Source: Chloroflexota bacterium
GTDB taxonomy: Bacteria; Chloroflexota; Anaerolineae; Anaerolineales; Villigracilaceae
DNA length: 64,000 nt
Direction of reading: 5' to 3'
NCBI GenBank assembly: GCA_016234495.1
Contig: JACRBI010000037.1
Span: 1 to 64,000, forward strand
A program made the translations under genes and the position numbers. Under the pieces are notes generated by a model. It worked only from the letters and a program-made list of their open reading frames with translations, had not been told where the DNA came from and searched no databases. How positions within the stretch are numbered: the first letter of the stretch is position 1; the number at the start of each line of letters is the position of its first letter. Shown in pieces: positions 1-64,000 of this stretch.

Positions 1-10
1 GTGAAATTGT

Positions 11-130
11 CCCTTGGTGATTTGAGCGACGTGGGTACACCCGGTCCCATACCGAACCCGGTAGTTAAGCACGTCAGCGCCGATGGTACTTGGAGGGCGA
101 CCTCCTGGGAGAGTAGGTCATTGCCAAGGG
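11..130 (+). rRNA. rrf: 5S ribosomal RNA
   Basis: The ends pair to form helix I: CCTTGGTGA at 12-20 and TTGCCAAGG at 121-129. Between them are the usual 5S landmarks, including CCGAACCCGGTAGTTAAG at 52-69 in loop B and helix III, and GGGAGAGTAGGTCA at 107-120. The total of about 120 nt matches the family. The exact ends are uncertain by a few bases. No 16S or 23S is visible, so it may be the end of an rRNA operon that starts before the window, or a detached 5S gene. Confidence 0.95.
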
Positions 131-148
131 GCTTTTCTTTTTAACATA

Positions 149-179
149 ACACGCGCGGGATTTTTCCATCCGCGCGTGT
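149..179 (+). terminator. Hairpin after 5S rRNA
   Basis: A perfect 10-bp inverted repeat, ACACGCGCGG at 149-158 and CCGCGCGTGT at 170-179, encloses an 11-nt loop. It sits directly after the T-rich stretch (133-142) that follows the 5S gene. There is no T-run after the hairpin itself, so it could be a terminator of unusual form or a processing or leader structure ahead of rpsU. Confidence 0.45.
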
Positions 180-215
180 GTTGTGTATAACCCCTTTGGA
201 AAGAAGGTGATTTCG

Positions 216-416
216 TTGGCTTCAGTACATTTACGCAATGGCGAGTCTCAGGACTCTTTGCTCAAACGCTTTCGTAAAAAGATTGTCAAGAGCGGCATCT
301 TGAGCACCATCCGCAACAAGCGCTGGTTCATCTCGAAGAGTGAAACCCGCCGCATGGATAAGAAAAAAGCGATTCGACGCAGCAATAAGAAACGGTCCTT
401 CAAGGATAACGAATAG
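216..416 (+). CDS. rpsU: Ribosomal protein bS21, copy 1
   Basis: This is a 66-residue basic small-subunit protein. The segment [20 protein letters not shown] followed by a Lys/Arg-rich tail is typical of bS21, which sits near the anti-Shine-Dalgarno region of 16S rRNA. I place the start at TTG 216 because AAGGTGAT at 204-211 is complementary to the 16S 3' end and stands at the right distance. The upstream GTG at 207 lies inside that site, and the GTG at 183 has no ribosome-binding site. The second copy at 1048 has the same arrangement, which supports the choice. infA follows after 14 nt, so the two genes form a unit. The tail after residue 45 differs from copy 2. Confidence 0.85.
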
Positions 417-430
417 ACCGGGAGGCGTGT

Positions 431-679
431 ATGACGAAAGAAGAAGGCAAAATTAAAGTGGACGGTCTTGTGATCGAAGCCCTGCCCGGGACTCAGTTCC
501 GTGTGCGGCTCGATAATGGACATGAAGTGCTCGCTTATCTCTCAGGGAAAATGCGAAAACATTACATCCGTATTTTGCTGGGCGATCATGTCTCCATGGA
601 GATGTCTCCGTACGATCTGACCCGCGCCCGCATCACCTTCCGTCAACGCAAGAACGCGCCAGTTTCCACCAGCAGTTAG
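431..679 (+). CDS. infA: Translation initiation factor IF-1, copy 1
   Basis: This 82-residue S1/OB-fold protein matches IF-1 over its whole length: [19 protein letters not shown], then [18 protein letters not shown], then [15 protein letters not shown]-1 binds the 30S A site during initiation. GGGAGG at 420-425 precedes ATG 431. It is paired with rpsU upstream and followed by a strong terminator at 702. It differs from copy 2 at a few positions (Leu/Val in the third strand region, Ser/Ala after GDHV) and in the last eight residues. No function beyond canonical IF-1 can be assigned to either copy. Confidence 0.95.
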
Positions 680-701
680 TTTTTCAATTTGAATGCCTCG
701 A

Positions 702-731
702 AGCCCTCTGTGAGTACGGAGGGCTTTTTTT
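702..731 (+). terminator. Rho-independent terminator of rpsU-infA copy 1
   Basis: The stem is AGCCCTC at 702-708 with GAGGGCT at 719-725, followed by a run of seven T. It ends the first rpsU-infA unit, so the second unit must have its own promoter. Confidence 0.9.
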
Positions 732-844
732 ATGCGAGGATGAATCGGGGAGTGGAAGTTTGGGATGTGCGACCAGCCTGCGGGTCGGCTTGATCCGTTT
801 TAGGGGATGGGAAACCTGATAATATCGAAATTCCAGAAAAAATC

Positions 845-873
845 TTTTCATCTGTGAATGTATCGTGTATAAT
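845..873 (+). promoter_or_regulatory. Promoter for rpsU-infA copy 2
   Basis: TTTTCA at 845-850 is followed after 17 nt by a perfect TATAAT at 868-873. It lies downstream of the copy-1 terminator and 175 bp upstream of the second rpsU, which would give a long leader of about 165 nt. The -35 is only a partial match to TTGACA. Confidence 0.6.
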
Positions 874-987
874 GCCGATAAAGTTTCGGCGCGCGGCATT
901 TATGCTGCTGATTTTGAAACGAGGAGTGTGAAGCGCATCGTTTGATCCTTTGGTCATCTAGTTCGTTTCCGACCTTGTTTGAAATGC

Positions 988-1022
988 CTCGACCGATTCT
1001 TGAGATGGTCGAGCTTTTTATT
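988..1022 (+). terminator. Terminator-like hairpin in leader of rpsU copy 2
   Basis: CTCGACC at 988-994 pairs with GGTCGAG at 1007-1013 and is followed by CTTTTTATTTT. It lies between the proposed promoter (845-873) and the rpsU start at 1048. It has the form of an attenuator, but no competing anti-terminator structure was identified by eye. The rest of the 732-1047 spacer shows nothing else recognisable. Confidence 0.55.
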
Positions 1023-1047
1023 TTCAGAAGGAAAGTAGGTGATTTCA

Positions 1048-1245
1048 TTGGGTTCAGTCCATTTACGCAACGGTGAGTCGCAGGATTCCCTGCTCAAACG
1101 CTTCCGCAAAAAGGTTGTCAAGAGCGGCGTTTTGAGCACCATCCGCAACAAGCGCTGGTTTATTTCCAAGAGCGAAACCCGCCGCATGGAAAAAAAGAAG
1201 GCAATTCGGCGTATGAAACGGAAATCATTCAAGGATACGGAATAG
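1048..1245 (+). CDS. rpsU: Ribosomal protein bS21, copy 2
   Basis: This 65-residue bS21 paralogue is nearly identical to copy 1 up to about residue 45, then diverges in the basic tail. The start is taken as TTG 1048, with AGGTGAT at 1037-1043 as a seven-base match to the anti-Shine-Dalgarno. The alternative GTG at 1039 lies inside that site. infA copy 2 begins 13 nt after its stop. Whether the two bS21 copies are used under different conditions cannot be read from sequence, but their upstream regions are entirely different, so separate regulation is plausible. Confidence 0.85.
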
Positions 1246-1258
1246 TTCAGAGGCGTGT

Positions 1259-1507
1259 ATGACAAAAGAAGAAGGCAAAATCAAAGTTGATGGAGTTGTG
1301 ATCGAAGCCCTGCCCGGGACGCAGTTCCGCGTGCGGCTCGATAACGGGCACGAGGTGCTGGCCTACCTCTCAGGGAAAATGCGCAAGCATTATATTCGCA
1401 TCCTTTTGGGGGACCATGTTGCGATGGAAATGTCGCCCTACGACCTGACCCGCGCCCGCATCACTTTCCGCCAGCGAAAGAACGCCTCTGCGCCTGTCGA
1501 AAGTTAG
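1259..1507 (+). CDS. infA: Translation initiation factor IF-1, copy 2
   Basis: This 82-residue IF-1 has the same OB-fold segments as copy 1 and the same start context (AGAGGCG upstream of ATG 1259). Only a few substitutions and a rearranged C-terminal tail separate the two proteins. It is the last gene before a bidirectional terminator at 1529-1561 shared with the convergent dihydroorotate dehydrogenase-like gene. Confidence 0.95.
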
Positions 1508-1528
1508 TTTTCATTTTTTTTTGAAATA

Positions 1529-1561
1529 AAAAGTCCTCCGTTTTTCGCGGAGGACTTTTTT
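1529..1561. terminator. Bidirectional terminator
   Basis: AGTCCTCCG at 1532-1540 pairs with CGGAGGACT at 1548-1556. A-rich sequence precedes it and a T-run follows, so it can act on both strands. It separates infA copy 2 (plus) from the convergent gene ending at 1564. Confidence 0.9.
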
Positions 1562-1563
1562 GT

Positions 1564-2561
<998 letters not shown>

Positions 2562-2565
<4 letters not shown>

Positions 2566-5500
2566 GACTTGTTCTCCTCGCCGCCGTTCCCATAGTGCAT
2601 TGACGCCATCTGCTGGTAGAGCGTCCAGCGTGACTTGGCATCCTTTTGCGCTTCCTTCATTAATTGTTCCGCGCGGACTTCATCGATTTGAGTGAGCATC
2701 TTGTAGCGCGTTTCGTTGTAGGCATATTGTGAGATCGGAATGCTCGGTTCCTTCGATTCGATCACGAGCGGATTCTTGCCTTCTTCGATCAGGCGCGGAT
2801 CGTAACGGAACATCGGCCAGTGACCGGACTGCACCGCGAGTTTTTGCTGCTCAAGTCCCTTGGCCATGTCATAGCCGTGCGCGATGCAGTGGCTGTACGC
2901 GATGACCAGCGACGGCCCATCATAGGATTCAGCTTCGATCAATGCGCGCAGGGTTTGCTGATCGTTCGCACCCATGGCGATTTTCGCCACATAGACATAG
3001 CCGTACGACATCGCGATCAGGCCGAGGTCTTTCTTCGGCATTCCCTTGCCGCCCATTGCAAACTTGGCGACTGCCGCGCGCGGCGTGGACTTGCTGGATT
3101 GTCCGCCGGTGTTTGAATACACTTCGGTATCCAGCACGAGGATGTTCACGTTGCGTCCCGAAGCCATCACGTGATCCAGGCCGCCGTAGCCGATGTCGTA
3201 TGCCCAGCCGTCGCCGCCGATGATCCAGACCGATTTCTTGACGAGATTATCCGCGAGGCTGATCAAATCTTTGGCGCGGCTGTCAGTGGATTTTGAGAGT
3301 TTATTTTTCAGCTCGGCTACTCGTTCACGCTGAGCCTCAATTCCTGCTTCGTCGCTTTGATTCGCGTTCACGATCGCATTCACAAAATCCGGGCTTAATT
3401 CTTTTTCAAAAATCCTCACCAGTTCAAGCGCATATTCCTGTTGCTTGTCAATTGTCAGGCGCATACCCAGACCAAACTCGGCGTTGTCTTCAAACAATGA
3501 GTTTGACCATGCGGGGCCGCGTCCCTTCGAGTCGACAGCCCAAGGAGTGGTGGGCAGGTTGCCGCCGTAAATGGATGAACAACCGGTCGCATTTGCAATC
3601 ACCGAGCGGTCGCCGAAAAGCTGCGAGACCAGCTTCACGTAGGGCGTCTCGCCGCAGCCCGCGCACGCGCCGCTAAACTCGAACAGCGGTCGCAGCAATT
3701 GCGAATTCTTGATCGTGCCGGGGTTGAATAATTTTTTATCCATGTCTGGGATATTCATGAAGAAATCCCAGTTCTTTGCTTCGGCTTCGCGCAACGCAGG
3801 CTGAGGCGCCATGTTGATCGCCTTGCGCCCGACAGCGCTCTTATCCTTCACAGGGCAAACTTCCACGCACAGGGTACAGCCCGTGCAATCCTCGGGCGCG
3901 ACCTGCACCGTGTAGGCATAGCCCGCCGAGAACTCCTTAAATTTGGAAGGCGTGTGCTTGAAGGTCTCAGGCGCGCCAGCCAATAATTTTTCATCGTACA
4001 CTTTGTGGCGGATGACCGCGTGCGGACAAACCATCACACACTTGCCGCATTGGATGCACAAACTTTCCTCCCAAACAGGAATATCCAGCGCGAGATTGCG
4101 CTTTTCCCATTGCGTCGTGCCAAGCGGATATGTCCCATCCACAGGCATGGCAGACACGGGCAGATTATCGCCATCGAAACCGATCATCGGTCCAAGCACA
4201 TTGCGGACGAAATCAGGCGCATCATTCGGGACCGGGGAGCGGCGCGTCATCTTTGAGCTGATCGCCGCCGGGACATTGACCTCATAAAGATTCGCGACAG
4301 TTGCATCCACAGCTTCGAAATTCTTCTTCACCACCGCTTCGCCGCGTTTGCCATACGTCTTTTCGATGGCATGTTTGATCTCTTCAATCGCCTGTTCCCG
4401 CGGAAGCACACCGGAGATGGCGAAGAACGCAGTCTGCATGATGGTGTTGACGCGCTGCCCCATACCTGTCTTTTCAGCCACATCATAGCCGTTGATGACA
4501 TAAAACTTGAGTTTCTTTTCGATGATCGCCGACTGCACTTCGCTCGGCAGCGTATCCCAAACTTCATCCTTGTTGGACAGGCTGTTAAGCAGGAAGACCG
4601 CGCCCTCTTTGGCATATTTCAGCATGTCAAAACGCTCAAGGAAATTAAACTGGTGGCAGGCGACAAAGTTTGCCTGATTCGGCTCGATAAGATATGGAGC
4701 GTGAATTGGCTGTGATCCAAAGCGCAGGTGAGAGGTCGTCATCTGACCGGATTTCTTCGAGTCGTACACAAAGTAGCCTTGCGCGAAATTATCCGTCTCT
4801 TCGCCGATGATCTTGATCGAGTTCTTGTTCGCGCCTACTGTGCCGTCTGAGCCGAGACCGAAGAACAGACAGCGCACAGTTTCAGCATGTTCAATGGAGA
4901 AGGAAGCATCCACATCGAGGCTGGTGTGAGATACATCATCGTTAATGCCGACCGTGAAGTGATTCTTGGGTTCGGGTTTCTTCAATTCATCCAAAGCCGC
5001 TTTCAGCATGGCCGGAGTGAATTCCTTGGAGGAAAGCCCATACCGTCCGCCAATTGCTTTGACGTTCGACCTTTGCCCTTCGACAAGCGAATTTACAACA
5101 TCCATGTAAAGCGGCTCGCCCATGGAGCCTGGTTCCTTGGTGCGGTCGAGGACAACAACGCTCTTCACGGATTTGGGCAGCGCCTTGATGAAATATTCCA
5201 CCGAAAACGGGCGATACAAGCGGACTTTCAGCAAGCCGACCTTCTCGCCTTTTTCCACGAGGTAGTTGACTGTCGCTTCGGCTGTATCCGCGCCTGAACC
5301 CATGAGGATCACCACGCGTTCCGCGTCGGGGTGGCCGACATAATCAAACAAGTTGTAATGCCTGCCAGTGACTTGCGCGAATTTGTCCATCATTTCCTGC
5401 ACGATGGCGGGAGTCGCCGCGTAATATGGGTTGACCGTTTCGCGCGCCTGGAAGTACACATCGGGGTTTTGAGCCGTGCCGCGCAGGACGGGATGCTCAG

Positions 5501-6128
5501 GCGTGAGTCCTCTCGCTCGATGGGCACGCACCAGCTCCTCGTCCAGAAGCGACCGCAGTTCTTCATCCGTAATCTGGAAGATCTTGGCTACTTCGTGCGA
5601 AGTTCTAAATCCGTCAAAGAAATGAATGAAGGGGATGCGGCTCTTGAGCGTGGAGGTCTGCGCGATGGCGGCGAAATCGTGCGCCTCCTGAACAGATGCC
5701 GAACCGAGCAATGCCCAGCCTGTTTGACGCACAGCCATCACATCCTGATGATCGCCGAAGATCGAAAGTCCCTGCGCCGCAAGCGAACGCGCGGCAACAT
5801 GGAAGACTGTGCTGGTGAGTTCGCCCGCGATCTTGTACATGTTGGGGATCATTAACAATAAACCTTGCGAAGCGGTGAACGTGGTGGTCAGCGCGCCGGT
5901 TTGTAGCGCGCCATGCACCGCGCCAGCCGCGCCGCCTTCTGATTGCATTTCAATTACCGCGGGGATCGTGCCCCAAAGATTCTTCTTGCCTTTTGAAGTC
6001 CACTCGTCTGCGAATTCGCCCATGGCTGAGGATGGGGTGATTGGGTAAATGGCGATCACTTCGCTCAAGCGATGCGCCACTGATGCGGTGGCTTCATTGC
6101 CATCAATGGTAACTACAGGTCGTTTCAT
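2562..6128 (-). CDS. nifJ: Pyruvate:ferredoxin (flavodoxin) oxidoreductase
   Basis: The 1188-residue single-chain enzyme has the usual family length. It oxidises pyruvate to acetyl-CoA and CO2 and passes electrons to ferredoxin or flavodoxin in the cytoplasm. [16 protein letters not shown] near residue 28 marks the N-terminal pyruvate/TPP domain. [13 protein letters not shown] near 690 and [13 protein letters not shown] near 746 bind two 4Fe-4S clusters, and CAGCGETPY near 822 supplies cysteines for the cluster near [15 protein letters not shown] near 974 and [13 protein letters not shown] bind TPP and magnesium. AAAGGAG lies just upstream of ATG 6128. The enzyme is oxygen-sensitive in most hosts and points to an anaerobic or facultative lifestyle. 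Confidence 0.97.
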
Positions 6129-6270
6129 TATTAATTACTCCTTTAGGAATATCTTCAACCTACAAGTTTATCACCCCTGTGCGCATTGGTTAGTTATGAA
6201 TGACCCGAATATCCCTGAGAGTTGTCATATTTTGGACAAGAATTGTAGAAATAACAAAGGCAAATGCTTT

Positions 6271-6366
6271 ACCACGAAGCACACAACACTTGCACCGCGC
6301 TGCGTTCGGTGCAGTGCAGGTGAGAGCATGAAGGAAAATCTTTTAAACCTTCGTGCTCTTTGTGGA
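6271..6366. repeat. Dispersed intergenic repeat, CCACGAAG type
   Basis: The spacer upstream of nifJ starts with ACCACGAAG (6271-6279) and ends with CCTTCGTGCTCTTTGTGG (6348-6365), an imperfect inverted repeat with an inner hairpin GCACCG/CGGTGC. A related sequence sits between parA and parB (26726-26796). No gene is visible in 6129-6377. Confidence 0.5.
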
Positions 6367-6377
6367 TAATGGTTTTA

Positions 6378-6905
6378 TTATTTCAAATGCGACTTTGCCA
6401 GCAGCAGCGCCGCCAGCGACTTGGCATCCGGCATCTCGCCTCTTTCTGCCATTTGAACTGCCTCTGCAAAAGGAATTTTTTCTACGCTGAGAAATTCATC
6501 CGCATCCGCTTCGAGCGGATCGTGCCTCAACTCACGCGCAAGATAGACATGCATGAACTCGGTTGAATATCCGGGCGCGAGATAAAAGTCGCCGATCTTT
6601 TCGATTCTGTCTGCGGCAAAGCCTGTCTCTTCGCGGATCTCGCGCGCGGCACACACCGCCGGGTCCTCGCCTTCTTCCAAAGTTCCTGCGGGCAGTTCGA
6701 GCAAATCCATGCCTGCCGCATGACGATACTGCCTCACAAAAAGCAGATCGCCGTTTTTATCCACAGGCACGATGATGACCGACCCGCCGTGTTCGATGAT
6801 ATCTAATTTAGTTTCTTTTCCATCTGGCGTTTTGAGATGGTCGCGGCGGATTAAAAAAGCGCGGCCTTTGAGCAAAGTTTCTGAGCGAATTAATTCAAAT
6901 GGCAT
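6378..6905 (-). CDS. Nudix hydrolase, ADP-ribose pyrophosphatase type
   Basis: The protein has about 175 residues and a perfect Nudix box, GTLEEGEDPAVCAAREIREE followed by TGF, matching G-x5-E-x7-REUXEEXGU. The spacing after the box and the upstream ELPAG resemble ADP-ribose pyrophosphatases (NudF type), which split ADP-ribose into AMP and ribose 5-phosphate. The start at 6905 (MPFELI) is chosen because AAGGAGA lies just upstream. A longer frame beginning at 6938 has no such site. It lies downstream of the LysM gene's terminator, so it is probably transcribed on its own. Substrate is by family resemblance only. Confidence 0.9.
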   Translation of the reverse strand: MPFELIRSETLLKGRAFLIRRDHLKTPDGKETKLDIIEHGGSVIIVPVDKNGDLLFVRQYRHAAGMDLLELPAGTLEEGEDPAVCAAREIREETGFAADRIEKIGDFYLAPGYSTEFMHVYLARELRHDPLEADADEFLSVEKIPFAEAVQMAERGEMPDAKSLAALLLAKSHLK

Positions 6906-6923
6906 GGTGCTCTCCTTGTAACA

Positions 6924-6956
6924 AAAAAGCCCAGGCATTTGCCTGGGCTTTTGATT
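6924..6956 (-). terminator. Terminator of the LysM lipoprotein gene
   Basis: AAAAGCCCAGGC (6925-6936) and GCCTGGGCTTTT (6941-6952) form a 12-bp stem with a short loop. On the minus strand it is followed by a T-run and lies 10 bp past the stop at 6963. Confidence 0.9.
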
Positions 6957-6962
6957 TTCAAA

Positions 6963-7715
6963 CTAGGGGATTTGTAACTTTTGCCCAGCCGTCAATTTTG
7001 CTGAGACGGCAATCCCGTTTGCAGATGCGATCGCCTCGGGGTAAACATTCCCGTATTTACAGGCTACGCTGTAAACTGTTTCGGTTGAGGAAACAACTGT
7101 GTAGGTCGCCGGGTGCGCGGCCAATGCGCCGCCACCGGGGAATGCTCCGCTTTGGGGGATGGTCAACTTGTCGCCGACTGAATACAGGTCAGGGGAGGTT
7201 AGTCCGCTTGCGGCAAGCAGGGCTTCCGGGTCTACGTTGAAGCGGCGCGCAATGCAATAGGGGAATTCTCCGGCCTGTAGAATATAAGTCGCCGGACGCG
7301 GACCGGGAGTGAATGGTGCGCCAGTGGCGCCCGGAGTGACAACCACCGGAGTTGTGGCGGTTGAGCCGCCAGCTGCGTTGGTGGGTGTGCCAACAGCATG
7401 TGCATCGGTCGTGGGGGCGGATGTTCCCCCTGCTTCAGGAGTGGTGTGCGCGTCAGTTGTTGTAATTGCCTGCGGTGTGGCGGGGGTGCCGTGGCTTGCC
7501 TCAGCCGTTTGCGCCGCCGCAGTCTGCTTTGCAAATTCCTCGATCATTGCCATTGGATTTTCAACAGAAGGCATGGGTGAAACGAACAACCCGGTTGCGA
7601 TCAATGTCGGTGTTGCCTCTGGCGCATTTGATAGTGATTGCGTGCATGCGGAGATCAACAAGGTTGAAATCATGAAAATTGAGATGACCAGCAGGACGCG
7701 TTGTTTATTACTCAT
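6963..7715 (-). CDS. LysM-domain lipoprotein
   Basis: This 250-residue exported protein begins with a type II signal peptide ending in the lipobox LISAC (Cys24). A low-complexity Thr/Ala/Pro-rich spacer (about residues 35-140) follows, then two LysM repeats near 143-190 and 203-250 (TYILQAGEFPYCIARRF and TYTVVSSTETVYSVACKYG). LysM domains bind N-acetylglucosamine polymers such as peptidoglycan. GAGGAG upstream of ATG 7715 supports the start. It is probably membrane-anchored and reaches into the cell wall. The exact role is unknown. Confidence 0.9.
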   Translation of the reverse strand: MSNKQRVLLVISIFMISTLLISACTQSLSNAPEATPTLIATGLFVSPMPSVENPMAMIEEFAKQTAAAQTAEASHGTPATPQAITTTDAHTTPEAGGTSAPTTDAHAVGTPTNAAGGSTATTPVVVTPGATGAPFTPGPRPATYILQAGEFPYCIARRFNVDPEALLAASGLTSPDLYSVGDKLTIPQSGAFPGGGALAAHPATYTVVSSTETVYSVACKYGNVYPEAIASANGIAVSAKLTAGQKLQIP

Positions 7716-7852
7716 GTTTACTCCTCTTACAAGAATTTAAGAGATGGTAGCACATGACCTTTAAAGCGTCAAGGCGTTATGCGCAATGGCGGTTTACATG
7801 CACATTTCAATCTAAAACTATATCTTTTCGCGAACAGTGTTGAATTTTATCC

Positions 7853-8896
7853 TCAATTAAAATGATATTCGAGCGCGCGCCAGACTTCATCACGCCAACA
7901 GGTGTAATTATGTCCGCCGCTGAACTCGCGGCAGGTGACGTCGTATCCGTTTTCGCGCAGGATCGGCTGCAGGCGGCGGTTATCCTCCAACAGCCAGTCA
8001 AAGCGACCGATGTCTATCCAGATTTTTATCCCGCGTGCCTGCCCGGCGCGGATCAAATCCACGGCGGCGAAATCACGCCCCTCCGATTCAAACACGCCCG
8101 ACTGGCTGATGACCTTCCCGAAAATTTCAGGCATCCGCAGCCCGGTGTATATGGACATTAATCCGCCAAATGATGCGCCAAGTACGCCATATGTGCCTTT
8201 GTATTTTGTGGTATCAAGCAGATTTAACTTCCTGCGTGCCAGCGGCAGGATGATGTTATCCAGCCACATGATGGTGGCGTCGGAGCAGGCGTATTCCACC
8301 CCGCGGTAGTCGCCGCCGTTTTGCAGGAAAGCCATTGCAATGGGCTGGATCCGCTTCTCGTAAATGAGGTTGTCCACGATGATGTTTAATTTTCCACGCT
8401 CAAGATAATCTGCGCCATCGTACACTATCAGCAGGGGCACAGGTCCGCTGACAGGCGGATGATAAAGATACACGTCCCGTTGGCCCTCATCTGCCAGCAT
8501 CCACGTATCTACGAGGTGATGGGTCACTTTTCCGCGCCGCACATTTTTCCTGCGGACGGCAAGCTCGGTCGGTGCATGTCCGGGCATGTAAAAGAAATGG
8601 TTGTAATTTCCCACGCCGTTGTAGACGGTATTCCCGTTCAGCGGGTCTTCGATGCGCCGTTTCGTGCGCGGATCATAAAAGGAATATTCCAAATATGCAT
8701 CAGGCGGAAGTTGCAATGAATACACCCACAGGTCTTTTTCGAGGCGCGTCAACTTTTGTGGATGTTCTTCCCACATGTGAATGTCGTCAATCAGGCGCGG
8801 GGCAGATTTTCCCTGCCAGACGAATATGGCCTGATTTCCTTCGATCAGTGGGTTTCCGAGTCTTTTTGTTTTTTCGAGGAGGGGATGATTTTTCAT
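7853..8896 (-). CDS. Esterase of the enterochelin-esterase/esterase D type
   Basis: The product has 347 residues. The N-terminal 100 or so resemble the beta-sandwich module (FVWQGKS, YSLQLPPDAYLEYSFYDP) that precedes Fes-type esterases. The rest is an alpha/beta hydrolase with the nucleophile elbow GASFGG near residue 240, IDIGRFDWLLEDN supplying a likely acidic residue, and a C-terminal SGGHNYTCWRDE with the catalytic His. There is no signal peptide. The start lies 4 nt after the stop of the PEBP gene and lacks a clear ribosome-binding site, so coupling is likely. The substrate is unknown and a siderophore ester is only one possibility. Confidence 0.85.
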   Translation of the reverse strand: MKNHPLLEKTKRLGNPLIEGNQAIFVWQGKSAPRLIDDIHMWEEHPQKLTRLEKDLWVYSLQLPPDAYLEYSFYDPRTKRRIEDPLNGNTVYNGVGNYNHFFYMPGHAPTELAVRRKNVRRGKVTHHLVDTWMLADEGQRDVYLYHPPVSGPVPLLIVYDGADYLERGKLNIIVDNLIYEKRIQPIAMAFLQNGGDYRGVEYACSDATIMWLDNIILPLARRKLNLLDTTKYKGTYGVLGASFGGLMSIYTGLRMPEIFGKVISQSGVFESEGRDFAAVDLIRAGQARGIKIWIDIGRFDWLLEDNRRLQPILRENGYDVTCREFSGGHNYTCWRDEVWRALEYHFN

Positions 8897-8900
8897 GTTC

Positions 8901-9497
8901 TTAATGTTTGAACGTTCCCATCAATTCAACATTTGCAAGGATATGGGCTTCCATAGCCGCGAGCAGCGTTCCCTTGTCCGCGTCTGCGCCGAGGGCGAGC
9001 ATGGAATCCAGCGCGTACAATTTAAAGAAGTAGCGGTGTGTGCCAGAGGGCGGACACGGTCCGTGATAGCCATTTGAACCTGCGGAAGTTATGCCTTGAA
9101 GGCTGCCGTCGCTGAGATTCTGCCCGGCAGGCGCGCCCTCTTTCAGGTCGCGGGTTGAGGCGGGGATGTTGAAGATGATCCAGTGTACCCAGGTTCCCAT
9201 CGGCGCGTCGGGGTCATCCATGATGAGCGCAAAACTTTGCGTGCCGGCCGGCGGCTCGCCCCACGTGAGCGCGGGCGAAACGTCGCGCCCGTCGCAGGAA
9301 AAGTCCGCGGGGATCGCTTCTCCGTTTTTGAAGGCAGGGCTGGAAATTTCAAAAACCATCTTAACCTCCTGTTTGGGTGATTGCGGGGTGAGCGTATCAA
9401 CCGGCTGGACAGGCGCTGTGGCGTTGGGCTGCGTTACCGGCGCCGGCGCGCACGCAGCCAGGATGAGGACGAGAAAGCAGACCAAAATTTTTTTCAT
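8901..9497 (-). CDS. PEBP-family (YbhB/YbcL-like) lipoprotein
   Basis: About 198 residues. ATG 9497 is preferred because GGAAAGGTG lies upstream. An in-frame TTG at 9512 is inside that site. A signal peptide ends at a LAAC lipobox near residue 15. The mature part matches bacterial phosphatidylethanolamine-binding/Raf-kinase-inhibitor-like proteins: DPDAPMGTWVHWIIFNIP around the middle and GPCPPSGTHRYFFKLYALD toward the end, which line the ligand pocket. The biological ligand is not known for these bacterial members. It is probably co-transcribed with the esterase. Confidence 0.93.
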   Translation of the reverse strand: MKKILVCFLVLILAACAPAPVTQPNATAPVQPVDTLTPQSPKQEVKMVFEISSPAFKNGEAIPADFSCDGRDVSPALTWGEPPAGTQSFALIMDDPDAPMGTWVHWIIFNIPASTRDLKEGAPAGQNLSDGSLQGITSAGSNGYHGPCPPSGTHRYFFKLYALDSMLALGADADKGTLLAAMEAHILANVELMGTFKH

Positions 9498-9517
9498 GGC
9501 ACACCTTTCCAAAAAAC

Positions 9518-10570
9518 TTACATATCTTCGCGCGTCACTCCTGCGAACTGCAGGATGAAATCCGCCCCGTAGACTCTGCTTGGGGTTTGGAAACCAATTT
9601 TCAGGTTAGAGGAGAGGATGCGCTTCATAATTTCGACCGATGTGAGCCCGGTCAAATAATATCCCTCGGGCGTGCGTAATTTCGCGCGGACAGTTTCTTT
9701 GTCATCGCTCACTTGCGCGATCAACAGGCTGAATCCGTTTTCGTTTTGTTTGCGCGACGGGCCCGCCGCGAAGAATTTTCCGATCAGCCATTTGATGAAG
9801 TCCTTTGCGGCGCGGGTGTAAAGAAGCGGCCCGGCAAAGCGGATGAGGCGCATGGCATTGACCATTGCTTTTGGAAAACTCATGTACACGGTGATGTTCG
9901 GAATGCCCGTGCTGTGATATGCCGTGCTCACATCGCCCCATCCGACAGAAACAAGGCGCGTCTTTCCGCGCCCGAAATCAATCTCCTGGCTGTCCCACAC
10001 ATTCGGCACGCGGACAATTTTTCCGTCACGGCGGATTCGTCCCTGCCTGTGACTGTTCTCAATGCCCGAACGCGCCGTGCCGCGCGAAACCCCGCCGCCG
10101 ACTCCTTTGATATAAAGTTCAAGATGAGTTGCGCCCGGATGTTTTTTTGCAACATACGCGATCAAACAATCCGAAGGCACTACATCAAAGCCTGCGCCGG
10201 GCAGCAGCATAATGCCTGCGCGTTTTGCATCTTCATCCATCGCGGCCAGCGCCTCGAAACCTTCGATCTCGCCGCTGATGTCCACGTAATGTTTTTTGTT
10301 GCGGATGCAAGCCTCTGCCATCTGCCGAAAGGTCAGCACGAACGGACCTGCGCAATGCAAGACCGCGTCCACTTCCATTAATGCCGCGTCGAGCGCGGCG
10401 GAATCTTCAATGGGGAAAGCGCGATATTCCAAGCCAAACTTTTCAGCCTGCGCGCGCAATTGTTTTTCGTCACGCCCCGCAAGCAGCGGGCGCAATCCCT
10501 CTTTGACTGCCTGCTCCACGATCAAACTTCCTGTATAACCGTACGAACCGTAAATCAGAAAATTTTTCAA
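9518..10570 (-). CDS. Saccharopine dehydrogenase-like NAD(P)-binding protein
   Basis: About 350 residues. The N-terminal Rossmann motif IYGSYGYTGSLIVEQA is that of the saccharopine dehydrogenase/trans-acting enoyl reductase superfamily. LHCAGPF near residue 90 and the GAGFDVVPSD segment near 150 are also shared with that family. TTG 10570 is taken as the start: GGAG lies 5 nt before it and its last two bases overlap the TGA of the upstream lipM-like gene (TTGA). A longer TTG start at 10585 is possible. The family has varied reactions, so no substrate is assigned. Confidence 0.85.
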   Translation of the reverse strand: MKNFLIYGSYGYTGSLIVEQAVKEGLRPLLAGRDEKQLRAQAEKFGLEYRAFPIEDSAALDAALMEVDAVLHCAGPFVLTFRQMAEACIRNKKHYVDISGEIEGFEALAAMDEDAKRAGIMLLPGAGFDVVPSDCLIAYVAKKHPGATHLELYIKGVGGGVSRGTARSGIENSHRQGRIRRDGKIVRVPNVWDSQEIDFGRGKTRLVSVGWGDVSTAYHSTGIPNITVYMSFPKAMVNAMRLIRFAGPLLYTRAAKDFIKWLIGKFFAAGPSRKQNENGFSLLIAQVSDDKETVRAKLRTPEGYYLTGLTSVEIMKRILSSNLKIGFQTPSRVYGADFILQFAGVTREDM

Positions 10571-11418
10571 CTTCGCTCCGTCCAAATTGGATTTGCATAT
10601 TTTTCCTTGACCAAGTCTTCGGCTCTCTTTAATTCGGATTGGGACAGTTCTCCACGCTGAAAGTGGATTCCCAACTGCGCTTCGAATCCTTTAACGAAAG
10701 CCTGGGCTGCTGTTTCCCAGGCAGTTTCCACGCCTATAACTGATTCGACCGTCGTTGCCCGCGCCAGCAATCTTTGCGCCGCATTCTCTCTCGCGGATTC
10801 ATCTTTGAACACCAACGCCTCGCAGATTCGAGTCAGGTCGCCTGTTAATGGAAGCGATCCGTGCTGAAGCACGCCTTCCTTCTTGCGCGCCTGCGCCGAA
10901 CCGATGAGTTTCTTCCCTTGCACCGTAATCTCATACGTGGAAGGGACTTCAAAGCAGACAGGGTTTTGGTAGGTCGCGCTTCCAGCGTGGCTGGCTTGAT
11001 TTTGTGATGTCACGCCAGAGGCATGACCTATATCTTCCTTTATCTCAACCGGTAATCCCAACTCACGCATGGCAAACATCAAAGCCTGCGCCAGCCGGTT
11101 ATAGGATTCGAGCACCCCGCCCGCAAGGACAGGTTCTTCGGCACTGCCTGTTACAGAGTAGGTCAATTCGTCGGTGTGCAGGATCGCCCGTCCACCCGTT
11201 AGCCGGCGGACAACTTCCCAGCCACGCGCCTTGACCCGCTCCAAGTCCACATCTGCAAACGATTGGGCGTGACCGAGCGACAGGCACGGCGGATTCCACG
11301 AGTACAGCCGCAAAGTAGGCAATGACTCGCCGCGGTGAATATGCTCAAGAATCGATTCATCCACGGCCATATTCCACGCGCCAGAGGATGGGGGAGTGTA
11401 AAGGAGTCGCCAGTTCAT
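10567..11418 (-). CDS. lipM: Octanoyl/lipoyl transferase, LipM type
   Basis: The product has 283 residues in the biotin/lipoate ligase fold. RRLTGGRAILHTDELTYS near residue 71 binds the acyl group. NPVCFEVPSTYEI (Cys155) followed by GKKLIGSAQARKK matches LipM octanoyltransferases, which move octanoate from acyl carrier protein to the GcvH domain using that Cys. LplA-type ligases lack it. Codons 130-150 coincide exactly with a GTAGGTC...GACCTA(T) repeat element (10969-11031), so this loop (GHASGVTSQNQASHAGSATY) may be repeat-derived. The stop overlaps the next gene's start. Confidence 0.85.
   Translation of the reverse strand: MNWRLLYTPPSSGAWNMAVDESILEHIHRGESLPTLRLYSWNPPCLSLGHAQSFADVDLERVKARGWEVVRRLTGGRAILHTDELTYSVTGSAEEPVLAGGVLESYNRLAQALMFAMRELGLPVEIKEDIGHASGVTSQNQASHAGSATYQNPVCFEVPSTYEITVQGKKLIGSAQARKKEGVLQHGSLPLTGDLTRICEALVFKDESARENAAQRLLARATTVESVIGVETAWETAAQAFVKGFEAQLGIHFQRGELSQSELKRAEDLVKEKYANPIWTERS
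10969..11031. repeat. GTAG palindromic element inside lipM
   Basis: The 63-bp segment starts GTAGGTC (10969-10975) and ends GACCTAT (11025-11031). On the minus strand its first part, GGTCATGCCTCTGGCGTGAC, aligns at 16 of 20 bases with the intergenic element at 40842. It occupies exactly 21 codons without shifting the frame. Confidence 0.6.
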
Positions 11419-11428
11419 GGTGTTTTCA

Positions 11429-11506
11429 GGTTGCAGGTTGCAAGGTTTGAAAGTTGAAAGGTTAAACTTGTGAACATTTAAACCTGCAAACTTTCCAACT
11501 CACTTA
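11429..11506. repeat. Imperfect inverted repeat, AACCTGCAA type
   Basis: The lipM/aldolase-family spacer contains GGTTGCAGGTTGCAAGGTTT and, downstream, AAACCTGCAAACTTTCCAAC, an imperfect inverted repeat rich in the word AACCTGCAA. It runs a little into the 3' end of the gene ending at 11478. Its role is unknown. Confidence 0.4.
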
Positions 11507-12398
11507 TCGCCTGTTCTTCGATTTGAGATGAAACTTCTTCCAGCGGCGGGCGGACTGTCCACTTGGGGAAGCCGTGTAATTTATGAAGCAAGGCTTTCAA
11601 AATAGGCGGGAAGGGCATGTAATTTTCAAGGATATGCCTTTGCTCTGTGACACGCGCCTGTGCTTCACTTGGGTCTTTGCCTGCCTGAACCAAGTCCCAG
11701 ATTTCGCGCAGGTCTTCAGAGATGAGATTCGCTGCGGCGGTGATCGCTCCCTGCGCGTGATTCTTCAACGCGTGATGCAAGTGCGAGTCCGTGCCGTTGA
11801 GGACGAGCAGGTCTTTGCCAAAGCGCTGACCCACTGCGGCAGAAAAAGATTCATCGTGGGATGAGTCTTTGATGCCCGCAAATTGATTTGGGAATGCCGC
11901 CTTCAATCTCGCAAGCAGGTCTAGTGAAAAGCCGACGCCGGATGTGCCGGGGATATGATAGCCAAGCAAATGTCCTTTGGACGGCACGGATTTTTTTATC
12001 AGTTCGCTGAACCAATTGAATAGCCCTTCATCGCTTGCTTTGCGGAAATAATATGGCGGTAAAACCACCACGCCGTCATAGCCGAGATCAAAAGCGAGCT
12101 TGGTCAGGTCAATGCTTTCGGAGAGACTCGGCGTGCCTGTCCCTGCCAGTAATTTGAAGCCCGGCAATTGCTGGCGATAGACTCGCGCAGAGCGCATGAG
12201 TATCTCGCGTTCCTTGGGCGAGAAGGATGGTCCTTCGCCGGTGGTGCCGAAGAGCAGCGCGCCGTGACATCCGCTTGCGGCTAGAAAATGCAAAAGTGCG
12301 GGAACAGTTTCAAGGTCAAATGTTGAAGCGTCTTTCAGTGGAGTCACTGCTGCAGCGTAGACTCCTGCAAGAGGATGAAGGTCAGTCATGTTGTTCAC
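11478..12398 (-). CDS. Dihydrodipicolinate synthase/NAL-family aldolase
   Basis: The 306-residue TIM barrel has LLFGTTGEGPSFS near residue 50 (substrate carboxylate site), GYHIPG near 145 with the family Tyr, and FAGIKDSSHD near 173 carrying the Schiff-base Lys. The family includes dihydrodipicolinate synthase, N-acetylneuraminate lyase and various pyruvate aldolases. The non-canonical GTTGEGPS and the absence of lysine-pathway neighbours argue against assigning DapA. The GTG start at 12398 overlaps the upstream stop (GTGA). An ATG three codons in (12389) is an alternative. Confidence 0.88.
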   Translation of the reverse strand: MNNMTDLHPLAGVYAAAVTPLKDASTFDLETVPALLHFLAASGCHGALLFGTTGEGPSFSPKEREILMRSARVYRQQLPGFKLLAGTGTPSLSESIDLTKLAFDLGYDGVVVLPPYYFRKASDEGLFNWFSELIKKSVPSKGHLLGYHIPGTSGVGFSLDLLARLKAAFPNQFAGIKDSSHDESFSAAVGQRFGKDLLVLNGTDSHLHHALKNHAQGAITAAANLISEDLREIWDLVQAGKDPSEAQARVTEQRHILENYMPFPPILKALLHKLHGFPKWTVRPPLEEVSSQIEEQAISELESLQV

Positions 12399-13243
12399 TC
12401 TTTTTCCTCAATAAATTGACGCGCGGCTTCTTCGGGCGGTTGAAGCGCTTGCCCCTGTTCCTGCGATAAATAATGCTGATGGTCAAGCGTCCACAAATAC
12501 AAGTCGGCTTCGGTGCGGCCTTTGAAATCTTTTAAAATTTTGCTGCTGCGAATGATCTCAACGATGGGAAGGTACACCGTATCATACCAATGCGCCACGG
12601 CTTCCTCTTCGGAGATGTCGCGCTTGAGGTCAAGCCCCATAAAGTAGCGATGCACAGCGATGTGTTCCAACATGCGCTCGAAGCCGTCAGGGATGGTGGT
12701 TTTTATATTGGCGTCTAAGCGAATATGATCGAGCGCGGTGCGTTCAAGGAAGTGAACTTGCGCGCCAAGGATTTCGAGGTCTTCGGGTTTGATGTTGGGT
12801 GTGATGTTCACGCGAGTGGCACATTCTCGGATCTCGGCTTCGATGAATTCCTGTCCCTGCTCGCGCGCGACCGAAACGCGATGATGACCGTCCACCACGA
12901 AATAAACTTCGCCGACTTTATACAGCACCACCGGCGGCAGGTGAATATCCTGATAAAAGGCGCGGTCGACTTTTTGCCAGCGGCTGGCGAGTTGATCTTC
13001 TTTTGGGAGGAAGGCGCGGTCAAATTCATGATAGCGGTTCAGACTCCCTGCGATCTGATCCACGCGAATGGTTTTTACTCCCCGATAGATCGGGCCGCCG
13101 ATGTGCAGCTTCTCTTTGATCTCGTCATACGAAAGCAGGGTGGTCGGGTGACCTGAAAAATTTGAGATGAGCTGGTTGATAAATGATTTGAAGCGCGCCT
13201 TGCTGAAATCTGCGCGCGCGCGGGAATTGAATTCATTGTCCAT
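12395..13243 (-). CDS. ParB/sulfiredoxin-fold domain protein, function unknown
   Basis: 282 residues, cytoplasmic. The core VVLYKVGEVYFVVDGHHRVS near residue 103 fits the ParB/sulfiredoxin-like nuclease fold, in which the DGHHR position corresponds to the DGERR or GCHR motif. Before it comes VDQIAGSLNRYHEFDRAF. The C-terminal half (LYLWTLDHQHYLSQEQ) is seen in related uncharacterised proteins. No helix-turn-helix like that of true chromosomal ParB is evident, and the real parB is at 26820. It overlaps the aldolase gene by 4 nt. Function is not known. Confidence 0.7.
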   Translation of the reverse strand: MDNEFNSRARADFSKARFKSFINQLISNFSGHPTTLLSYDEIKEKLHIGGPIYRGVKTIRVDQIAGSLNRYHEFDRAFLPKEDQLASRWQKVDRAFYQDIHLPPVVLYKVGEVYFVVDGHHRVSVAREQGQEFIEAEIRECATRVNITPNIKPEDLEILGAQVHFLERTALDHIRLDANIKTTIPDGFERMLEHIAVHRYFMGLDLKRDISEEEAVAHWYDTVYLPIVEIIRSSKILKDFKGRTEADLYLWTLDHQHYLSQEQGQALQPPEEAARQFIEEKE

Positions 13244-13263
13244 TACTTGTTTTCTCTGTCCTG

Positions 13264-13890
13264 TTATAAATTTGCATTGATGGTTTTATACGGAAATACA
13301 TTGATGACCTTTGTAATGCCGACTGTCGTTTCTGTGCTGCGGATGTTGTTTTTGAAGAAATGAGTATGTCCGTGAAAATGGTAGCGCGGTCTTGCAAAAC
13401 GGATCAGCCAGTTGAGGGCTTTCAAACCATGATGGGCGCGGTCGGTGTCGTCGTGAATGCCAAGGGGCGGGGAGTGACTGATGAGGATGTCCAATGCGCG
13501 GCCGTATTGGATGTGGTTGAGCAGCAGCTTTGGAATCATGCTGAATGCGCGGGTGTAAGCCTCTGCCTGGGTATATTGATTGGTCCCATCGGGACGGTAG
13601 CGGATGCTTCCGCCGAAGCCGCCGATCAAAAACTTTTTGTGACGGACAGTTTTCAGGTCCAGGTTGGAACCGCCTTGAACACGCGCTGCCGTGCTGCCCG
13701 GGTCGAATTGCGGGTCATGATTCCCCGGTACATAAAATAACGGCACGTTCAGCATGGTGACCAGGTATTCCAGGTATTCGTAAGGCAGGTCTCCGCAGCC
13801 GAGGATGAGTTCCATATCCCGAAAATGGCCGCTGGAAGAAAGCGTATAAATACGGTCTTCGGCCTGATCACTTACCGCGAGGATTTTCAC
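13264..13890 (-). CDS. Calcineurin-like metallophosphoesterase
   Basis: 208 residues with all five metal-binding blocks of the family: the N-terminal ILAVSDQ, GCGDLPYEY near 32, GNHDPQFD near 57, SHSPPLG near 139, and HGHTHFF near 173. It should hydrolyse phosphoesters using two metal ions, but the substrate is unknown. It is the first gene of the leftward run and diverges from the kinase operon, with the promoter region 13891-14055 between them. Confidence 0.92.
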   Translation of the reverse strand: MKILAVSDQAEDRIYTLSSSGHFRDMELILGCGDLPYEYLEYLVTMLNVPLFYVPGNHDPQFDPGSTAARVQGGSNLDLKTVRHKKFLIGGFGGSIRYRPDGTNQYTQAEAYTRAFSMIPKLLLNHIQYGRALDILISHSPPLGIHDDTDRAHHGLKALNWLIRFARPRYHFHGHTHFFKNNIRSTETTVGITKVINVFPYKTINANL

Positions 13891-13960
13891 GCTTTCATTT
13901 TGCCGTATAACCTGTTTCCCCGCAAGTCAGTTAATAATAAAATTGTCATTTTCCAGCCAT

Positions 13961-13989
13961 TTGCAATTCCCTCTACTGCACACTATAAT
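13961..13989 (+). promoter_or_regulatory. Promoter of the Ser/Thr kinase operon
   Basis: TTGCAA at 13961-13966 is followed after 17 nt by a perfect TATAAT at 13984-13989. AGGAGT at 14012-14017 follows, consistent with a start just downstream. Confidence 0.7.
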
Positions 13990-14055
13990 CTATAAATTCC
14001 CATTGGAAAATAGGAGTCCGCTCTGGAAACAAGAAAAATTACATCATCCATAGGC

Positions 14056-15909
14056 ATGGAATCAGGGAGTGATAAGACTTCGCGCCAGCAGCTTCAGACC
14101 GGCATTACACTTGTTGACCGTTATACGATTCAGGATGTGATCGGCGTCGGGGGGATGGGCTCGGTTTATCGCGCCCGCGACCTGCATTTCCCCAACGTGG
14201 TCAAGCTGGTGGCGGTGAAGGAGATGATTAACCTTGCTCCGGATCCGGCCATACGCAAGACCATTGTGCAAAACTTTGAGCGTGAGGCAAACCTGCTTGC
14301 CACGCTGAATCATCTCGCCATTCCGCGCATTTACGATTATTTTTCTCACAACGAACATTCGTATCTGGTACTGGAATTCGTCCACGGCAAGGACCTCGAA
14401 ACAGTGATCAGCGACGCGAACGGCTTCCTGCCCGAGGATCAGGTCATCAGTTGGGCGATCCAACTTTGCGATGTGCTGGATTACCTGCACGCGCATAAAC
14501 CAGACCCGATCATCTTCCGCGACATGAAACCCTCGAATGTGATGATCAACCACAACGGAAATGTGGTGCTGGTGGATTTTGGGATCGCGAAAACCTTCCA
14601 GACCGGCACAAAGGGAACCATGATCGGCACCGAGGGCTATTCACCGCCCGAGCAGTATCGCGGTGAAGCCACCCCGCTCGCCGATGTGTACTCCCTTGGC
14701 GCAACGTTGCATCACGCCATCACCCGCCGCGATCCGCGACTTGAGCCGCCGTTCTCTTTTGCCGAACGTCCGCTGCGCCGTATTAACCCAAACGTATCAA
14801 GCGAATTTGAAGCGGTCATCAATACTGCTTTACAATATAACCCTGCGGATCGTTTCCCCAGCGCGAGCGCGATGAAGGATGCGTTAATGAGTGTCGCGCG
14901 AAAAACTGGCGCGCTTTCGAAGATCACATCTGCCCTGCCTGTCTCCAGCGGAGGGATCAAGCCGCTGTGGGCTTTCAAATGTGAAGACGAAATCCGCGGC
15001 ACGCCGGCCTTGAATCAAGGTACAATTTTCATCGGATGTTATGACAATAACCTGTACGCCTTGAACGCGGCAGATGGTCAGTTTCAGTGGAAGTATGCCT
15101 CTGAGGGAGGAATTGTTTCCCGCCCTTCGGTTTACGATAATCAGGTATTTTTTGGCTCGGAAGATAAGCGGCTGCACGCGGTGACTGCGCGTACCGGCAA
15201 AGTATTATGGACGTATTACACCGACGGGAAGATATATTCCTCACCGCGTATCGCTGAAGGGCACATCTTCCTCGGCTCGGAAGACCAGGATCTGCATGCG
15301 GTAAATGTGGTCACCGGCCGCGCAATTTGGAAATTCGCCACAGACGGACCGATCCACTCCACGCCGCTGGTTGCAAATGAGATGATCTACTTTGGCACTG
15401 AGTCCGGCTCATTTTATGGCCTTGATTTTCGGGGCGAGATGAGATGGCGTTTTCAAGCCAAACGGGCGATTACATCCTCGCCAATCAGCAAAGGACAGTC
15501 CATATATGTCGCATCACTGGACGGGACGCTTTACTCGTTGGATTCAAAGAATGGCTGGGCGATCTGGAAATTCCGTCTTGGCAAAGGCTCGGTCTCCTCG
15601 CCCGCGATCGCAGATGACTACATCTTTATCGGCGCGGCGGACGGATTCATCTATTGCGTAGATTCGCGCACTTCAAAAGAGGTCTGGCGTTTCAAGACCG
15701 AAAACCAGGTGAGCAGTTCGCCTGCCGTTTACAAAGATTCCATTTATTGCGGCTCCATCGACGGCAGCCTTTACTGTCTTGAATATCGCACCGGCCGTTT
15801 GCGCTGGAAGTTTGAAGCGAAGGCGGCGATCACAGGTTCTCCGATCGTATTTGACGACATTGTATATGTCGGATCGATTGACCATCATGTTTATGCTTTG
15901 TTCGCCTAA
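14056..15909 (+). CDS. Ser/Thr protein kinase fused to a PQQ-type beta-propeller
   Basis: 617 residues. Residues about 22-285 are a Hanks-type kinase: Gly loop GVGGMGSVY (30-38), VAVKEM with Lys55, catalytic FRDMKPSNV (Asp156), DFG at 174-176 and activation-loop GTEGYSPPEQY. From about 305 to the end, repeats of roughly 40 residues (YALNAADGQFQWKY, HAVTARTGKVLWTY and others) form a PQQ-like propeller, probably a ligand or partner sensor. No membrane segment is visible, so the fusion should be cytosolic. ATG 14056 lacks a ribosome-binding site, whereas AGGAGT at 14012 is well placed for an in-frame CTG at 14023 that would add 11 residues. It heads an operon with its likely counter-acting phosphatase. 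Confidence 0.95.
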   Translation: MESGSDKTSRQQLQTGITLVDRYTIQDVIGVGGMGSVYRARDLHFPNVVKLVAVKEMINLAPDPAIRKTIVQNFEREANLLATLNHLAIPRIYDYFSHNEHSYLVLEFVHGKDLETVISDANGFLPEDQVISWAIQLCDVLDYLHAHKPDPIIFRDMKPSNVMINHNGNVVLVDFGIAKTFQTGTKGTMIGTEGYSPPEQYRGEATPLADVYSLGATLHHAITRRDPRLEPPFSFAERPLRRINPNVSSEFEAVINTALQYNPADRFPSASAMKDALMSVARKTGALSKITSALPVSSGGIKPLWAFKCEDEIRGTPALNQGTIFIGCYDNNLYALNAADGQFQWKYASEGGIVSRPSVYDNQVFFGSEDKRLHAVTARTGKVLWTYYTDGKIYSSPRIAEGHIFLGSEDQDLHAVNVVTGRAIWKFATDGPIHSTPLVANEMIYFGTESGSFYGLDFRGEMRWRFQAKRAITSSPISKGQSIYVASLDGTLYSLDSKNGWAIWKFRLGKGSVSSPAIADDYIFIGAADGFIYCVDSRTSKEVWRFKTENQVSSSPAVYKDSIYCGSIDGSLYCLEYRTGRLRWKFEAKAAITGSPIVFDDIVYVGSIDHHVYALFA

Positions 15910-15920
15910 AAGGAGTTCTT

Positions 15921-16832
15921 GTGGCTGATTTTTTCAGAAAACTACTAGGAAAAAAAGAAGAACCCGAAAAGCCCAAGCAGGTTGATGTGGCTACGACCGC
16001 GCCGCTGACAGACCAACAGCTTAACTCCATCATGGGAATTCAGAGTCTAAAATCTGAAACAAAGCAGCTTGTTTCCAGCGTGGGGCAGTCGGTTGGAAAG
16101 CAAAGGGATCACAACGAAGACAGCGTGCTCTCGCTTACCTCCACGATCGTAGGCAACACCGACAGCATCCCGTTCGGGTTGTACATTGTGGCAGACGGCA
16201 TGGGCGGGCATCAATTCGGCGAAGTCGCCAGCAACGCCGCCGTCCGCATCATGGGCGGTAACATCACCAGAAAATTCCATTCCTACTTATATAACCTGCC
16301 GACACAATCCTTGCAGGAATCTTTGCAGGAGGTCATGGAAACCTCCATCTCTGAAGCGCACCAATATGTTCAGCGTGAAGCGCCGGGCAGCGGCACCACA
16401 GTCACGGCTGCTCTTGTATTGGGACAGCAAGTGACCGTTGCGCATGTGGGGGATAGCCGTGCCTATTCAGTTTATCCTGACGGAAGAATAGACCCGATCA
16501 CACGCGACCATTCACTGGTCAAGCGACTGGAAGAACTCGGACACCTCAGCAAAGACGAAGTCGAAAATTTCCCTCACCGCAATGTGTTGATCCGCGCTTT
16601 GGGGCAGGGTGAATTCCTTGAAGCCGATATCTTTACCATCCCCTTCCCGCAAAACGGCTATCTCATGATCTGCAGCGACGGTTTGTGGGGCGTGATCAGC
16701 GAGAAGGAAATTCTGCGCTGTATTAACGACGCGCCCACCCTCAGCCGCGCCTGTCAAAATTTAGTAGAAGCCGCCAACGCCGCCGGCGGACCCGATAATA
16801 TTTCCGTTATCCTGGCTCAAATGATCGGATAA
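15921..16832 (+). CDS. PP2C-type Ser/Thr protein phosphatase
   Basis: 303 residues. A basic N-terminal tail of about 55 residues precedes a PPM phosphatase domain with the metal-binding motifs DHNEDS (residues 63-68), DGMGGH (92-97), HVGDSRAY, ICSDGLWG and GGPDNISV. It should dephosphorylate Ser/Thr residues, presumably on the kinase encoded upstream and its targets. GTG 15921 follows AAGGAG. The gene starts 11 nt after the kinase stop and ends 2 nt before the J-domain gene. Confidence 0.95.
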   Translation: MADFFRKLLGKKEEPEKPKQVDVATTAPLTDQQLNSIMGIQSLKSETKQLVSSVGQSVGKQRDHNEDSVLSLTSTIVGNTDSIPFGLYIVADGMGGHQFGEVASNAAVRIMGGNITRKFHSYLYNLPTQSLQESLQEVMETSISEAHQYVQREAPGSGTTVTAALVLGQQVTVAHVGDSRAYSVYPDGRIDPITRDHSLVKRLEELGHLSKDEVENFPHRNVLIRALGQGEFLEADIFTIPFPQNGYLMICSDGLWGVISEKEILRCINDAPTLSRACQNLVEAANAAGGPDNISVILAQMIG

Positions 16833-16834
16833 TC

Positions 16835-18316
16835 ATGCGCTCCAACAAGCTGGACCATTACGCAATTCTGGGAGTCTTTCGCGATGCCTCGCAAGAGGAA
16901 ATTAAACGCGCTTATTTCGATGCGGCTCAAAAACTGCATCCGGATAGGAACGTCGCGCCGGGCGAGACAGAATTGTTCCTGGAAATTCAGCAGGCGTATG
17001 AAGTCCTCTCCAATCCCAAGCGCCGCAGTCTGTACGATGCAACACTGCCGCCGGTGATTGAAGAAAAATCCCTCATTAAACATACTGTCTACTTTAGCCG
17101 CCCCAATCTTGTAAAACTGACCGAACCGCAGCTCGTCTATATGCTGCTTGAAGTAAGCCCGAACGAAGACAAGGAAAAGCTGCCAACGCCGCCGCTCAAT
17201 ATCTGCCTGTTATTGGATCGTTCCACATCCATGCAGGGCGATAAAATGGACATGGTCAAGGCGACAGCCATCCAACTGCTTCGCAATTTGCGCGCGGAAG
17301 ATGTGTTGAGCGTGGTGGCTTTCAGCGATTTCGCCGAAGTGATCATCCCCGCCTCTCTTAATTTGGATAATAAAAAACAGGAAAGCCGCATTCAGATGAT
17401 GCAAACATCTGGCGCGACTGAAATATTCAACGGATTGCAAGCCGCTTTGAAGGAGATCCGCCGCACGCTGGATCCTTCGCGGGTCAACCATATTATTCTG
17501 TTGACCGATGGTCAAACTTATGGGGATGAACAAGCCTGCATTGAACTTGCCGAAGAAGCCGCCGCTGAGAATATTGGCATAACAGGCATGGGCATTGGCA
17601 ATGACTGGAACGATATCTTTCTTGACGCCCTTGCCAGCAAAACAGGAGGGTCTTCCGCATATATCTCAAAACCAAAGGATATTCAACGGCTGCTGGTTGA
17701 TAAATTCAATGCGCTCATCAGCACTTATGCGGATGAAGTACTGCTTGAATTCAAAGAGCAGGAACATGTAAAGATCAATTATGTGTTTCGCCTGCAGCCT
17801 GAGGGCGGTTCTGTGCAGATTGAATCACCCATGCGGCTTGGACCGATTTTAAGAGACACCTCTTTGCATGTGCTGTTCGAGTTTTTAGTCAGCCCTGATG
17901 CCTTAAATGAGGACATGCTGACCCTTTTGAACGGCGCTCTGAAAGCATCAGTTACCGCGCGCCCAATCCCTGTCCCACCGCTGCGGCTGCTGCTCAACCG
18001 CGAAGTGCGGACCAACCCAACCCCCGAGCCTCCGCCAGCCCGCGTCCTGTTTGCGCTTTCACGCCTCAACCTATATCGGATGCAGGATCGCGCCCGCGCA
18101 GCGGCAAGTCAGGGTCAATATAATGTGGCGGCGCGTCACCTGCAAAACCTGGCTACTCACCTGCTTTCACAAGGCGAGCATTCATTGGCCAAAACTGCTT
18201 TATTCGAAGCGGATAATCTTGAGAGGAAGCACGCCTGGAGCGCGAGCGGAAACAAGGAAATCAAATATAATACCCGTGCGCTGCTGCTGGCAAGTACAAA
18301 GGAGAAGACGAGATGA
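16835..18316 (+). CDS. J-domain / von Willebrand A-domain protein
   Basis: 493 residues in an unusual order of domains. Residues 6-70 are a DnaJ domain with the essential HPD (35-37), which stimulates Hsp70 ATPase. Residues about 119-290 are a VWA domain with a complete MIDAS motif, DRSTS at 128-132, which binds a metal and a protein ligand. The remaining 200 residues hold a beta-rich segment and a helical C-terminus. No signal peptide or membrane helix is present. It lies between phosphatase and FHA genes, so it may be a chaperone-recruiting scaffold controlled by phosphorylation, which is inference. Confidence 0.92.
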   Translation: MRSNKLDHYAILGVFRDASQEEIKRAYFDAAQKLHPDRNVAPGETELFLEIQQAYEVLSNPKRRSLYDATLPPVIEEKSLIKHTVYFSRPNLVKLTEPQLVYMLLEVSPNEDKEKLPTPPLNICLLLDRSTSMQGDKMDMVKATAIQLLRNLRAEDVLSVVAFSDFAEVIIPASLNLDNKKQESRIQMMQTSGATEIFNGLQAALKEIRRTLDPSRVNHIILLTDGQTYGDEQACIELAEEAAAENIGITGMGIGNDWNDIFLDALASKTGGSSAYISKPKDIQRLLVDKFNALISTYADEVLLEFKEQEHVKINYVFRLQPEGGSVQIESPMRLGPILRDTSLHVLFEFLVSPDALNEDMLTLLNGALKASVTARPIPVPPLRLLLNREVRTNPTPEPPPARVLFALSRLNLYRMQDRARAAASQGQYNVAARHLQNLATHLLSQGEHSLAKTALFEADNLERKHAWSASGNKEIKYNTRALLLASTKEKTR

Positions 18317-18822
18317 TCATATGTTCCAATTGTAAACATTCAAATTTGGACGGGGCCATGTTCTGTGCAGAATGTGGCGCTCAATTGGTTGGCGCCGATG
18401 GAACCACACAAAACATCACCACCAAGCAATTTGAAGAATTAAACAAGGATATTCCCACGCAGGATGTGTACCAAACATTCGAAGGCAGCGACGCGTGGGG
18501 CAGCCTGCATTTACTCGATACCGGCCAGGTACTCCCGCTCTCCACAAGGAATGAATTTACCATGGGGCGCATCAGCGAGGGTCAGCCGATCATGCCCGAC
18601 ATTGACCTTTCGCCCTATCAAGCCTACGCCGCGGGCGTATCGCGCCTGCATGGAGTGATCAAACGCGACGGAACCCGCATCGTCTTTATGGACCTTGGTT
18701 CTGCCAATGGGTCATACATCAATGGAAAGCGCCTCTCCTCCAACGTTGAGCAGGTTCTCAATCACGGTGACATTGTCGCGCTTGGAAAATTGAAGATGCA
18801 GGTTCTGCTCAAGAACGCATAA
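18313..18822 (+). CDS. Zinc-ribbon FHA-domain protein
   Basis: 169 residues. A CSNC...CAEC zinc ribbon (Cys4, Cys7, Cys18, Cys21) is followed by a linker and an FHA domain (about 78-165). The FHA motifs are MGRIS, SRLHGVI and GSANGSYINGKRL. FHA domains bind phosphothreonine, so this is the probable reader of the kinase's products. ATG 18313 overlaps the upstream stop (ATGA), implying coupled translation with the J/VWA protein. Confidence 0.93.
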   Translation: MIICSNCKHSNLDGAMFCAECGAQLVGADGTTQNITTKQFEELNKDIPTQDVYQTFEGSDAWGSLHLLDTGQVLPLSTRNEFTMGRISEGQPIMPDIDLSPYQAYAAGVSRLHGVIKRDGTRIVFMDLGSANGSYINGKRLSSNVEQVLNHGDIVALGKLKMQVLLKNA

Positions 18823-18832
18823 AGGATTGAAC

Positions 18833-19075
18833 ATGCCCTATTCTGTCATCCTGCACATCGCAGGTGAAACCTCCGTGGCTGGTGAAATAGAAGATCTTCC
18901 CAAGCCCACAGACAACATCATCGTGGTCATGCATCCGCGCCAGAAAGACGGCAAGGACCTGCATTACATCGACCAGAACGTCGTCAAGGTGATCTGGCCA
19001 TTAGCCAAGCTCAGTTTTATTGAGATCCTTGAAAGCGCCGAGGAAGAGAAGATCATCGGTTTTGTGAGAGATTAA
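18833..19075 (+). CDS. Small conserved-looking protein of the kinase operon
   Basis: 80 residues, soluble, no family recognised. The sequence has a beta-strand-rich start ([20 protein letters not shown]), then [20 protein letters not shown] and a C-terminal part rich in hydrophobic and acidic residues. ATG 18833 is preceded by AAAGGA. A TTG two codons earlier is less likely. The position between the FHA and response-regulator genes, with 1-10 nt gaps, makes it an operon member. Confidence 0.75.
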
Positions 19076-19076
19076 C

Positions 19077-19796
<720 letters not shown>

Positions 19797-19798
19797 CC

Positions 19799-19912
19799 AT
19801 GCAAAAACCAGACAACAAACTTGTCACGCTCGGCAAAATGCTCCTGATCTGCATCATCTGCTTCGGCACAATTTACGGAATCGTTTCGCTGGTCACATAT
19901 TTGAGCGCATAA
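19799..19912 (+). CDS. 37-residue single-pass membrane peptide
   Basis: The short frame encodes MQKPDNKLVTLGKM, then a hydrophobic stretch LLICIICFGTIYGIVSLV and a brief tail. AAGGA sits 6 nt before ATG 19799, and the gene begins 2 nt after the response-regulator stop and ends before the operon terminator, so it is probably real. It would span the membrane once. A role as a small regulator or anchor for the soluble kinase system is only a guess. Confidence 0.65.
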   Translation: MQKPDNKLVTLGKMLLICIICFGTIYGIVSLVTYLSA

Positions 19913-19925
19913 ATTCTTCATACGC

Positions 19926-19960
19926 AAAGGAGTCGAGCCAGAGAGGTTCGACTCCTTTTT
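19926..19960 (+). terminator. Terminator of the kinase operon
   Basis: AAAGGAGTCGA (19926-19936) and TCGACTCCTTT (19948-19958) form an 11-bp stem followed by more T residues. It closes the operon that starts at 14056. Confidence 0.92.
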
Positions 19961-19984
19961 AATTCTTGATCGGAGATTTGTTCC

Positions 19985-20134
19985 ATGGCTGAATCATTTT
20001 CGACACTGCGCGTCAATTCTGACCGTATGCTTGATACGTTTATCCAGTTGGCATTGATCGGCGCGACGGGCGACGGCGGCGTGAGCCGCGCCACATTCAG
20101 CGAACGGGTAAAATTTACAAACCCTGGACGGTAG
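19985..20134 (+). pseudogene. N-terminal scrap of an AllC/HyuC-type amidohydrolase
   Basis: The 49-codon frame reads MAESFSTLRVNSDRM, then LIQ-type helix and IGATGDGGVSRATFSE. It resembles the start of M20-family N-carbamoyl-amino-acid hydrolases or allantoate amidohydrolases (pattern L...IG.T..GGV.R..FS), enzymes of over 400 residues. Coding similarity stops within about ten codons and the frame ends at a TAG inside an inverted repeat (20127-20178). GGAG precedes the ATG. It is a truncated relic, cut at the repeat and placed before adenosine deaminase, which would fit an earlier purine-catabolism context. Confidence 0.6.
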
Positions 20135-20178
20135 ACCGCAGACCATCTTTCATGGTCAATTGTCCATTGTCTACCGTC
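20127..20178. repeat. GACGGTAGAC inverted repeat
   Basis: GACGGTAGAC (20127-20136) and GTCTACCGTC (20169-20178) are perfect 10-bp arms. A related sequence with GGTCTACCGTCCGTC is found at 61963-62026. The left arm supplies the stop codon of the truncated amidohydrolase scrap. Confidence 0.6.
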
Positions 20179-20195
20179 TGAAAGCAGGTGAACCC

Positions 20196-21218
20196 ATGAA
20201 AAACTTCGACCCGAAATATAACGATATTCCCAAGACCGAAATCCATTGCCATCTTGAAGGCGCGATCCGCACGCAGACGATTATTGACATTGCGTATGAA
20301 TATAATTTGAAACTACCTTCCTACAATGCCAGTGAATTGGATGGGCATGTCAAAGTGTACGATCAATTGCGCGACTTGCAGGCAGTGTTGGATGCGTTTG
20401 CAATTTTCCAGAACAGCATCACGTCGCCGGCGGTCTTCGAGCGCATCGCATGGGAACTGTTTGAAGATTGCGCGCGACAGAACATCAAACTCTTTGAGGT
20501 GCGCTTTTCACCGGACTGGGCATTTCACGGTCACAACCTGGATTGGGATGCCTGTCTCGACGGTTTGCTGCATGCCAAAGACTGCGCCGAATCAGAATTC
20601 GACATGGCGATCGGCATTATCGCCATCACCTCGCGCGGCATGGGCGCGGAGTCGTGCGTCAAAACGGTGGATTGGGCGATCCGCCATAGGCAGCACATTC
20701 AAGCGGTTGACCTTGCCGACGGCGAACTACTTTACCCGATGAGCAATTTTGTGAATCCGATCTTGAAGGCGAAGGAGGCCGGCTTGAAGGTCACCATCCA
20801 CACCGGGGAGGATACCCCCGCTTCAGCGGTGGAGGCGACGATTCAGGCTTTCGGTCCAGACCGGATCGGGCACGGCATCCACAGCATTGAAGATATGAAG
20901 GTGGTCGAGCTAATCAAGGAGCGGAACATCACGCTCGAAGTGAATCCGTGGAGTAATTATTTGACAAATTCTGTGCGTACGATAGACGAGCATCCGCTGA
21001 AAAAATTATTTGACCTTGGCGTGCGGGTGACGATCAACTCCGATGACCCCGAGGTGCTGGAAACGAATGTGAATAACGAATACCGCATTGCCCATGAAGT
21101 GTTGGGCATGAGCATGGATGATATTGCGACCTGTAATCGTTATGCATTTGAATCATCCTTTATTGACCCTGCCGCCAAACAACGGATTTGGGATAAGTAC
21201 TTTGCTCCTGCCATGTAG
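20196..21218 (+). CDS. add: Adenosine deaminase family protein
   Basis: 340 residues. The zinc-binding and catalytic set of adenosine deaminases is complete: PKTEIHCHLEGAIRT (His17, His19), KVTIHTGED near 205, RIGHGIHS near 227, LEVNPWSNYLT near 253 and INSDDPEV near 289. It should deaminate adenosine, or a related purine such as adenine, in the cytoplasm. The start at ATG 20196 has AGGTGA upstream. A longer frame begins in the repeat. It is close to the allantoate-type relic but separated from it by the repeat. Confidence 0.9.
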   Translation: MKNFDPKYNDIPKTEIHCHLEGAIRTQTIIDIAYEYNLKLPSYNASELDGHVKVYDQLRDLQAVLDAFAIFQNSITSPAVFERIAWELFEDCARQNIKLFEVRFSPDWAFHGHNLDWDACLDGLLHAKDCAESEFDMAIGIIAITSRGMGAESCVKTVDWAIRHRQHIQAVDLADGELLYPMSNFVNPILKAKEAGLKVTIHTGEDTPASAVEATIQAFGPDRIGHGIHSIEDMKVVELIKERNITLEVNPWSNYLTNSVRTIDEHPLKKLFDLGVRVTINSDDPEVLETNVNNEYRIAHEVLGMSMDDIATCNRYAFESSFIDPAAKQRIWDKYFAPAM

Positions 21219-21252
21219 CCGGCAGGGAGGTGGTTTCGGTTTTGAATCCAAA

Positions 21253-21282
21253 TTGACCGAATCCGAGCCATTGAGGTATAAT
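21253..21282 (+). promoter_or_regulatory. Promoter of the rpmH operon
   Basis: TTGACC (21253-21258), an 18-nt spacer and a perfect TATAAT (21277-21282) lie 75 bp upstream of rpmH. Confidence 0.75.
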
Positions 21283-21356
21283 TTTGCGCCACTAACTGAA
21301 CAGCCTGCTCCCGATAAGGGGACTTGCAATCATCTTTAAACAAGGAAGTATTTTGA

Positions 21357-21527
21357 ATGACTAAAAGAACATATCAACCCAAGATTCGCCGCCGTGTCCG
21401 CGTGCATGGTTTCAGACAGCGCATGTCCTCGGCTGACGGCCGAAATGTGCTTAAGCGCCGCCGTTTGCGCGGCCGCTACAAACTCACAGTCAGGTCGAAC
21501 GAACACGTTAAGAAAACTCGATGGTAG
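21357..21527 (+). CDS. rpmH: Ribosomal protein bL34
   Basis: 56 residues starting [20 protein letters not shown], with the bL34 signature TYQP...RVHGFRQRM and a basic remainder. The family usually has 44-50 residues, and here the C-terminus is extended by about ten ([14 protein letters not shown]). AAGGAAG lies upstream of ATG 21357. The frame ends at TAG 21525-21527, 44 nt before rnpA, as in most bacteria. Confidence 0.96.
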
Positions 21528-21571
21528 GTCGGCGAGTGTCTTAGCGCGCGAATATCCATTTTGAGGCGCGG

Positions 21572-21922
21572 GTGCAGAGTAAGTTCCGCCTGTCCCGATC
21601 TGAAGATTTCAAGCGGGTGCGGCGAATTGGCAAGTCCTATGCCCACCCGCTTGTTGTGTTGGTAATCCAGGCTCGCGGCGACTCGACCCCTGTCCGCATG
21701 GGTGTTGCGGCAGGCAAGGCGGCTGGAAACGCAGTGCAGCGCAATCGTGCCAAGCGACTCTTGCGCGAAGCGATGCAGCCCCTGCTGGCTTCTCTCGCTT
21801 CCGGCTGGGACTTGATCCTGATCGCCAGACCCGCGATTGTGACCGCCTCTTTGGAAGAAACCCGTCTCGCGTTGACATCCCTCCTGCAACGCGCTCAAAT
21901 CCTCCCCGCGGATGAATCCTGA
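21572..21922 (+). CDS. rnpA: Ribonuclease P protein component
   Basis: 116 residues. [19 protein letters not shown] at the start and the basic RNA-binding motif [11 protein letters not shown] near residue 67 identify the protein subunit of RNase P, which helps mature the 5' ends of tRNAs. The GTG start at 21572 has TGAGG upstream. It overlaps yidD by 11 nt. Confidence 0.95.
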
Positions 21923-22208
21923 AGAAGAATTCCATTTACATGAGTACCCAAACGAACCACGCCTGCGCGATATGCCGCGCACGCTGGTCAATTGGCCGCG
22001 CATTGCTGTGCTGGCCTTGATTCGTTTATATCAAATGCTGATCTCCCCGACTTTGCCGGCCAACACCTGCCGCTTTTACCCATCCTGTTCTCATTATGGC
22101 TATCAGGCAGTTTATAAAAACGGCGCGTTAATAGGTTCGCTCATGGCGGTCTGGCGCGTGTTGCGCTGCAACCCGTTCAACCCCGGCGGCTACGACCCAG
22201 TTCCCTAG
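21912..22208 (+). CDS. yidD: Membrane protein insertion efficiency factor YidD
   Basis: 98 residues. The core [20 protein letters not shown], then [11 protein letters not shown] with its conserved Cys residues, and [18 protein letters not shown] at the end is the complete YidD (Hemolysin alpha-like DUF37) pattern. The N-terminal 30 residues are an extension. Genetic context beside rnpA and yidC is the usual one. It assists YidC-dependent insertion. Confidence 0.95.
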
Positions 22209-22260
22209 CACATTCCTGTGACAACTTTTGTTGTTGCGTTCAATAGGAGAAGGTACCAAC

Positions 22261-23349
22261 TTGAAAACAAAACGATTAATTTTGATCTCGCTGCTTGCCA
22301 TTGGCGCAATGCTTTTAAGCGCGTGCTCGGGGGGCGGCACGGTTTCCAATAACTGGCATGGGCTTGCCGCGGATGCCGAACATGCTTATGTTTCCGCGGG
22401 TTCATTCGTCTATGCCGTGGATATGAAAAACGGCAGTGAAGTTTGGCGCTACCCTACAAAAGCCGACAATGATATTCTATATTTTGCCAACCCCGTCCTT
22501 ACCTCAGATGGACAATTGCTGATTGGAAGCGCCGGCAAAAACCACGACTTCATCAGCCTAGACCCTGCGACCGGGAAAGAGAAATGGGCCAGTGCTTTCA
22601 CCGGTGCCAAAAGCGGGTGGGTGGCTTCTCCGCTCATAATAAGCGGCAAGATTTATGCCCCCAATACAGATGGTTTTCTGTACATCCTTGATATGAGTGG
22701 AAAGCAAATTGCAGACCCTATTGAAATTGGCGGAGCGCTCTGGTCTGCGCCGGTCACAGACGGCGAATTTATCTATCTTTCGTCATTGGATCATCGTGTG
22801 TCTGTCATCTCTCTTACCGAAGACGTAGTGAGTTATACGTTCGATTTGGGCGGCGCGATTCCGAGCAGCCCGGCCATCGGCGCTCACGGGGCGTATGTTG
22901 GTTATGCATCTACCATTGAATTTGTGAAATCCAACAATGATCACGAAGTCGTCACCAGGGCTGAAAATCGGATTTGGGGTTCGCCTGTCCTTGACGGCGA
23001 AACGCTTTATTTTGCAGACCTGGACGGCAATGTTTATTCGTTTGACCTTGCCAGCGGCAGACAGAATTGGTCGGTGAAGCCGAACGGTTCTGTCGTGGCG
23101 AGTCTGCTCGTGGCGGGCGACCAGCTCTACGTTGCGAGCGAAGCGGATCCTTCGTCCGAATTGGGCACACTGGTGGCGTTGGATCGCGAAGGTAAAACCA
23201 TCTGGACAAAGGAAGTCGGTGGCAAGTTGTACACCACTCCTGCCGCATCAGGTGACTTGATCCTTGTTGCGCCCTATCAGGCTGAATTTACGCTTGCCGC
23301 GTACGATGCGGAAGGCAAACAAGCCTGGACGTTTACGCCAGCTAAATAA
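22261..23349 (+). CDS. PQQ-repeat (BamB-like) lipoprotein between yidD and yidC
   Basis: About 362 residues. A signal peptide ends at LLSAC, giving a lipid-anchored Cys near residue 23. The rest is a beta-propeller of PQQ-like repeats (YAVDMKNGSEVWRYP, ISLDPATGKEKWASAF, YSFDLASGRQNWSV and others). TTG 22261 is chosen because AGGAGAAGG lies 8 nt before it. Its place between yidD and yidC suggests an envelope-insertion or folding role similar in spirit to BamB, although BamB belongs to the outer-membrane BAM complex, so this is inference. Confidence 0.88.
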   Translation: MKTKRLILISLLAIGAMLLSACSGGGTVSNNWHGLAADAEHAYVSAGSFVYAVDMKNGSEVWRYPTKADNDILYFANPVLTSDGQLLIGSAGKNHDFISLDPATGKEKWASAFTGAKSGWVASPLIISGKIYAPNTDGFLYILDMSGKQIADPIEIGGALWSAPVTDGEFIYLSSLDHRVSVISLTEDVVSYTFDLGGAIPSSPAIGAHGAYVGYASTIEFVKSNNDHEVVTRAENRIWGSPVLDGETLYFADLDGNVYSFDLASGRQNWSVKPNGSVVASLLVAGDQLYVASEADPSSELGTLVALDREGKTIWTKEVGGKLYTTPAASGDLILVAPYQAEFTLAAYDAEGKQAWTFTPAK

Positions 23350-23361
23350 GGAGACTGTCCC

Positions 23362-24150
23362 ATGTGGGAACAATTAATCATTCAACCCATGACCAACCTG
23401 TTATTGTTTATCTATGATGTGCTTGGTCATGGCCCTCATATGTTTGGTCTTGCCATCATTCTGTTCACCATCGTCGTGCGTTTGATCACCTGGCCGCTGA
23501 ACTCTTCTCAGGTGAAAAGCTCGCAAGCCATGCAGGAATTTCAAAACGACAAGGAATGGCAGGACATTCAAAAGAAGCACGCCAAAGACAAGGAAAAACT
23601 GGCGCAGGAACAAATGCGGCTGTACAAGGAACGCGGCATCAACCCCTTTGCTTCATGCCTGCCGACATTGATCCAATTTCCGATCATCATCGGTCTGTAT
23701 CAAAGCATCATCCGCGCGCTGTCCGTCATGCCGCTGGATATGCTCAAACTTGCGCGCACCATTTATCCTTTCCAAAATGTTGAAGGGATCATCCCGCTTA
23801 ATAGCAAGTTCCTTTGGATGAATCTGGGCAGCCCTGAGTCCGTTCAGATATTGGGCTTTGCAGTCCCCACGTTGGCAGTGATCGTTGCCCTCACCACCTA
23901 CGTTCAATCCAAACTTACCATGCCGACCTCCACCAATCCAACTGACCAGAGTGCGCAGATGTCCAGCATGATGAGCATTTACATGCCGCTCATGCTTGGC
24001 TGGTTCGCATTGACCTTTGCTTCAGGCATTTCCATCTACTTCATTACGAGCAACCTGCTCGGCATCATTCAATACGCCGCAACAGGGCGTGCCAACTGGA
24101 GCAACCTCTTGCCCGGTGGCAACAAAAAAACCGTCGCAAAGAAAAAATAG
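23362..24150 (+). CDS. yidC: Membrane protein insertase YidC/Oxa1
   Basis: 262 residues. The segments LAIILFTIVVRLITWPLNSSQ, then KERGINPFASCLPTLIQFPI and SGISIYFITSNLLGIIQYAA are the conserved YidC/Oxa1 core of five membrane helices, with the hydrophilic-groove Arg in VVRLITWP. It inserts proteins into the cytoplasmic membrane. It lacks the large periplasmic domain of the Gram-negative type and has the short form seen in Gram-positives and Chloroflexota. AGGAG precedes ATG 23362. jag follows after 9 nt. Confidence 0.95.
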   Translation: MWEQLIIQPMTNLLLFIYDVLGHGPHMFGLAIILFTIVVRLITWPLNSSQVKSSQAMQEFQNDKEWQDIQKKHAKDKEKLAQEQMRLYKERGINPFASCLPTLIQFPIIIGLYQSIIRALSVMPLDMLKLARTIYPFQNVEGIIPLNSKFLWMNLGSPESVQILGFAVPTLAVIVALTTYVQSKLTMPTSTNPTDQSAQMSSMMSIYMPLMLGWFALTFASGISIYFITSNLLGIIQYAATGRANWSNLLPGGNKKTVAKKK

Positions 24151-24159
24151 GGAGGTACC

Positions 24160-25005
24160 ATGAGTGACCGAACTACGCTTGAGATCATTGCCCCAACCGT
24201 TGAAGAAGCCCTCTCTCAAGGCTTATCCCAGTTGGGACTCACAGCCGATGCTGTCTCGGTTGAGGTTTTGGATTCAGGCAGCAAAGGCCTGTTCGGGCTT
24301 GGCGGACGCCAGGTGCGAGTCCGCCTGACTGTCAACCCGCCTCCGGGACAGGAACTGCCCGCAGCAGCGCCCAAGCCGAAAACCCCCGATCAGGCTTCGC
24401 CGAAACCTGCCTCTGCCCAAAAAGCAGAATCAGCGCCGAAAGCGCGTGAACCCAAACCCGCGCGTCCCGCGGCGGTAAAGAAACCTGAAAAGGAAGAAAC
24501 TCCTGCGGTTGTGCAAAAAACTCAACGCACAGAACCTGACCTGCTTCTCGATGCCACTGAGGAAGTAGTCTCAAAATTGATCAACCACCTTGGCATGAAG
24601 GCGCAAGTCTCCGCTCACTTTGACGAAGCCAGCACCGACGACCGCCGCACCATCCAGGTGGATGTGCGCGGAGATAATCTCAGCGCGCTCATCGGCAGAC
24701 AGGCTGAGACATTGACCGCTTTTCAATATGTCGCTTCGCTGATCGTCGGCAAGCAGACCCAGCAATGGGTGCAATTGGTCGTGGATGTTGAAGGCTACCG
24801 TGAACGCCGCGACAGGCAAGTGCGACAGATCGCCCTGCGCATGGTCGAACAGGTGGTCAAGACCGGGCGCAAAGCCGCGCTCGAACCCATGACAGCCAAC
24901 GAGCGCCGCTTGATTCACATTGAACTGCGCGGCCACCCCGCGGTCACAACCGAAAGCACAGGCGAAGAACCGCATCGTAAAGTTGTCATTTTACCGAGAG
25001 AATAA
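24160..25005 (+). CDS. khpB: Jag/KhpB RNA-binding protein
   Basis: 281 residues. The N-terminal Jag domain (about 1-55) contains VEVLDSGSKGLFGLGGRQVRV. A Pro/Ala/Lys-rich linker follows (about 65-125). Then come a KH domain (DVRGDNLSALIGRQAETLTA) and an R3H domain (MTANERRLIHIELRGHPAVTTES). Jag/KhpB binds RNA together with KhpA and affects cell division and wall synthesis in Gram-positives. AGGGAGGT precedes ATG 24160. Confidence 0.94.
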   Translation: MSDRTTLEIIAPTVEEALSQGLSQLGLTADAVSVEVLDSGSKGLFGLGGRQVRVRLTVNPPPGQELPAAAPKPKTPDQASPKPASAQKAESAPKAREPKPARPAAVKKPEKEETPAVVQKTQRTEPDLLLDATEEVVSKLINHLGMKAQVSAHFDEASTDDRRTIQVDVRGDNLSALIGRQAETLTAFQYVASLIVGKQTQQWVQLVVDVEGYRERRDRQVRQIALRMVEQVVKTGRKAALEPMTANERRLIHIELRGHPAVTTESTGEEPHRKVVILPRE

Positions 25006-25018
25006 AAGAAGAAAAATC

Positions 25019-25044
25019 AGACCGTCGAAAGACGGTCTTTTTCT
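25019..25044 (+). terminator. Terminator of the rpmH-jag operon
   Basis: AGACCGTC (25019-25026) pairs with GACGGTCT (25031-25038) across a 4-nt loop and is followed by TTTTCTTT. It ends transcription before the PfkB gene, which has its own -10. Confidence 0.9.
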
Positions 25045-25086
25045 TTCACCCTTCATCTTTCATCCTTCGCTCTTTTACCCCTACGG

Positions 25087-25092
25087 TATAAT
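25087..25092 (+). promoter_or_regulatory. -10 element hugging a start codon (leaderless)
   Basis: A perfect TATAAT ends 6 nt before ATG 25099, so the transcript should begin at or next to the start codon. There is no Shine-Dalgarno in the gap. A -35 is not obvious. The same layout recurs at 46704 and 56779. Confidence 0.55.
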
Positions 25093-25098
25093 TCGCCC

Positions 25099-25950
25099 AT
25101 GCTTGAACTTGTGCCGCTTCAACCCGTGGATTATCTCGTGGTCGGCCATGTGGCTGTGGATGTTACAGCGCATGGTTTGCAATTGGGCGGGACGGTTTCA
25201 TACGCAGCCCTCACCGCGCGCGCGCTGGGGTTGCGCGTGGGCATCGTCACATCGTTTGCAGAAGGCGCGCCGATACAGGCCTTGGATGGCATCCCCATTG
25301 TCAATGTCCCTGCTGAACATAGCACGACTTTTGAAAATATAAAAATAGAAACAGGGCGCAGGCAGACGCTTCATCATCAAGCCGCGCCAATTTTGCTTGA
25401 CCATATTCCGCAGGTCTGGCGCAATGCGCCGATCATTCACCTTGCGCCGATCGCGCAGGAGTTGGATTCTTCGCTCGCAGAAAAACTTTCAGGCTCATTG
25501 CTGGGAATCACTCCGCAGGGCTGGATGCGCGCGTGGGATGAAAATGGCCGGGTGGCCGCCTGTGCCTGGGAAAACAGCGAGCAGGCTCTCGGTCAGGCTG
25601 GAGCCGTTGTCTTTAGTGTGGAAGATGTGGATCGCAACTTCGAACTCGTCGAGGAGATGTCTCACTGCACGCGCATCCTTTGCCTGACAGAAGGGGCGGC
25701 CGGCGCAGTGTTGCACTGGAATGGAGACCGCCGCCGCTTTCGTCCGCCTCTTGTGGATGAGGTGGATGCGACCGGCGCGGGCGATATTTTTGCGGCGGCA
25801 TTTTTTACGCGTTTGTACTCCACACGTGACCCGTGGGAGGCGGCGCGCTTTGCCACGAATCTCGCGGCGCATTCTGTGACGCGCGCAGGCTTGAATGGAA
25901 TTCCGACCGCAAAAGAAATAGAAGAAAGTTTGATGGAGGTATTATTGTGA
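25099..25950 (+). CDS. PfkB-family sugar/nucleoside kinase
   Basis: 283 residues in the ribokinase fold. The second PfkB signature DATGAGDIFAAAFFTRL (near 220) holds the catalytic Asp and anion hole, and the N-terminal VVGHVAVDVTAHGLQLGG is the usual first strand. The substrate is unknown. It is the first gene of a parA-containing unit: its stop overlaps the parA start (GTGA). The coupling to chromosome segregation is probably positional rather than functional. Confidence 0.88.
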   Translation: MLELVPLQPVDYLVVGHVAVDVTAHGLQLGGTVSYAALTARALGLRVGIVTSFAEGAPIQALDGIPIVNVPAEHSTTFENIKIETGRRQTLHHQAAPILLDHIPQVWRNAPIIHLAPIAQELDSSLAEKLSGSLLGITPQGWMRAWDENGRVAACAWENSEQALGQAGAVVFSVEDVDRNFELVEEMSHCTRILCLTEGAAGAVLHWNGDRRRFRPPLVDEVDATGAGDIFAAAFFTRLYSTRDPWEAARFATNLAAHSVTRAGLNGIPTAKEIEESLMEVLL

Positions 25951-26717
25951 CGCGTATTTATACGCTGGTGAATCAAAAGGGCGGCGTGGGAAAAACCACG
26001 ACGACGATCAATCTCGGCGCATATCTCGCGCAGCATGGTCAGCGCGTTCTGGTTGTGGATCTGGACCCGCAGGCGAATGCGACTTCGTGCCTGGGGGTGG
26101 ATAAACTTGGCGTGCAGGGCGGAACTTATGAAGCTTTGCTTGGTGAAACAAACATCACTTCCTATGTTTTGTTCAACGAAAGACTTAATCTATCGTTGCT
26201 GCCGTCTTCGCCTGCGCTGGCCGGCGCAGAAGTGGAACTGGTGGATGAGCTTGCGCGCGAAGTGCGCCTGCGAAAAGCGCTCGAACCGCTTGCCAATAAA
26301 TATGATTATGTGCTGATTGATTGTCCGCCTTCCTTGGGGCTGCTGACCGTGAACGGGCTGATCGCGGCGCTGGATGGCGTGATCGTGCCTGTCCAATGTG
26401 AATATCTCGCGCTCGAGGGATTGGGTCAGTTGACTCAGACCATTGAGCGTGTGCGTTCGCTGCTCTTCCCTGAATTGCGTGTGCGCGGCGTGGTGCTGAC
26501 CATGTTCGACAGCCGTACAAACCTTGCCAACGATGTGGTTGCGGAAGTGAACAAGCATTTCCCCAAGCAGGTATTTAAGAGTGTCATCCCGCGCAGCATT
26601 CGTCTCGCGGAAGCGCCCTCGTACGGGTTGCCCATCTCGGTCTATGCGCCGGCTTCCATTGGCGCGCAGGCGTATGACGCTTTTGCGAAGGAATTGTTGA
26701 AGAGTGACAAGGCTTAA
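25947..26717 (+). CDS. parA: Chromosome partitioning ATPase ParA/Soj
   Basis: 256 residues. The deviant Walker A KGGVGKTTT at 11-19, VDLDPQANAT near 37 (Walker A') and DCPPSLGLL near 122 identify the ParA/Soj ATPase. GTG 25947 is the start: GGAGG lies 8 nt upstream and the codon overlaps the PfkB stop. A longer in-frame reading from 25833 would overlap the kinase gene. ParA with ParB moves the origin region in the cell. parB follows after 102 bp that include a repeat. Confidence 0.95.
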   Translation: MTRIYTLVNQKGGVGKTTTTINLGAYLAQHGQRVLVVDLDPQANATSCLGVDKLGVQGGTYEALLGETNITSYVLFNERLNLSLLPSSPALAGAEVELVDELAREVRLRKALEPLANKYDYVLIDCPPSLGLLTVNGLIAALDGVIVPVQCEYLALEGLGQLTQTIERVRSLLFPELRVRGVVLTMFDSRTNLANDVVAEVNKHFPKQVFKSVIPRSIRLAEAPSYGLPISVYAPASIGAQAYDAFAKELLKSDKA

Positions 26718-26725
26718 GAGCGTTA

Positions 26726-26796
26726 ACCACTGAGAGCACGAAGAACACAGAGTTTTTAAAAAAATTTCTCAGTGGTCTCTGTGATCTCCGTGGTGA
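26726..26796. repeat. ACCACTGAG inverted repeat between parA and parB
   Basis: ACCACTGAG (26726-26734) and CTCAGTGGT (26768-26776) are perfect 9-bp arms, and further words (GCACGAAGAACACAG, GATCTCCGTGGT) resemble the repeat upstream of nifJ at 6271. No promoter was recognised within it. Confidence 0.5.
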
Positions 26797-26819
26797 TGAT
26801 TTTGATATAAGGAATAACT

Positions 26820-27683
26820 ATGGCTCAACGAACCGGACTCGGCAAAGGATTGGAATCGCTTATCCCCACTGGCGGGAAAACCCCGCCAGTTTCTACAGGC
26901 TCGCAAGTCGGTGGCGTTCAACAGGTGGCGGTGGAATCCATTCAGCCAAACCCGCGCCAGCCGCGCATCCACTTCAAGGAAGCGGAACTGGCAGAACTGG
27001 CGGCATCCATCCGCGAGCATGGAGTCATCCAGCCGTTGATTGTCACGCCGAAATCAGACGGGACATTTATCCTCATCGCAGGTGAGCGCCGCTGGCAGGC
27101 TTCGCAAAAAGCTGGCTTGCGGACAGTCCCTGTCATCACGCGTGAAGCGAATAACCAGCAAATGCTTGAAGTCGCGTTGATCGAAAATGTTCAGCGCGCC
27201 GACTTGAACGCGATGGAAGAAGCCGAAGCCTACCGTCAACTGGTGGAAGAGTTCGGTCTTTCGCACGATGCGGTTGCGAAGCGCGTCGGAAAAAGCCGCG
27301 TGGCTGTGACAAATACGATTCGCCTCCTTGGCCTTGCAGATGTGGTCAAGCAGGCTCTTGTGGACGGCGTCATTACTGAAGGTCACGCGCGCGCGCTGCT
27401 GGCATTGTCCACGCAGAAGGCGCAAGCCTCGGCATTGCAAACGATCGTCAACCTCTCGTTCAATGTGCGCCAGACCGAGGAGTACGTGAGAAAACTCTCG
27501 GGACAGAAACCTGTCAAGGCGAAGAAACCAATTCGCAGCGCGGATGTGAACGATGTCGAAAAGAGATTACAGCGCAGCCTCGGTACCAAAGTCGCCTTGA
27601 AGCACGGCAAAAAAGGCGGCACGGTCACCATCTATTATTACTCCGGCGAAGAGTTGGATGCGCTTCTGGAAAAATTGACATAA
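26820..27683 (+). CDS. parB: Chromosome partitioning protein ParB
   Basis: 287 residues. The start RTGLGKGLESLIPT, the nuclease-like N-domain IQPNPRQPRI, LIVTPKSDGTFILIAGERRW (CTP-binding GERRW box) and the helix-turn-helix region LSHDAVAKRVGKSRVAVTN identify ParB. It loads on parS sites as a CTP-dependent clamp. No parS-like TGTTTCACGTGAAACA was found in the window. AAGGA precedes ATG 26820. Confidence 0.95.
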   Translation: MAQRTGLGKGLESLIPTGGKTPPVSTGSQVGGVQQVAVESIQPNPRQPRIHFKEAELAELAASIREHGVIQPLIVTPKSDGTFILIAGERRWQASQKAGLRTVPVITREANNQQMLEVALIENVQRADLNAMEEAEAYRQLVEEFGLSHDAVAKRVGKSRVAVTNTIRLLGLADVVKQALVDGVITEGHARALLALSTQKAQASALQTIVNLSFNVRQTEEYVRKLSGQKPVKAKKPIRSADVNDVEKRLQRSLGTKVALKHGKKGGTVTIYYYSGEELDALLEKLT

Positions 27684-27686
27684 CTA

Positions 27687-27714
27687 GTGTAGGCGAAGCA
27701 TGCTTCGCCTACAC
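27687..27714. repeat. Perfect 28-bp GTAG palindrome
   Basis: The sequence is a perfect palindrome centred at 27700/27701. Its left half reads GTGTAGGCGAAGCA, so the foot is GTAG. It lies 4 bp after the parB stop and ends 10 bp before the amidohydrolase start. It lacks a T-run and so is not a standard terminator. Confidence 0.7.
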
Positions 27715-27723
27715 AAATAAAAT

Positions 27724-29316
27724 ATGAAACTTCTTTATAACGCAAACATTTACACACTGGATGAACTTCATCCGCACGCTTCCGCGGTTTTGATCGCCGG
27801 CGGACGGATCATCGCTGTGGGGGACAGGGACAAACTCGAAACCATCGCGCATGGCAAAGTGGAAAAACAGGATATGCAAGGCAGAACGATTTTGCCCGGC
27901 CTGACCGACGCGCATATTCATATTCAACATTTCGCGCTTTTTCTTGGACGAATTGATTGCGAAACGAAGACAAAAGATGAATGTCTGCGACGTGTGGCGG
28001 AGCGCGCCAAAAAGGCAAAGCCCGGCGAATGGATTCTCGGTCATGGTTGGAATCACAATGAATGGACTGACGAAGGCAAACTGCCAACTGCTGCCGACCT
28101 CGATGCCATCGCCCCAAACAACCCTGTTTATCTCACAGCCAAATCATTACACGCCGCATGGGCGAATACATCCGCGTTGAATCTGGCGAACATCACCAGC
28201 GACACACCCAACCCAAAAGATGGAGTCATCCAACGTGATGACACAGGCCGCGCAACCGGCGCACTGCTTGAAACGGCGATGGCTTTAGTTTCAAATGTCG
28301 TCCCTGACCCTTCGATTGATGAAATTGCAAACGCGATTGAATCTGCCCAGCCTGTTTTGTGGAAAATGGGCTTGACCGGCATTCATGACTTTGACCGCCG
28401 CATTGCTTTCATCGCGTTACAGCAATTACATGCGCAAGGCAAACTAAAATTGCGCGTCAACAAAAATATTCCGCTCGAAAGCCTTAACCATGCTCACGAG
28501 CTGGGCTTGCGTACCGGCTTCGGCGATGACTGGTTGTGGGTCGGTTCCGTCAAAGGGTTTATGGATGGCGCATTAGGTCCGCACACCGCCGCGATGTTCC
28601 AGCCGTATCTCGGCGATGAAGAGAATCGCGGCATTCTCAACATGGACGGCGAGGAACTTTTTGAACATTGCCGCCGCGCCGCAGATGTCGGCTTGAGCAT
28701 GACCGTCCACGCCATCGGCGACCGCGCCAATCACGAAGTCCTCGATGCTTACGAACAACTCCGCAAATACGAAACCGAAAAGGGGTTGCCGCATTTGCGT
28801 CACCGCATCGAGCATGTGCAGGTTCTGCATCCCGATGACGCGCCGCGCCTCGCGCAGCTCAACGTGGTCGCGTCCATGCAGCCCATCCACGCGCCGTCCG
28901 ATATGACGGCCGCCGATCGTTTTTGGGGTGAGCGCTCCGCATTGGCCTATGCCTGGCGGACTCAACTGGATCACGGCGCGCTTCTCGCTTTCGGGTCGGA
29001 TGCGCCGGTCGAATCGCCGAATCCATTTTGGGGATTGCACGCCGCTGTCACTCGACGAAGAGCCGACGGTTCCCCCTCCGCCGACGGCTGGTACCCCACC
29101 CAAAAATTGACTTTGGCTGAGGCATTATCCGCCTACACTGTCGGCGCCGCCTACGCCGCCAACGCGGAGCACCGTCTTGGTAAAATAGCTGAAAATTATC
29201 TCGCCGACCTGATCGTTTTGGAGCAGGACATATTCTCCGTCCACCCGGACAAACTGTTGACAATGAGCGCCGCTGCCACCATGGTGAATGGAGAATGGAT
29301 GTTGCGCGAAATCTAA
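27724..29316 (+). CDS. Amidohydrolase family 3 (YtcJ-like)
   Basis: 530 residues, soluble. DAHIHIQH (His64, His66) and the later HAIGDRANHEVLDAY, HRIEHVQVLHP and LLAFGSDAPVESPNPFWGL supply the metal ligands and Asp of the metallo-dependent hydrolase barrel, and the N- and C-terminal beta-sandwich is present. Members hydrolyse formamides or other amide bonds, but the natural substrate of YtcJ-like proteins is unknown. The gene appears to be transcribed with the downstream kinase. Confidence 0.88.
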   Translation: MKLLYNANIYTLDELHPHASAVLIAGGRIIAVGDRDKLETIAHGKVEKQDMQGRTILPGLTDAHIHIQHFALFLGRIDCETKTKDECLRRVAERAKKAKPGEWILGHGWNHNEWTDEGKLPTAADLDAIAPNNPVYLTAKSLHAAWANTSALNLANITSDTPNPKDGVIQRDDTGRATGALLETAMALVSNVVPDPSIDEIANAIESAQPVLWKMGLTGIHDFDRRIAFIALQQLHAQGKLKLRVNKNIPLESLNHAHELGLRTGFGDDWLWVGSVKGFMDGALGPHTAAMFQPYLGDEENRGILNMDGEELFEHCRRAADVGLSMTVHAIGDRANHEVLDAYEQLRKYETEKGLPHLRHRIEHVQVLHPDDAPRLAQLNVVASMQPIHAPSDMTAADRFWGERSALAYAWRTQLDHGALLAFGSDAPVESPNPFWGLHAAVTRRRADGSPSADGWYPTQKLTLAEALSAYTVGAAYAANAEHRLGKIAENYLADLIVLEQDIFSVHPDKLLTMSAAATMVNGEWMLREI

Positions 29317-29327
29317 AAGAGCAGCCT

Positions 29328-30350
29328 ATGACACAAAATATTCCGAAACTCACCCCTGAAATGCTGATTCCCCGGCTGGGCGATTCAATCGTGCAGAAAG
29401 GATTGATCAGCGAAGACGACCTGCGGAAAGCGCTTGCCTATCAAGAGGAACAAATGTACAAGGGCGAGCACTATTTGCTTGGACAGGCATTGATGGATCT
29501 GAAAATGCTCGATCAAGCCACGCTCGATCAGGTCATCACCGAGCAGATCCTGCAGCTGCGCTCCGCCTTGCAGGCATCCAACCGCAACCTTGAACAGCGC
29601 GTCAAGGAACGCACCGCCGACCTGAATGAAGCGCTTCAAAGACTTTCGGAATTAAATCAAATGAAAGCCAACTTCGTGGCGAGCATCTCCCACGAGTTGC
29701 GCACGCCGCTCACGCACCTGAAAGGTTATCTTGAGCTATTGATCGCCGAATCATTGGGGAGTATTTCAGATGAACAACGCCGCGCCCTGCAGGTCAGTCA
29801 ACGGGCGGCGATTAAACTTGAAAGCATCATCGAAGACCTGATCATGTTCTCGCTTGCCTCGCGCGGCGAGATGAGCATGAAGCTCGATCACGTAGACCTT
29901 GGCGCCATCATCACTCAGGCGGCCAGGTCTGCGCTGAATAAAGCCGAGGTGCGCGGTGTGCAGGTCTATGCCGTTGTGCCTGAAAATATTCCACTGGTGC
30001 AGGCTGACGCCGAGAAGATCGGCTGGGTGGTGAATCAACTCCTCGATAACGGGATCAAATTCACCCCGTCGGGTGGAACCGTGGTTGTCACCCTCAAAGA
30101 GGAAGGTCAGCACCTTGTCCAAATCTCAGTGACCGACACAGGCATCGGCATCCCGCATAGTCGTCTTAAGGAAATTTTCGAACCGTTCCACCAGTTGGAC
30201 GCCTCCTCGACGCGCCATTACGGCGGCACAGGGTTGGGGCTTTCACTGGTGCGGCAGATCGTGGAAGCGCACGGCTCATTAATGGATGTGCAATCGGTGG
30301 AAGGAAAAGGCACAACCCTCAAATTCCCATTAATGGTTGCGAATGATTAA
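29328..30350 (+). CDS. Histidine kinase with N-terminal MshEN-like domain
   Basis: 340 residues, no membrane helix. Residues 16-73 contain two 24-residue motifs of MshEN type, RLGDSIVQKGLISEDDLRKA...Q39 and LLGQALMDLKMLDQATLDQ...Q73, which in type II secretion/pilus ATPases bind cyclic di-GMP. A coiled coil (about 75-105) leads to HisKA (FVASISHELRTPLTHLKGY) and HATPase_c (N box DNGIKFTPSGG, GIGIPHSRL, GGTGLGLSL). The start ATG 29328 follows AAGAGCAG; the longer frame from 29295 would overlap the amidohydrolase. Two bases separate it from the next kinase. Confidence 0.9.
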   Translation: MTQNIPKLTPEMLIPRLGDSIVQKGLISEDDLRKALAYQEEQMYKGEHYLLGQALMDLKMLDQATLDQVITEQILQLRSALQASNRNLEQRVKERTADLNEALQRLSELNQMKANFVASISHELRTPLTHLKGYLELLIAESLGSISDEQRRALQVSQRAAIKLESIIEDLIMFSLASRGEMSMKLDHVDLGAIITQAARSALNKAEVRGVQVYAVVPENIPLVQADAEKIGWVVNQLLDNGIKFTPSGGTVVVTLKEEGQHLVQISVTDTGIGIPHSRLKEIFEPFHQLDASSTRHYGGTGLGLSLVRQIVEAHGSLMDVQSVEGKGTTLKFPLMVAND

Positions 30351-30351
30351 C

Positions 30352-31539
30352 ATGGACATATCAACCCTCACCTTTTTGCATGAGATTTTTCAGGAAGTCC
30401 AGCAGAAGCAGGATTGGAGAACCGCGCTTGATACGCTTTTTGTGTCTTTGCGCGGTTCTTTTATTTTTGATAATGTTGCGATCTATCTGTTTGACCCGAA
30501 GACAAAGACTCCCGAGGTTGTGTACGCCCGCGCTGTAGGTCGTGGAAAAACAGCCGAGGCTGATGCAGTGTGGGGCGAGGCTCTCTCGTATGAGGTGCTT
30601 GAAAATGGGAAAATGGTTTTGATGGATTCAAAGCCAGACGCGCGTCAGTTGGGGCGTCTCACCTCTGCCAACCTCGTGGGATTCCCGTTATACATTGGTT
30701 CAAAGCTGAGCGGCGCGCTGGTCTTTGTCCGTTTTGGCGGACCGGAATATTCAGAGCTGCATATTCAAATTGCGTCTTTGCAGGCTTTCTGGGCGGCGGC
30801 GCTGATCGAACGCCGCGACTTGCAGGAGGCGCGCGCTGAATTGGATTCGGTCCAGCGGCAAATGCGCCTGCAGGATGATTTCGTCTCAACCATTTCACAT
30901 GAACTGCGCACGCCGCTTGGGTTTATCAAAGGCTACAGCACCAGTCTCTTGCGGCAGGACACAACCTGGGATGAAGCCACCCAGCGCGAGTTCCTCAACA
31001 TTATTGACGAAGAAGCCGACCGCCTGACGAGGCTGATCGAGGACATGCTCGAATCGGCGCGCCTGCAAAGCAACACATTGCAATTCAAATTCTCGCCCGT
31101 ACGAATCGACGCGCTTTTGCGCGATGTGACCGTCCGCATGAAAACGATTCACCCCGACATACAAATCACCCTTGACCTCCAGCCGCTTCCACCTGTGCGG
31201 GGCGATGCCATGCGCCTTTCGCAGGTCTTCGACAATTTATTCACCAACGCCATCAAATACGCGCCCGGCTCCGAGATCATCATCAGTGTGCGCTCGAATG
31301 GCGACAAGATCCGCATCACCATCACCGACAGAGGCGAGGGCATCCCGGCGGCTTATCTGCCCTTTATTTTTGAACGTTTCTACCGTGTGCCCGGCGAGCG
31401 CACCGTAACCGGCACAGGGCTGGGGTTATACATTTGCAAGCAAATTGTTATGGCACATCATGGTAACATTTGGGTAGAGTCAGTAATGGGTGAAGGGACA
31501 ACCTTTATTATCGAGCTGTCCAATGCGCCGATGTTTTAA
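30352..31539 (+). CDS. Histidine kinase with GAF-like sensor
   Basis: About 395 residues, no membrane helix. A GAF-like N-terminal domain (about 15-165; FDNVAIYLFDPKTKTPEV, LVGFPLYIGSKLSGALVF) is followed by a HisKA domain (DDFVSTISHELRTPLGFIKG) and a HATPase domain (NLFTNAIKYAPGS, DRGEGIPAAYLPFIFERF, GTGLGLYICKQIV). It lies one base after the stop of the MshEN kinase and 32 bp before a response regulator, so the three genes likely form one system. The start at ATG 30352 is taken over upstream ATG/TTG codons inside the preceding gene. Confidence 0.92.
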   Translation: MDISTLTFLHEIFQEVQQKQDWRTALDTLFVSLRGSFIFDNVAIYLFDPKTKTPEVVYARAVGRGKTAEADAVWGEALSYEVLENGKMVLMDSKPDARQLGRLTSANLVGFPLYIGSKLSGALVFVRFGGPEYSELHIQIASLQAFWAAALIERRDLQEARAELDSVQRQMRLQDDFVSTISHELRTPLGFIKGYSTSLLRQDTTWDEATQREFLNIIDEEADRLTRLIEDMLESARLQSNTLQFKFSPVRIDALLRDVTVRMKTIHPDIQITLDLQPLPPVRGDAMRLSQVFDNLFTNAIKYAPGSEIIISVRSNGDKIRITITDRGEGIPAAYLPFIFERFYRVPGERTVTGTGLGLYICKQIVMAHHGNIWVESVMGEGTTFIIELSNAPMF

Positions 31540-31571
31540 GCGCTTTACTATTCTCTTATCAAGGAGATCAT

Positions 31572-32267
31572 ATGGCTAAACGTATTTTGATCGTGGATGA
31601 TGAACCTCGCTACCTGCGTCTTTTGGAGGCGAATCTGCGCACAGAAGGCTATGAAGTGGCAACTGCGCAGGACGGGGTGCAGGCATTGGATGTGTTCTCA
31701 GCGCAGCCGATAGATCTCGTTTTGCTGGATGTGATGATGCCGCGTCTGGATGGCTTTGGCGTCTGTCAGCGTCTGCGCGAGTTCTCCAGCGTGCCGATCG
31801 TCATCCTGACCGCCCGCGGCGAGGAGCAGGACCGTGTGCGCGGTCTCGACCTTGGCGCGGACGATTATCTGGTCAAGCCGTTCTCCGCAACTGAATTGCT
31901 GGCTCGCGTGCGGGCTGTGCTGCGCCGAGCGCAGATTCCAACTGAGACGAGTCAGGCGCGATTCTTCACGCATGATGACCTCAAGATCGATTTTGCGCGC
32001 GCAGAAGTGTGGCGCGGCGAAGACCCTGTTTCACTCTCCGCCACAGAGTACCGCCTTCTGCTTCAATTCGCCCACAATATTGGCAAGATTCTCACTTCTG
32101 AAGACCTTCTAACCAGCGTCTGGGGAGCCGAGTACAAAACAGATAAAGAGATTTTATGGGTGAGCATTGCGCGCCTGCGCCAGAAACTGGAAGAGGATGC
32201 CCATAACCCGCGTCATATTGTTACGCGCTCCGGGCTGGGCTACCTGATGCCGCCGCGTGAATCTTGA
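31572..32267 (+). CDS. OmpR/PhoB-family response regulator
   Basis: 231 residues. The receiver domain has VDDEPRYL and LVLLDVMMPRLDG with the phospho-acceptor Asp near 52, and KPFSATEL near 101. A winged-helix output domain follows (LSATEYRLLLQFAHNIGKI...). AAGGAG precedes ATG 31572. It is the natural partner of the two kinases upstream. Confidence 0.95.
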   Translation: MAKRILIVDDEPRYLRLLEANLRTEGYEVATAQDGVQALDVFSAQPIDLVLLDVMMPRLDGFGVCQRLREFSSVPIVILTARGEEQDRVRGLDLGADDYLVKPFSATELLARVRAVLRRAQIPTETSQARFFTHDDLKIDFARAEVWRGEDPVSLSATEYRLLLQFAHNIGKILTSEDLLTSVWGAEYKTDKEILWVSIARLRQKLEEDAHNPRHIVTRSGLGYLMPPRES

Positions 32268-32393
32268 TTTTCGACATACAGATTTAATAGACCTCTCGTT
32301 AAAGCCTGCAGAGGGTTCAGAAAAAAGTCTTATACTCTTTTTTATCAGTGGCAATAAAGACTTTTGAAAGAGATCAAAAAAAGGAATACCGAC

Positions 32394-33545
32394 ATGCCTG
32401 AAAAGAAAATCCTCATTGTTGATGCAGATGTGGCCAGCCGTAACTTCATTGCCCGCATCCTGTCTGACCAACAATATGAAGTTATTCAGGCCGGTTCCGG
32501 CAAGGAAGGGCTGATCTGCGCCTGGCGCGACCGCCCCGACCTCGCGATCCTGGATCCAAATTTGGCTGATCTAAGAGGGGAGGAGATCGCCATAAAATTA
32601 AGACATGATGCCCGCACTGCCAGCCTGCCCCTGATTGCATTGAGCAGCGATTCAAGTGTGGTTCGCATCAAATCCTGCCTCGATGCCGGTTACAGCGAAT
32701 ACATCACCAAGTCCGGCCAGGCAGTGCAAATGCTCAACGAAACCATTTCCCGGTTATTGGGTATTGCGGCGGTGGCTGAGAAAAAGGGTGGTTCGTTGAT
32801 CGTCTTCCTCAGTGCAAAGGGCGGGGCAGGGACATCCTCCCTGTGTGCGAACATTGCCCAGAACATATCGCAAAGCCAGCCTGAAGCTCGCGTGGCAGTC
32901 CTCGACCTGGTCCTGCCGATCGGCTCCATCGCGCCAATTGTCGGCTATGAAGGATCGCAAAATATCGCCACGATCACCGATATGTCGCCCGCTGAAACCA
33001 CTCCCAAATTCTTCAAAGAGGAATTGCCAGACATGAATATTTGGGGATTTAATTTGCTGGCCGGCTCGCCGGACCCCGAGAGCAGCAATCATATAAAAGC
33101 CGGGCGCATCTGGGATATTGTTCTGGCGCTGAAAGAATCATACGATTACGTCCTGGTTGATATTGGACGTTCGCTTTCCAAGATTACCCTGCCGCTGATT
33201 CAGCAGGCGGATGTCGTGACACTGATCATCAGCACAGACACCAGCGCCGTATCCCTCACGAAGACCCTGTGGAAATACCTCAGCAGCAAAGGTGTCGGAG
33301 CGGCTTCTGTTTATACGATCCTCAACCGCGCAGTGGGGCTGGAAGGTCTAAGCAAAGTGGACGCGGAGAAAATGATCGGAATTCCGATCAGCGCATCCAT
33401 GCCCTATCTGAGCAGCAATTTTGCATTCGCCAACAGCCATCACCAGCCGTTTACTTTAAAATTCCCCAAGGATACGGCCTCATTCGTTTTCCTCGAAATG
33501 GCAAAGGAAATGACCACGCTGGCGCGTAAATTCCGAACGCAATAA
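32394..33545 (+). CDS. CpaE/TadZ-like receiver-ATPase
   Basis: 383 residues. Residues 5-120 are a receiver-like domain with Asp54 in LAILDPNL but with ADV in place of the usual acidic pair. Residues about 133-380 are a ParA/MinD-type domain whose deviant Walker A is KGGAGTSS (142-149). This arrangement is that of CpaE/TadZ, which places Tad pilus machinery in the cell. ATG 32394 with AAAGGAA upstream is chosen; the longer frame from 32364 has none. cpaF lies 336 bp downstream. Confidence 0.88.
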   Translation: MPEKKILIVDADVASRNFIARILSDQQYEVIQAGSGKEGLICAWRDRPDLAILDPNLADLRGEEIAIKLRHDARTASLPLIALSSDSSVVRIKSCLDAGYSEYITKSGQAVQMLNETISRLLGIAAVAEKKGGSLIVFLSAKGGAGTSSLCANIAQNISQSQPEARVAVLDLVLPIGSIAPIVGYEGSQNIATITDMSPAETTPKFFKEELPDMNIWGFNLLAGSPDPESSNHIKAGRIWDIVLALKESYDYVLVDIGRSLSKITLPLIQQADVVTLIISTDTSAVSLTKTLWKYLSSKGVGAASVYTILNRAVGLEGLSKVDAEKMIGIPISASMPYLSSNFAFANSHHQPFTLKFPKDTASFVFLEMAKEMTTLARKFRTQ

Positions 33546-33588
33546 ATTTGTACAAGTTGGCGGATAAAAAACATACTGGAGTATCACC

Positions 33589-33885
33589 ATGTCAATTGAA
33601 TTTGATGAAAAAGGAAAGTATTACACCGACATCATCACCAAACTGCCGGTCTCGGCAGTGATTCAAACCAGCACCCATTTGGTGCGCGGCTTTGTTCACG
33701 TCCGGCAGGGGGAACGGTTAAAGAACGAACTTGAGCGCGATGAAGATTTTCTTGCGGTCACTGAAGCCAGTGTCGTCGGGGCGGAGGATAAGGTCATATT
33801 CACCGCGCCGTTTTTGGCGGTCAGACGCTCCCAGATCGTTTGGGTCATGCCTGCTGACGATAAGCTGGAGGATATGCGGGAATGA
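33589..33885 (+). CDS. 98-residue protein upstream of cpaF, unknown function
   Basis: No family is recognised. The sequence is beta-rich (VSAVIQTSTHLVRGFVHVRQ, DKVIFTAPFLAVRRSQIVWV) and soluble, with an acidic C-terminus. The last 4 nt overlap the cpaF start (ATGA), which argues that it acts with CpaE/CpaF. Confidence 0.75.
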   Translation: MSIEFDEKGKYYTDIITKLPVSAVIQTSTHLVRGFVHVRQGERLKNELERDEDFLAVTEASVVGAEDKVIFTAPFLAVRRSQIVWVMPADDKLEDMRE

Positions 33886-35201
33886 CATCTCCCAGCCCCT
33901 CCGCGCCGAATAGATTTAATGCCGAAGACCTGGCTCGACTAAAAAAATACCTTGCCGACAACCTCATGCGTGCGGTGGAATCTGAGCAATTGCCGGCCGC
34001 CCAGCGTGATGCCTTTGTTCAAAAAAATATCGCCCATATGTATGAACAGACTCAGCTGAAACTCCCTGAGGATTTGCGTAAACAAATATTTAGCCAGGTG
34101 CTGGATGACCTGCTCGGCTATGGCCCGATCCAGTCATTGCTGGAAGATGACGATATTTCGGAGATCATGGTCAACGGTCCCAAAAAGGTTTTTATCGAAA
34201 AAGGCGGGAAACTGATCAAGAGCAACACCGCCTTCGATGATGATGAGCATGTCCTGCGGGTGATCGACCGCATCATTCTGCCGCTCGGACGCCATGTCGA
34301 TGCTGATTCTCCGACTGTGGATGCGCGCCTGCCTGACGGTTCGCGCGTGAACGCGGTCGTCCGCCCCGTAGCCGTTGACGGCCCCTCGATCACCATTCGC
34401 AAGTTTCGCAAGGACAAGTTGAAGGTCGAGGATTTGATCGCCTTCGAGTCGCTCACAAAACAAATGGCAGACTTCCTTGAAGCCTGCGTGAAGGCGCGAT
34501 TTAACATCATCATCTCCGGCGGCACAGGTTCGGGAAAGACCACCCTGCTCAATGTCATGTCTGGGTTTATCCCTGAAAACGAACGGATCATCACCATTGA
34601 AGATGCCGCCGAACTTCAGCTCCAGCAGGATCACGTGATGCGCATGGAGACAAAATCGGCCAACGCCGAAGGACTGCATGCGGTCAGCATTCGTGAGCTT
34701 GTCAAAAATTCCCTGCGTATGCGCCCCGACCGGATCGTGGTGGGCGAGGTGCGCGGCGGAGAAGCGCTCGACATGCTGCAAGCCATGAATACCGGTCACG
34801 ACGGCTCATTGACCACAGTCCATGCCAACACGCCGCGCGACGCCATCTCGCGCATTGAAACGCTGGTGCTCATGGCTGGCATGGACCTGCCCCTCAAGGT
34901 GGTGCGCCAGCAAATCTCTTCGGCAGTGGACTTGATCGTTCAGCAGTCGCGGCTGAAGGATGGTCAGCGCAAAGTGACAGCCGTCACCGAAGTGGCAGGC
35001 ATGGAAGGCGAGATCATCGTCCTGACCGACATCTTCAAATTCATCCAGACCGGCGTTTCAGCGGAAGGAAAAGTGTTGGGCGACGTAACTGCCACTGGAA
35101 TTCGCCCCAACTTCACGCCGCGGCTTGAAGCGGCAGGTTTCAAACTCACTGCCGATATTTTCGCCCCGAAGTCATCCGCCAATCAAAGTGTGCGGCGCTG
35201 A
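33882..35201 (+). CDS. cpaF: CpaF/TadA-family secretion ATPase
   Basis: 439 residues. The type II/IV secretion ATPase core has GGTGSGKTTLLNVMSG (Walker A, near 210), IEDAAEL (Asp box), RMRPDRIVVGEVRGGEA and NTGHDGSLTTVHAN. The N-terminal LDDLLGYGPIQSLLEDDDIS is typical of CpaF. It powers pilus assembly or secretion in Tad systems. No TadB/TadC membrane proteins, prepilins or prepilin peptidase are found nearby. Confidence 0.94.
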   Translation: MTSPSPSAPNRFNAEDLARLKKYLADNLMRAVESEQLPAAQRDAFVQKNIAHMYEQTQLKLPEDLRKQIFSQVLDDLLGYGPIQSLLEDDDISEIMVNGPKKVFIEKGGKLIKSNTAFDDDEHVLRVIDRIILPLGRHVDADSPTVDARLPDGSRVNAVVRPVAVDGPSITIRKFRKDKLKVEDLIAFESLTKQMADFLEACVKARFNIIISGGTGSGKTTLLNVMSGFIPENERIITIEDAAELQLQQDHVMRMETKSANAEGLHAVSIRELVKNSLRMRPDRIVVGEVRGGEALDMLQAMNTGHDGSLTTVHANTPRDAISRIETLVLMAGMDLPLKVVRQQISSAVDLIVQQSRLKDGQRKVTAVTEVAGMEGEIIVLTDIFKFIQTGVSAEGKVLGDVTATGIRPNFTPRLEAAGFKLTADIFAPKSSANQSVRR

Positions 35202-35246
35202 AACACTCTGCTATAATCCAGCCATCCGACTTATTCACCTTACACA

Positions 35247-35306
35247 GTAAGGGCGACCCTTCATGATTAATCAGAAAGGCGGCCTTGCTAGGCGGGTCGC
35301 CCCTAC
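35247..35306. repeat. GTAAGGGCGACCC inverted repeat, copy 1
   Basis: GTAAGGGCGACCC (35247-35259) and GGGTCGCCCCTAC (35294-35306) are near-perfect arms. The element, with its flank CACAGTAAGGGCG, is the reverse complement-type twin of 54407-54465. It lies in the presumed 5' untranslated region of the XRE gene, downstream of TATAAT at 35212-35217. Confidence 0.75.
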
Positions 35307-35351
35307 AGGCATGTTCAACCCTGTTGTGTAAATCACTTACTTAGAGGAAAT

Positions 35352-36026
35352 ATGAACAACGCCCAGATCACCATTCGCGAAAAGAAACTCGGTTTGCTCA
35401 TTCGGGATGCCCGTTTGTCTGAACGCCGCAGCATTAAAGAATGTGCTGATGCGATCGGCATAAAGCCGGGCTTGTTTCGCGCCTATGAAGAAGGCCGCCG
35501 CGCCCCTTCGCTGCCCGAACTTGAAACGCTGGTTTATTATCTCAAGCTGCCGATCTCACAATTTTGGGGCAAGCAGACAAAATCTGATTCGATCTCGCCG
35601 ATGGATGAATTGGACACAGCGCGTTTGATCGCTTTGCGCCAGCGCATGATCGGCGCTTTGCTGCGGCAGGAACGCAATAACGTGAACATGTCTGTCCGCC
35701 AGGTTGCGGCTCAAACAGGGATCGCGCCGTCGCGCCTCAATGCCTACGAACTGGGCGAGCGCGCCATCCCCGTGCCCGAATTGGAGACCATCCTTGCCGC
35801 GCTCGGAAGCCGCATCGAAACATTTTTTGACCAGAGCGGCCCGGTCGGGCAGTGGATGAACAGCCAGCGCGGCCTGCAAAAATTCCTCGACCTGTCTGAA
35901 GAAATGCAGAAATTTGTCTGTCAGCCGGTCAATCGTCCCTACGTTGAACTGGCAATGAAACTCAGCGAAATGTCGAAGGAAAAATTGCGCTCCGTCGCCG
36001 AAGGCCTGCTCGACATTACGCTTTAG
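35352..36026 (+). CDS. Regulator with two XRE helix-turn-helix domains
   Basis: 224 residues. The first XRE-type helix-turn-helix is at about 10-70 (LGLLIRDARLSERRSIKECA, GLFRAYEEGRRAP). A second of the same type is at about 88-150 (LRQRMIGALLRQERNNVNMS, SRLNAYELGERAIP), and a helical C-terminus follows (EEMQKFVCQPVNRPYVEL). It probably binds a direct or inverted DNA repeat as a monomer or dimer. A target is not known. AGAGGAAAT precedes ATG 35352. Confidence 0.88.
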   Translation: MNNAQITIREKKLGLLIRDARLSERRSIKECADAIGIKPGLFRAYEEGRRAPSLPELETLVYYLKLPISQFWGKQTKSDSISPMDELDTARLIALRQRMIGALLRQERNNVNMSVRQVAAQTGIAPSRLNAYELGERAIPVPELETILAALGSRIETFFDQSGPVGQWMNSQRGLQKFLDLSEEMQKFVCQPVNRPYVELAMKLSEMSKEKLRSVAEGLLDITL

Positions 36027-36064
36027 CCTCCCCCTGAAAATTCCCAATCGTACAAAACCTCTTT

Positions 36065-36130
36065 GGACGCTGATGAACGCGGAAAACGGAGATTTTTTTT
36101 ATCAGCGAATGTCAGCGTTTTTCAGCGTCC
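36065..36130. repeat. GGACGCTGA inverted repeat
   Basis: GGACGCTGA (36065-36073) and TCAGCGTCC (36122-36130) are perfect 9-bp arms, and the interior repeats CGCTGATGAACG, ATCAGCGAATGTCAGCG. No gene in 36027-36193. Confidence 0.6.
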
Positions 36131-36193
36131 TGATTCTAAAAAATGTGTGGTTAAGAGTCTGAAAATTGTTTCGCAGCCCCTGACGAATACCTT

Positions 36194-36715
36194 ATGACAC
36201 TCGAACCTGACAAGATCGCCGCGCAAGGCAAACTTGCTTTTGAAGATAAAAAATTCATCGAAGCCGCCGAATTATTCCGTCAGGCCGCCGCAGGCTACAC
36301 TGCCGCTCGCGCAGGTTTGCTGGCAGCAGAGATGATGAACAACACGAGCGTGGCATTCTTGCAGGCGGGCAAACCTCAAGCAGCGCTTGATGCCGCGCTT
36401 GGCACAGATCAAATCTTTGAAAGCGCGCGCGATTTAAAACGTCAGGGAATGGCTCTCGGGAATCAAGCCGCCGCGCTCGAAGGTTTGAGCCGCCTTGACG
36501 AAGCGCTTGCGGCGTATGCGCGTTCTGCCGAATTATTTGCCCGCGCCGGCGAAGGCGACCTGCAAGCCATGGTATTGAAATCCGCCGCCGCCATTAAACT
36601 AAAAACAGGCAGGCTCACCGACTCGGCCTTCAAGATGATGGGTTCGCTGGATGTCAAAGACAACCCGGGCTTCCTCGAACGCATACTAAAATTTTTCCTT
36701 CGTTTCATCAAATGA
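36194..36715 (+). CDS. Small TPR-like protein
   Basis: 173 residues made of helical pairs with the TPR spacing (AAELFRQAAAGYTAARAGLL, GNQAAALEGLSRLDEALAAY). It is soluble and may serve in protein binding. It has no recognisable catalytic motif. Its stop overlaps the start of the GNAT gene (ATGA). The start has no clear Shine-Dalgarno. Confidence 0.78.
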   Translation: MTLEPDKIAAQGKLAFEDKKFIEAAELFRQAAAGYTAARAGLLAAEMMNNTSVAFLQAGKPQAALDAALGTDQIFESARDLKRQGMALGNQAAALEGLSRLDEALAAYARSAELFARAGEGDLQAMVLKSAAAIKLKTGRLTDSAFKMMGSLDVKDNPGFLERILKFFLRFIK

Positions 36716-37575
36716 TCAACGTAAATTTAAATGTCCGCCGCGCGGTCGCAGAAGACCATCAACAGATCGCGAACCTCGGCTCATATGAATCCAACACCCA
36801 CCGCCATTTGGATTGGCGCTCCCCACTCGATTGGATCGGCGCTCCAAATTACTGGGTGCTTGAAGAGGATGAGCGGATTGTGGCTGCGCTTGCCTGCCCG
36901 GAAGACCCGCCGCAGGTGGCATGGATTCGACTCTTCGGACATTACCCGCATCTTTCTGGAACTGAGGCATGGTCTGCCCTCTGGAGATCAGCCTGCAACG
37001 AGATTTTGTTTGCCAATAAAAAAACACAGATCGCTGCCATCATCGTCAAGCAATGGTTCCAAAATATTCTGCTTTCCAGCGGCTTTGAACTAAAACAAAA
37101 TATTGTCCTGCTTCATCTGGCGCATGAAAACATCCGCCCATTCACCACGCCGCCGCAGATTCACATCCGACCGATGCAGCCGGCGGATATGTCCGCCGTC
37201 GAAGAGATTGACCTGCAAGCCTTCGGTCACTTCTGGCACAACAGCCTTGATTCGCTTTCACGAGCGCGCATGCAGGCGGTCAATGCCACTGTCGCTGAAG
37301 ATGCCTCGGGCGTGGTCGGGTATCAGATCAGCACCGGGAATCCGCTTGGGGCGCACCTCGCCAGGCTCGGGGTCAGGCCGGAAGCGCAAGGTCAGGGCGT
37401 GGGAACTGCCCTGGTGGGCGATCTCATCCAGCGGCTTGGCGGGTATCGGCTCGGGCGGTTGTCAGTCAACACACAGGCTGATAATGCCGCATCACTGGCG
37501 CTCTATAAAAAACTTGGCTTTGTTCAAACAGGTGAACATTACCCTGTGCTTATCTATCAGGCAGGGATTCAATGA
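36712..37575 (+). CDS. GNAT-family acetyltransferase, two-domain
   Basis: 287 residues. The C-terminal half is a GNAT domain with the acetyl-CoA loop RPEAQGQGVGTAL near 223 and NTQADNAASLALYKKLGF. The N-terminal half (about 1-140) is a degenerate copy of the fold. The substrate is unknown. It overlaps both neighbours by 4 nt. Confidence 0.88.
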   Translation: MINVNLNVRRAVAEDHQQIANLGSYESNTHRHLDWRSPLDWIGAPNYWVLEEDERIVAALACPEDPPQVAWIRLFGHYPHLSGTEAWSALWRSACNEILFANKKTQIAAIIVKQWFQNILLSSGFELKQNIVLLHLAHENIRPFTTPPQIHIRPMQPADMSAVEEIDLQAFGHFWHNSLDSLSRARMQAVNATVAEDASGVVGYQISTGNPLGAHLARLGVRPEAQGQGVGTALVGDLIQRLGGYRLGRLSVNTQADNAASLALYKKLGFVQTGEHYPVLIYQAGIQ

Positions 37576-38177
37576 CGGCGGCCGCCTTTCCGCTGCGGGT
37601 CATGCAAAGATTCGTCGAGGCGCTTTCTTCCGAGGTCGGCCACGAAACACTTTCCGCCGTGCTTTCAAAAGCAGGCCTGCCCGAAGAATGGGCGCATCCG
37701 CTGCACTTCATCGCGCTGGATGAAATGCGTACCGCGCAGGCCTACGCGCGGCTGCAATCGGCATTGCGCACCTATTATGGGCGCGGCGCGCGCGGCATCC
37801 TGTTACGCATCGGCGCGAACTTGTGGAAACAAATACTCGTCGATGCATCGTTTTGGACAAAGACCCAAGCCGCGTTGATTCGCGGGCTTCCAAAAACTTT
37901 GCGGCGCAAACTTGCGCTGGATTTGCTTGCGCGCACGCTGAGCGTTGGATCGGGAAACCTCGCGGTTCATACCCTTGACCTTGACCTGCTTCTGGTCGAC
38001 CGGACATCGCCGACCACCCTGGAGCAATCTGACGACGCTCCGATCTGCTTTGTGACTTTGGGATTGATCCGCGAGTGCTTACATTGGGCAGATGGACAGG
38101 AACACGATATTGAAGAACGCGCGTGCAAAGCTCTGGGCGCGAGGCAATGTGAATTCAAGATCACCATCGGAGGATAA
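37572..38177 (+). CDS. V4R-domain protein
   Basis: 201 residues. The C-terminal segment CFVTLGLIRECLHWADGQ followed by DIEERACKALGARQCEFKI fits the 4-vinyl reductase (V4R) small-ligand domain, in which conserved Cys and His residues near the end bind a ligand or metal. The N-terminal part is helical. Ligand is unknown. It overlaps the GNAT gene and is followed 1 nt later by the lipase. Confidence 0.75.
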   Translation: MTAAAFPLRVMQRFVEALSSEVGHETLSAVLSKAGLPEEWAHPLHFIALDEMRTAQAYARLQSALRTYYGRGARGILLRIGANLWKQILVDASFWTKTQAALIRGLPKTLRRKLALDLLARTLSVGSGNLAVHTLDLDLLLVDRTSPTTLEQSDDAPICFVTLGLIRECLHWADGQEHDIEERACKALGARQCEFKITIGG

Positions 38178-38178
38178 T

Positions 38179-39018
38179 ATGCATCATTATGAAACAACCT
38201 GGAAATCACGCGACGGCCTGGATATTTTCGCAGAAGGCTGGGAGCCGACAGTCATTTTGCCCAAAGCGGTTGTCTGTCTTGTGCATGGATTGGGCGAGCA
38301 TGTTTCGCGCTATGCCCATGTTGCCGAAGCGTTGAGCAGGGAGGGCTTCGTGCTCCTCGGCGCAGACTTGCGCGGTCATGGCCGTTCAGGCGGTCCACGC
38401 GGACATATCTCTTCCATCGAAGACTTCATGCAGGATATTGATGTGTTGTTTGAGCAGGCGCGCACCCGCTACCCGGATCTGCCGCTTTATTTGTACGGGC
38501 ACAGTCTCGGCGGAATTCAGGTTCTGCATTACGGGCTGACGCGCAAGCCAAAGGTCAAAGGCGTGATCGCCACCAGTTCCGGGCTGCACACCGCCATCGA
38601 ACAACAAGCCGTGAAGGTCTTGATGGCGAAGGTGCTTGGTTCGCTCCTGCCGTCCGTCGCCATTCCCAGCGGGCTGGATTCAAAAACCATCTCGCGCGAT
38701 GAAAAGGTCGTGCAGGCATACAACAACGATCCGCTGGTGCATGACAAAATCTCGCTTGGCTTTGGGAAGGTAATGATCGGCGTGACAGCCTGGACGCTGG
38801 CTCACGCCGGCGAGTTCTCGCTTCCGCTGCTGCTCATGCACGGCAAGGCGGATGCGCTGGCTTTCCCATCCAGCAGCATTGAATTCGCCGCGCCATTGAA
38901 GGAAAAATGTACACTGGTTTTATGGGATGACGCCTATCACGAGCTTCATAACGAACCGATCAAGGACGAAGTCTTCAAGACCCTGACGCTCTGGATGGAT
39001 GCCCGCCTGCGCGAATAA
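38179..39018 (+). CDS. Monoacylglycerol lipase-like alpha/beta hydrolase
   Basis: 279 residues. VHGLGEHVSRYAH (oxyanion region), GADLRGHGRSGG and the nucleophile elbow GHSLGG (Ser109) match monoglyceride lipases or lysophospholipases. LLLMHGKADALAFP and DDAYHELHNEP supply the Asp and His. There is no signal peptide. CGGAGG lies 5 nt before ATG 38179; the longer frame from 38092 runs through the V4R gene. Confidence 0.92.
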   Translation: MHHYETTWKSRDGLDIFAEGWEPTVILPKAVVCLVHGLGEHVSRYAHVAEALSREGFVLLGADLRGHGRSGGPRGHISSIEDFMQDIDVLFEQARTRYPDLPLYLYGHSLGGIQVLHYGLTRKPKVKGVIATSSGLHTAIEQQAVKVLMAKVLGSLLPSVAIPSGLDSKTISRDEKVVQAYNNDPLVHDKISLGFGKVMIGVTAWTLAHAGEFSLPLLLMHGKADALAFPSSSIEFAAPLKEKCTLVLWDDAYHELHNEPIKDEVFKTLTLWMDARLRE

Positions 39019-39026
39019 AATAATCA

Positions 39027-39142
39027 AGACTTACGCATAACCCCGAAAGCTGGCCGCGAATTTCGCCAATTCACACGAATTATTTAAAAAATTAGCGAAA
39101 ATTCGTGCAATTCGTGGAAAAGTTATTGAAATGCGCAAGCCC
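39027..39142. repeat. MITE-like 116-bp repeat, copy A
   Basis: The termini AGACTTACGCA (39027-39037) and TGCGCAAGCCC (39132-39142) are imperfect inverted repeats. Inside are CCGCGAATTTCGCCAATTC, ACACGAATTATTTAAAAA and TAGCGAAAATTCGTGCAA. The same sequence is found in opposite orientation at 51358-51475. It fills most of the 39019-39233 spacer. Confidence 0.8.
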
Positions 39143-39233
39143 TTATAATAAGAACCCATTAACCCTTTACTGGACAAAACATTTCCCGCATGGGAAAATC
39201 CACAGCAATCTTAAACAAGTTACAGGAGACATA

Positions 39234-40004
39234 ATGAGTAATCAAAGTGAAATGAGCAAGCGGCAGATCCGTCGTGATCAGATTCGCCGCAAAGAACAGC
39301 GCGGACGCTGGATTGGCATCGGCCTGATTACGATCGGTGCTTTATTGGTTGCATTTCTTATCATCTGGCCGAACGTAAAACCAATTACGGGTATCACCAT
39401 CATTGACCCTGCCCCCCGTCCGCAGGCAAATGCCAACAGCATGGGCAACCCCGAAGCGCCGGTGAAGATCGTGGAATATTCCGATTTTCAGTGCCCATTC
39501 TGCGAGAATTTCTTTAACGAAACAGAGCCGAAACTGGTTGAGAACTACATCTCGACAGGCAAGGTGTATTTCACCTACCGTTCGACAGGCAACTGGGTCA
39601 GCGCAAACATCGGCGGCGGTTTGACCGAATCTGAAGACGCCGCCAAGGCCGCCTACTGCGCAGGCGACCAAAACATGTACTGGGAAATGCACGACATGAT
39701 CTTTGCCAACGTGCTCGGCGAGGATGTCGGCTCCTTTACAGACCGCCGCCTGGCCGCCATCGCTGAAAAGACCGGGCTGGACATGAATCAATACAATGAT
39801 TGTTACTCGAGCGATAAGTTTGCAGATCAGGCATTTCAGGATGGCAAGGACGCTCTGTTGGCGGGCGTGCAGGGTACGCCATCCTTTGTGTTGACCTACA
39901 CTGACGCGAACGGCAATGAGGTCACTGAGTTGATCGAAGGCGCGCAGCCCTTCAGCGTGTTCCAGGAAAAAATTGACGCGGCTTTGGCGATCGTTTCTCA
40001 GTAA
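39234..40004 (+). CDS. DsbA-like thiol oxidoreductase, membrane-anchored (1)
   Basis: 256 residues. A basic N-terminus (KRQIRRDQIRRKEQRGRW) precedes a membrane helix (about 26-46), then a DsbA-like thioredoxin domain with CPFC at 87-90 and cis-Pro region GVQGTPSFVL. Orientation puts the domain outside. It would make or isomerise disulfides in exported proteins. AGGAGA lies before ATG 39234. The second paralogue follows 18 bp later. The longer frame from 39105 starts in the repeat. Confidence 0.92.
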   Translation: MSNQSEMSKRQIRRDQIRRKEQRGRWIGIGLITIGALLVAFLIIWPNVKPITGITIIDPAPRPQANANSMGNPEAPVKIVEYSDFQCPFCENFFNETEPKLVENYISTGKVYFTYRSTGNWVSANIGGGLTESEDAAKAAYCAGDQNMYWEMHDMIFANVLGEDVGSFTDRRLAAIAEKTGLDMNQYNDCYSSDKFADQAFQDGKDALLAGVQGTPSFVLTYTDANGNEVTELIEGAQPFSVFQEKIDAALAIVSQ

Positions 40005-40022
40005 TAAAAAATCGAGAGATCA

Positions 40023-40745
40023 ATGACACAAGAAAAGAGCAATCGGCAATTGAGGAAGGATAGAAAACAGCGCGAAGCCACCCGCAGGCGGCTGACCACG
40101 ATCGGCTTGATCTCGCTCGGCGCAGTGTTCCTGTCCTTCGTATTTATCTATCAGGCTGCGCAACCGCAAAAGGCGGTGATTGCGCCCGAGGCTGTGGAGC
40201 GTCCCGAAGGTGAAGGGCTCGCGCTTGGCGACCCGGATGCCCCGATCAAGATCGATGTCTTTGAAGATTTCCAATGCCCGGCTTGCAAGCAATTCACTGA
40301 ATCGGTAGAGTCGCGCGTGCTTTCGGAATTGGTGAAAACCGGACAGGCTTATTATGTCTTCCACCAGTATCCGTTCCTGGATAAAAACTCGATCACAAAG
40401 GAATCTCATCAGGCAGCCAGCGCCAGCATGTGCGCCAGCGAGCAGGGTAAATTCTGGGAATATCATGATGTATTATTCGCCAATTGGAATGGCGAAAATG
40501 AAGGCGCGTTCAACGATGCCCGCCTCAAGGAATTTGCCAAAACAGTTGGATTGGATGTGGACGCCTTCACCACCTGCCTTGACGAAGACCGATATGCCGA
40601 TGCGATCGAGGCTGATTTCAATCTCGGCAATGAAATGGGCGTATCTGGAACACCGAGCGTCTTTGTCAATGGGGTGATGGTAAAACCGGGATTCATCCCC
40701 TCGTATGAGGATATTGTCGCCGCCATCGCCGAAGCGCAGAATTAA
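40023..40745 (+). CDS. DsbA-like thiol oxidoreductase, membrane-anchored (2)
   Basis: 240 residues with the same plan as its neighbour: basic N-terminus, one membrane helix (about 24-44), DsbA-like domain with EDFQCPACKQ (Cys85, Cys88), an inserted helical region and VSGTPSVFVNG cis-Pro loop. It probably works on the same extracytoplasmic substrates. No DsbB/VKOR partner is seen in the window. Confidence 0.92.
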   Translation: MTQEKSNRQLRKDRKQREATRRRLTTIGLISLGAVFLSFVFIYQAAQPQKAVIAPEAVERPEGEGLALGDPDAPIKIDVFEDFQCPACKQFTESVESRVLSELVKTGQAYYVFHQYPFLDKNSITKESHQAASASMCASEQGKFWEYHDVLFANWNGENEGAFNDARLKEFAKTVGLDVDAFTTCLDEDRYADAIEADFNLGNEMGVSGTPSVFVNGVMVKPGFIPSYEDIVAAIAEAQN

Positions 40746-40766
40746 AACAACTTGACTGAATAAACA

Positions 40767-40805
40767 AAAAGGACACGGTTGAAAAATTTCGTGTCCTTTT
40801 TGTTT
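40767..40805 (+). terminator. Terminator after the DsbA pair
   Basis: AAAAGGACAC (40767-40776) pairs with GTGTCCTTTT (40791-40800), followed by further T residues. Confidence 0.9.
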
Positions 40806-40839
40806 TGAGTTAATTTTGCCGCAGAGTATTCGTGAAAAT

Positions 40840-40886
40840 GTTGGTCATGCTTTGAGCGTGACTGTCAAGTTACAAACATGACCTAC
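40840..40886. repeat. GTAG-type element after the DsbA operon
   Basis: GTTGGTCATG (40840-40849) and CATGACCTAC (40877-40886) are imperfect arms. GGTCATGCTTTGAGCGTGAC (40842-40861) matches the start of the lipM-internal element and the 57498 palindrome. It lies between the DsbA terminator and the convergent NarL regulator. Confidence 0.6.
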
Positions 40887-40945
40887 TGATTCGCGACATT
40901 CGCGTTAAAAGGGATTAATGGATAGCTAATATCAACGGTCAAGAA

Positions 40946-41617
40946 TTATTTTTCCGTCGGGCTGTTGCGGTTGACGATGCCCTGCTGCCAGGCATAGACC
41001 GCCACCTGAGTCCGGTCTGCGAGATGGAGTTTGCTGAGGATGTTGCTAACATGTCCCTTGACCGTGTTTTCGCTGATGACGAGTTTCTGCGCGATCTGGC
41101 TGTTGGTCAGTCCGTTGGCGATCAATTTCAACACGCCTGTTTCGCGTTCGGTTAATTCGGTGAACAACGGCTGTTCCTCGCCGCTTTCGCCGCGGATATT
41201 TTGCAGAACGCGCGAAGCCACCAGCGGATGCAGGGTCACCTCACCCTGAGAGGCGCGCCTCAGAACCTCCACCAGTTTTTCCATTTTCATATCTTTCAAA
41301 ATATAAGAGATCGCCCCCGCTTTCAGCGCGGGGAAGATATGCACATCGTCATGGTACGACGTGAGGATGACCACCTGCGTGCGCGGACTGATACGCTTCA
41401 CGCGACGCGTGATCTCGATGCCGTCCATGCCGGGCATGATCAGGTCGAGCAGGACAATGTCGGGGATCAATTCAGTGACCATGGCGAGAGTCTCTTCCCC
41501 GGAAGAGGCTTCGCCCACCACCTGCATATCGGGAATCGTTTCGAGATATGAGCGGATACCGTTGCGGACAACTTCGTGGTCGTCGGCGATCAGGATGCTT
41601 GTGCGATGATGTTTCAT
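40946..41617 (-). CDS. NarL/FixJ-family response regulator
   Basis: 223 residues. The receiver domain has IADDHEVV, phospho-acceptor Asp58 in IVLLDLIMPG, and LKDM near 106. A LuxR-type helix-turn-helix is at about 155-205 (LTERETGVLKLIANGLTNSQ, ENTVKGHVSNIL). GGAGAG precedes ATG 41617. Its kinase gene ends 15 bp upstream, so the two are the halves of one system. Confidence 0.95.
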   Translation of the reverse strand: MKHHRTSILIADDHEVVRNGIRSYLETIPDMQVVGEASSGEETLAMVTELIPDIVLLDLIMPGMDGIEITRRVKRISPRTQVVILTSYHDDVHIFPALKAGAISYILKDMKMEKLVEVLRRASQGEVTLHPLVASRVLQNIRGESGEEQPLFTELTERETGVLKLIANGLTNSQIAQKLVISENTVKGHVSNILSKLHLADRTQVAVYAWQQGIVNRNSPTEK

Positions 41618-41632
41618 AAACTCTCTCCTGCT

Positions 41633-44600
41633 TTAACTTTTGATCGGCGCGTGCGCAGTCAGGTGTGTTCCCTGACCGGGAGCGCTTTGAATTTGGAGCG
41701 TGCCGCGGATACTGTTGATGCGTTCGCGCATGGAGCGGAAACCCATGTCTTTTGATTTTCGGTCCATGTCGAATCCACAGCCATTGTCTGACACCGATAC
41801 TTGCAGCGAATCGATATTATATAGCAGCGAAATTTCCACGCGTTTCGCCTGACTATGGCGGGAGACATTTGCCAGCGCCTCCTGGATCACGCGGTAAATG
41901 GCCTGTTCCACTTCGAGGGGCAGCGGGCGTTCGGCGCGGATCGTAAGGCTGGCCTCGATGTCGTTGCGGTTTTCCCACTCGAAGACATATTCGCGCAGGC
42001 TGGCGGCGAGACCTTTCTCCTGCAGGGCAATCGGGTAGATCTCCTGAATGAGGAAATTCAATTCCTGAATGACTTCATAGACCAGCGTCTCGGCTTCGAT
42101 AATATGCGGGTTGACTCCGTCCGATTGCTGCTTCAACATGACGTTGACCGTCCCCAATTGCGCGAGGGCGGCGAATGCCTTTTGTTTGGCGCTGTCATGC
42201 AGGTCACGCGCGAGGCGGTTGCGTTCTTCCATCACCGCCAGGTCCTTGGTCTGCTCGAAGAGCTCCATGTTGGCGATGGAGAGCGAGGCGCGCTGGACAA
42301 GCGCGGTGTAGATGCGGACAATATCGTCGTTGATGGCATTCGGGCGCGTGAAGCCGATGTTGAAAACAGCGATGACTTTTTCATCCACTTTGATGGGCAG
42401 GTGCGCGAAGGATTGGATGCCTTCCTCGAGGATGGCGGTGCGCACATCGGGGCGCAGGTCGTCAAGGTTAATATCCGGTTCGATCAGGGTTTCGCCGGTG
42501 GACAATACCCTGCCGACCATGCCCTCGCCTTTGGCGAATTTCAAAACGCTCAAGGTCTTTTTGCTGAAGCCGTAGCTGACCCGCGGACTGACACAAGTCT
42601 GTTCCTCGTCCCATGCGAGCACAACGCTGCGGTCGGCTTTCAAGTTTTCGACCGCCACATTGACGAGAGTTTGAAAGACCTGATTTAAACTGACCGTACG
42701 CAGAATTTTTTCGTCAGCCTGATAGAGCGCTTCCATTTCAGTGTTGCGCTTCTTGAGTTCCCCGGTGCGTTCATGCACCACGTTTTCAAGTTCGCGGTTG
42801 CGCGCCTGGATGGCGGCCAGCCTCAGCCTGTATCCGCCTGCGATGGCAGAAGCAAGCCCGAGCGCGAAGAGGATGCGGAATAAATTCGTCTGCCAGAAGG
42901 GCGGGATGACAGTCACTTTAATCCGCAGGGGAGTCTCATTCCACGTGCCGTCGCTGTTGCTGCCTTTGAGTAAAAGGGTATATGTGCCGCCGGGCAGGTT
43001 GGTGTAGCGGCTGCTGTGCTTTGCGCCGATGAAGTTCCATTCATCGTCAAAATATTCAAGCATGTACGCGTATTGATTCTTGCCGGGCTGACCATAGGCG
43101 AGCGCCGCGAACTCGAACTCGAATGAGTTGAGCGGCCAGCGCAGGGTAAGCTCCTGCAAAGATTCAACGCGCACATCGGTTGCGATGGGTTCGCCGTTCT
43201 GGGTGAGGGAGGTCAATACGATGGGCGGGATATAGCTGTCGGTGGCGGCGGAGAGCGGGTTGAAGAAGTTGAGGCCGTTGATGCCGCCGAAATACATCTC
43301 GCCGCGCGGCGTGACGGCGTAGGCGTTGGAGTTGAATTCGTTGCTTTGCAGTCCGTCGCTGACGGTGTAGTTTCTAAAATTGATGCGCTGCGGGTCGAAG
43401 CGCGACAGGCCGTAATTTGTGCTCAGCCATAAATGATTTTCACGGTCTTCGAGGATGCCGTAGATGACGTTGTTCGGCAGGCCGTCCTTTTCGGTGAAGG
43501 AGGTAAACGAGTCGGTCATCAGGTCGTAGCGGTTCAAGCCGCCGCCTGCGGTGCCGACCCAGATGCTGCCGTCGCGGCTTTGGTGGATGGAGAGGATGGC
43601 GTCGTTGCTCAAACTTTTTTGGTCGCCGCGGCGGTTTTGATAGCGGGTGAATTTTCCGGTCTGGCGGCTGAAGCGGTTGAGTCCGCTGTCGGCGGTGCCG
43701 ACCCACAGATTGCCCTGCAGGTCTTCTTCGATGGCAGTCACATGCTGGTCGCTGAGGCTGTTCGAGTCGCCGGGGTCGGGACGATAGTGGAAGAAGGTTT
43801 CAGTGACCGGGTCGAATTGATCGAGGCCGCTGCCGGTGCCGAGCCAGAGCCGTCCGTTGCGATCTTCAAAGATCGTGTAAACAGGCAGGCCGGATAAACT
43901 ATTGGATTCTTCGATCGGGATGTAGCGCTTCGCCTTGCCGGTCTGCGGGTCGAACCGGTCGAGCGCGCTGGCGGTGCCGACCCAAAGCTGGCCGTGACGA
44001 TCCACGAGCGTGGAATAGACCTGTTCGCTGCTCAGGCTTTGCGGGTCGGCGGGGTCGTGGTGATATTGCTTGAATTCGCCGGTAGTGGGTGTGAAGCGGT
44101 TGAGTCCGTTTTCAAGCGTGCCGACCCAGACCGTGCCTTTTGATTCGGCGAAGATGGATGAGATCAAATTCCCGCTCAAACTGGACGGGTTGGAGGGGTC
44201 GCCGCGATAATAGGCAAATTCATCCTGCCGGCGGTTGTACTTATTCAGTCCGCCGCCAAAGGTGCCGACCCACATCACGCCGCCGCGGTCTTCGAAGATG
44301 CTCAGGATAATGTTGTTGCTCAGGCTGCCGGGGTTGGCAGGCTCATGGCGGTAATGGATGAAGTGATCGAGTTGGGCGTTGTAAACCTCCAGCCCGTTGT
44401 TGGTGCCGACCCACAGCACGCCGTTGTGGTCGAGGTATAAATGATGCAGGTCGTTGTTGGACAGGCTTTCAGCGTCATTGGGATTATGAACATAGCGGGC
44501 GAAGGTCTGTGTGTTGGGCTGGTAGCGGTTCAATCCGTTTTGGGTGGCGATCCATAAATTTCCGGCGAGGTCTTCGGCGATGGCGGTGACGTTGTTGTCG

Positions 44601-45349
44601 CTCAGGCTGGCGGCGCTTTTCCCGGATTGGAAGGTCTTGAACAGATTGGTTGATTCGTCTAGCTGGTACAGGCCGTTCTCTGCCACGCCCGCCCATAAAA
44701 AGCCGGTCGAGCTTTCGTAGATGGCAGTGACGGGATTATCCAGCCCGCCTTCGCTGCCGATGTAGTGGATGAAGGATTCGTCCACAGAGTTGAAGCGGTC
44801 GAGGTCTGAGTCGGTGCCGACCCATAAATCTCCGTTTTTATCGATGAAGAGTGAGTTGACGCGGTTGTTGCTGAGACTCAAACTGTCGCCGGGGTCATGC
44901 TTGAAGACGGTGAACAGGCCGGAGCGTGGATCGAAGCGGTTCAGTCCGCCTTGACGGGTGCCGATCCAGATGAATCCGCTTTGGTCTTCAACGATGGCGG
45001 TGATCCAGCCGTTGCTGAGGCTGTTTTCATCTTCGGCTGTGGGGCGGTAGACTTTGAAGCTGTAGCCGTCGTAGCGGTTTAATCCATCTTCGGTGCCGAA
45101 CCAGAGGAAGCCCTTGCTGTCTTGGAAGATGACGTTAACCACGCTTTGCGAGAGTCCCTGTTCGAGGCTGATGTGTTCAAAACGGATGGAGCGGTTGAAG
45201 CTGGGCGCGGCGTTTTGAATGGGCGGCTGCGGCTGTTGCGTGGCGGTGGGGGGCGGCACAGCCGGCGTGCTGGTGGCAAGGTTTGACCCGCACGCGGTCA
45301 GAATGAGCGCGGTAATGAGCAGGGCGGCTGCGCGGCGGATTTGTTTCAT
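41633..45349 (-). CDS. Large NarX-like histidine kinase with propeller sensor
   Basis: About 1238 residues. The start at 45349 (MKQIRR) is followed by a signal peptide with a possible lipobox (LILTAC). A long series of about 43-residue two-component-regulator propeller repeats (SLSNN...I.EDR.G.LWVGT...GLNRFDP) covers roughly 55-720. A Y_Y_Y domain follows (about 735-800), then one membrane helix near 830 (LFRILFALGLASAIAGGY), a GAF domain, and HisKA_3 (ARDLHDSAKQ) with HATPase. It should sense an outside ligand and phosphorylate the NarL-type regulator. The lipobox and the transmembrane helix together are unusual. Confidence 0.93.
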   Translation of the reverse strand: MKQIRRAAALLITALILTACGSNLATSTPAVPPPTATQQPQPPIQNAAPSFNRSIRFEHISLEQGLSQSVVNVIFQDSKGFLWFGTEDGLNRYDGYSFKVYRPTAEDENSLSNGWITAIVEDQSGFIWIGTRQGGLNRFDPRSGLFTVFKHDPGDSLSLSNNRVNSLFIDKNGDLWVGTDSDLDRFNSVDESFIHYIGSEGGLDNPVTAIYESSTGFLWAGVAENGLYQLDESTNLFKTFQSGKSAASLSDNNVTAIAEDLAGNLWIATQNGLNRYQPNTQTFARYVHNPNDAESLSNNDLHHLYLDHNGVLWVGTNNGLEVYNAQLDHFIHYRHEPANPGSLSNNIILSIFEDRGGVMWVGTFGGGLNKYNRRQDEFAYYRGDPSNPSSLSGNLISSIFAESKGTVWVGTLENGLNRFTPTTGEFKQYHHDPADPQSLSSEQVYSTLVDRHGQLWVGTASALDRFDPQTGKAKRYIPIEESNSLSGLPVYTIFEDRNGRLWLGTGSGLDQFDPVTETFFHYRPDPGDSNSLSDQHVTAIEEDLQGNLWVGTADSGLNRFSRQTGKFTRYQNRRGDQKSLSNDAILSIHQSRDGSIWVGTAGGGLNRYDLMTDSFTSFTEKDGLPNNVIYGILEDRENHLWLSTNYGLSRFDPQRINFRNYTVSDGLQSNEFNSNAYAVTPRGEMYFGGINGLNFFNPLSAATDSYIPPIVLTSLTQNGEPIATDVRVESLQELTLRWPLNSFEFEFAALAYGQPGKNQYAYMLEYFDDEWNFIGAKHSSRYTNLPGGTYTLLLKGSNSDGTWNETPLRIKVTVIPPFWQTNLFRILFALGLASAIAGGYRLRLAAIQARNRELENVVHERTGELKKRNTEMEALYQADEKILRTVSLNQVFQTLVNVAVENLKADRSVVLAWDEEQTCVSPRVSYGFSKKTLSVLKFAKGEGMVGRVLSTGETLIEPDINLDDLRPDVRTAILEEGIQSFAHLPIKVDEKVIAVFNIGFTRPNAINDDIVRIYTALVQRASLSIANMELFEQTKDLAVMEERNRLARDLHDSAKQKAFAALAQLGTVNVMLKQQSDGVNPHIIEAETLVYEVIQELNFLIQEIYPIALQEKGLAASLREYVFEWENRNDIEASLTIRAERPLPLEVEQAIYRVIQEALANVSRHSQAKRVEISLLYNIDSLQVSVSDNGCGFDMDRKSKDMGFRSMRERINSIRGTLQIQSAPGQGTHLTAHAPIKS

Positions 45350-45522
45350 CAACTCAAGTATACCCAAGGCGGTCGCAAATTTTGCTTTTTTTATAATGAA
45401 GGAGAACCATGGATATTCTATAAAACAGGTTGCGTATGAGGTTATTGATTGCCTGCTGGAATTTCCCGATGTAGGGCGTTCTCAAATTAGCTTGACTATT
45501 TTATAAAATTGCGGCAAAGCCT

Positions 45523-45602
45523 TAACGCGAATTTGGCGAATGAAGCAAATTGCGCGAATTTTTTAAAGTTTTCGCGAAATTCGCTCAATTAGCGTAATTA
45601 GC
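45523..45602. repeat. GCGAATT-rich inverted repeat
   Basis: In the 45350-45671 spacer, TAACGCGAATTTGGCGAAT is followed by GCGCGAATTTTTTAAAG, TTCGCGAAATTCGCT and AATTAGCGTAATTAG, an imperfect inverted repeat. Related words occur at 48793-48828. Apart from this nothing is seen between the kinase start and the RHS scrap. Confidence 0.5.
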
Positions 45603-45671
45603 ATTAAAGATTTTTCTACTTTGAGGCACGGCTTTTATATGCGGTTGTAACGCGAAGGAGTAAAATCACTC

Positions 45672-45743
45672 ATGGCATCTGACCCCGCTCTGGGACGCTT
45701 CACACAGCCTAATTCGATTATCCCCGGAAGCCTTTTAACCTAA
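45672..45743 (+). pseudogene. RHS-repeat core scrap
   Basis: The 23-codon frame is MASDPALGRFTQPNSIIPGS and LLT. The core DPALGRFTQPnSIIP is the highly conserved end of RHS-repeat proteins (usual form YYDPxLGRFxSPDxIIP), which are thousands of residues long. It is therefore a remnant. GGAG lies 16 nt before the ATG, but that may be chance. In RHS systems the toxin tip follows directly after this motif and an immunity gene follows the toxin. Confidence 0.6.
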
Positions 45744-45757
45744 ATTGGGAGCCTGTT

Positions 45758-46471
45758 ATGAAAAGTAACAAAACAATGGTTCTTGTCCTTATCGTGTCTT
45801 TAGCAACTGTTTTTATCCTTATCGGAATTGCAATGGATGAGGCACACTCCGAAAACATATTGCCTGACACAGCACTTGACAACCTGTTTGGAACTCCTCC
45901 CTGTTCTTTACCCTGCTGGCAAGGAATTACGCCTGGAATTACAACGAGCGACGACGCGCTCCAAAAGTTGGATAATTCAGCTTTGGTTTCAGAAAACACA
46001 CTTGGATCAGATGGCTCCATATCTGGATTTGGTGGTGCGGATTGGTATTGGAAAATTAACAATGTACTTCCAGACGAACAAGGGAATATTACGTGGTCTA
46101 ATGGGGTCGTTCAGATCATGGAACTAACAACATTTCCCTATGTATCAATCGGAGATGCTATAAACAGATTCGGTCCGCCAGAGAAAATCGATGTTATTGA
46201 TTGTACGGATATTCCAGAAGGCAAGTATCGATATTGGTGCGTAACGTTGTATTACGCAATAAACGGCATTGAAATTCACTTTACTTGTGAGGAATCTTGG
46301 ACTGAAGCTGGCGCGCAGATTGCGCCATCCGATCAGATTGAGTTTGTGAGGTTATTCAAGCCCTCGACAATTGAAGAATGGCTATCTTCCTTTGGGCTTG
46401 ATCCTCAGAGCTACAACTTACAAGACTGGAAAGGATATGGAAACCTTCTTGATTTATATATTATTGAGTGA
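45758..46471 (+). CDS. Exported protein with PCSLPCWQGI motif
   Basis: 237 residues. An N-terminal signal peptide or anchor (about 6-27) has no lipobox. CSLPCWQGITPG near 50 resembles a Cys-rich motif (C-x3-PCW-x-GI-x-PG) that I associate with exported Chloroflexota proteins. Later parts have FPYVSIGDAINRFGPPEKID. No catalytic motif is recognised. Base composition is poorer in G+C than its neighbours. It follows the RHS scrap 14 bp later and could be an immunity-like or unrelated protein. Confidence 0.72.
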   Translation: MKSNKTMVLVLIVSLATVFILIGIAMDEAHSENILPDTALDNLFGTPPCSLPCWQGITPGITTSDDALQKLDNSALVSENTLGSDGSISGFGGADWYWKINNVLPDEQGNITWSNGVVQIMELTTFPYVSIGDAINRFGPPEKIDVIDCTDIPEGKYRYWCVTLYYAINGIEIHFTCEESWTEAGAQIAPSDQIEFVRLFKPSTIEEWLSSFGLDPQSYNLQDWKGYGNLLDLYIIE

Positions 46472-46473
46472 TC

Positions 46474-46641
46474 ATGCCAGTTGCAGTGACCCACTTCACC
46501 CATAATGGCAACGTAGATGCGTCACCACACCTGTCCGCAACTTCTGCCATCACCCGCGCAGAGATCGTGATTCTCCTGCTCAAAGCCAGGAACGGCGGGA
46601 GTTATTCTCCGCCCGCCTCTTTCCATAATTTGCAGCAATAA
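46474..46641 (+). pseudogene. S-layer homology (SLH) domain scrap
   Basis: The 55-codon frame contains ITRAEIVILLLKARNGGSYSP, which matches the SLH pattern ITRAE...LL.....G..Y.PP. Real SLH proteins have three such domains and a large ectodomain. It starts 2 nt after the preceding stop, without its own ribosome-binding site, and is best read as a remnant. Confidence 0.5.
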
Positions 46642-46703
46642 AAAGCAGGCTTCACTTTGAAATTACCGAGACGCGCCGGTAAGGTTCGCCCGGTATTTAG
46701 GGG

Positions 46704-46709
46704 TAAAAT
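46704..46709 (+). promoter_or_regulatory. -10 element hugging the nucleotidyltransferase start
   Basis: TAAAAT (46704-46709) ends 6 nt before ATG 46716 with no Shine-Dalgarno between. This is the same leaderless layout as at 25087. Confidence 0.4.
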
Positions 46710-46715
46710 ATTTGC

Positions 46716-47252
46716 ATGGCAACATTCTCGCGTGAAGAAATTCAAGATGGCTTAAGGCGGCTTGGCGAACTGGCACAGGCGCAGGGACTGCATATACGCC
46801 TCGCGCTGGTGGGCGGCGCCGCGATGGTATTGGGATATGAAGCCCGCCAATCAACCCGCGACGTGGATGCTGTCATATTATCTCCCGCAGAGGCAAGGCT
46901 GGTTAGAAACCTGGTAAAAAAGGTAGCCGTTGAACGGGACTGGCCGGAGGACTGGTTGAATGATGGGGCAAAGGGCTATCTGGTTGGTATCAGCGAAGGA
47001 GTGCTTTTATTCAGTGCGCCGGGTATCGAAGCGCTCTCCCCGTCACTTGAGCAACTGCTTGCCATGAAACTGTGCGCATGGCGTGATGATCTCGACATTT
47101 CGGATGCCCGCCGTCTTTTACTGGAACTCACGCCGGGGCGCGGCAGGGATGAAGTATGGGCAAGCCTTGAACCCTATCTTATTCCGGGCGACGAGTTGAC
47201 CGCCCAATACGCTTTCCTTGATTTATGGGAGACTCTAAATGGAACTGATTGA
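46716..47252 (+). CDS. Nucleotidyltransferase-like protein (DUF6036/AbiEii type)
   Basis: 178 residues. ALVGGAAMVLGYEARQSTRD followed by VDAVI is the active-site pattern of minimal nucleotidyltransferases (GG, then D-x-D). The later SLEQLLAMKLCAWRDDLDIS is like AbiEii/DUF6036 proteins, several of which are toxins of two-gene modules. It overlaps the next gene by 14 nt. Toxin function here is inferred. Confidence 0.78.
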   Translation: MATFSREEIQDGLRRLGELAQAQGLHIRLALVGGAAMVLGYEARQSTRDVDAVILSPAEARLVRNLVKKVAVERDWPEDWLNDGAKGYLVGISEGVLLFSAPGIEALSPSLEQLLAMKLCAWRDDLDISDARRLLLELTPGRGRDEVWASLEPYLIPGDELTAQYAFLDLWETLNGTD

Positions 47253-47595
47253 CCAACTCGCCGAAGCGGCATTGCAAAGGGATAGTTTACGGCTTCGCAG
47301 TCTGGTGCAGGATATTGCCCGCTTCCCCATAAACTGGAGCATGGTCCCGCGCCCAAAAACAAACGACCCGCGCCTGCTGGCGCTATCCGCCTCGTTGGCG
47401 GAACTTTTGGCTTCCCGTCAGAATCAAACTCCCCCAGCATGGACAAAAACAATCGGCGCGCTTCAAGAACCTTTCTATCTCCTTCAATCTGCCGAGAAGA
47501 TGACACGATTACGCCATCTTTGCGAAACCCAGTCCCCTGAGCCAATGCGCAAGCGTCTTCTGTACGCCCCTCCTAATTTCCTTGTGTTCGTTTGA
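47239..47595 (+). CDS. Partner of the nucleotidyltransferase, unknown function
   Basis: 118 residues. TNDPRLLALSASLAELLASR and PPAWTKTIGALQEPFYLL, then SPEPMRKRLLYAPPNFLVF, resemble short proteins that often accompany DUF6036 nucleotidyltransferases. It is soluble and mostly helical in its first half. The ATG 47239 lies within the upstream gene, indicating coupled translation. An antitoxin or partner role is plausible. Confidence 0.72.
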   Translation: MELIDQLAEAALQRDSLRLRSLVQDIARFPINWSMVPRPKTNDPRLLALSASLAELLASRQNQTPPAWTKTIGALQEPFYLLQSAEKMTRLRHLCETQSPEPMRKRLLYAPPNFLVFV

Positions 47596-47631
47596 ATCCA
47601 TTCATGCCTGACTTTTGCACAATTTGAATCT

Positions 47632-47670
47632 CATCGTCCGCCTGATGCAACAGGTGGACGATGTTTTTTT
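47632..47670 (+). terminator. Terminator of the nucleotidyltransferase module
   Basis: CATCGTCCGCCTG (47632-47644) and CAGGTGGACGATG (47651-47663) pair over 13 bp with one G-U, then a run of seven T. It also lies at the 3' end of the convergent ctaA. Confidence 0.92.
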
Positions 47671-47671
47671 G

Positions 47672-48700
47672 TTATTTCCCGTCCAATGCCCTGAACCTGT
47701 GGATGAAATACAGCGCCAGCCCAAACAGCAAAATCGCATTGGCTTGATGGGTCAAGGCGAGGACAATATTGACATACGACAGGATGGTGTACACGCCGAG
47801 CGTGATCTGCAAGGCAACCACGCCGACCAGCCACTTGAGTCCGCTTTGGATCTCGGCGGGGTAGTTTTGCTTCCTGACGATGTAGAAAACAACCGGCACG
47901 AGGATCAGTCCCAGCCACGCAAACCAGCGGTGGATGAAGACGATGGTGAACGGCGATTCAAGCAGGTTGATCCACGAGGTAAACAGGTTGGGGGGAATCC
48001 ATTTACCGAGCATCAGCGGCCAGGTATCCGAAACGTGACCGGCTTTGAGTCCAGCCGTCATGCCGCCGTAGGAGATTTGAATCAGCAGGATGACCGTTGA
48101 CCACCATGCCAGCTTCGAAGGCAGCGACCACACGGCTTTCTTTGACGGGTCGGGGAAACCGTACTTGTGTCCGAAATACGTCCACAGGGCGAGGGCGAAG
48201 AGCGCCAGCGCGAAGAGCAGGTGAATGGTCAGGCGGAAGTGGCTCACGGCAGGGCGGTCGATCAATCCGCTGTAGACCATGTACCAGCCCATGAAAGCCT
48301 GCCCAATGAAGAGCATCCCCATCACGAAGTACACGCCAAATTCCTTGAAGGGAATCGTCTTCTTGAACAGGAAGTAAAAGACGGGGAAGGCATAGAAAAA
48401 CCCCGCCAGCCGCGCGATGATGCGGTGAATCCATTCCATGTAAAAGATGAATTTGTATTCGGGCAGGGTCATATCTGAGTTGATATGCACGAACTCGGGC
48501 GTTTTTTGATATTTCGCAAATTCCTCCGCCCAGGCTTGCTCGCCAATCGGCGGGACGACTCCGCTGATTGGATTCCATTCCACGATGGACAGCCCGGAAC
48601 GGGTCAAGCGGACGAATCCGCCGAAGACGACGAGGAAGGCCACGACGAAGGTGAAGATCAAAAGCCAGTTCATCACGGCGGTGTTTCTTGTTTTTGGCAT
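47672..48700 (-). CDS. ctaA: Heme A synthase (CtaA/COX15)
   Basis: 342 residues with eight membrane helices. It has VVFGGFVRLTRSGLSIVEWN, EWIHRIIARLAG, HFRLTIHL, FIHRWFAWLG and LTHQANAI; the His residues bind heme in the COX15 branch. It converts heme O to heme A for aa3-type cytochrome oxidase, evidence of an oxygen-respiring capacity. CGGAGAA precedes ATG 48700; the longer frame from 48727 has no such site. Confidence 0.95.
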   Translation of the reverse strand: MPKTRNTAVMNWLLIFTFVVAFLVVFGGFVRLTRSGLSIVEWNPISGVVPPIGEQAWAEEFAKYQKTPEFVHINSDMTLPEYKFIFYMEWIHRIIARLAGFFYAFPVFYFLFKKTIPFKEFGVYFVMGMLFIGQAFMGWYMVYSGLIDRPAVSHFRLTIHLLFALALFALALWTYFGHKYGFPDPSKKAVWSLPSKLAWWSTVILLIQISYGGMTAGLKAGHVSDTWPLMLGKWIPPNLFTSWINLLESPFTIVFIHRWFAWLGLILVPVVFYIVRKQNYPAEIQSGLKWLVGVVALQITLGVYTILSYVNIVLALTHQANAILLFGLALYFIHRFRALDGK

Positions 48701-48792
48701 GTGGTTTCTCCGAAGTTGAAATCGCACGGATTATAGCATGGGAAGATTTGAGAAAATGCCGCGAACATGGCTGCGAAACTGCCTGCAATCTT

Positions 48793-48867
48793 TAACGCGA
48801 ATTACGCCAATTCAACGAATTTCGCGGTAAGCCTATCTCGCGTAACGCGACATTAATGTCGCGCTAC
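48793..48867. repeat. GCGAATT repeat plus GTAA...CTAC palindrome
   Basis: Bases 48793-48828 read TAACGCGAATTACGCCAATT and CGAATTTCGCGG. Bases 48842-48867 are a 26-bp palindrome from GTAACGCGACATT to AATGTCGCGCTAC with one mismatch; its right foot is CTAC. Both are in the spacer between ctaA and the TPR gene. Confidence 0.6.
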
Positions 48868-48872
48868 ATAAA

Positions 48873-48900
48873 AAATACCCGCAGCAAAGCGCGGGTATTT
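48873..48900 (-). terminator. Terminator of the large TPR gene
   Basis: AAATACCCGC (48873-48882) pairs with GCGGGTATTT (48891-48900). On the minus strand it is followed by T residues 20 bp beyond the stop at 48919. Confidence 0.85.
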
Positions 48901-48918
48901 GGTGGCTTCATTTGCAGG

Positions 48919-51240
48919 TCATCGAGTTTGCAGTTGATTCAACATCTGGCGGTACTCATCCACCCTGGGCGGATTCATCAACACGATCTGGTTGACCGCC
49001 TCGAACGCGCCTTGTTTGTCACCCTGTTTGACGAGGTCCTCTGCCAGCGCGTCGAGCACATTGACCGCCTCATCGACGCGGCCAGCGTGGTGAAGCCTTG
49101 CCGCCAGCGCGCGCTTGAGCAGCGGCTCATCGTCATGATCTCTGATGAGGTCTTCGATAAAGATGACTGCGGTATCGTCGTTGTTTCCACCCTGACTATC
49201 AAGATGCGATGTGTAATTCTCCAACTCGCTCATGGCTTTGTCGGTTTGCGCCATGCGCAGGTTAAGTTCAACCAGTTGTTTGCGCGCAGTTTCATCGTCC
49301 GGCGCGAGCGTGCGGATCTGCTCATAGACGCGCAGAGCCTGCTTCCAGTCCAGCCGCTGCAAGTCAATATCGGCCATGCGCTGCAGGATGTGTGTGTTCC
49401 ATTCGCGGTGGGCTTTGCCCTGCTGCGCAACGCGCAAGGCGCGGGTGAAAGTTTTCCGCGCCATATCCAATTCGGCGAGCCGATTGTAGATGGCGGCCAA
49501 TTCGAGATATTCCTGAATGGCATCGTCGATCTGTCCGCGCGCGATGAGCTGGTCGATCAGACGGTTGCGCGCGCCGGTGTCTATCGGCGAGAGTTGAATG
49601 ACGCGCCGCAAAAGTTTTGAGGCCTGCACCACTTCACCGCGCACACTGTAGGAATGAGCGATGACGCTGAACTTGGCTATGGCATCCGCAGTCCGATCCT
49701 CCTGCACCAGCAGGTCGCCCATCAGTGTGTGCAGCGGCAGGTAGGTGGGCGCGTATTGCACGGCATAATAGGCTTCGTCCATTGCCGAGCGCAAGGCTCC
49801 CATGCGCGCAAACTGATTAATGCGGTTCATCGACTCAATGACCGAGCTCGATTGCGCCTGCAGGATCACATCTGCCAGAGTGGCGAGCATTTCACCATCC
49901 TGCTTCGGCATCTGGTCGCGGGTCTTGTGAAGCTGTTCGCGCCAGTCGGGGCGCATGAGCAGGCTCTTGATGTTTTCACATACTTTGCGCAGGATGGTTT
50001 CATCCTTTTGGTTTTGATGTGATTCGATCAGCGGCTCATACTGCTGGCGGATCTCATCCGCCTTTTCAACTGGTACGGTGATCGAGTCGGCGAGTTTCAA
50101 CGCTTCGAGATATTCAAGAGCGGCTTCAGGGAAATGGAATTTTTTCGCGAGTAATTGTCCGAGCAGCAGGCGCGTGCCGAGCGCGTAATCGTTGTGCTTG
50201 ACGGCGTTCTGCAAAAAGCGCTGCGCGCTTTCAAGCCGCTCGCCTTTGAAACGCAAAAGTCCGATCATGTAATACAGGCTGGGATGTTTGAAGCCCGCCT
50301 CGAGCGCGCCTTCAAATTCCTCTGCGGCTTGCGTCTCGCTGCCTTTGCTTTGCGCGTCGATCGCCTGGCTGAGATGCAGCACCACCTTCGTTTGCTCAGC
50401 CTGTTGCAGCGAAATCTGTCCCGTGCCTTTCATGATGGCTGCCAGTCCGCGTCGTTCCTGGGTGGCGGGGCTGTCGTCGGAGTATTCGAAGAGAAGCTCT
50501 GCCAGCTGAGTCAATGCCTTTTGGCGCGCCTCAGCCACCGGGTCCAGCCCCGATGCGGATTTTGAATCGCCCGGCTGTTGTAATTCCTTCACCTGCGCCA
50601 TGCGAATCGGTCCAGTCCCGCCTTTGCCGCGCATCGGCTTTGGCAGCAGTTGACCGGTGTTCAATAAAGTTTGCGCTTGTTTTGCTTCGAGGCTGTTGGG
50701 CATGATCGAGAGGGCTTTGTCGACCATCTCTTTTGATTTTTCGGCGTTGCCTGCGCGCTGGATGATGCTTGCGACTGCGAGGTATTCCATGACCGCCTGT
50801 TGGATGTGGCCGAGTCTTTCATGCACCTGGGCGAGACGCGAGTGGGCAATGGGGTGTTCGGGATTTAAATTTGTGACACGCACCCAGTTTTCGAGCGCTT
50901 TGTCGGTGTCACGCTGTTTGAAGAACAGGTCGCCGGCGCGCATGGCGGCATCGACTGCGCCGCGTAAATCGCCGAGCCGTTCTGAGAGCTGTGCAACTTT
51001 TTCCATCGGCACCGGGTCGTCTGTTGATTGTTTGGCGACGGTCGAATAAACCTGCAAAGCTTCTTCGATCTTGCCGAGTTGATACAGAGCGAGGCCGAGG
51101 CTGTTTAATGCCTTGGGGTGGTCGGGGAATTCTTCGAGGGCGCGGCGATACGCAACGCAGGCGTTATCCCATTCCCGATCCCACGCGGCGGAGTGGCCGT
51201 CGTTCATTGCTTTTTGAAAGATGTCTTCTCGTCCGGGCAT
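48919..51240 (-). CDS. Large TPR-repeat protein
   Basis: 773 residues, soluble, built of tetratricopeptide repeats (ALNSLGLALYQLGKIEEALQ, AHSRLAQVHERLGHIQQAVM, ARKQLVELNLRMAQTDKAMS and about twelve others). TPR arrays bind partner proteins. No catalytic domain is seen. It is a single-gene unit with its own terminator. The gene ends with a repeat-free tail. Confidence 0.9.
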   Translation of the reverse strand: MPGREDIFQKAMNDGHSAAWDREWDNACVAYRRALEEFPDHPKALNSLGLALYQLGKIEEALQVYSTVAKQSTDDPVPMEKVAQLSERLGDLRGAVDAAMRAGDLFFKQRDTDKALENWVRVTNLNPEHPIAHSRLAQVHERLGHIQQAVMEYLAVASIIQRAGNAEKSKEMVDKALSIMPNSLEAKQAQTLLNTGQLLPKPMRGKGGTGPIRMAQVKELQQPGDSKSASGLDPVAEARQKALTQLAELLFEYSDDSPATQERRGLAAIMKGTGQISLQQAEQTKVVLHLSQAIDAQSKGSETQAAEEFEGALEAGFKHPSLYYMIGLLRFKGERLESAQRFLQNAVKHNDYALGTRLLLGQLLAKKFHFPEAALEYLEALKLADSITVPVEKADEIRQQYEPLIESHQNQKDETILRKVCENIKSLLMRPDWREQLHKTRDQMPKQDGEMLATLADVILQAQSSSVIESMNRINQFARMGALRSAMDEAYYAVQYAPTYLPLHTLMGDLLVQEDRTADAIAKFSVIAHSYSVRGEVVQASKLLRRVIQLSPIDTGARNRLIDQLIARGQIDDAIQEYLELAAIYNRLAELDMARKTFTRALRVAQQGKAHREWNTHILQRMADIDLQRLDWKQALRVYEQIRTLAPDDETARKQLVELNLRMAQTDKAMSELENYTSHLDSQGGNNDDTAVIFIEDLIRDHDDEPLLKRALAARLHHAGRVDEAVNVLDALAEDLVKQGDKQGAFEAVNQIVLMNPPRVDEYRQMLNQLQTR

Positions 51241-51330
51241 GTGTTTGATCCACTGATGGTTGGCTGTTTATCGCGCAATTATAACCTTGTTAAAAGATGA
51301 AGTAGGTCGTAAGTAAAACCTGGAAAGAGT

Positions 51331-51523
51331 CCGCTAATCTTCACGAATTTACACTTAGGGCTTACGCAGTTCAAAAACTTTAGCCACGAATAGCGCGAAT
51401 TTTCGCTAATTTTTAAAATAATTCGTGTGAATTGGTGAAATTCGCGGCTTGCTCTTGGGGGTTTTGCGTAAGTCCTGACACTAATCTTTTAAATTCGCGA
51501 AGATTGGCGCGGATTAGTGGATA
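51331..51523. repeat. CTAATC repeat apparently split by the MITE-like element
   Basis: CCGCTAATCTTCACGAATTT (51331-51350) and CTAATCTTTTAAATTCGCGA ... GCGCGGATTAGTGG (51481-51520) flank copy B on both sides and share related words in inverse orientation. The 51241-51560 spacer holds no gene. Confidence 0.45.
51358..51475. repeat. MITE-like 118-bp repeat, copy B
   Basis: GGGCTTACGCA (51358-51368) and TGCGTAAGTCC (51465-51475) are terminal inverted repeats. The sequence is the reverse complement of copy A (39027-39142) with scattered differences. It lies within a 320-bp gene-free spacer. Confidence 0.85.
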
Positions 51524-51560
51524 ATAATTTCATTCGCAAAAGCTCTGTGAAGGAAAGTGC

Positions 51561-54383
51561 TTATGACCGAAGTACCGTCATTTCGCCCCAACTCGCGCCC
51601 GCTCTTGCTTCTGTTTCGAGCGGAATGCTCATCGGGTAGGCATTTGTCATCGTCGCCTGCACAAGGCGCGCGGTCTTTTCCAGCTCATTCTTCGGGCATT
51701 CCAGCACAAGTTCATCATGCACTTGCAAAAGCATTTTGGCTTTCAAGCCTGCCGCTTTGAGCGCGGATGGAATCTTCAGCATCGCAAGCTTCATGATGTC
51801 TGCGGCTGTGCCTTGAATGGGCGCGTTGATCGCTTCGCGTTCTTCGCGGTTCTTCAACTGGACGTTGAGCTTGCTCTGCAATGCCGGGAAATATCTTTTG
51901 CGCCCGAGCAGGGTTTCCACGTAGCCGATCTCCGCCGCCTGCCTGCGGATGCCATCCAGATATTTTTTGACGCCGGGGAATTTTGTGAAATAAGCTTTGA
52001 CAAAGGCTTCGGCCTCCGCCAGAGTCAATTCTGTTGAGCGAGCCAGTCCGAAGGCAGACATGCCATAGATGAGTCCGAAGTTGATGGCTTTGGCATGGCG
52101 GCGCATTTCTTTCGTGACCTTGTCCAGTTCAATGTCGTAGATGGCGGCGGCGGTCGTGGCGTGAATATCCTCGCCTGCGCGGAATGCCTTGAGCATGGAT
52201 TCATCCTCCGCCATGTGCGCGACGATGCGTAACTCAATTTGAGAGTAATCCACTGAAAGCAGCACATTGCCTTTGTCGGCGATGAATCCGTTTCGCACGC
52301 GGCGTCCTGTCTCGGTGCGGATGGGGATATTTTGCAGGTTTGGGTTATTCGATGAAAGCCGCCCGGTCACCGCTCCGATCTGACTGTAGGAGGTATGCAC
52401 GCGCCCGGTATTTGAATCGACTGCGGCGGGCAGGGCATCCACATAAGTGGATTTGAGTTTCGCCAGTTCTCGGTTTTCGAGAATCCATTCCAATATCGGA
52501 TGCTTGTCTCTCAGCATTTCCAAAACATCTGCGGATGTGGAATAAAATCCCGTCGCTGTTTTGCGTCCCTTATCCGGTGGTTCGAGGCGCAGGTGATTGA
52601 ACAGCACATCCGAGAGCTGCTGCGGCGAGTTGATGTTGAAAGACTTTCCCGCAAGCTGGAAAATCTCCTTTTCAATTTCTGCCAGACGAAGCGCAAGCTC
52701 AACAGACATTTTGCTGAAGAATTTTGTATCGATCAACGCGCCTGTCATTTCCATATCGGCCAGCACGGGCGTGAGCGGCAGGTCAATTTCTGCGAGCAGT
52801 TTCGCACCATTCGCCCGTTCCAAATCCTTTTGCAGAATCGGCATCAGGCGCAGAGTCGTTTCCGCATCAGCCGCGGCGTATGGCGCAACGGACTCGATTG
52901 CAATATCGGCCATGCTCAGTTGATTTTTCCCCTTGCCGATCAACTCTTCGATGTGAGTCATTTCCTCACCCAGCCGCGCAAGGACGAGATTCTTCAAGCC
53001 GAGGTTGCGCGAGGACGGGTCAATGATGAACTCGGCCAGCATCGTGTCGAAGGCCAACGGCGCAACGACCAGCCCGTAGCGCGCGAGGACGATGTAATCA
53101 TATTTCGCGTTGTGCGCGATCTTGCCGATTCTTGCATCCGTCATGGATGGCGTCAGCGCGGCGATCACTTTTTCGATCGGCAGGTTGTTTCCGGAAGTAT
53201 GCCCAACGGGGATGTAATATCCCTGACCTGCTTTGACCGCCAGCGAGATGCCGACGATCTCGGCTCGCATTTCTTCGGTGGAAGTTGTCTCTGTGTCGAA
53301 GGAGATTATCTTTGCTCTGGCAAGTTCCTTCGCGAGATCATTCAACTTGTCCAGTGAATCGACAATGACAACTTCAATGTTTGAGGTTTGCAGAGTCGCC
53401 ACCACCTGCGGTTCGTTTGCGAACATCGAGAATTGTCCGCTTTTGGTTTTTACCGGTTTGACGGTTGTGCCTGTCGAAACAGGAGCAGTTGTCGGCGCGG
53501 AGGATGATCCGCTGCTGATCGCTGGGACTTTGCTCAATAGGGTTTTAAATTCCATCTCTTTGAAAAATTCTTCAAGAGCAGTCGGATCAAATGGAGCGAC
53601 TTTGGCATGATCCAGATCAAGTTTTATTTTCAAGTCTGTGCGGATCAGCGCGAGGTCGTAACTCATGTAAGCGGCATCCTTGCTTGATTCAAGTTTGCCC
53701 TTCCAGCGGTTCTCCACCTGATCTATATTTTTATAAATTTCATCCAGTGTGCCGAATTTTTCAAGCAGCGCGATCGCGGTTTTTTCGCCTACGCCTTTCA
53801 CGCCGGGGATGTTGTCGGATGTGTCGCCGACGATGGCTTTGTAATCCACCACTTGATTGGCACGCACGCCCAGTTTTTTGATTACATCCGCATCTGTGAT
53901 GTAGGTCTGGTCATCGCCTGCGAGATAAACTGCCGTGCGGTCATTGACCAACTGCAGCAGGTCTCTGTCGCCGGTGATGATCTTTACGCCCAAGCCTTGT
54001 TCTGCGGCGAGCCGCGCAACTGTGCCGAGCACATCGTCAGCTTCGAAGCCGTCCATTTCGAGGCGTGGGATATTGAACGCATCCACCATTTCACGGATGC
54101 GCTCGATCTGCGGGCGCAGGTCATCGGGCATTTTTTCGCGCGTGCCTTTATATTCGGGGAAGATGTCGTCGCGGAAGGTCTTGCCCACGTCAAAAGCCAC
54201 GGCCAGATATTCGGGTTTTTCCTGTTCCAAAACGCGGAAGAGTTCGCGCGCGAAACCGTAGATTCCCGCTGTGGGTTCGCCTTTGGAGTTTTGCCAGCGC
54301 TGGCTGCTTGCGCCGGCGGTCAGGGCAAAATACATACGATAAGCGAGGGCGTGTCCATCAATTAAGTAAAGTGTAGGTGGCAT
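51561..54383 (-). CDS. polA: DNA polymerase I
   Basis: 940 residues. The 5' nuclease domain (1-290) starts LYLIDGHALAYRMYFAL and has GFEADDVLGT and ITGDRDLLQLV. The 3'-5' exonuclease (about 330-520) keeps FDTETTS, IAHNAKYD and YAAADAET, so proofreading is probably active. The polymerase has motif A DYSQIELRIVAH, motif B RRHAKAINFGLIYG and motif C LQVHDELVLE. Its role is Okazaki-fragment processing and repair. No good Shine-Dalgarno lies before ATG 54383. A GTAG-type element (54407-54465) lies just upstream. Confidence 0.97.
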   Translation of the reverse strand: MPPTLYLIDGHALAYRMYFALTAGASSQRWQNSKGEPTAGIYGFARELFRVLEQEKPEYLAVAFDVGKTFRDDIFPEYKGTREKMPDDLRPQIERIREMVDAFNIPRLEMDGFEADDVLGTVARLAAEQGLGVKIITGDRDLLQLVNDRTAVYLAGDDQTYITDADVIKKLGVRANQVVDYKAIVGDTSDNIPGVKGVGEKTAIALLEKFGTLDEIYKNIDQVENRWKGKLESSKDAAYMSYDLALIRTDLKIKLDLDHAKVAPFDPTALEEFFKEMEFKTLLSKVPAISSGSSSAPTTAPVSTGTTVKPVKTKSGQFSMFANEPQVVATLQTSNIEVVIVDSLDKLNDLAKELARAKIISFDTETTSTEEMRAEIVGISLAVKAGQGYYIPVGHTSGNNLPIEKVIAALTPSMTDARIGKIAHNAKYDYIVLARYGLVVAPLAFDTMLAEFIIDPSSRNLGLKNLVLARLGEEMTHIEELIGKGKNQLSMADIAIESVAPYAAADAETTLRLMPILQKDLERANGAKLLAEIDLPLTPVLADMEMTGALIDTKFFSKMSVELALRLAEIEKEIFQLAGKSFNINSPQQLSDVLFNHLRLEPPDKGRKTATGFYSTSADVLEMLRDKHPILEWILENRELAKLKSTYVDALPAAVDSNTGRVHTSYSQIGAVTGRLSSNNPNLQNIPIRTETGRRVRNGFIADKGNVLLSVDYSQIELRIVAHMAEDESMLKAFRAGEDIHATTAAAIYDIELDKVTKEMRRHAKAINFGLIYGMSAFGLARSTELTLAEAEAFVKAYFTKFPGVKKYLDGIRRQAAEIGYVETLLGRKRYFPALQSKLNVQLKNREEREAINAPIQGTAADIMKLAMLKIPSALKAAGLKAKMLLQVHDELVLECPKNELEKTARLVQATMTNAYPMSIPLETEARAGASWGEMTVLRS

Positions 54384-54406
54384 AGGTTTTTTGATTTGAT
54401 AGTTGC

Positions 54407-54465
54407 GTAGGGGCGACCCGCCTTATAAAGTCAAGGCATTTATATTCTTGATGGGTCGCCCTTAC
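54407..54465. repeat. GTAGGGGCGACCC inverted repeat, copy 2
   Basis: GTAGGGGCGACCC (54407-54419) and GGGTCGCCCTTAC (54453-54465) pair with one mismatch. It is the inverted twin of 35247-35306. It lies 53 bp past the stop of the Y1-transposase fusion gene and 23 bp before polA. Confidence 0.75.
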
Positions 54466-54484
54466 TGTGTGAGGGGTTAAAAAT

Positions 54485-54514
54485 AAAGCGCAGAGTTATT
54501 ATACTCTGCGCTTT
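54485..54514 (-). terminator. Terminator of the Y1-fusion gene
   Basis: AAAGCGCAGAGT (54485-54496) pairs with ACTCTGCGCTTT (54503-54514). On the minus strand T-rich sequence follows. Confidence 0.85.
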
Positions 54515-54518
54515 TTCG

Positions 54519-56120
54519 TCAGCCTCGCGAGCGCTGGGGTGAAAGAGGAATTTCCTGTCCCTGCCGCTGGCGTGTCTGGCGGATGTAATCCCGCACCAGC
54601 TGTGGCGGGTGGGGCTGTGTTCCGCCCATGATGAGGTATCCGGGCGCCCAAAAGTCGCCGGATGGATTCTCTTTCTTTAAGCGAATGATCTCGGTAAAAA
54701 TCTTGTCGGAGGTTTGCTGGCGCATAATCCGCATGAGATAGCCGGGCGATGTATTCGGCTGCACATTCGCCACCCACTGCAAATATTCCGGGCGTACGGC
54801 AAGATATTCCAGCCGCCAGCCGAAGGCAATGCAAATATTTGGCAGCCATTCGCCGAGGCGTTCAGCCAGGTCACCGGTAATGTAATGGGCTGAAAAACGC
54901 GGCACAAGCAAGCACGCATAGGTGAGGTGATACAAGCCTGCCGAGGCTGGCTCGATGACGAGTTTGCGCGCCGCTTCCGTGGTCGGGCTTGCGCGGGTGA
55001 CATCCATTTCGCCGGGCGCGGGTCTTGCCACAGGCGTCTCCGGTCTTTGTTTGGGCTGGGCGGCGCCATCTATTTTTTCGAACGCTGATGACGGCCTCAC
55101 GGATTGATCCGGGTCGTTCATCACAAGTTTATCGAGCTGAATGGAAGGGGACGGCTCGCGGTTGAATACGCCTGCATTCGAAAGCGAGGACGAGATGCGC
55201 GTTTCGTTGGGATCGAATTTTGCTTCACGAGCTGAAGCAGGCTCGGGGTTTGGCGAAGGGATATTGGTGAGGATTTGTGAAATGGGGGCGATATTAAGGT
55301 CTTCGCCCTCATCGTCAAAATCGGCGGGGAAGTCCGCGCTTGGCTTGGGGGCAGGCTTGATCGGTTTTTGAACCTCAGGTCGGTCGGCGCCAAAGTCATT
55401 GACAAGTTGGTTGGCCTGTCCGCGGATGGTGCTAAAGGGAGTCTCTGCGTCGAAAACAAGAGCAAGTACGGTGTCGGTTGTGAGGCGGGTGGCGTAGAGC
55501 ATGTGTTCGGCCTTTGTGCTTTCAAGCCGGATAAATCGCAGCAAGTCTGAGCCTCTTTGCCCATCCCAGTTTCGTGTGACGGTTTGAGCCACTTCTCGTG
55601 CCGCGCTTTGCGAAAGTCCGCCCGCGTAGGCCCAAAGATCATTCTTGCGGGTGATCAGCGCTGCTTGAGCCGAAGATTCCAAAGTGATGCGCGTCAGGTG
55701 TTGCGCGGCCTTGGTGGCATCGTTCAGCCAGGGGGTGGCTGTGTTTATATTTGCAGAAGCAGGTGTCGGTTGAGGTTGACTGATTGCGTTCATAAAGTCC
55801 GCCATTCTAAAAGGTTTGCGAACAAGGATCCAGGGGCGCAGGTCATCGAAAAGTGGAACGGATGCGCCATCATCACAAAGGATGACGAGATTGATGCCCT
55901 GGCGAATGGTGCGCAGTGCGAGGCCGGTTTCTATGAGCATGTCCTCGCCGAGAGCCAGGTCAAGCAGAGCCAGCGGGACGCCAATTGCATCTGCGCGTAC
56001 CACAGCGGTTGATTTATTGGTCACCACATGGACACGATAAAACGCCGTCTCTTCCAATGTGCGACGGATCGTTTCGCCAAGGGCGGAAGATGGGGTGACT
56101 ACAAGAACATCCGCGGGCAT
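54519..56120 (-). CDS. Receiver-like / Roadblock-like / degenerate Y1-transposase fusion
   Basis: 533 residues. Residues 1-115 look like a response-regulator receiver: LALLDLAL keeps the phospho-acceptor Asp and RKPF the Lys, but the acidic pair is replaced (VVTPSS). Residues about 130-250 resemble a Roadblock/LC7 domain (SSAQAALITRKNDLWAYAGG, VLALVFDAETPFSTIRGQ). A Pro-rich disordered linker covers about 255-390. Residues 394-515 resemble the IS200/REP-type Y1 transposase: YHLTYACLLVPRF, AERLGEWLPNICIAFGWRLE, DFWAPGYLIMGG, and Tyr512 in VRDYIRQ. The HUH histidines are Tyr446 and Gln448 here (RPEYLQ). I infer a domesticated, probably non-cutting DNA-hairpin binder. Confidence 0.72.
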   Translation of the reverse strand: MPADVLVVTPSSALGETIRRTLEETAFYRVHVVTNKSTAVVRADAIGVPLALLDLALGEDMLIETGLALRTIRQGINLVILCDDGASVPLFDDLRPWILVRKPFRMADFMNAISQPQPTPASANINTATPWLNDATKAAQHLTRITLESSAQAALITRKNDLWAYAGGLSQSAAREVAQTVTRNWDGQRGSDLLRFIRLESTKAEHMLYATRLTTDTVLALVFDAETPFSTIRGQANQLVNDFGADRPEVQKPIKPAPKPSADFPADFDDEGEDLNIAPISQILTNIPSPNPEPASAREAKFDPNETRISSSLSNAGVFNREPSPSIQLDKLVMNDPDQSVRPSSAFEKIDGAAQPKQRPETPVARPAPGEMDVTRASPTTEAARKLVIEPASAGLYHLTYACLLVPRFSAHYITGDLAERLGEWLPNICIAFGWRLEYLAVRPEYLQWVANVQPNTSPGYLMRIMRQQTSDKIFTEIIRLKKENPSGDFWAPGYLIMGGTQPHPPQLVRDYIRQTRQRQGQEIPLSPQRSRG

Positions 56121-56188
56121 TTGGGTTCAGTTTATCACCGATACGGGGCGGAATCAAGCCAGACAACTTCGCGATTCTGTGAGGTGGG

Positions 56189-56770
56189 TCAATCTGCGCT
56201 GGGGTTTCTCGCGGAGGCATCGAAATCGCCTTGCAGTTCTTTTATTCCCAATAAAGCCATCAGCACTTCGGGTGGAAGTTCCGCTTCGGGCAGGTCAACC
56301 TTGTAGAGCTGGTCGTTCTCCGCTCGTTCACGCAAGGAACGCCACAACGTTTGCCGCTCATCTCCGCTGACAACGAGGTCGTTCAATGTTTTTGCGTTCA
56401 GCAGATACTCGCCCGTGGAATACAGGAAGGTCAGCCGCTTCCATTTTTCGGCGCTGATGGGTTGGGATAATTTTTCCAGCCCGCCGATCTGGATTTTGTA
56501 ATACTCTTCCCTCGCGCGCGCATGCTCTGCTTCGTCACGCAGCAGGTCGGCGCGTGTGGTTAATTCGTGACCGTTCACCTTGGCTGCGAACTCGATCCGT
56601 CCGCCGCGTTCGGCGAATGCCGAGGGTTGGTAAAAAGCCAGATAGTCCACGGCAACCACTTTCGGCGCGGTGCGAAGCGGGATGCGATACCATCCCAAAA
56701 GCCGCGCGATCTCCAAATCCCGTGGTGACGGCAGCAGGGCAACGAGGACCAAGTCAGTGGGTTTTATCAT
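56189..56770 (-). CDS. Conserved-looking protein upstream of the Y1 fusion, unknown
   Basis: 193 residues, soluble. It starts DLVLVALLPSPRDLEIARLL, then WYRIPLRTAPKVVAVDYLAF and KRLTFLYSTGEYLLNAKTLN. It seems to belong to a family of uncharacterised proteins, but no function is known to me. It lies 68 bp before the fusion gene on the same strand, so they may be one transcript. A perfect TATAAT (56779-56784 on the minus strand) lies 8 nt before ATG 56770. Confidence 0.75.
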   Translation of the reverse strand: MIKPTDLVLVALLPSPRDLEIARLLGWYRIPLRTAPKVVAVDYLAFYQPSAFAERGGRIEFAAKVNGHELTTRADLLRDEAEHARAREEYYKIQIGGLEKLSQPISAEKWKRLTFLYSTGEYLLNAKTLNDLVVSGDERQTLWRSLRERAENDQLYKVDLPEAELPPEVLMALLGIKELQGDFDASARNPSAD

Positions 56771-56778
56771 CGCATCGA

Positions 56779-56784
56779 ATTATA
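56779..56784 (-). promoter_or_regulatory. -10 element hugging the start of the 193-residue gene
   Basis: TATAAT on the minus strand is 8 nt from ATG 56770, which implies a leaderless or nearly leaderless transcript. Confidence 0.55.
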
Positions 56785-56791
56785 CCCATCA

Positions 56792-56829
56792 CGGTCACAA
56801 ATTGATAAAAAAAACGCAATTTGTGACCG
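56792..56829. repeat. CGGTCACAAATTG hairpin between divergent genes
   Basis: CGGTCACAAATTG (56792-56804) and CAATTTGTGACCG (56817-56829) are perfect 13-bp arms. It sits between the divergent starts at 56770 and 56862, beside the -10 of the 193-residue gene, so it could be an operator or hairpin target. It shares GGTCAC with the 57498 palindrome. Confidence 0.65.
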
Positions 56830-56861
56830 AGGGCATTACATAACTTCTTGAGGAGCAGAAC

Positions 56862-57494
56862 ATGAAGATTCACTCATCACGATTTGAGCAGACCACCGCG
56901 CTGACGGATGTGTTTTTGGGAATCCTTTCAGCTTATCTTGCCGTGCAATTCATCCCACTTACAGGCTTCAAATGGGATGTGTGGGCATGGGCTTTTGGAT
57001 TGCTCGCGTTCTCATCACTTTTAGGCGCAGCCGCGCATGGCTTTGAAATGAGTCAAAAGATAAATACCCGGCTGTGGATGCCGTTGAATTTATCGCTTGG
57101 ACTTGTGTTGGGATTGTTTGTCGTTGCGGCGCTGTTTGACTTAAGCGGTGAGGCTGTTGCCCGGAGTGTGCTTCCCTTTATGATCGTGGCGGGATTTATC
57201 TTTTTTCTGGTCACAGTTTTTGTTCCCGGTACCTTCATGACCTTTATCGCTTATGAAGCGGCTGCCATGTTGTTTTCGCTAGGCGTATATGGATTCCTCA
57301 CCTTCAAAGGAACCTTGCCCGGCGCGGGCTGGATGCTGGCGGGAGTTTTTGTCACCATCATTGCGGCGGTAGTGCAGGCTGTCGGCAGGGCGGGCAAATC
57401 CATGCTTTGGAATTTTGACAACAATGGGATGTTCCATTGGATTCAAATGCTGGGTTTGGCTCTGTTGGCAGTGGGGTTGAAGGCGGCGTTGTAA
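56862..57494 (+). CDS. Polytopic membrane protein, unknown function
   Basis: 210 residues with about seven membrane helices. Conserved-looking polar residues in helices (AAAHGFEMS, WNFDNNGMFHWIQMLGL) suggest resemblance to DUF6962-type membrane proteins, with possible hydrolase-like His residues as in the CREST superfamily. This is tentative. GAGGAG lies before ATG 56862. Confidence 0.75.
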   Translation: MKIHSSRFEQTTALTDVFLGILSAYLAVQFIPLTGFKWDVWAWAFGLLAFSSLLGAAAHGFEMSQKINTRLWMPLNLSLGLVLGLFVVAALFDLSGEAVARSVLPFMIVAGFIFFLVTVFVPGTFMTFIAYEAAAMLFSLGVYGFLTFKGTLPGAGWMLAGVFVTIIAAVVQAVGRAGKSMLWNFDNNGMFHWIQMLGLALLAVGLKAAL

Positions 57495-57529
57495 AAAGTA
57501 GGTCACGCTTCAAGCGTGACCTACTTTTT
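57493..57529. terminator. Bidirectional terminator made of a GTAG palindrome
   Basis: AAAAAGTAGGTCACGCTT (57493-57510) and AAGCGTGACCTACTTTTT (57512-57529) pair perfectly. A-rich and T-rich flanks make it a terminator for both convergent genes. The core GTAGGTCACGC belongs to the same family as the lipM-internal and 40840 elements. Confidence 0.9.
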
Positions 57530-57531
57530 TT

Positions 57532-58998
57532 CTACGACAATCCAACTTCCTTGTTGAACTCGACGATCAACTCGTCAATTTCATCAGCCTGCTTTTGGAC
57601 ATCGGTCCAGTAAGTGGGTGAGTACCATTGGTCTTGAATTTCCTGGTAGCTGCGTCCCTGCTGTTCGACCCAGGTGTAATATTTCAAGTTGTGGACTCGG
57701 CGGCGTTCGGGATAGGTTAACTCGAGCATGTTGTCCGTGGATTGCCCGTGCAGGTAATGAGCGAAATCGGCGGCGGCGTCACGCTCGCTGTATTCGCCGA
57801 ATTCCTGATGCATCTCATGCAGGCGTGAGCGATATAGTTCCATCGAGTCGGTCAGCATGGTGATCATGACATCGTTCTCGTCCATCTCGTAATACTTGGC
57901 GACCTTGATGCAGGAAAGAACATTCGAGATGCCAGAGAAGCCTAAAAGATCGAGATTGGAGATTAGAGATTCAGGCACGCCTTTTTCTGCGAGCAGGGCG
58001 CGTCCGTTTTCTTCATTGAAGAGGCGCGCAATGTTGACCACGGCATTATCGTCAATGGCGGTGACAAAGTCGGTGTTCTTGCTGTTGTGAACCCACGGCA
58101 CATGTTTGTCTCCGATGCCTTCGATGCGATGCGCGCCGAATCCGTTTTCCAAAAGGGTGGGGCATTGCAGGGCTTCGCTCGCGATGATCTTGCTGTATGG
58201 GAAAATCTGCTTGAGATAATCACCGCTGGCGATTGTCCCTGCCGAACCAGTAGCGGATGCCATGCCGCGGAAGCGGTCATTCGGTCCCATGACTTGCTTG
58301 AGCGCTTCTTCCATTGCGTGACCTGTCACTTCGTAGTGCCAGAGATAATTTCCAAATTCTTCGAATTGGTTGAAGATCATCAGGTCTTGACCGGACTTCT
58401 TCAACTCCCAGCATTTATCGAAAATTTCTTTTACATTGGATTCAGAGCCAGGGGTCTTGATCGTTTCGCCTGCCACTTTTTCCAGCCATTCGAATCTTTC
58501 CTTTGACATGCCTTCGGGCAAAATGGCAATTGATTCACATCCAAGCAATGCGGAGTCGTATGCGCCGCCGCGGCAGTAATTTCCTGTGGACGGCCAGACT
58601 GCCTTTTGAGTGGTCGGGTCAAACTGACCTGTGACCAGTCTCGGCACCAGACAGCTAAACGCCGCCCCGACTTTGTGCGCTCCCGTCGGGAACCATTTGC
58701 CAACGACGACAATGATGCGCGCTTTGACTCCTGTCAGCGAAGACGGAAGCTCGAGAAAGTTGACCCCGCCAAAGGTCCCGCCTGATGCGGTGGGTTGGTT
58801 GTGCCAGTTGATTCGAAACAAGTTGCGCGGGTGAATGTCCCAGAGTCCGATGCTCTTCAATTCCTCCTTGACTTTGGCAGGAATTTTGGAAGGGTCTTTC
58901 ATTTGGGCGTAGGTGGGGATGATGATGTTGCGCTCTTTGGCGCGTTGAATGGCGCGGGCGCGGCGGTCTTTGTGAATGGTCAGGTCAATTGTGGTCAT
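57532..58998 (-). CDS. Fold-type II PLP-dependent enzyme, substrate unknown
   Basis: 488 residues. PTGAHKVGAAFS carries the PLP Lys near residue 107, and SATGSAGTIASGDYL near 248 looks like the phosphate-binding loop, as in the cysteine synthase/TrpB superfamily. PSTGNYCRGGAYDSALLGCE is the substrate-side loop. The C-terminal 120 residues are an extension not seen in basic cysteine synthases. The reaction is not known. It stands alone. Confidence 0.85.
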   Translation of the reverse strand: MTTIDLTIHKDRRARAIQRAKERNIIIPTYAQMKDPSKIPAKVKEELKSIGLWDIHPRNLFRINWHNQPTASGGTFGGVNFLELPSSLTGVKARIIVVVGKWFPTGAHKVGAAFSCLVPRLVTGQFDPTTQKAVWPSTGNYCRGGAYDSALLGCESIAILPEGMSKERFEWLEKVAGETIKTPGSESNVKEIFDKCWELKKSGQDLMIFNQFEEFGNYLWHYEVTGHAMEEALKQVMGPNDRFRGMASATGSAGTIASGDYLKQIFPYSKIIASEALQCPTLLENGFGAHRIEGIGDKHVPWVHNSKNTDFVTAIDDNAVVNIARLFNEENGRALLAEKGVPESLISNLDLLGFSGISNVLSCIKVAKYYEMDENDVMITMLTDSMELYRSRLHEMHQEFGEYSERDAAADFAHYLHGQSTDNMLELTYPERRRVHNLKYYTWVEQQGRSYQEIQDQWYSPTYWTDVQKQADEIDELIVEFNKEVGLS

Positions 58999-59096
58999 GG
59001 GATTCTCCTGATGAATAGTTGTCAGACAACTTGATTATAGCGCACATCCAGCTTGTGTTGAAATGTTTAAGATAATTGTACGCCCAGACAGGCGGA

Positions 59097-59122
59097 ATTA
59101 ATGAGACTATTAATGCTATAAT
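59097..59122 (+). promoter_or_regulatory. Promoter and likely operator of the antitoxin/toxin module
   Basis: TGCTATAAT (59114-59122) is an extended -10. ATTAAT occurs at 59097-59102 and 59109-59114, a repeat overlapping the promoter as expected for an autoregulating antitoxin. Confidence 0.6.
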
Positions 59123-59141
59123 GTGACCACAAGGAGTTCTT

Positions 59142-59429
59142 ATGGCTCAGTACAAAGTTGGCATTCGTGATTTGAAGACGCATCTTAGTTCTTATCTGGA
59201 AAAAGTGCAAAAGGGGCATACGATTATTATCACCTCGCACGGCAAGCCCATTGCCAACCTCACTCCAAACAGGGAGGAGTTGGCAGACCGCATCAAGGCA
59301 TTGCAGGAGGCGGGGTTGATCTCGTGGAATGGAAAGAAAATGCGCGATATTTCTCCCGTTGCAATAAATCGCGGTGAAAAACTTGCTTCAGATATTGTTG
59401 TGGAGATGCGCGATGAATCTTTATTTTGA
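59142..59429 (+). CDS. Phd/YefM-family antitoxin
   Basis: 95 residues. VGIRDLKTHLSSYLEKVQKG, then TIIITSHGKPIANLTP, is the Phd/YefM DNA-binding start. The C-terminal 40 residues (AGLISWNGKKMRDISPV) should wrap the toxin. AAGGAG lies before ATG 59142. It overlaps the toxin gene by 17 nt. Confidence 0.93.
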   Translation: MAQYKVGIRDLKTHLSSYLEKVQKGHTIIITSHGKPIANLTPNREELADRIKALQEAGLISWNGKKMRDISPVAINRGEKLASDIVVEMRDESLF

Positions 59430-59841
59430 TACCAGTGCCCTTGTAAAAAGATATATCAAGGAAGCTGGGTCGGAAAGTGTTCGCGAATGGATTCGTTCAT
59501 CAGACCACAAAGCTACAGGATTAATCACAAGGGCGGAATTATCGGCGGGTATTAATCGTTTGCTGCGGATGAAATACATTATCCCGGAAGATTATACAAA
59601 AGCCCTGCACGAATTCCGCATTGACTGGGAATCTTTCAACCGTATTCCAATTACCGAACAACTTGTCGCACGGGCAGATTTGCTTGCTTGTGAATATTCC
59701 CTGCGCGGATATGACGCCATCCATCTCGCCTGCGCATTGACATGGCAGGACTTGCTTGGCACGCAGGTTTCCCTTGCAAGTTTTGATAAAGAACTCCTGG
59801 ACGCTGCGCAAAAAATGGGGATGGAAGTTTTGTATCAGTAA
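59413..59841 (+). CDS. PIN-domain toxin (VapC-like)
   Basis: 142 residues. The acidic residues of the PIN ribonuclease site are present: YFDTSALVKRY, TRAELSAG, GYDAIHLA and SFDKEL. It should cut RNA when not held by the antitoxin. ATG 59413 lies inside the antitoxin gene with GGAG upstream; a longer frame from 59374 is unlikely. Confidence 0.93.
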   Translation: MNLYFDTSALVKRYIKEAGSESVREWIRSSDHKATGLITRAELSAGINRLLRMKYIIPEDYTKALHEFRIDWESFNRIPITEQLVARADLLACEYSLRGYDAIHLACALTWQDLLGTQVSLASFDKELLDAAQKMGMEVLYQ

Positions 59842-59843
59842 AA

Positions 59844-59880
59844 CGTCCCGCAAGTTTATAAACCTGCAGGACGATTCTTT
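59844..59880. terminator. Terminator-like hairpin between convergent genes
   Basis: CGTCCCGCAAGTTT (59844-59857) and AAACCTGCAGGACG (59860-59873) pair imperfectly, followed by TTCTTTATTC. It separates the toxin gene from the decarboxylase operon. Confidence 0.6.
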
Positions 59881-59888
59881 ATTCTTTT

Positions 59889-61022
59889 CTACAATCCCAG
59901 CATCTTGCTCACGACCGAAAGCAAAATTCCGCCCGCGATTACGCTCCCCAGTTGACCTGCGGTATTCGCACCCATCGCGTGCATGAGGATGAAATTGTTC
60001 GGGTCTTCATCGTTTGCTGTTTTCGCCGCCAAGCGTCCCGCCATTGGAAAAGCGGAGATGCCCGCCGCGCCGATCAGCGGATTGATCTTGCCGCCTGAGA
60101 TGACGCACATCAACTTGCCGAATAACAATCCCGCAACGGTATCGAGCACAAAAGCGAACAATCCCAGCACCATGATCTTGCCTGTGTCCAAATTCAGGAA
60201 CGCGGCTGCGCTCATGGTTGACCCAATTGCCAGACCCAAAAATAATGTGGCGATGTTGATGATCTCGTTTTCTGCGGCCTTGCTGAGTCTGTCCACCACG
60301 CCGGACATCTTGAGCAGATTCCCCAGCATGAGCATGGAAATAAGCGGAGTCGCCTCAGGCACAAGCAAGCCCACGACAATTGTCAGCACAACAGGGAAAA
60401 GAATCAACGTCTTTTTTGAGATTGGCTTCGGCGCATATTCCATTTGAATCATGCGCTCTTTTTTTGTGGTGAGCAATCTCATCAATGGCGGCTGGATGAT
60501 GGGAATCAGGCTCATGTATGAATAGGCCGCCACCGCAATCGGCGCGAGCAATTCTGGCGCGAGTTTTGTCGCCACGAAAATGGAGGTCGGTCCGTCAATC
60601 GCGCCGATTACACCGATGGACGCGGCTTGATTCAACGGGAAGCCTAAAACTATCGCAAGCATCAACGTGCCGAAGATTCCGAATTGTCCCGCCGCGCCGA
60701 GCAGCACCATGCGCGGTTGAGCCAGCAGCGGCGAGAAGTCGATCATCGCACCTACACCGATAAAGATCAACAACGGGAACAATTCTGTCTTGATGCCCGC
60801 GTCATATAAAACTTTGGTCATGCCTTCGGCGGCAGTCATGCCTGCCAGCGGAATATTCGCCAGCAAACACCCAAAGCCGATCGGCAAAAGCAGCACAGGC
60901 TCGATCTCTTTAAAAACCGCGAGATAAATTAATATCAACGCCGCAAATATCATCACCGCGTTGCCGAGGGTGAAGTGACTGAAACCTTTTAGCAATTCGG
61001 GGATCAATGAAGTCAAGTCCAT
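59889..61022 (-). CDS. Na+-translocating decarboxylase beta subunit
   Basis: 377 residues with about ten membrane helices. LLPIGFGCLLANIP, GAIDGPTSIFVATKLAP and LLFGKLMCVISGGKINPLIG, then GAAGISAFPMAGR are OadB/GcdB/MmdB signatures, including the GAIDGPT region of the Na+ site. It couples decarboxylation of carboxybiotin to Na+ export. It is the last gene of the four-gene operon. Confidence 0.94.
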   Translation of the reverse strand: MDLTSLIPELLKGFSHFTLGNAVMIFAALILIYLAVFKEIEPVLLLPIGFGCLLANIPLAGMTAAEGMTKVLYDAGIKTELFPLLIFIGVGAMIDFSPLLAQPRMVLLGAAGQFGIFGTLMLAIVLGFPLNQAASIGVIGAIDGPTSIFVATKLAPELLAPIAVAAYSYMSLIPIIQPPLMRLLTTKKERMIQMEYAPKPISKKTLILFPVVLTIVVGLLVPEATPLISMLMLGNLLKMSGVVDRLSKAAENEIINIATLFLGLAIGSTMSAAAFLNLDTGKIMVLGLFAFVLDTVAGLLFGKLMCVISGGKINPLIGAAGISAFPMAGRLAAKTANDEDPNNFILMHAMGANTAGQLGSVIAGGILLSVVSKMLGL

Positions 61023-61028
61023 AAAAGT

Positions 61029-61079
61029 CTCATAATCGTCAATCGAAAATTGTCAATCATAAATCGCAAATCGTAAATT
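61029..61079. repeat. AT-rich AATCGTAAAT-type spacer
   Basis: Bases TAATCGTCAATCGAAAATTG, TCAATCATAAATC and GCAAATCGTAAATTG are short tandem, degenerate words between the beta subunit and biotin carrier genes. No gene is seen. Confidence 0.4.
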
Positions 61080-61080
61080 G

Positions 61081-61542
61081 TTACATCCACGCTGCCTCGC
61101 CCACATCTGCAAACTTGATCAACGGCTGCTTGTGCGCCACACTTTGTCCTGCGCTCACGAGCACTTCGCTCACCGTTCCGCTGTACACCGAGCGAATATT
61201 GTTTTTCATTTTCATCGCTTCGATGATCACCACCACCTGCCCCGCTTCCACTTTTTCGCCGGGCTTTACAAAAACTTCAATGACCGTTCCAGGCAGCGGC
61301 GCAGTTTGGGCATTGCCGCTTAATGCGAGATTGGGAGAAGATGCGGCGGCTGGAGCAGGGTGCGGATTAAATGGTTTGCTCTCCGTTTTTCTGCCCGCTT
61401 CTTTCTTTGTTTCGGCTTGGTCAGCGTTCTCGGGCATGACCTCAAACCGGTCACCGTCCACGAAAGCAATGACGGGTCGCGCATTGATGTTCTCAATTTC
61501 AACTTCATACGTTTGGTTCTTGACTGTGATTTTATATTTCAT
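61081..61542 (-). CDS. Biotin carboxyl carrier protein of the decarboxylase
   Basis: 153 residues. The C-terminal biotinyl domain has VVIIEAMKMKNNI with the biotin Lys in AMKM, and a Pro/Ala-rich linker precedes it. An N-terminal beta strand segment (YKITVKNQTYEVEIENI) is as in gamma/delta carriers of sodium-pump decarboxylases. It carries CO2 from the transferase to the membrane subunit. Confidence 0.94.
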   Translation of the reverse strand: MKYKITVKNQTYEVEIENINARPVIAFVDGDRFEVMPENADQAETKKEAGRKTESKPFNPHPAPAAASSPNLALSGNAQTAPLPGTVIEVFVKPGEKVEAGQVVVIIEAMKMKNNIRSVYSGTVSEVLVSAGQSVAHKQPLIKFADVGEAAWM

Positions 61543-61556
61543 AATTTATCTCTTGG

Positions 61557-61618
61557 TGGTCGAGTAGGCGGCGGGTCTCGACTGCGAAGCGCTCGACCAT
61601 CGCCGCTGTATCGAGACC
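61557..61618. repeat. Interleaved GGTCGAG/GGTCTCGA repeat
   Basis: TGGTCGAG (61557-61564) pairs with CTCGACCA (61592-61599), and GGTCTCGA (61574-61581) pairs with TCGAGACC (61611-61618). GTAG follows the first arm. It touches the stop of the gamma-subunit gene. Confidence 0.55.
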
Positions 61619-61950
61619 TAACGCCTTCTAAAATTTCCCTTTTGCGAGCGTTGACTCGTCCGCATACCCAACTGCCAGGCAGAGACAATGGCTGTCGGCG
61701 GTTCGGCCAGCGGATGCGCGGAGGATTGCCCCTGCTCGGCAAGTGCAATCGCAACGGCAATCGCGGCGGCCTGGGCTTTGAATCCTGTTTCAGGAACGGG
61801 AGCAGGCTCGGGCGCAGGCAATGAAGCGGATTCTTTCTCAGCAGTGAAAAGTGTCAGCAGAACCATCATCAGCCATAAAAGAAGAATCGCGCCGAAGACA
61901 AGTCCCATGCCGAGAGCGGTGATTTGTAGTGAAAGTAGAAAGTCAGTCAT
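61618..61950 (-). CDS. OadG-like small membrane subunit
   Basis: 110 residues. One membrane helix near the N-terminus (ALGMGLVFGAILLLWLMMVL) is followed by a Pro-rich linker and a short basic tail, as in gamma/delta subunits of Na+-pumping decarboxylases, which tie the transferase to the membrane. Position between carrier and transferase genes supports this. Confidence 0.82.
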   Translation of the reverse strand: MTDFLLSLQITALGMGLVFGAILLLWLMMVLLTLFTAEKESASLPAPEPAPVPETGFKAQAAAIAVAIALAEQGQSSAHPLAEPPTAIVSAWQLGMRTSQRSQKGNFRRR

Positions 61951-61962
61951 AGTTTCTCAATT

Positions 61963-62026
61963 GACCATAGGCCGTGGACGATAGACGGTTTTTACGGTCT
62001 ACCGTCCGTCGTCCTTTGTCCATCAT
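61963..62026. repeat. GGTCTACCGTC repeat, copy 2
   Basis: The sequence has GACCATAGGCCGTGG, GACGATAGACGG and ACGGTCTACCGTCCGTCG, related to 20127-20178. It is in the spacer before the transferase stop. Confidence 0.5.
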
Positions 62027-63580
62027 CTATACCGGAATATTCCCATGCTTTCTCGGCGGGGCGGGCGCGTACTTGTCGCGCAGCGCAGACAGCGACGCGA
62101 TGATCTTTGGCCTTGACTCGCGCGGCTCGATGATGTCGTCCACGTAGCCGGTGGATGCGGCATAATATGGGTTGTTGAATTTCTCGCGGTATTCATCGGC
62201 AAGTTTTTTGCGCTCTGCTCCCGGGTCGTTTGCGGATTCAATTTGTTTCTTGAACAAAATATTCGCCGCGCCTTCCGCGCCAAGGACTGCGATCTCAGCC
62301 GACGGCCACGCGTATGTGACGTCGGTGCCGAGATACTTGCTGGACATAACCACATACGCGCCGCCATACGCCTTGCGCGTGATGACGCAGATCTTTGGCA
62401 CGGTGGCTTCTGAATAAGCGTAAAGTAGTTTCGCGCCGTGACGAATAATGCCGCCATGTTCCTGCGCGATGCCCGGCAGAAAGCCGGGTGAGTCAACGAA
62501 TGTGACCAGCGGAATATTGAAGCAGTCGCACATGCGCACGAAGCGCGTCATCTTGTCGGCGGCGTCAATATCGATCACGCCCGCCATGATGGCAGGCTCC
62601 TGCCCGACGATGCCGACGCTGTGTCCGCCAATGCGCGCCAGCCCGACGATGGCGTTTCGCGCCCAGTCAGGTTGGATTTCAAGGAAGGTATCTTTGTCGA
62701 TGATCTTTTCGATGACCTGGTGCATGATGTATGGCTCGGTTGCATCCAACGGAATCATGTGATTCAATTCTTCATCCATTCGCGAAAGTGAATCGGCAGG
62801 CTGAACATACGGCGGATTCTCGACATTGTTCGAAGGCAGATACGAAAGAAAGTGACGCGCCATTTCAAGCGCGGCCTTTTCGCTTTCAACGCTCAAATGC
62901 GCCACACCGCTGACCGAAGTATGCACGCTCGAACCGCCCAGCGATTCCGAATCGATCACTTCGCCGGTCACAGCCTTGATCACATCCGGGCCGGTCAAAA
63001 ACATGAAGGATGATTTTTCGACCATGATGACCACATCCGTCAGGGCAGGGGAGTAGGCCGCGCCGCCGGCGCATGGCCCGAGCATTACGCTCACCTGCGG
63101 CACCACGCCGGAATATTGCGCGTTGCGCCTGAAAATTTCAGCATAGCCGCCCATCGAACGCACGCCTTCCTGAATGCGCGCGCCGCCGGAATCGATCAGC
63201 GAAATGAACGGCACACCGTTGCGCACCGCCAGATCCATCACGCGGCAAATTTTATGCGACTGCATTTCGCTCAACGTGCCGCCGTAAATTGTGAAATCCT
63301 GTGAATATAAATAAACTGTCCGCCCGTTGATCTGCCCGTAGCCGGTGATGACTCCGTCGCCGTAAAATTTTTCGCTGAGCAGGTTCATCTCATCGCCCTG
63401 ATGGGTGATGAACGGCTCGATCTCGTTGAACGTGCCGGGGTCGAGCAGCATCTCAACCCGTTCACGCGCGGTCATCTTTCCTTTTGTTTTTTGTTTTTTG
63501 ATTCGCTCCTCGCCGCCGCCTTCAAGCGCCTTGGCGCGGACTTTTCGCAGTTCAAGAATTCTTGGGTCTTCGTTGGTCAT
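62027..63580 (-). CDS. mmdA: Methylmalonyl-CoA decarboxylase alpha / acyl-CoA carboxyltransferase
   Basis: 517 residues. Two crotonase-like halves bind CoA ester and biotin: KMTARERVEMLLDPGTFNE, SLIDSGGARIQEGVRS (first oxyanion hole), GPCAGGAAYSPAL, then VDSPGFLPG and RKAYGGAYVVMSS (second). With the BCCP, OadG- and OadB-like genes downstream it makes a sodium-pumping methylmalonyl-CoA decarboxylase more likely than a biotin-dependent acyl-CoA carboxylase, because no biotin carboxylase is present. ATG 63580 follows AAAGGA at a good distance; the ATG at 63586 lies too close. Confidence 0.9.
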   Translation of the reverse strand: MTNEDPRILELRKVRAKALEGGGEERIKKQKTKGKMTARERVEMLLDPGTFNEIEPFITHQGDEMNLLSEKFYGDGVITGYGQINGRTVYLYSQDFTIYGGTLSEMQSHKICRVMDLAVRNGVPFISLIDSGGARIQEGVRSMGGYAEIFRRNAQYSGVVPQVSVMLGPCAGGAAYSPALTDVVIMVEKSSFMFLTGPDVIKAVTGEVIDSESLGGSSVHTSVSGVAHLSVESEKAALEMARHFLSYLPSNNVENPPYVQPADSLSRMDEELNHMIPLDATEPYIMHQVIEKIIDKDTFLEIQPDWARNAIVGLARIGGHSVGIVGQEPAIMAGVIDIDAADKMTRFVRMCDCFNIPLVTFVDSPGFLPGIAQEHGGIIRHGAKLLYAYSEATVPKICVITRKAYGGAYVVMSSKYLGTDVTYAWPSAEIAVLGAEGAANILFKKQIESANDPGAERKKLADEYREKFNNPYYAASTGYVDDIIEPRESRPKIIASLSALRDKYAPAPPRKHGNIPV

Positions 63581-63615
63581 GTCCATTCCTTTAGGTGATA
63601 AATTTCACAAATAGA

Positions 63616-63621
63616 AGTATA
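63616..63621 (-). promoter_or_regulatory. Extended -10 of the decarboxylase operon
   Basis: On the minus strand TGCTATACT reads as an extended -10, 36 bp upstream of the transferase start. No -35 match was seen. Confidence 0.5.
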
Positions 63622-63746
63622 GCATACACAATTAATGAAGCCAGTGACGGAAGGCATACCTATTGGATGAAGAACCGCGTCTCTCTGCGCCGCGAGTTGA
63701 TTCTATTCAATGGGCATTTACTCCCTTTGAAAGGGTTGATGGTCTA

Positions 63747-64000
63747 TCACCCACGGTCAACGGTCAGATTTTTGCGCGGGTCTTTCACCATGAAGATCAG
63801 GATCGCCAATGTGACGAACGCCAATACAATTGAAATTGAAAACGTCGGGATGAATCCAGCCGCATCAACGATCCAGCCGCCGAGCAGGGGAGCGAGGATG
63901 GTGGCGGGCGCTGTCAGCGTTTGCGACAGGCCGATATAAAGCGGCCGCTCGCTTTCCGAGCCAAAGTCCACGGTCATTGCCATGCCGATGGTCCAAATGG
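63747..64000 (-). CDS. MFS transporter, C-terminal part, runs off the window
   Basis: The C-terminal 84 residues of a membrane transporter are visible, reading through the window end: WTIGMAMTVDFGSESERPLY, then LAPLLGGWIVDAAGFIPTFS with further membrane helices and a short basic end. The pattern of a substrate-loop motif (GSESERPLY) resembles major facilitator superfamily members. The beginning lies beyond base 64000. Confidence 0.7.
   Translation of the reverse strand, partial: IWTIGMAMTVDFGSESERPLYIGLSQTLTAPATILAPLLGGWIVDAAGFIPTFSISIVLAFVTLAILIFMVKDPRKNLTVDRG

Follow-up and report, generated by a model that had tools for sequence, protein, structure and literature searches.

The window, a 64,000-nucleotide stretch of Chloroflexota DNA, carries on its minus strand an open reading frame (54519..56120) for a protein of 533 amino acids plus stop, whose Met1 is nearly invariant in an alignment of 36 homologues (A1, window protein included). 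From the N-terminus, this Rec-Roadblock-Y1 protein comprises a receiver-like domain (residues 1-116, 55773..56120), a Roadblock/LC7-like domain (residues 129-245, 55386..55736), a linker (residues 246-393, 54942..55385), and a degenerate Y1 domain that resembles the IS200/IS605 transposase TnpA (residues 394-523, 54552..54941), all on the minus strand. Directly past the stop codon lies a perfect, terminator-like 12-bp inverted repeat (54485..54514, no strand assigned), and in the window this hairpin separates the gene from polA (51561..54383, minus strand), which is the next gene downstream on the same strand and encodes DNA polymerase I (Pfam DNA_pol_A, E=3.8e-155). Upstream, a 193-aa protein without a Pfam match is encoded at 56189-56770 (minus strand) and is present in 33/74 loci. 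Elsewhere in the window, a 68-nt unit occurs in seven imperfect copies (43417-45023), and two small overlapping plus-strand frames (59142-59841) look by eye like a Phd/PIN toxin-antitoxin pair.

The receiver-like domain is supported by conservation, an AlphaFold model, Foldseek, and Pfam Response_reg, which matches 12/36 proteins of A1. The original prediction that it keeps its Asp and Lys and has lost its acidic pair holds throughout the close homologues: Asp54 (codon 55959-55961, minus strand) is found in 56/56 that have the domain, Lys102 (codon 55815-55817, minus strand) in 58/58, and positions 9 and 10, the place of the acidic pair, are acidic in 0/56. Deeper relatives (e.g., L096 and L101) have an Asp at this place by eye. 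The full-length model is confident at residues ~1-115 and 130-245, and the Foldseek matches of the first part include Spo0F, CheY, and MtrA receivers. Those of the second part include MglB, MP1-p14, and Rag/Gtr chains (target TM-scores of 0.59-0.69 for the MglB chains of 6hjm and 0.70 for 3cpt_B, MP1-p14), which bears out the predicted profilin-like/Roadblock segment. These three families are known for the Roadblock fold. Pfam Robl_LC7 has no match in the window protein up to E=10 and is not among the families matched by A1; for so divergent a Roadblock domain, fold comparison is the better test. Two homologues match from about residue 102 on and are missing the receiver domain (L084 8001-9257 and L085 8001-9275), and an 811-aa open frame in L020 and L087 has 266 residues ahead of the usual start, which are either an extension or a chance frame. 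The linker is modelled with low confidence (pLDDT <50 nearly throughout) and is variable.

The sole Pfam match in the window protein is Y1_Tnp at residues 397-515 (E=9e-11, 42.4 bits, cut-off 23), and this family is matched by 36/36 members of A1. The NCBIfam IS200 model (NF033573) scores 48.3 bits, below its cut-off of 55, and a phmmer search of the PDB with the window protein returned six transposase sequences at E <0.001. The full-length model does not resolve the Y1 domain (pLDDT ~35-76 per ten residues). Modelled alone, the domain adopts a usable fold of middling confidence (pLDDT 65, pTM 0.59), and its best 24 Foldseek matches are all Y1 transposases. Structural re-comparison of this model gave Z-scores of 7.8-10.0 for 14 Y1 rows, with 2ec2 at 10.0, while the best chain from outside the Y1 group reached 5.6. 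The predicted C-terminal transposase fold is thus upheld, with other folds scoring lower, and all three folds, receiver, Roadblock, and Y1, were recovered from the structure comparisons.

The Y1 domain has lost its metal site. The HUH motif was predicted to have both histidines replaced and the tyrosine kept, and the alignment of this position agrees: the former HUH position (residues 446-448, 54777..54785, minus strand) reads Tyr-Leu-Gln, and Tyr446, Gln448, Trp491, and the former catalytic tyrosine Tyr512 (54585..54587, minus strand) are each invariant in 58/58 distinct close homologues. In IS608 TnpA, a further residue, Gln131, sits four positions past the tyrosine (available text of PMC6006769). 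The corresponding residue is Thr516 in the window protein (Thr in 53, Ile in 4, and Val in 1 of the 58 close homologues), so the third metal-ligand position is lost as well. We compared these positions across a wider set made up of 13 transposases with HUH intact, 32 fused proteins, and 16 degenerate Y1 proteins that are free-standing. HxH is present in 13/13 intact, 0/32 fused, and 1/16 free-standing domains, tyrosine in 13/13, 15/32, and 10/16, and both together in 13/13, 0/32, and 0/16; the intact domains were found with the degenerate-family profile and defined by HxH plus Tyr, so their own HUH and Tyr counts are circular, which does not apply to the basic pair, the +4 Gln, the +5 Arg, or the tree described below. 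Gln at +4 is found in 10/13 intact, 7/32 fused, and 0/16 free-standing domains, and a basic pair at positions 410/411 in 12/13, 0/32, and 0/16 (0/48 degenerate domains). In untrimmed sequences, the degenerate domains share residues past the tyrosine that the intact ones mostly lack: Arg at +5 (48/48 versus 1/13), Gln at +8 (40/48 versus 1/13), and Gly at +9 (37/48 versus 0/13). The former HUH residues themselves form a mosaic among degenerate domains (Y-Q, H-Q, Y-H, C-V, F-Y, and others), as is expected once selection for catalysis has ended. The intact domains (n=13) have a mean net charge of 5.6, as against 0.55 for 49 degenerate domains (p=1e-5 by a Mann-Whitney test whose rows are not independent); the window Y1 domain has a net charge of +4 and may therefore have retained nucleic-acid binding. 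The domain architecture together with the HUH loss is confirmed, far beyond chance.

Could the domain still be a nuclease or ligase that relies on Tyr512, either metal-free or with a metal site of another kind? The invariance of Tyr512 in the close family would fit such an enzyme. We nevertheless consider it highly improbable, as all three known metal-ligand positions are changed in the window lineage, the tyrosine has become Phe (16) or Leu (1) in 17/32 fused domains, and Tyr-to-Phe mutants of TnpA_REP gave no cleavage (PMC8266576, in the part available).

Despite the lost cutting site, conservation within the protein is highest in the Y1 domain. Mean pairwise identity over 1540 pairs is 0.862 for Y1, 0.830 for Roadblock, 0.624 for the receiver, and 0.474 for the linker (residues 246-390). 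In five pairs, dN/dS is 0.028-0.038 for Y1, 0.031-0.070 for Roadblock, 0.093-0.141 for the receiver, and 0.073-0.171 for the linker; these values are approximate because many of the dS estimates lie around 1 or higher. A dN/dS of about 0.03 in a domain without its cutting site argues that Y1 is needed, and for something other than cutting. It seems that the bacteria have kept the dead Y1 domain for good as a functional component of the signalling protein.

Homologues match in 55/61 genomes (the window genome and 60 relatives), including 36/37 of the genus, where the exception (G014) is 71% complete. Within the genus, the full architecture occupies one place per genome, with split or partial copies as exceptions: the reading frame is broken in two in G007, G016, and G035, G013 has residues 1-220 only, and G023 has a second piece of 24 residues. 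A scan of genome contigs gave 60 loci, all Chloroflexota-type and mostly Anaerolineales or plain Chloroflexi. The Y1 profile matched in 46/298 genomes of a class-wide sample, as fused proteins and ordinary transposases, and in 64/300 genomes of a phylum-wide sample. Outside the class, the matches listed are frames of 64-212 aa plus one of 482 aa (G540), and several genomes are multi-copy; the absence of fused forms there is judged from frame lengths and six sequences among the matches listed, the G540 frame aside. Ordinary Y1 matches reach 13 per genome (in G533 and in G446). Six plasmid records match, with the C-terminal part only, and all are annotated as IS200/IS605 transposases, while phage sequences searched with the window protein gave no match. 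Proteins with the same domain order, proposed as a search in the original prediction, thus occur across several families of the class, with HxH in none of the 32 fused proteins compared, and the fused form is not multiplied.

A tree built from 61 Y1 domains sets all 13 intact domains apart by a branch with support of 100/99, and the 16 free-standing degenerate copies group together (99/92), placed among fused domains from the order; the tree left out L155 (tyrosine position broken in the alignment), L190 (truncated), duplicates, partial rows, and rows of <95 residues. A single clade of fused proteins was rejected (p-AU 0.006, for groups named after earlier results), since free-standing copies are nested within the fused ones. 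These copies occur in recurrent settings. One heads a flagellar operon in G000 (the window genome), G006, and G007; in G000, the operon includes FlbD, MotA, and FliM (Pfam), with a chemoreceptor-like gene on the opposite side (by similarity or by eye), and in G002 a contig end leaves only the chemoreceptor side of such a locus. The G000 protein from this operon (L226 4640-5212, G000:C52) has HLH but Phe for Tyr and is the single free-standing protein with HxH in the wider set. Other copies, such as L227 4484-5071 (G000:C14), lie near an Mrr-type protein, a 7TM histidine kinase, response regulators, and MraZ in G000, G008, G009, G021, G025, and G031 (genes assigned by Pfam in G000 and by blastp to G000 in the five others). 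These two-component-type copies are likewise no single clade, as L231 and L234 fall with the flagellar copies. A copy in G021 (L235) has another setting, and a sister genus (G551) also has a free-standing degenerate copy. The window genome holds all three degenerate kinds and three HUH-bearing Y1 proteins (L142, L144, and L146 on G000:C29, C49, and C45), which match Y1_Tnp in frames of 188-246 aa, keep HUH, and are RAYT-like by eye.

A receiver followed by a C-terminal output domain is the classic response-regulator layout. This layout and the presence of free-standing copies in regulatory and motility operons would fit a transcription regulator, in which receiver and Roadblock take inputs and the Y1 fold would read double-stranded promoter DNA, perhaps that of polA. 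To our knowledge, though, Y1 domains act on structured single-stranded DNA and not on duplex promoters, and with the low net charge of the degenerate domains we regard this reading as improbable.

The gene is linked to polA in most but not all places. By tblastn, polA was found in 64/74 loci that hold the gene, and some of the remainder are contig ends. Among 91 candidate loci, 80 have enough downstream sequence (>=700 nt), and in 71/80 polA lies on the same strand <=3 kb downstream; 68 of these gaps are <=560 nt, three of the 71 are >1.3 kb, and 9/80 loci are without the linkage. Linkage here means distance and strand regardless of intervening genes, with polA starts extrapolated from tblastn. 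At least two of the 80 loci are repeats (L126 of L099 and L129 of L219), which gives 70/78. Loci L001-L030 were left out as repeats (25/29 of L002-L030 have an identical protein among L031-L090); the other four (L012, L016, L025, and L028) are each followed by polA in the same orientation. Gaps are as short as 6-12 nt in L093, L094, L096, and L098, from other families of the order, which makes co-transcription with polA likely in these four. In G206 and G250, the gene and polA are on different contigs. In L211 (G037) and L164 (G068), polA is overlapped or directly adjoined by a receiver-Roadblock protein that has no Y1, so the polA link may predate the Y1 part. A universal link was rejected: of 50 stretches picked by hand from the upstream side of polA, three of them incomplete and most belonging to families in which the Y1 profile has no match, only five (L164, L179, L188, L190, and L201) have a Roadblock-bearing frame.

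A functionless protein, be it a mobile element in decay or a chance fusion, would explain the broken active site and the frames in two pieces in three genomes, yet it is barely credible for a domain with a dN/dS of ~0.03 that is spread over several families of the class in conserved gene order and is not multiplied in its fused form. The proposal that the protein is domesticated and not mobile gains from its single place per genome within the genus, its conserved position beside polA, the low dN/dS, the clean separation from intact transposases in the tree, and the outcome of the plasmid and phage searches, in which plasmids gave short IS200 transposases only and phages gave none. Judged from sequence, domestication is well supported.

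Two families of hairpin repeats occur in the window. A REP-like GTAG inverted pair, GTAGGGGCGACC, is found between the gene and polA (54407-54465) and at 35247-35306. The window genome has 34 exact GTAG half-sites versus 3 for a reversed control, and the inverted pair lies on one side of the gene; relatives were compared for the exact motif only. Half-sites number 0 to 63 across 22 genus relatives, 21 of them gene-bearing, and the one without a match, G014 (71% complete), has 13. The exact motif occurs in 9/225 loci, three of which are the window's own locus, and in the others it is never in the gene-polA gap. A role of the GTAG hairpin as a conserved cis target was therefore rejected, as the exact motif is absent from the relatives' gap and its abundance does not match the distribution of the gene. 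A second, dispersed hairpin repeat of ~83 bp is built of GCGAATNNN units (45524-45605 and 48794-48820) and has 77 matches in the genome (<=3 mismatches, some overlapping; reversed control 0), many near contig ends. An association of this GCGAAT repeat with a transposase gene, as in a REPtron, was rejected; among the six Y1_Tnp places of the genome, none lies closer to a listed copy than the window gene does, at ~5.8 kb.

The original prediction saw in the protein a signal-controlled binder of hairpin DNA, and the binding half of this claim is weakened. In such a protein, receiver and Roadblock would switch a dead, non-cutting Y1 domain on or off specific structured DNA, hairpins or single strands. 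The fold is suited to it, as Y1 proteins bind single-stranded DNA hairpins in TnpA_IS200 (PMC6006769) and TnpA_REP (PMC8266576), as far as the available parts of both sources go. Lys or Arg is kept at position 408 in 30/32 fused domains and at 467 in 22/32, the GTAG hairpin adjoins the gene in the window, and the linked gene encodes a DNA enzyme. Against this, the KYRK-type basic stretch, seen as the 410/411 pair in 12/13 intact domains, is gone from all 48 degenerate ones, mean net charge has fallen from 5.6 to 0.55, the exact GTAG motif is missing from the gene-polA gap of relatives, and the number of half-sites does not track the gene. The three HUH-bearing, RAYT-like proteins of the window genome are also better candidates for the GTAG hairpins. 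We regard hairpin binding as possible but unlikely. Of signal control, the receiver and Roadblock folds stand, and the receiver of the window lineage is without its Mg-binding acids, so classical phosphorylation is doubtful; signal control remains plausible.

Within the reach of sequence evidence, it is established that this signalling protein contains a Y1 domain that is domesticated and catalytically dead. What the domain does there is best captured, on an evenly balanced judgement, by a non-cutting signalling adaptor of Anaerolineae-type Chloroflexota, in which the dead Y1 domain serves as a docking or interaction module and is genetically coupled to PolA. The receiver and Roadblock parts would take signal input and bind partners, perhaps an MglA-type GTPase in the case of Roadblock. 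The window genome seems to encode one, an Arf-matching GTPase that is "MglA-like" by eye, in addition to two Robl_LC7 proteins. The dead Y1 fold would mediate dimerisation or dock a partner protein, and the polA linkage makes a partner in DNA replication or repair most likely. Docking of a partner in the sphere of PolA and replication is our best inference, with binding of single-stranded or hairpin DNA as its main rival; plain docking leaves the invariance of Tyr512 in the close family unexplained.

A more specific version of the adaptor is a long shot: Y1 may have been kept for a docking surface beside the old tyrosine, by which the receiver-Roadblock protein would subject PolA or the clamp to control by signals, the module being reused in flagellar and two-component operons. 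For TnpA_IS608, the region adjoining the catalytic tyrosine has been proposed to touch the clamp DnaN (PMC6006769, in the part available). The source transposase domain would once have followed the replication fork and then lost its cutting site, and the stretch beside the old tyrosine, which now has an invariant Arg and mostly Gln-Gly, unlike intact relatives, would be the surface. If so, the dead Y1 domain would be a new kind of bacterial signalling domain.

Compared with IS200/IS605 TnpA (PF01797, NF033573), the window protein shares the whole-domain fold, the tyrosine position, and the conserved Trp before the last strand. It differs in being without HUH, the +4 Gln, and the KYRK-type basic stretch, and its Y1 domain is part of a 533-aa signalling protein, is not multiplied, and falls below the NCBIfam IS200 cut-off. 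TnpA_REP proteins, or RAYTs, are likewise chromosomal, domesticated relatives of TnpA; by the available account (PMC8266576), they keep HUH and Tyr and cut the REP hairpins that flank their genes, whereas the window protein has no metal site. No conserved REP flank was found at Rec-Roadblock-Y1 loci when the exact GTAG motif was sought in relatives. Wuichet and Sogaard-Andersen (PMC4316618) noted single chains that combine Response_reg with a Robl_LC7 or MglB-like region, which is the same Response_reg-Roadblock arrangement, and the part of that paper available to us mentions no Y1 domain. The TnpA_Y1 census of Quentin et al. 2018 dropped unexpectedly long proteins and required HuH plus Tyr in its core set (PMC6006769); going by these filters, as given in the available part of the source, a Rec-Roadblock-Y1 protein would have dropped out. 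The original prediction knew of no described system of this architecture, and our literature searches of titles and abstract openings likewise turned up no description.

TldRs are nuclease-dead TnpB repressors, in which a transposon protein has lost catalysis and is kept by the host; TnpB is an RNA-guided nuclease of another fold, and TldRs use a guide RNA. The window protein resembles them as a host-kept, dead transposon protein and differs in its fold and in the guide RNA. Domesticated transposases are usually retained for their action on DNA. In contrast, the cutting site is gone here, yet the fold is the best conserved part of the protein, is linked to polA, and also stands free in motility and sensing operons, which offers a testable case of a mobile-element enzyme converted to a signalling part.
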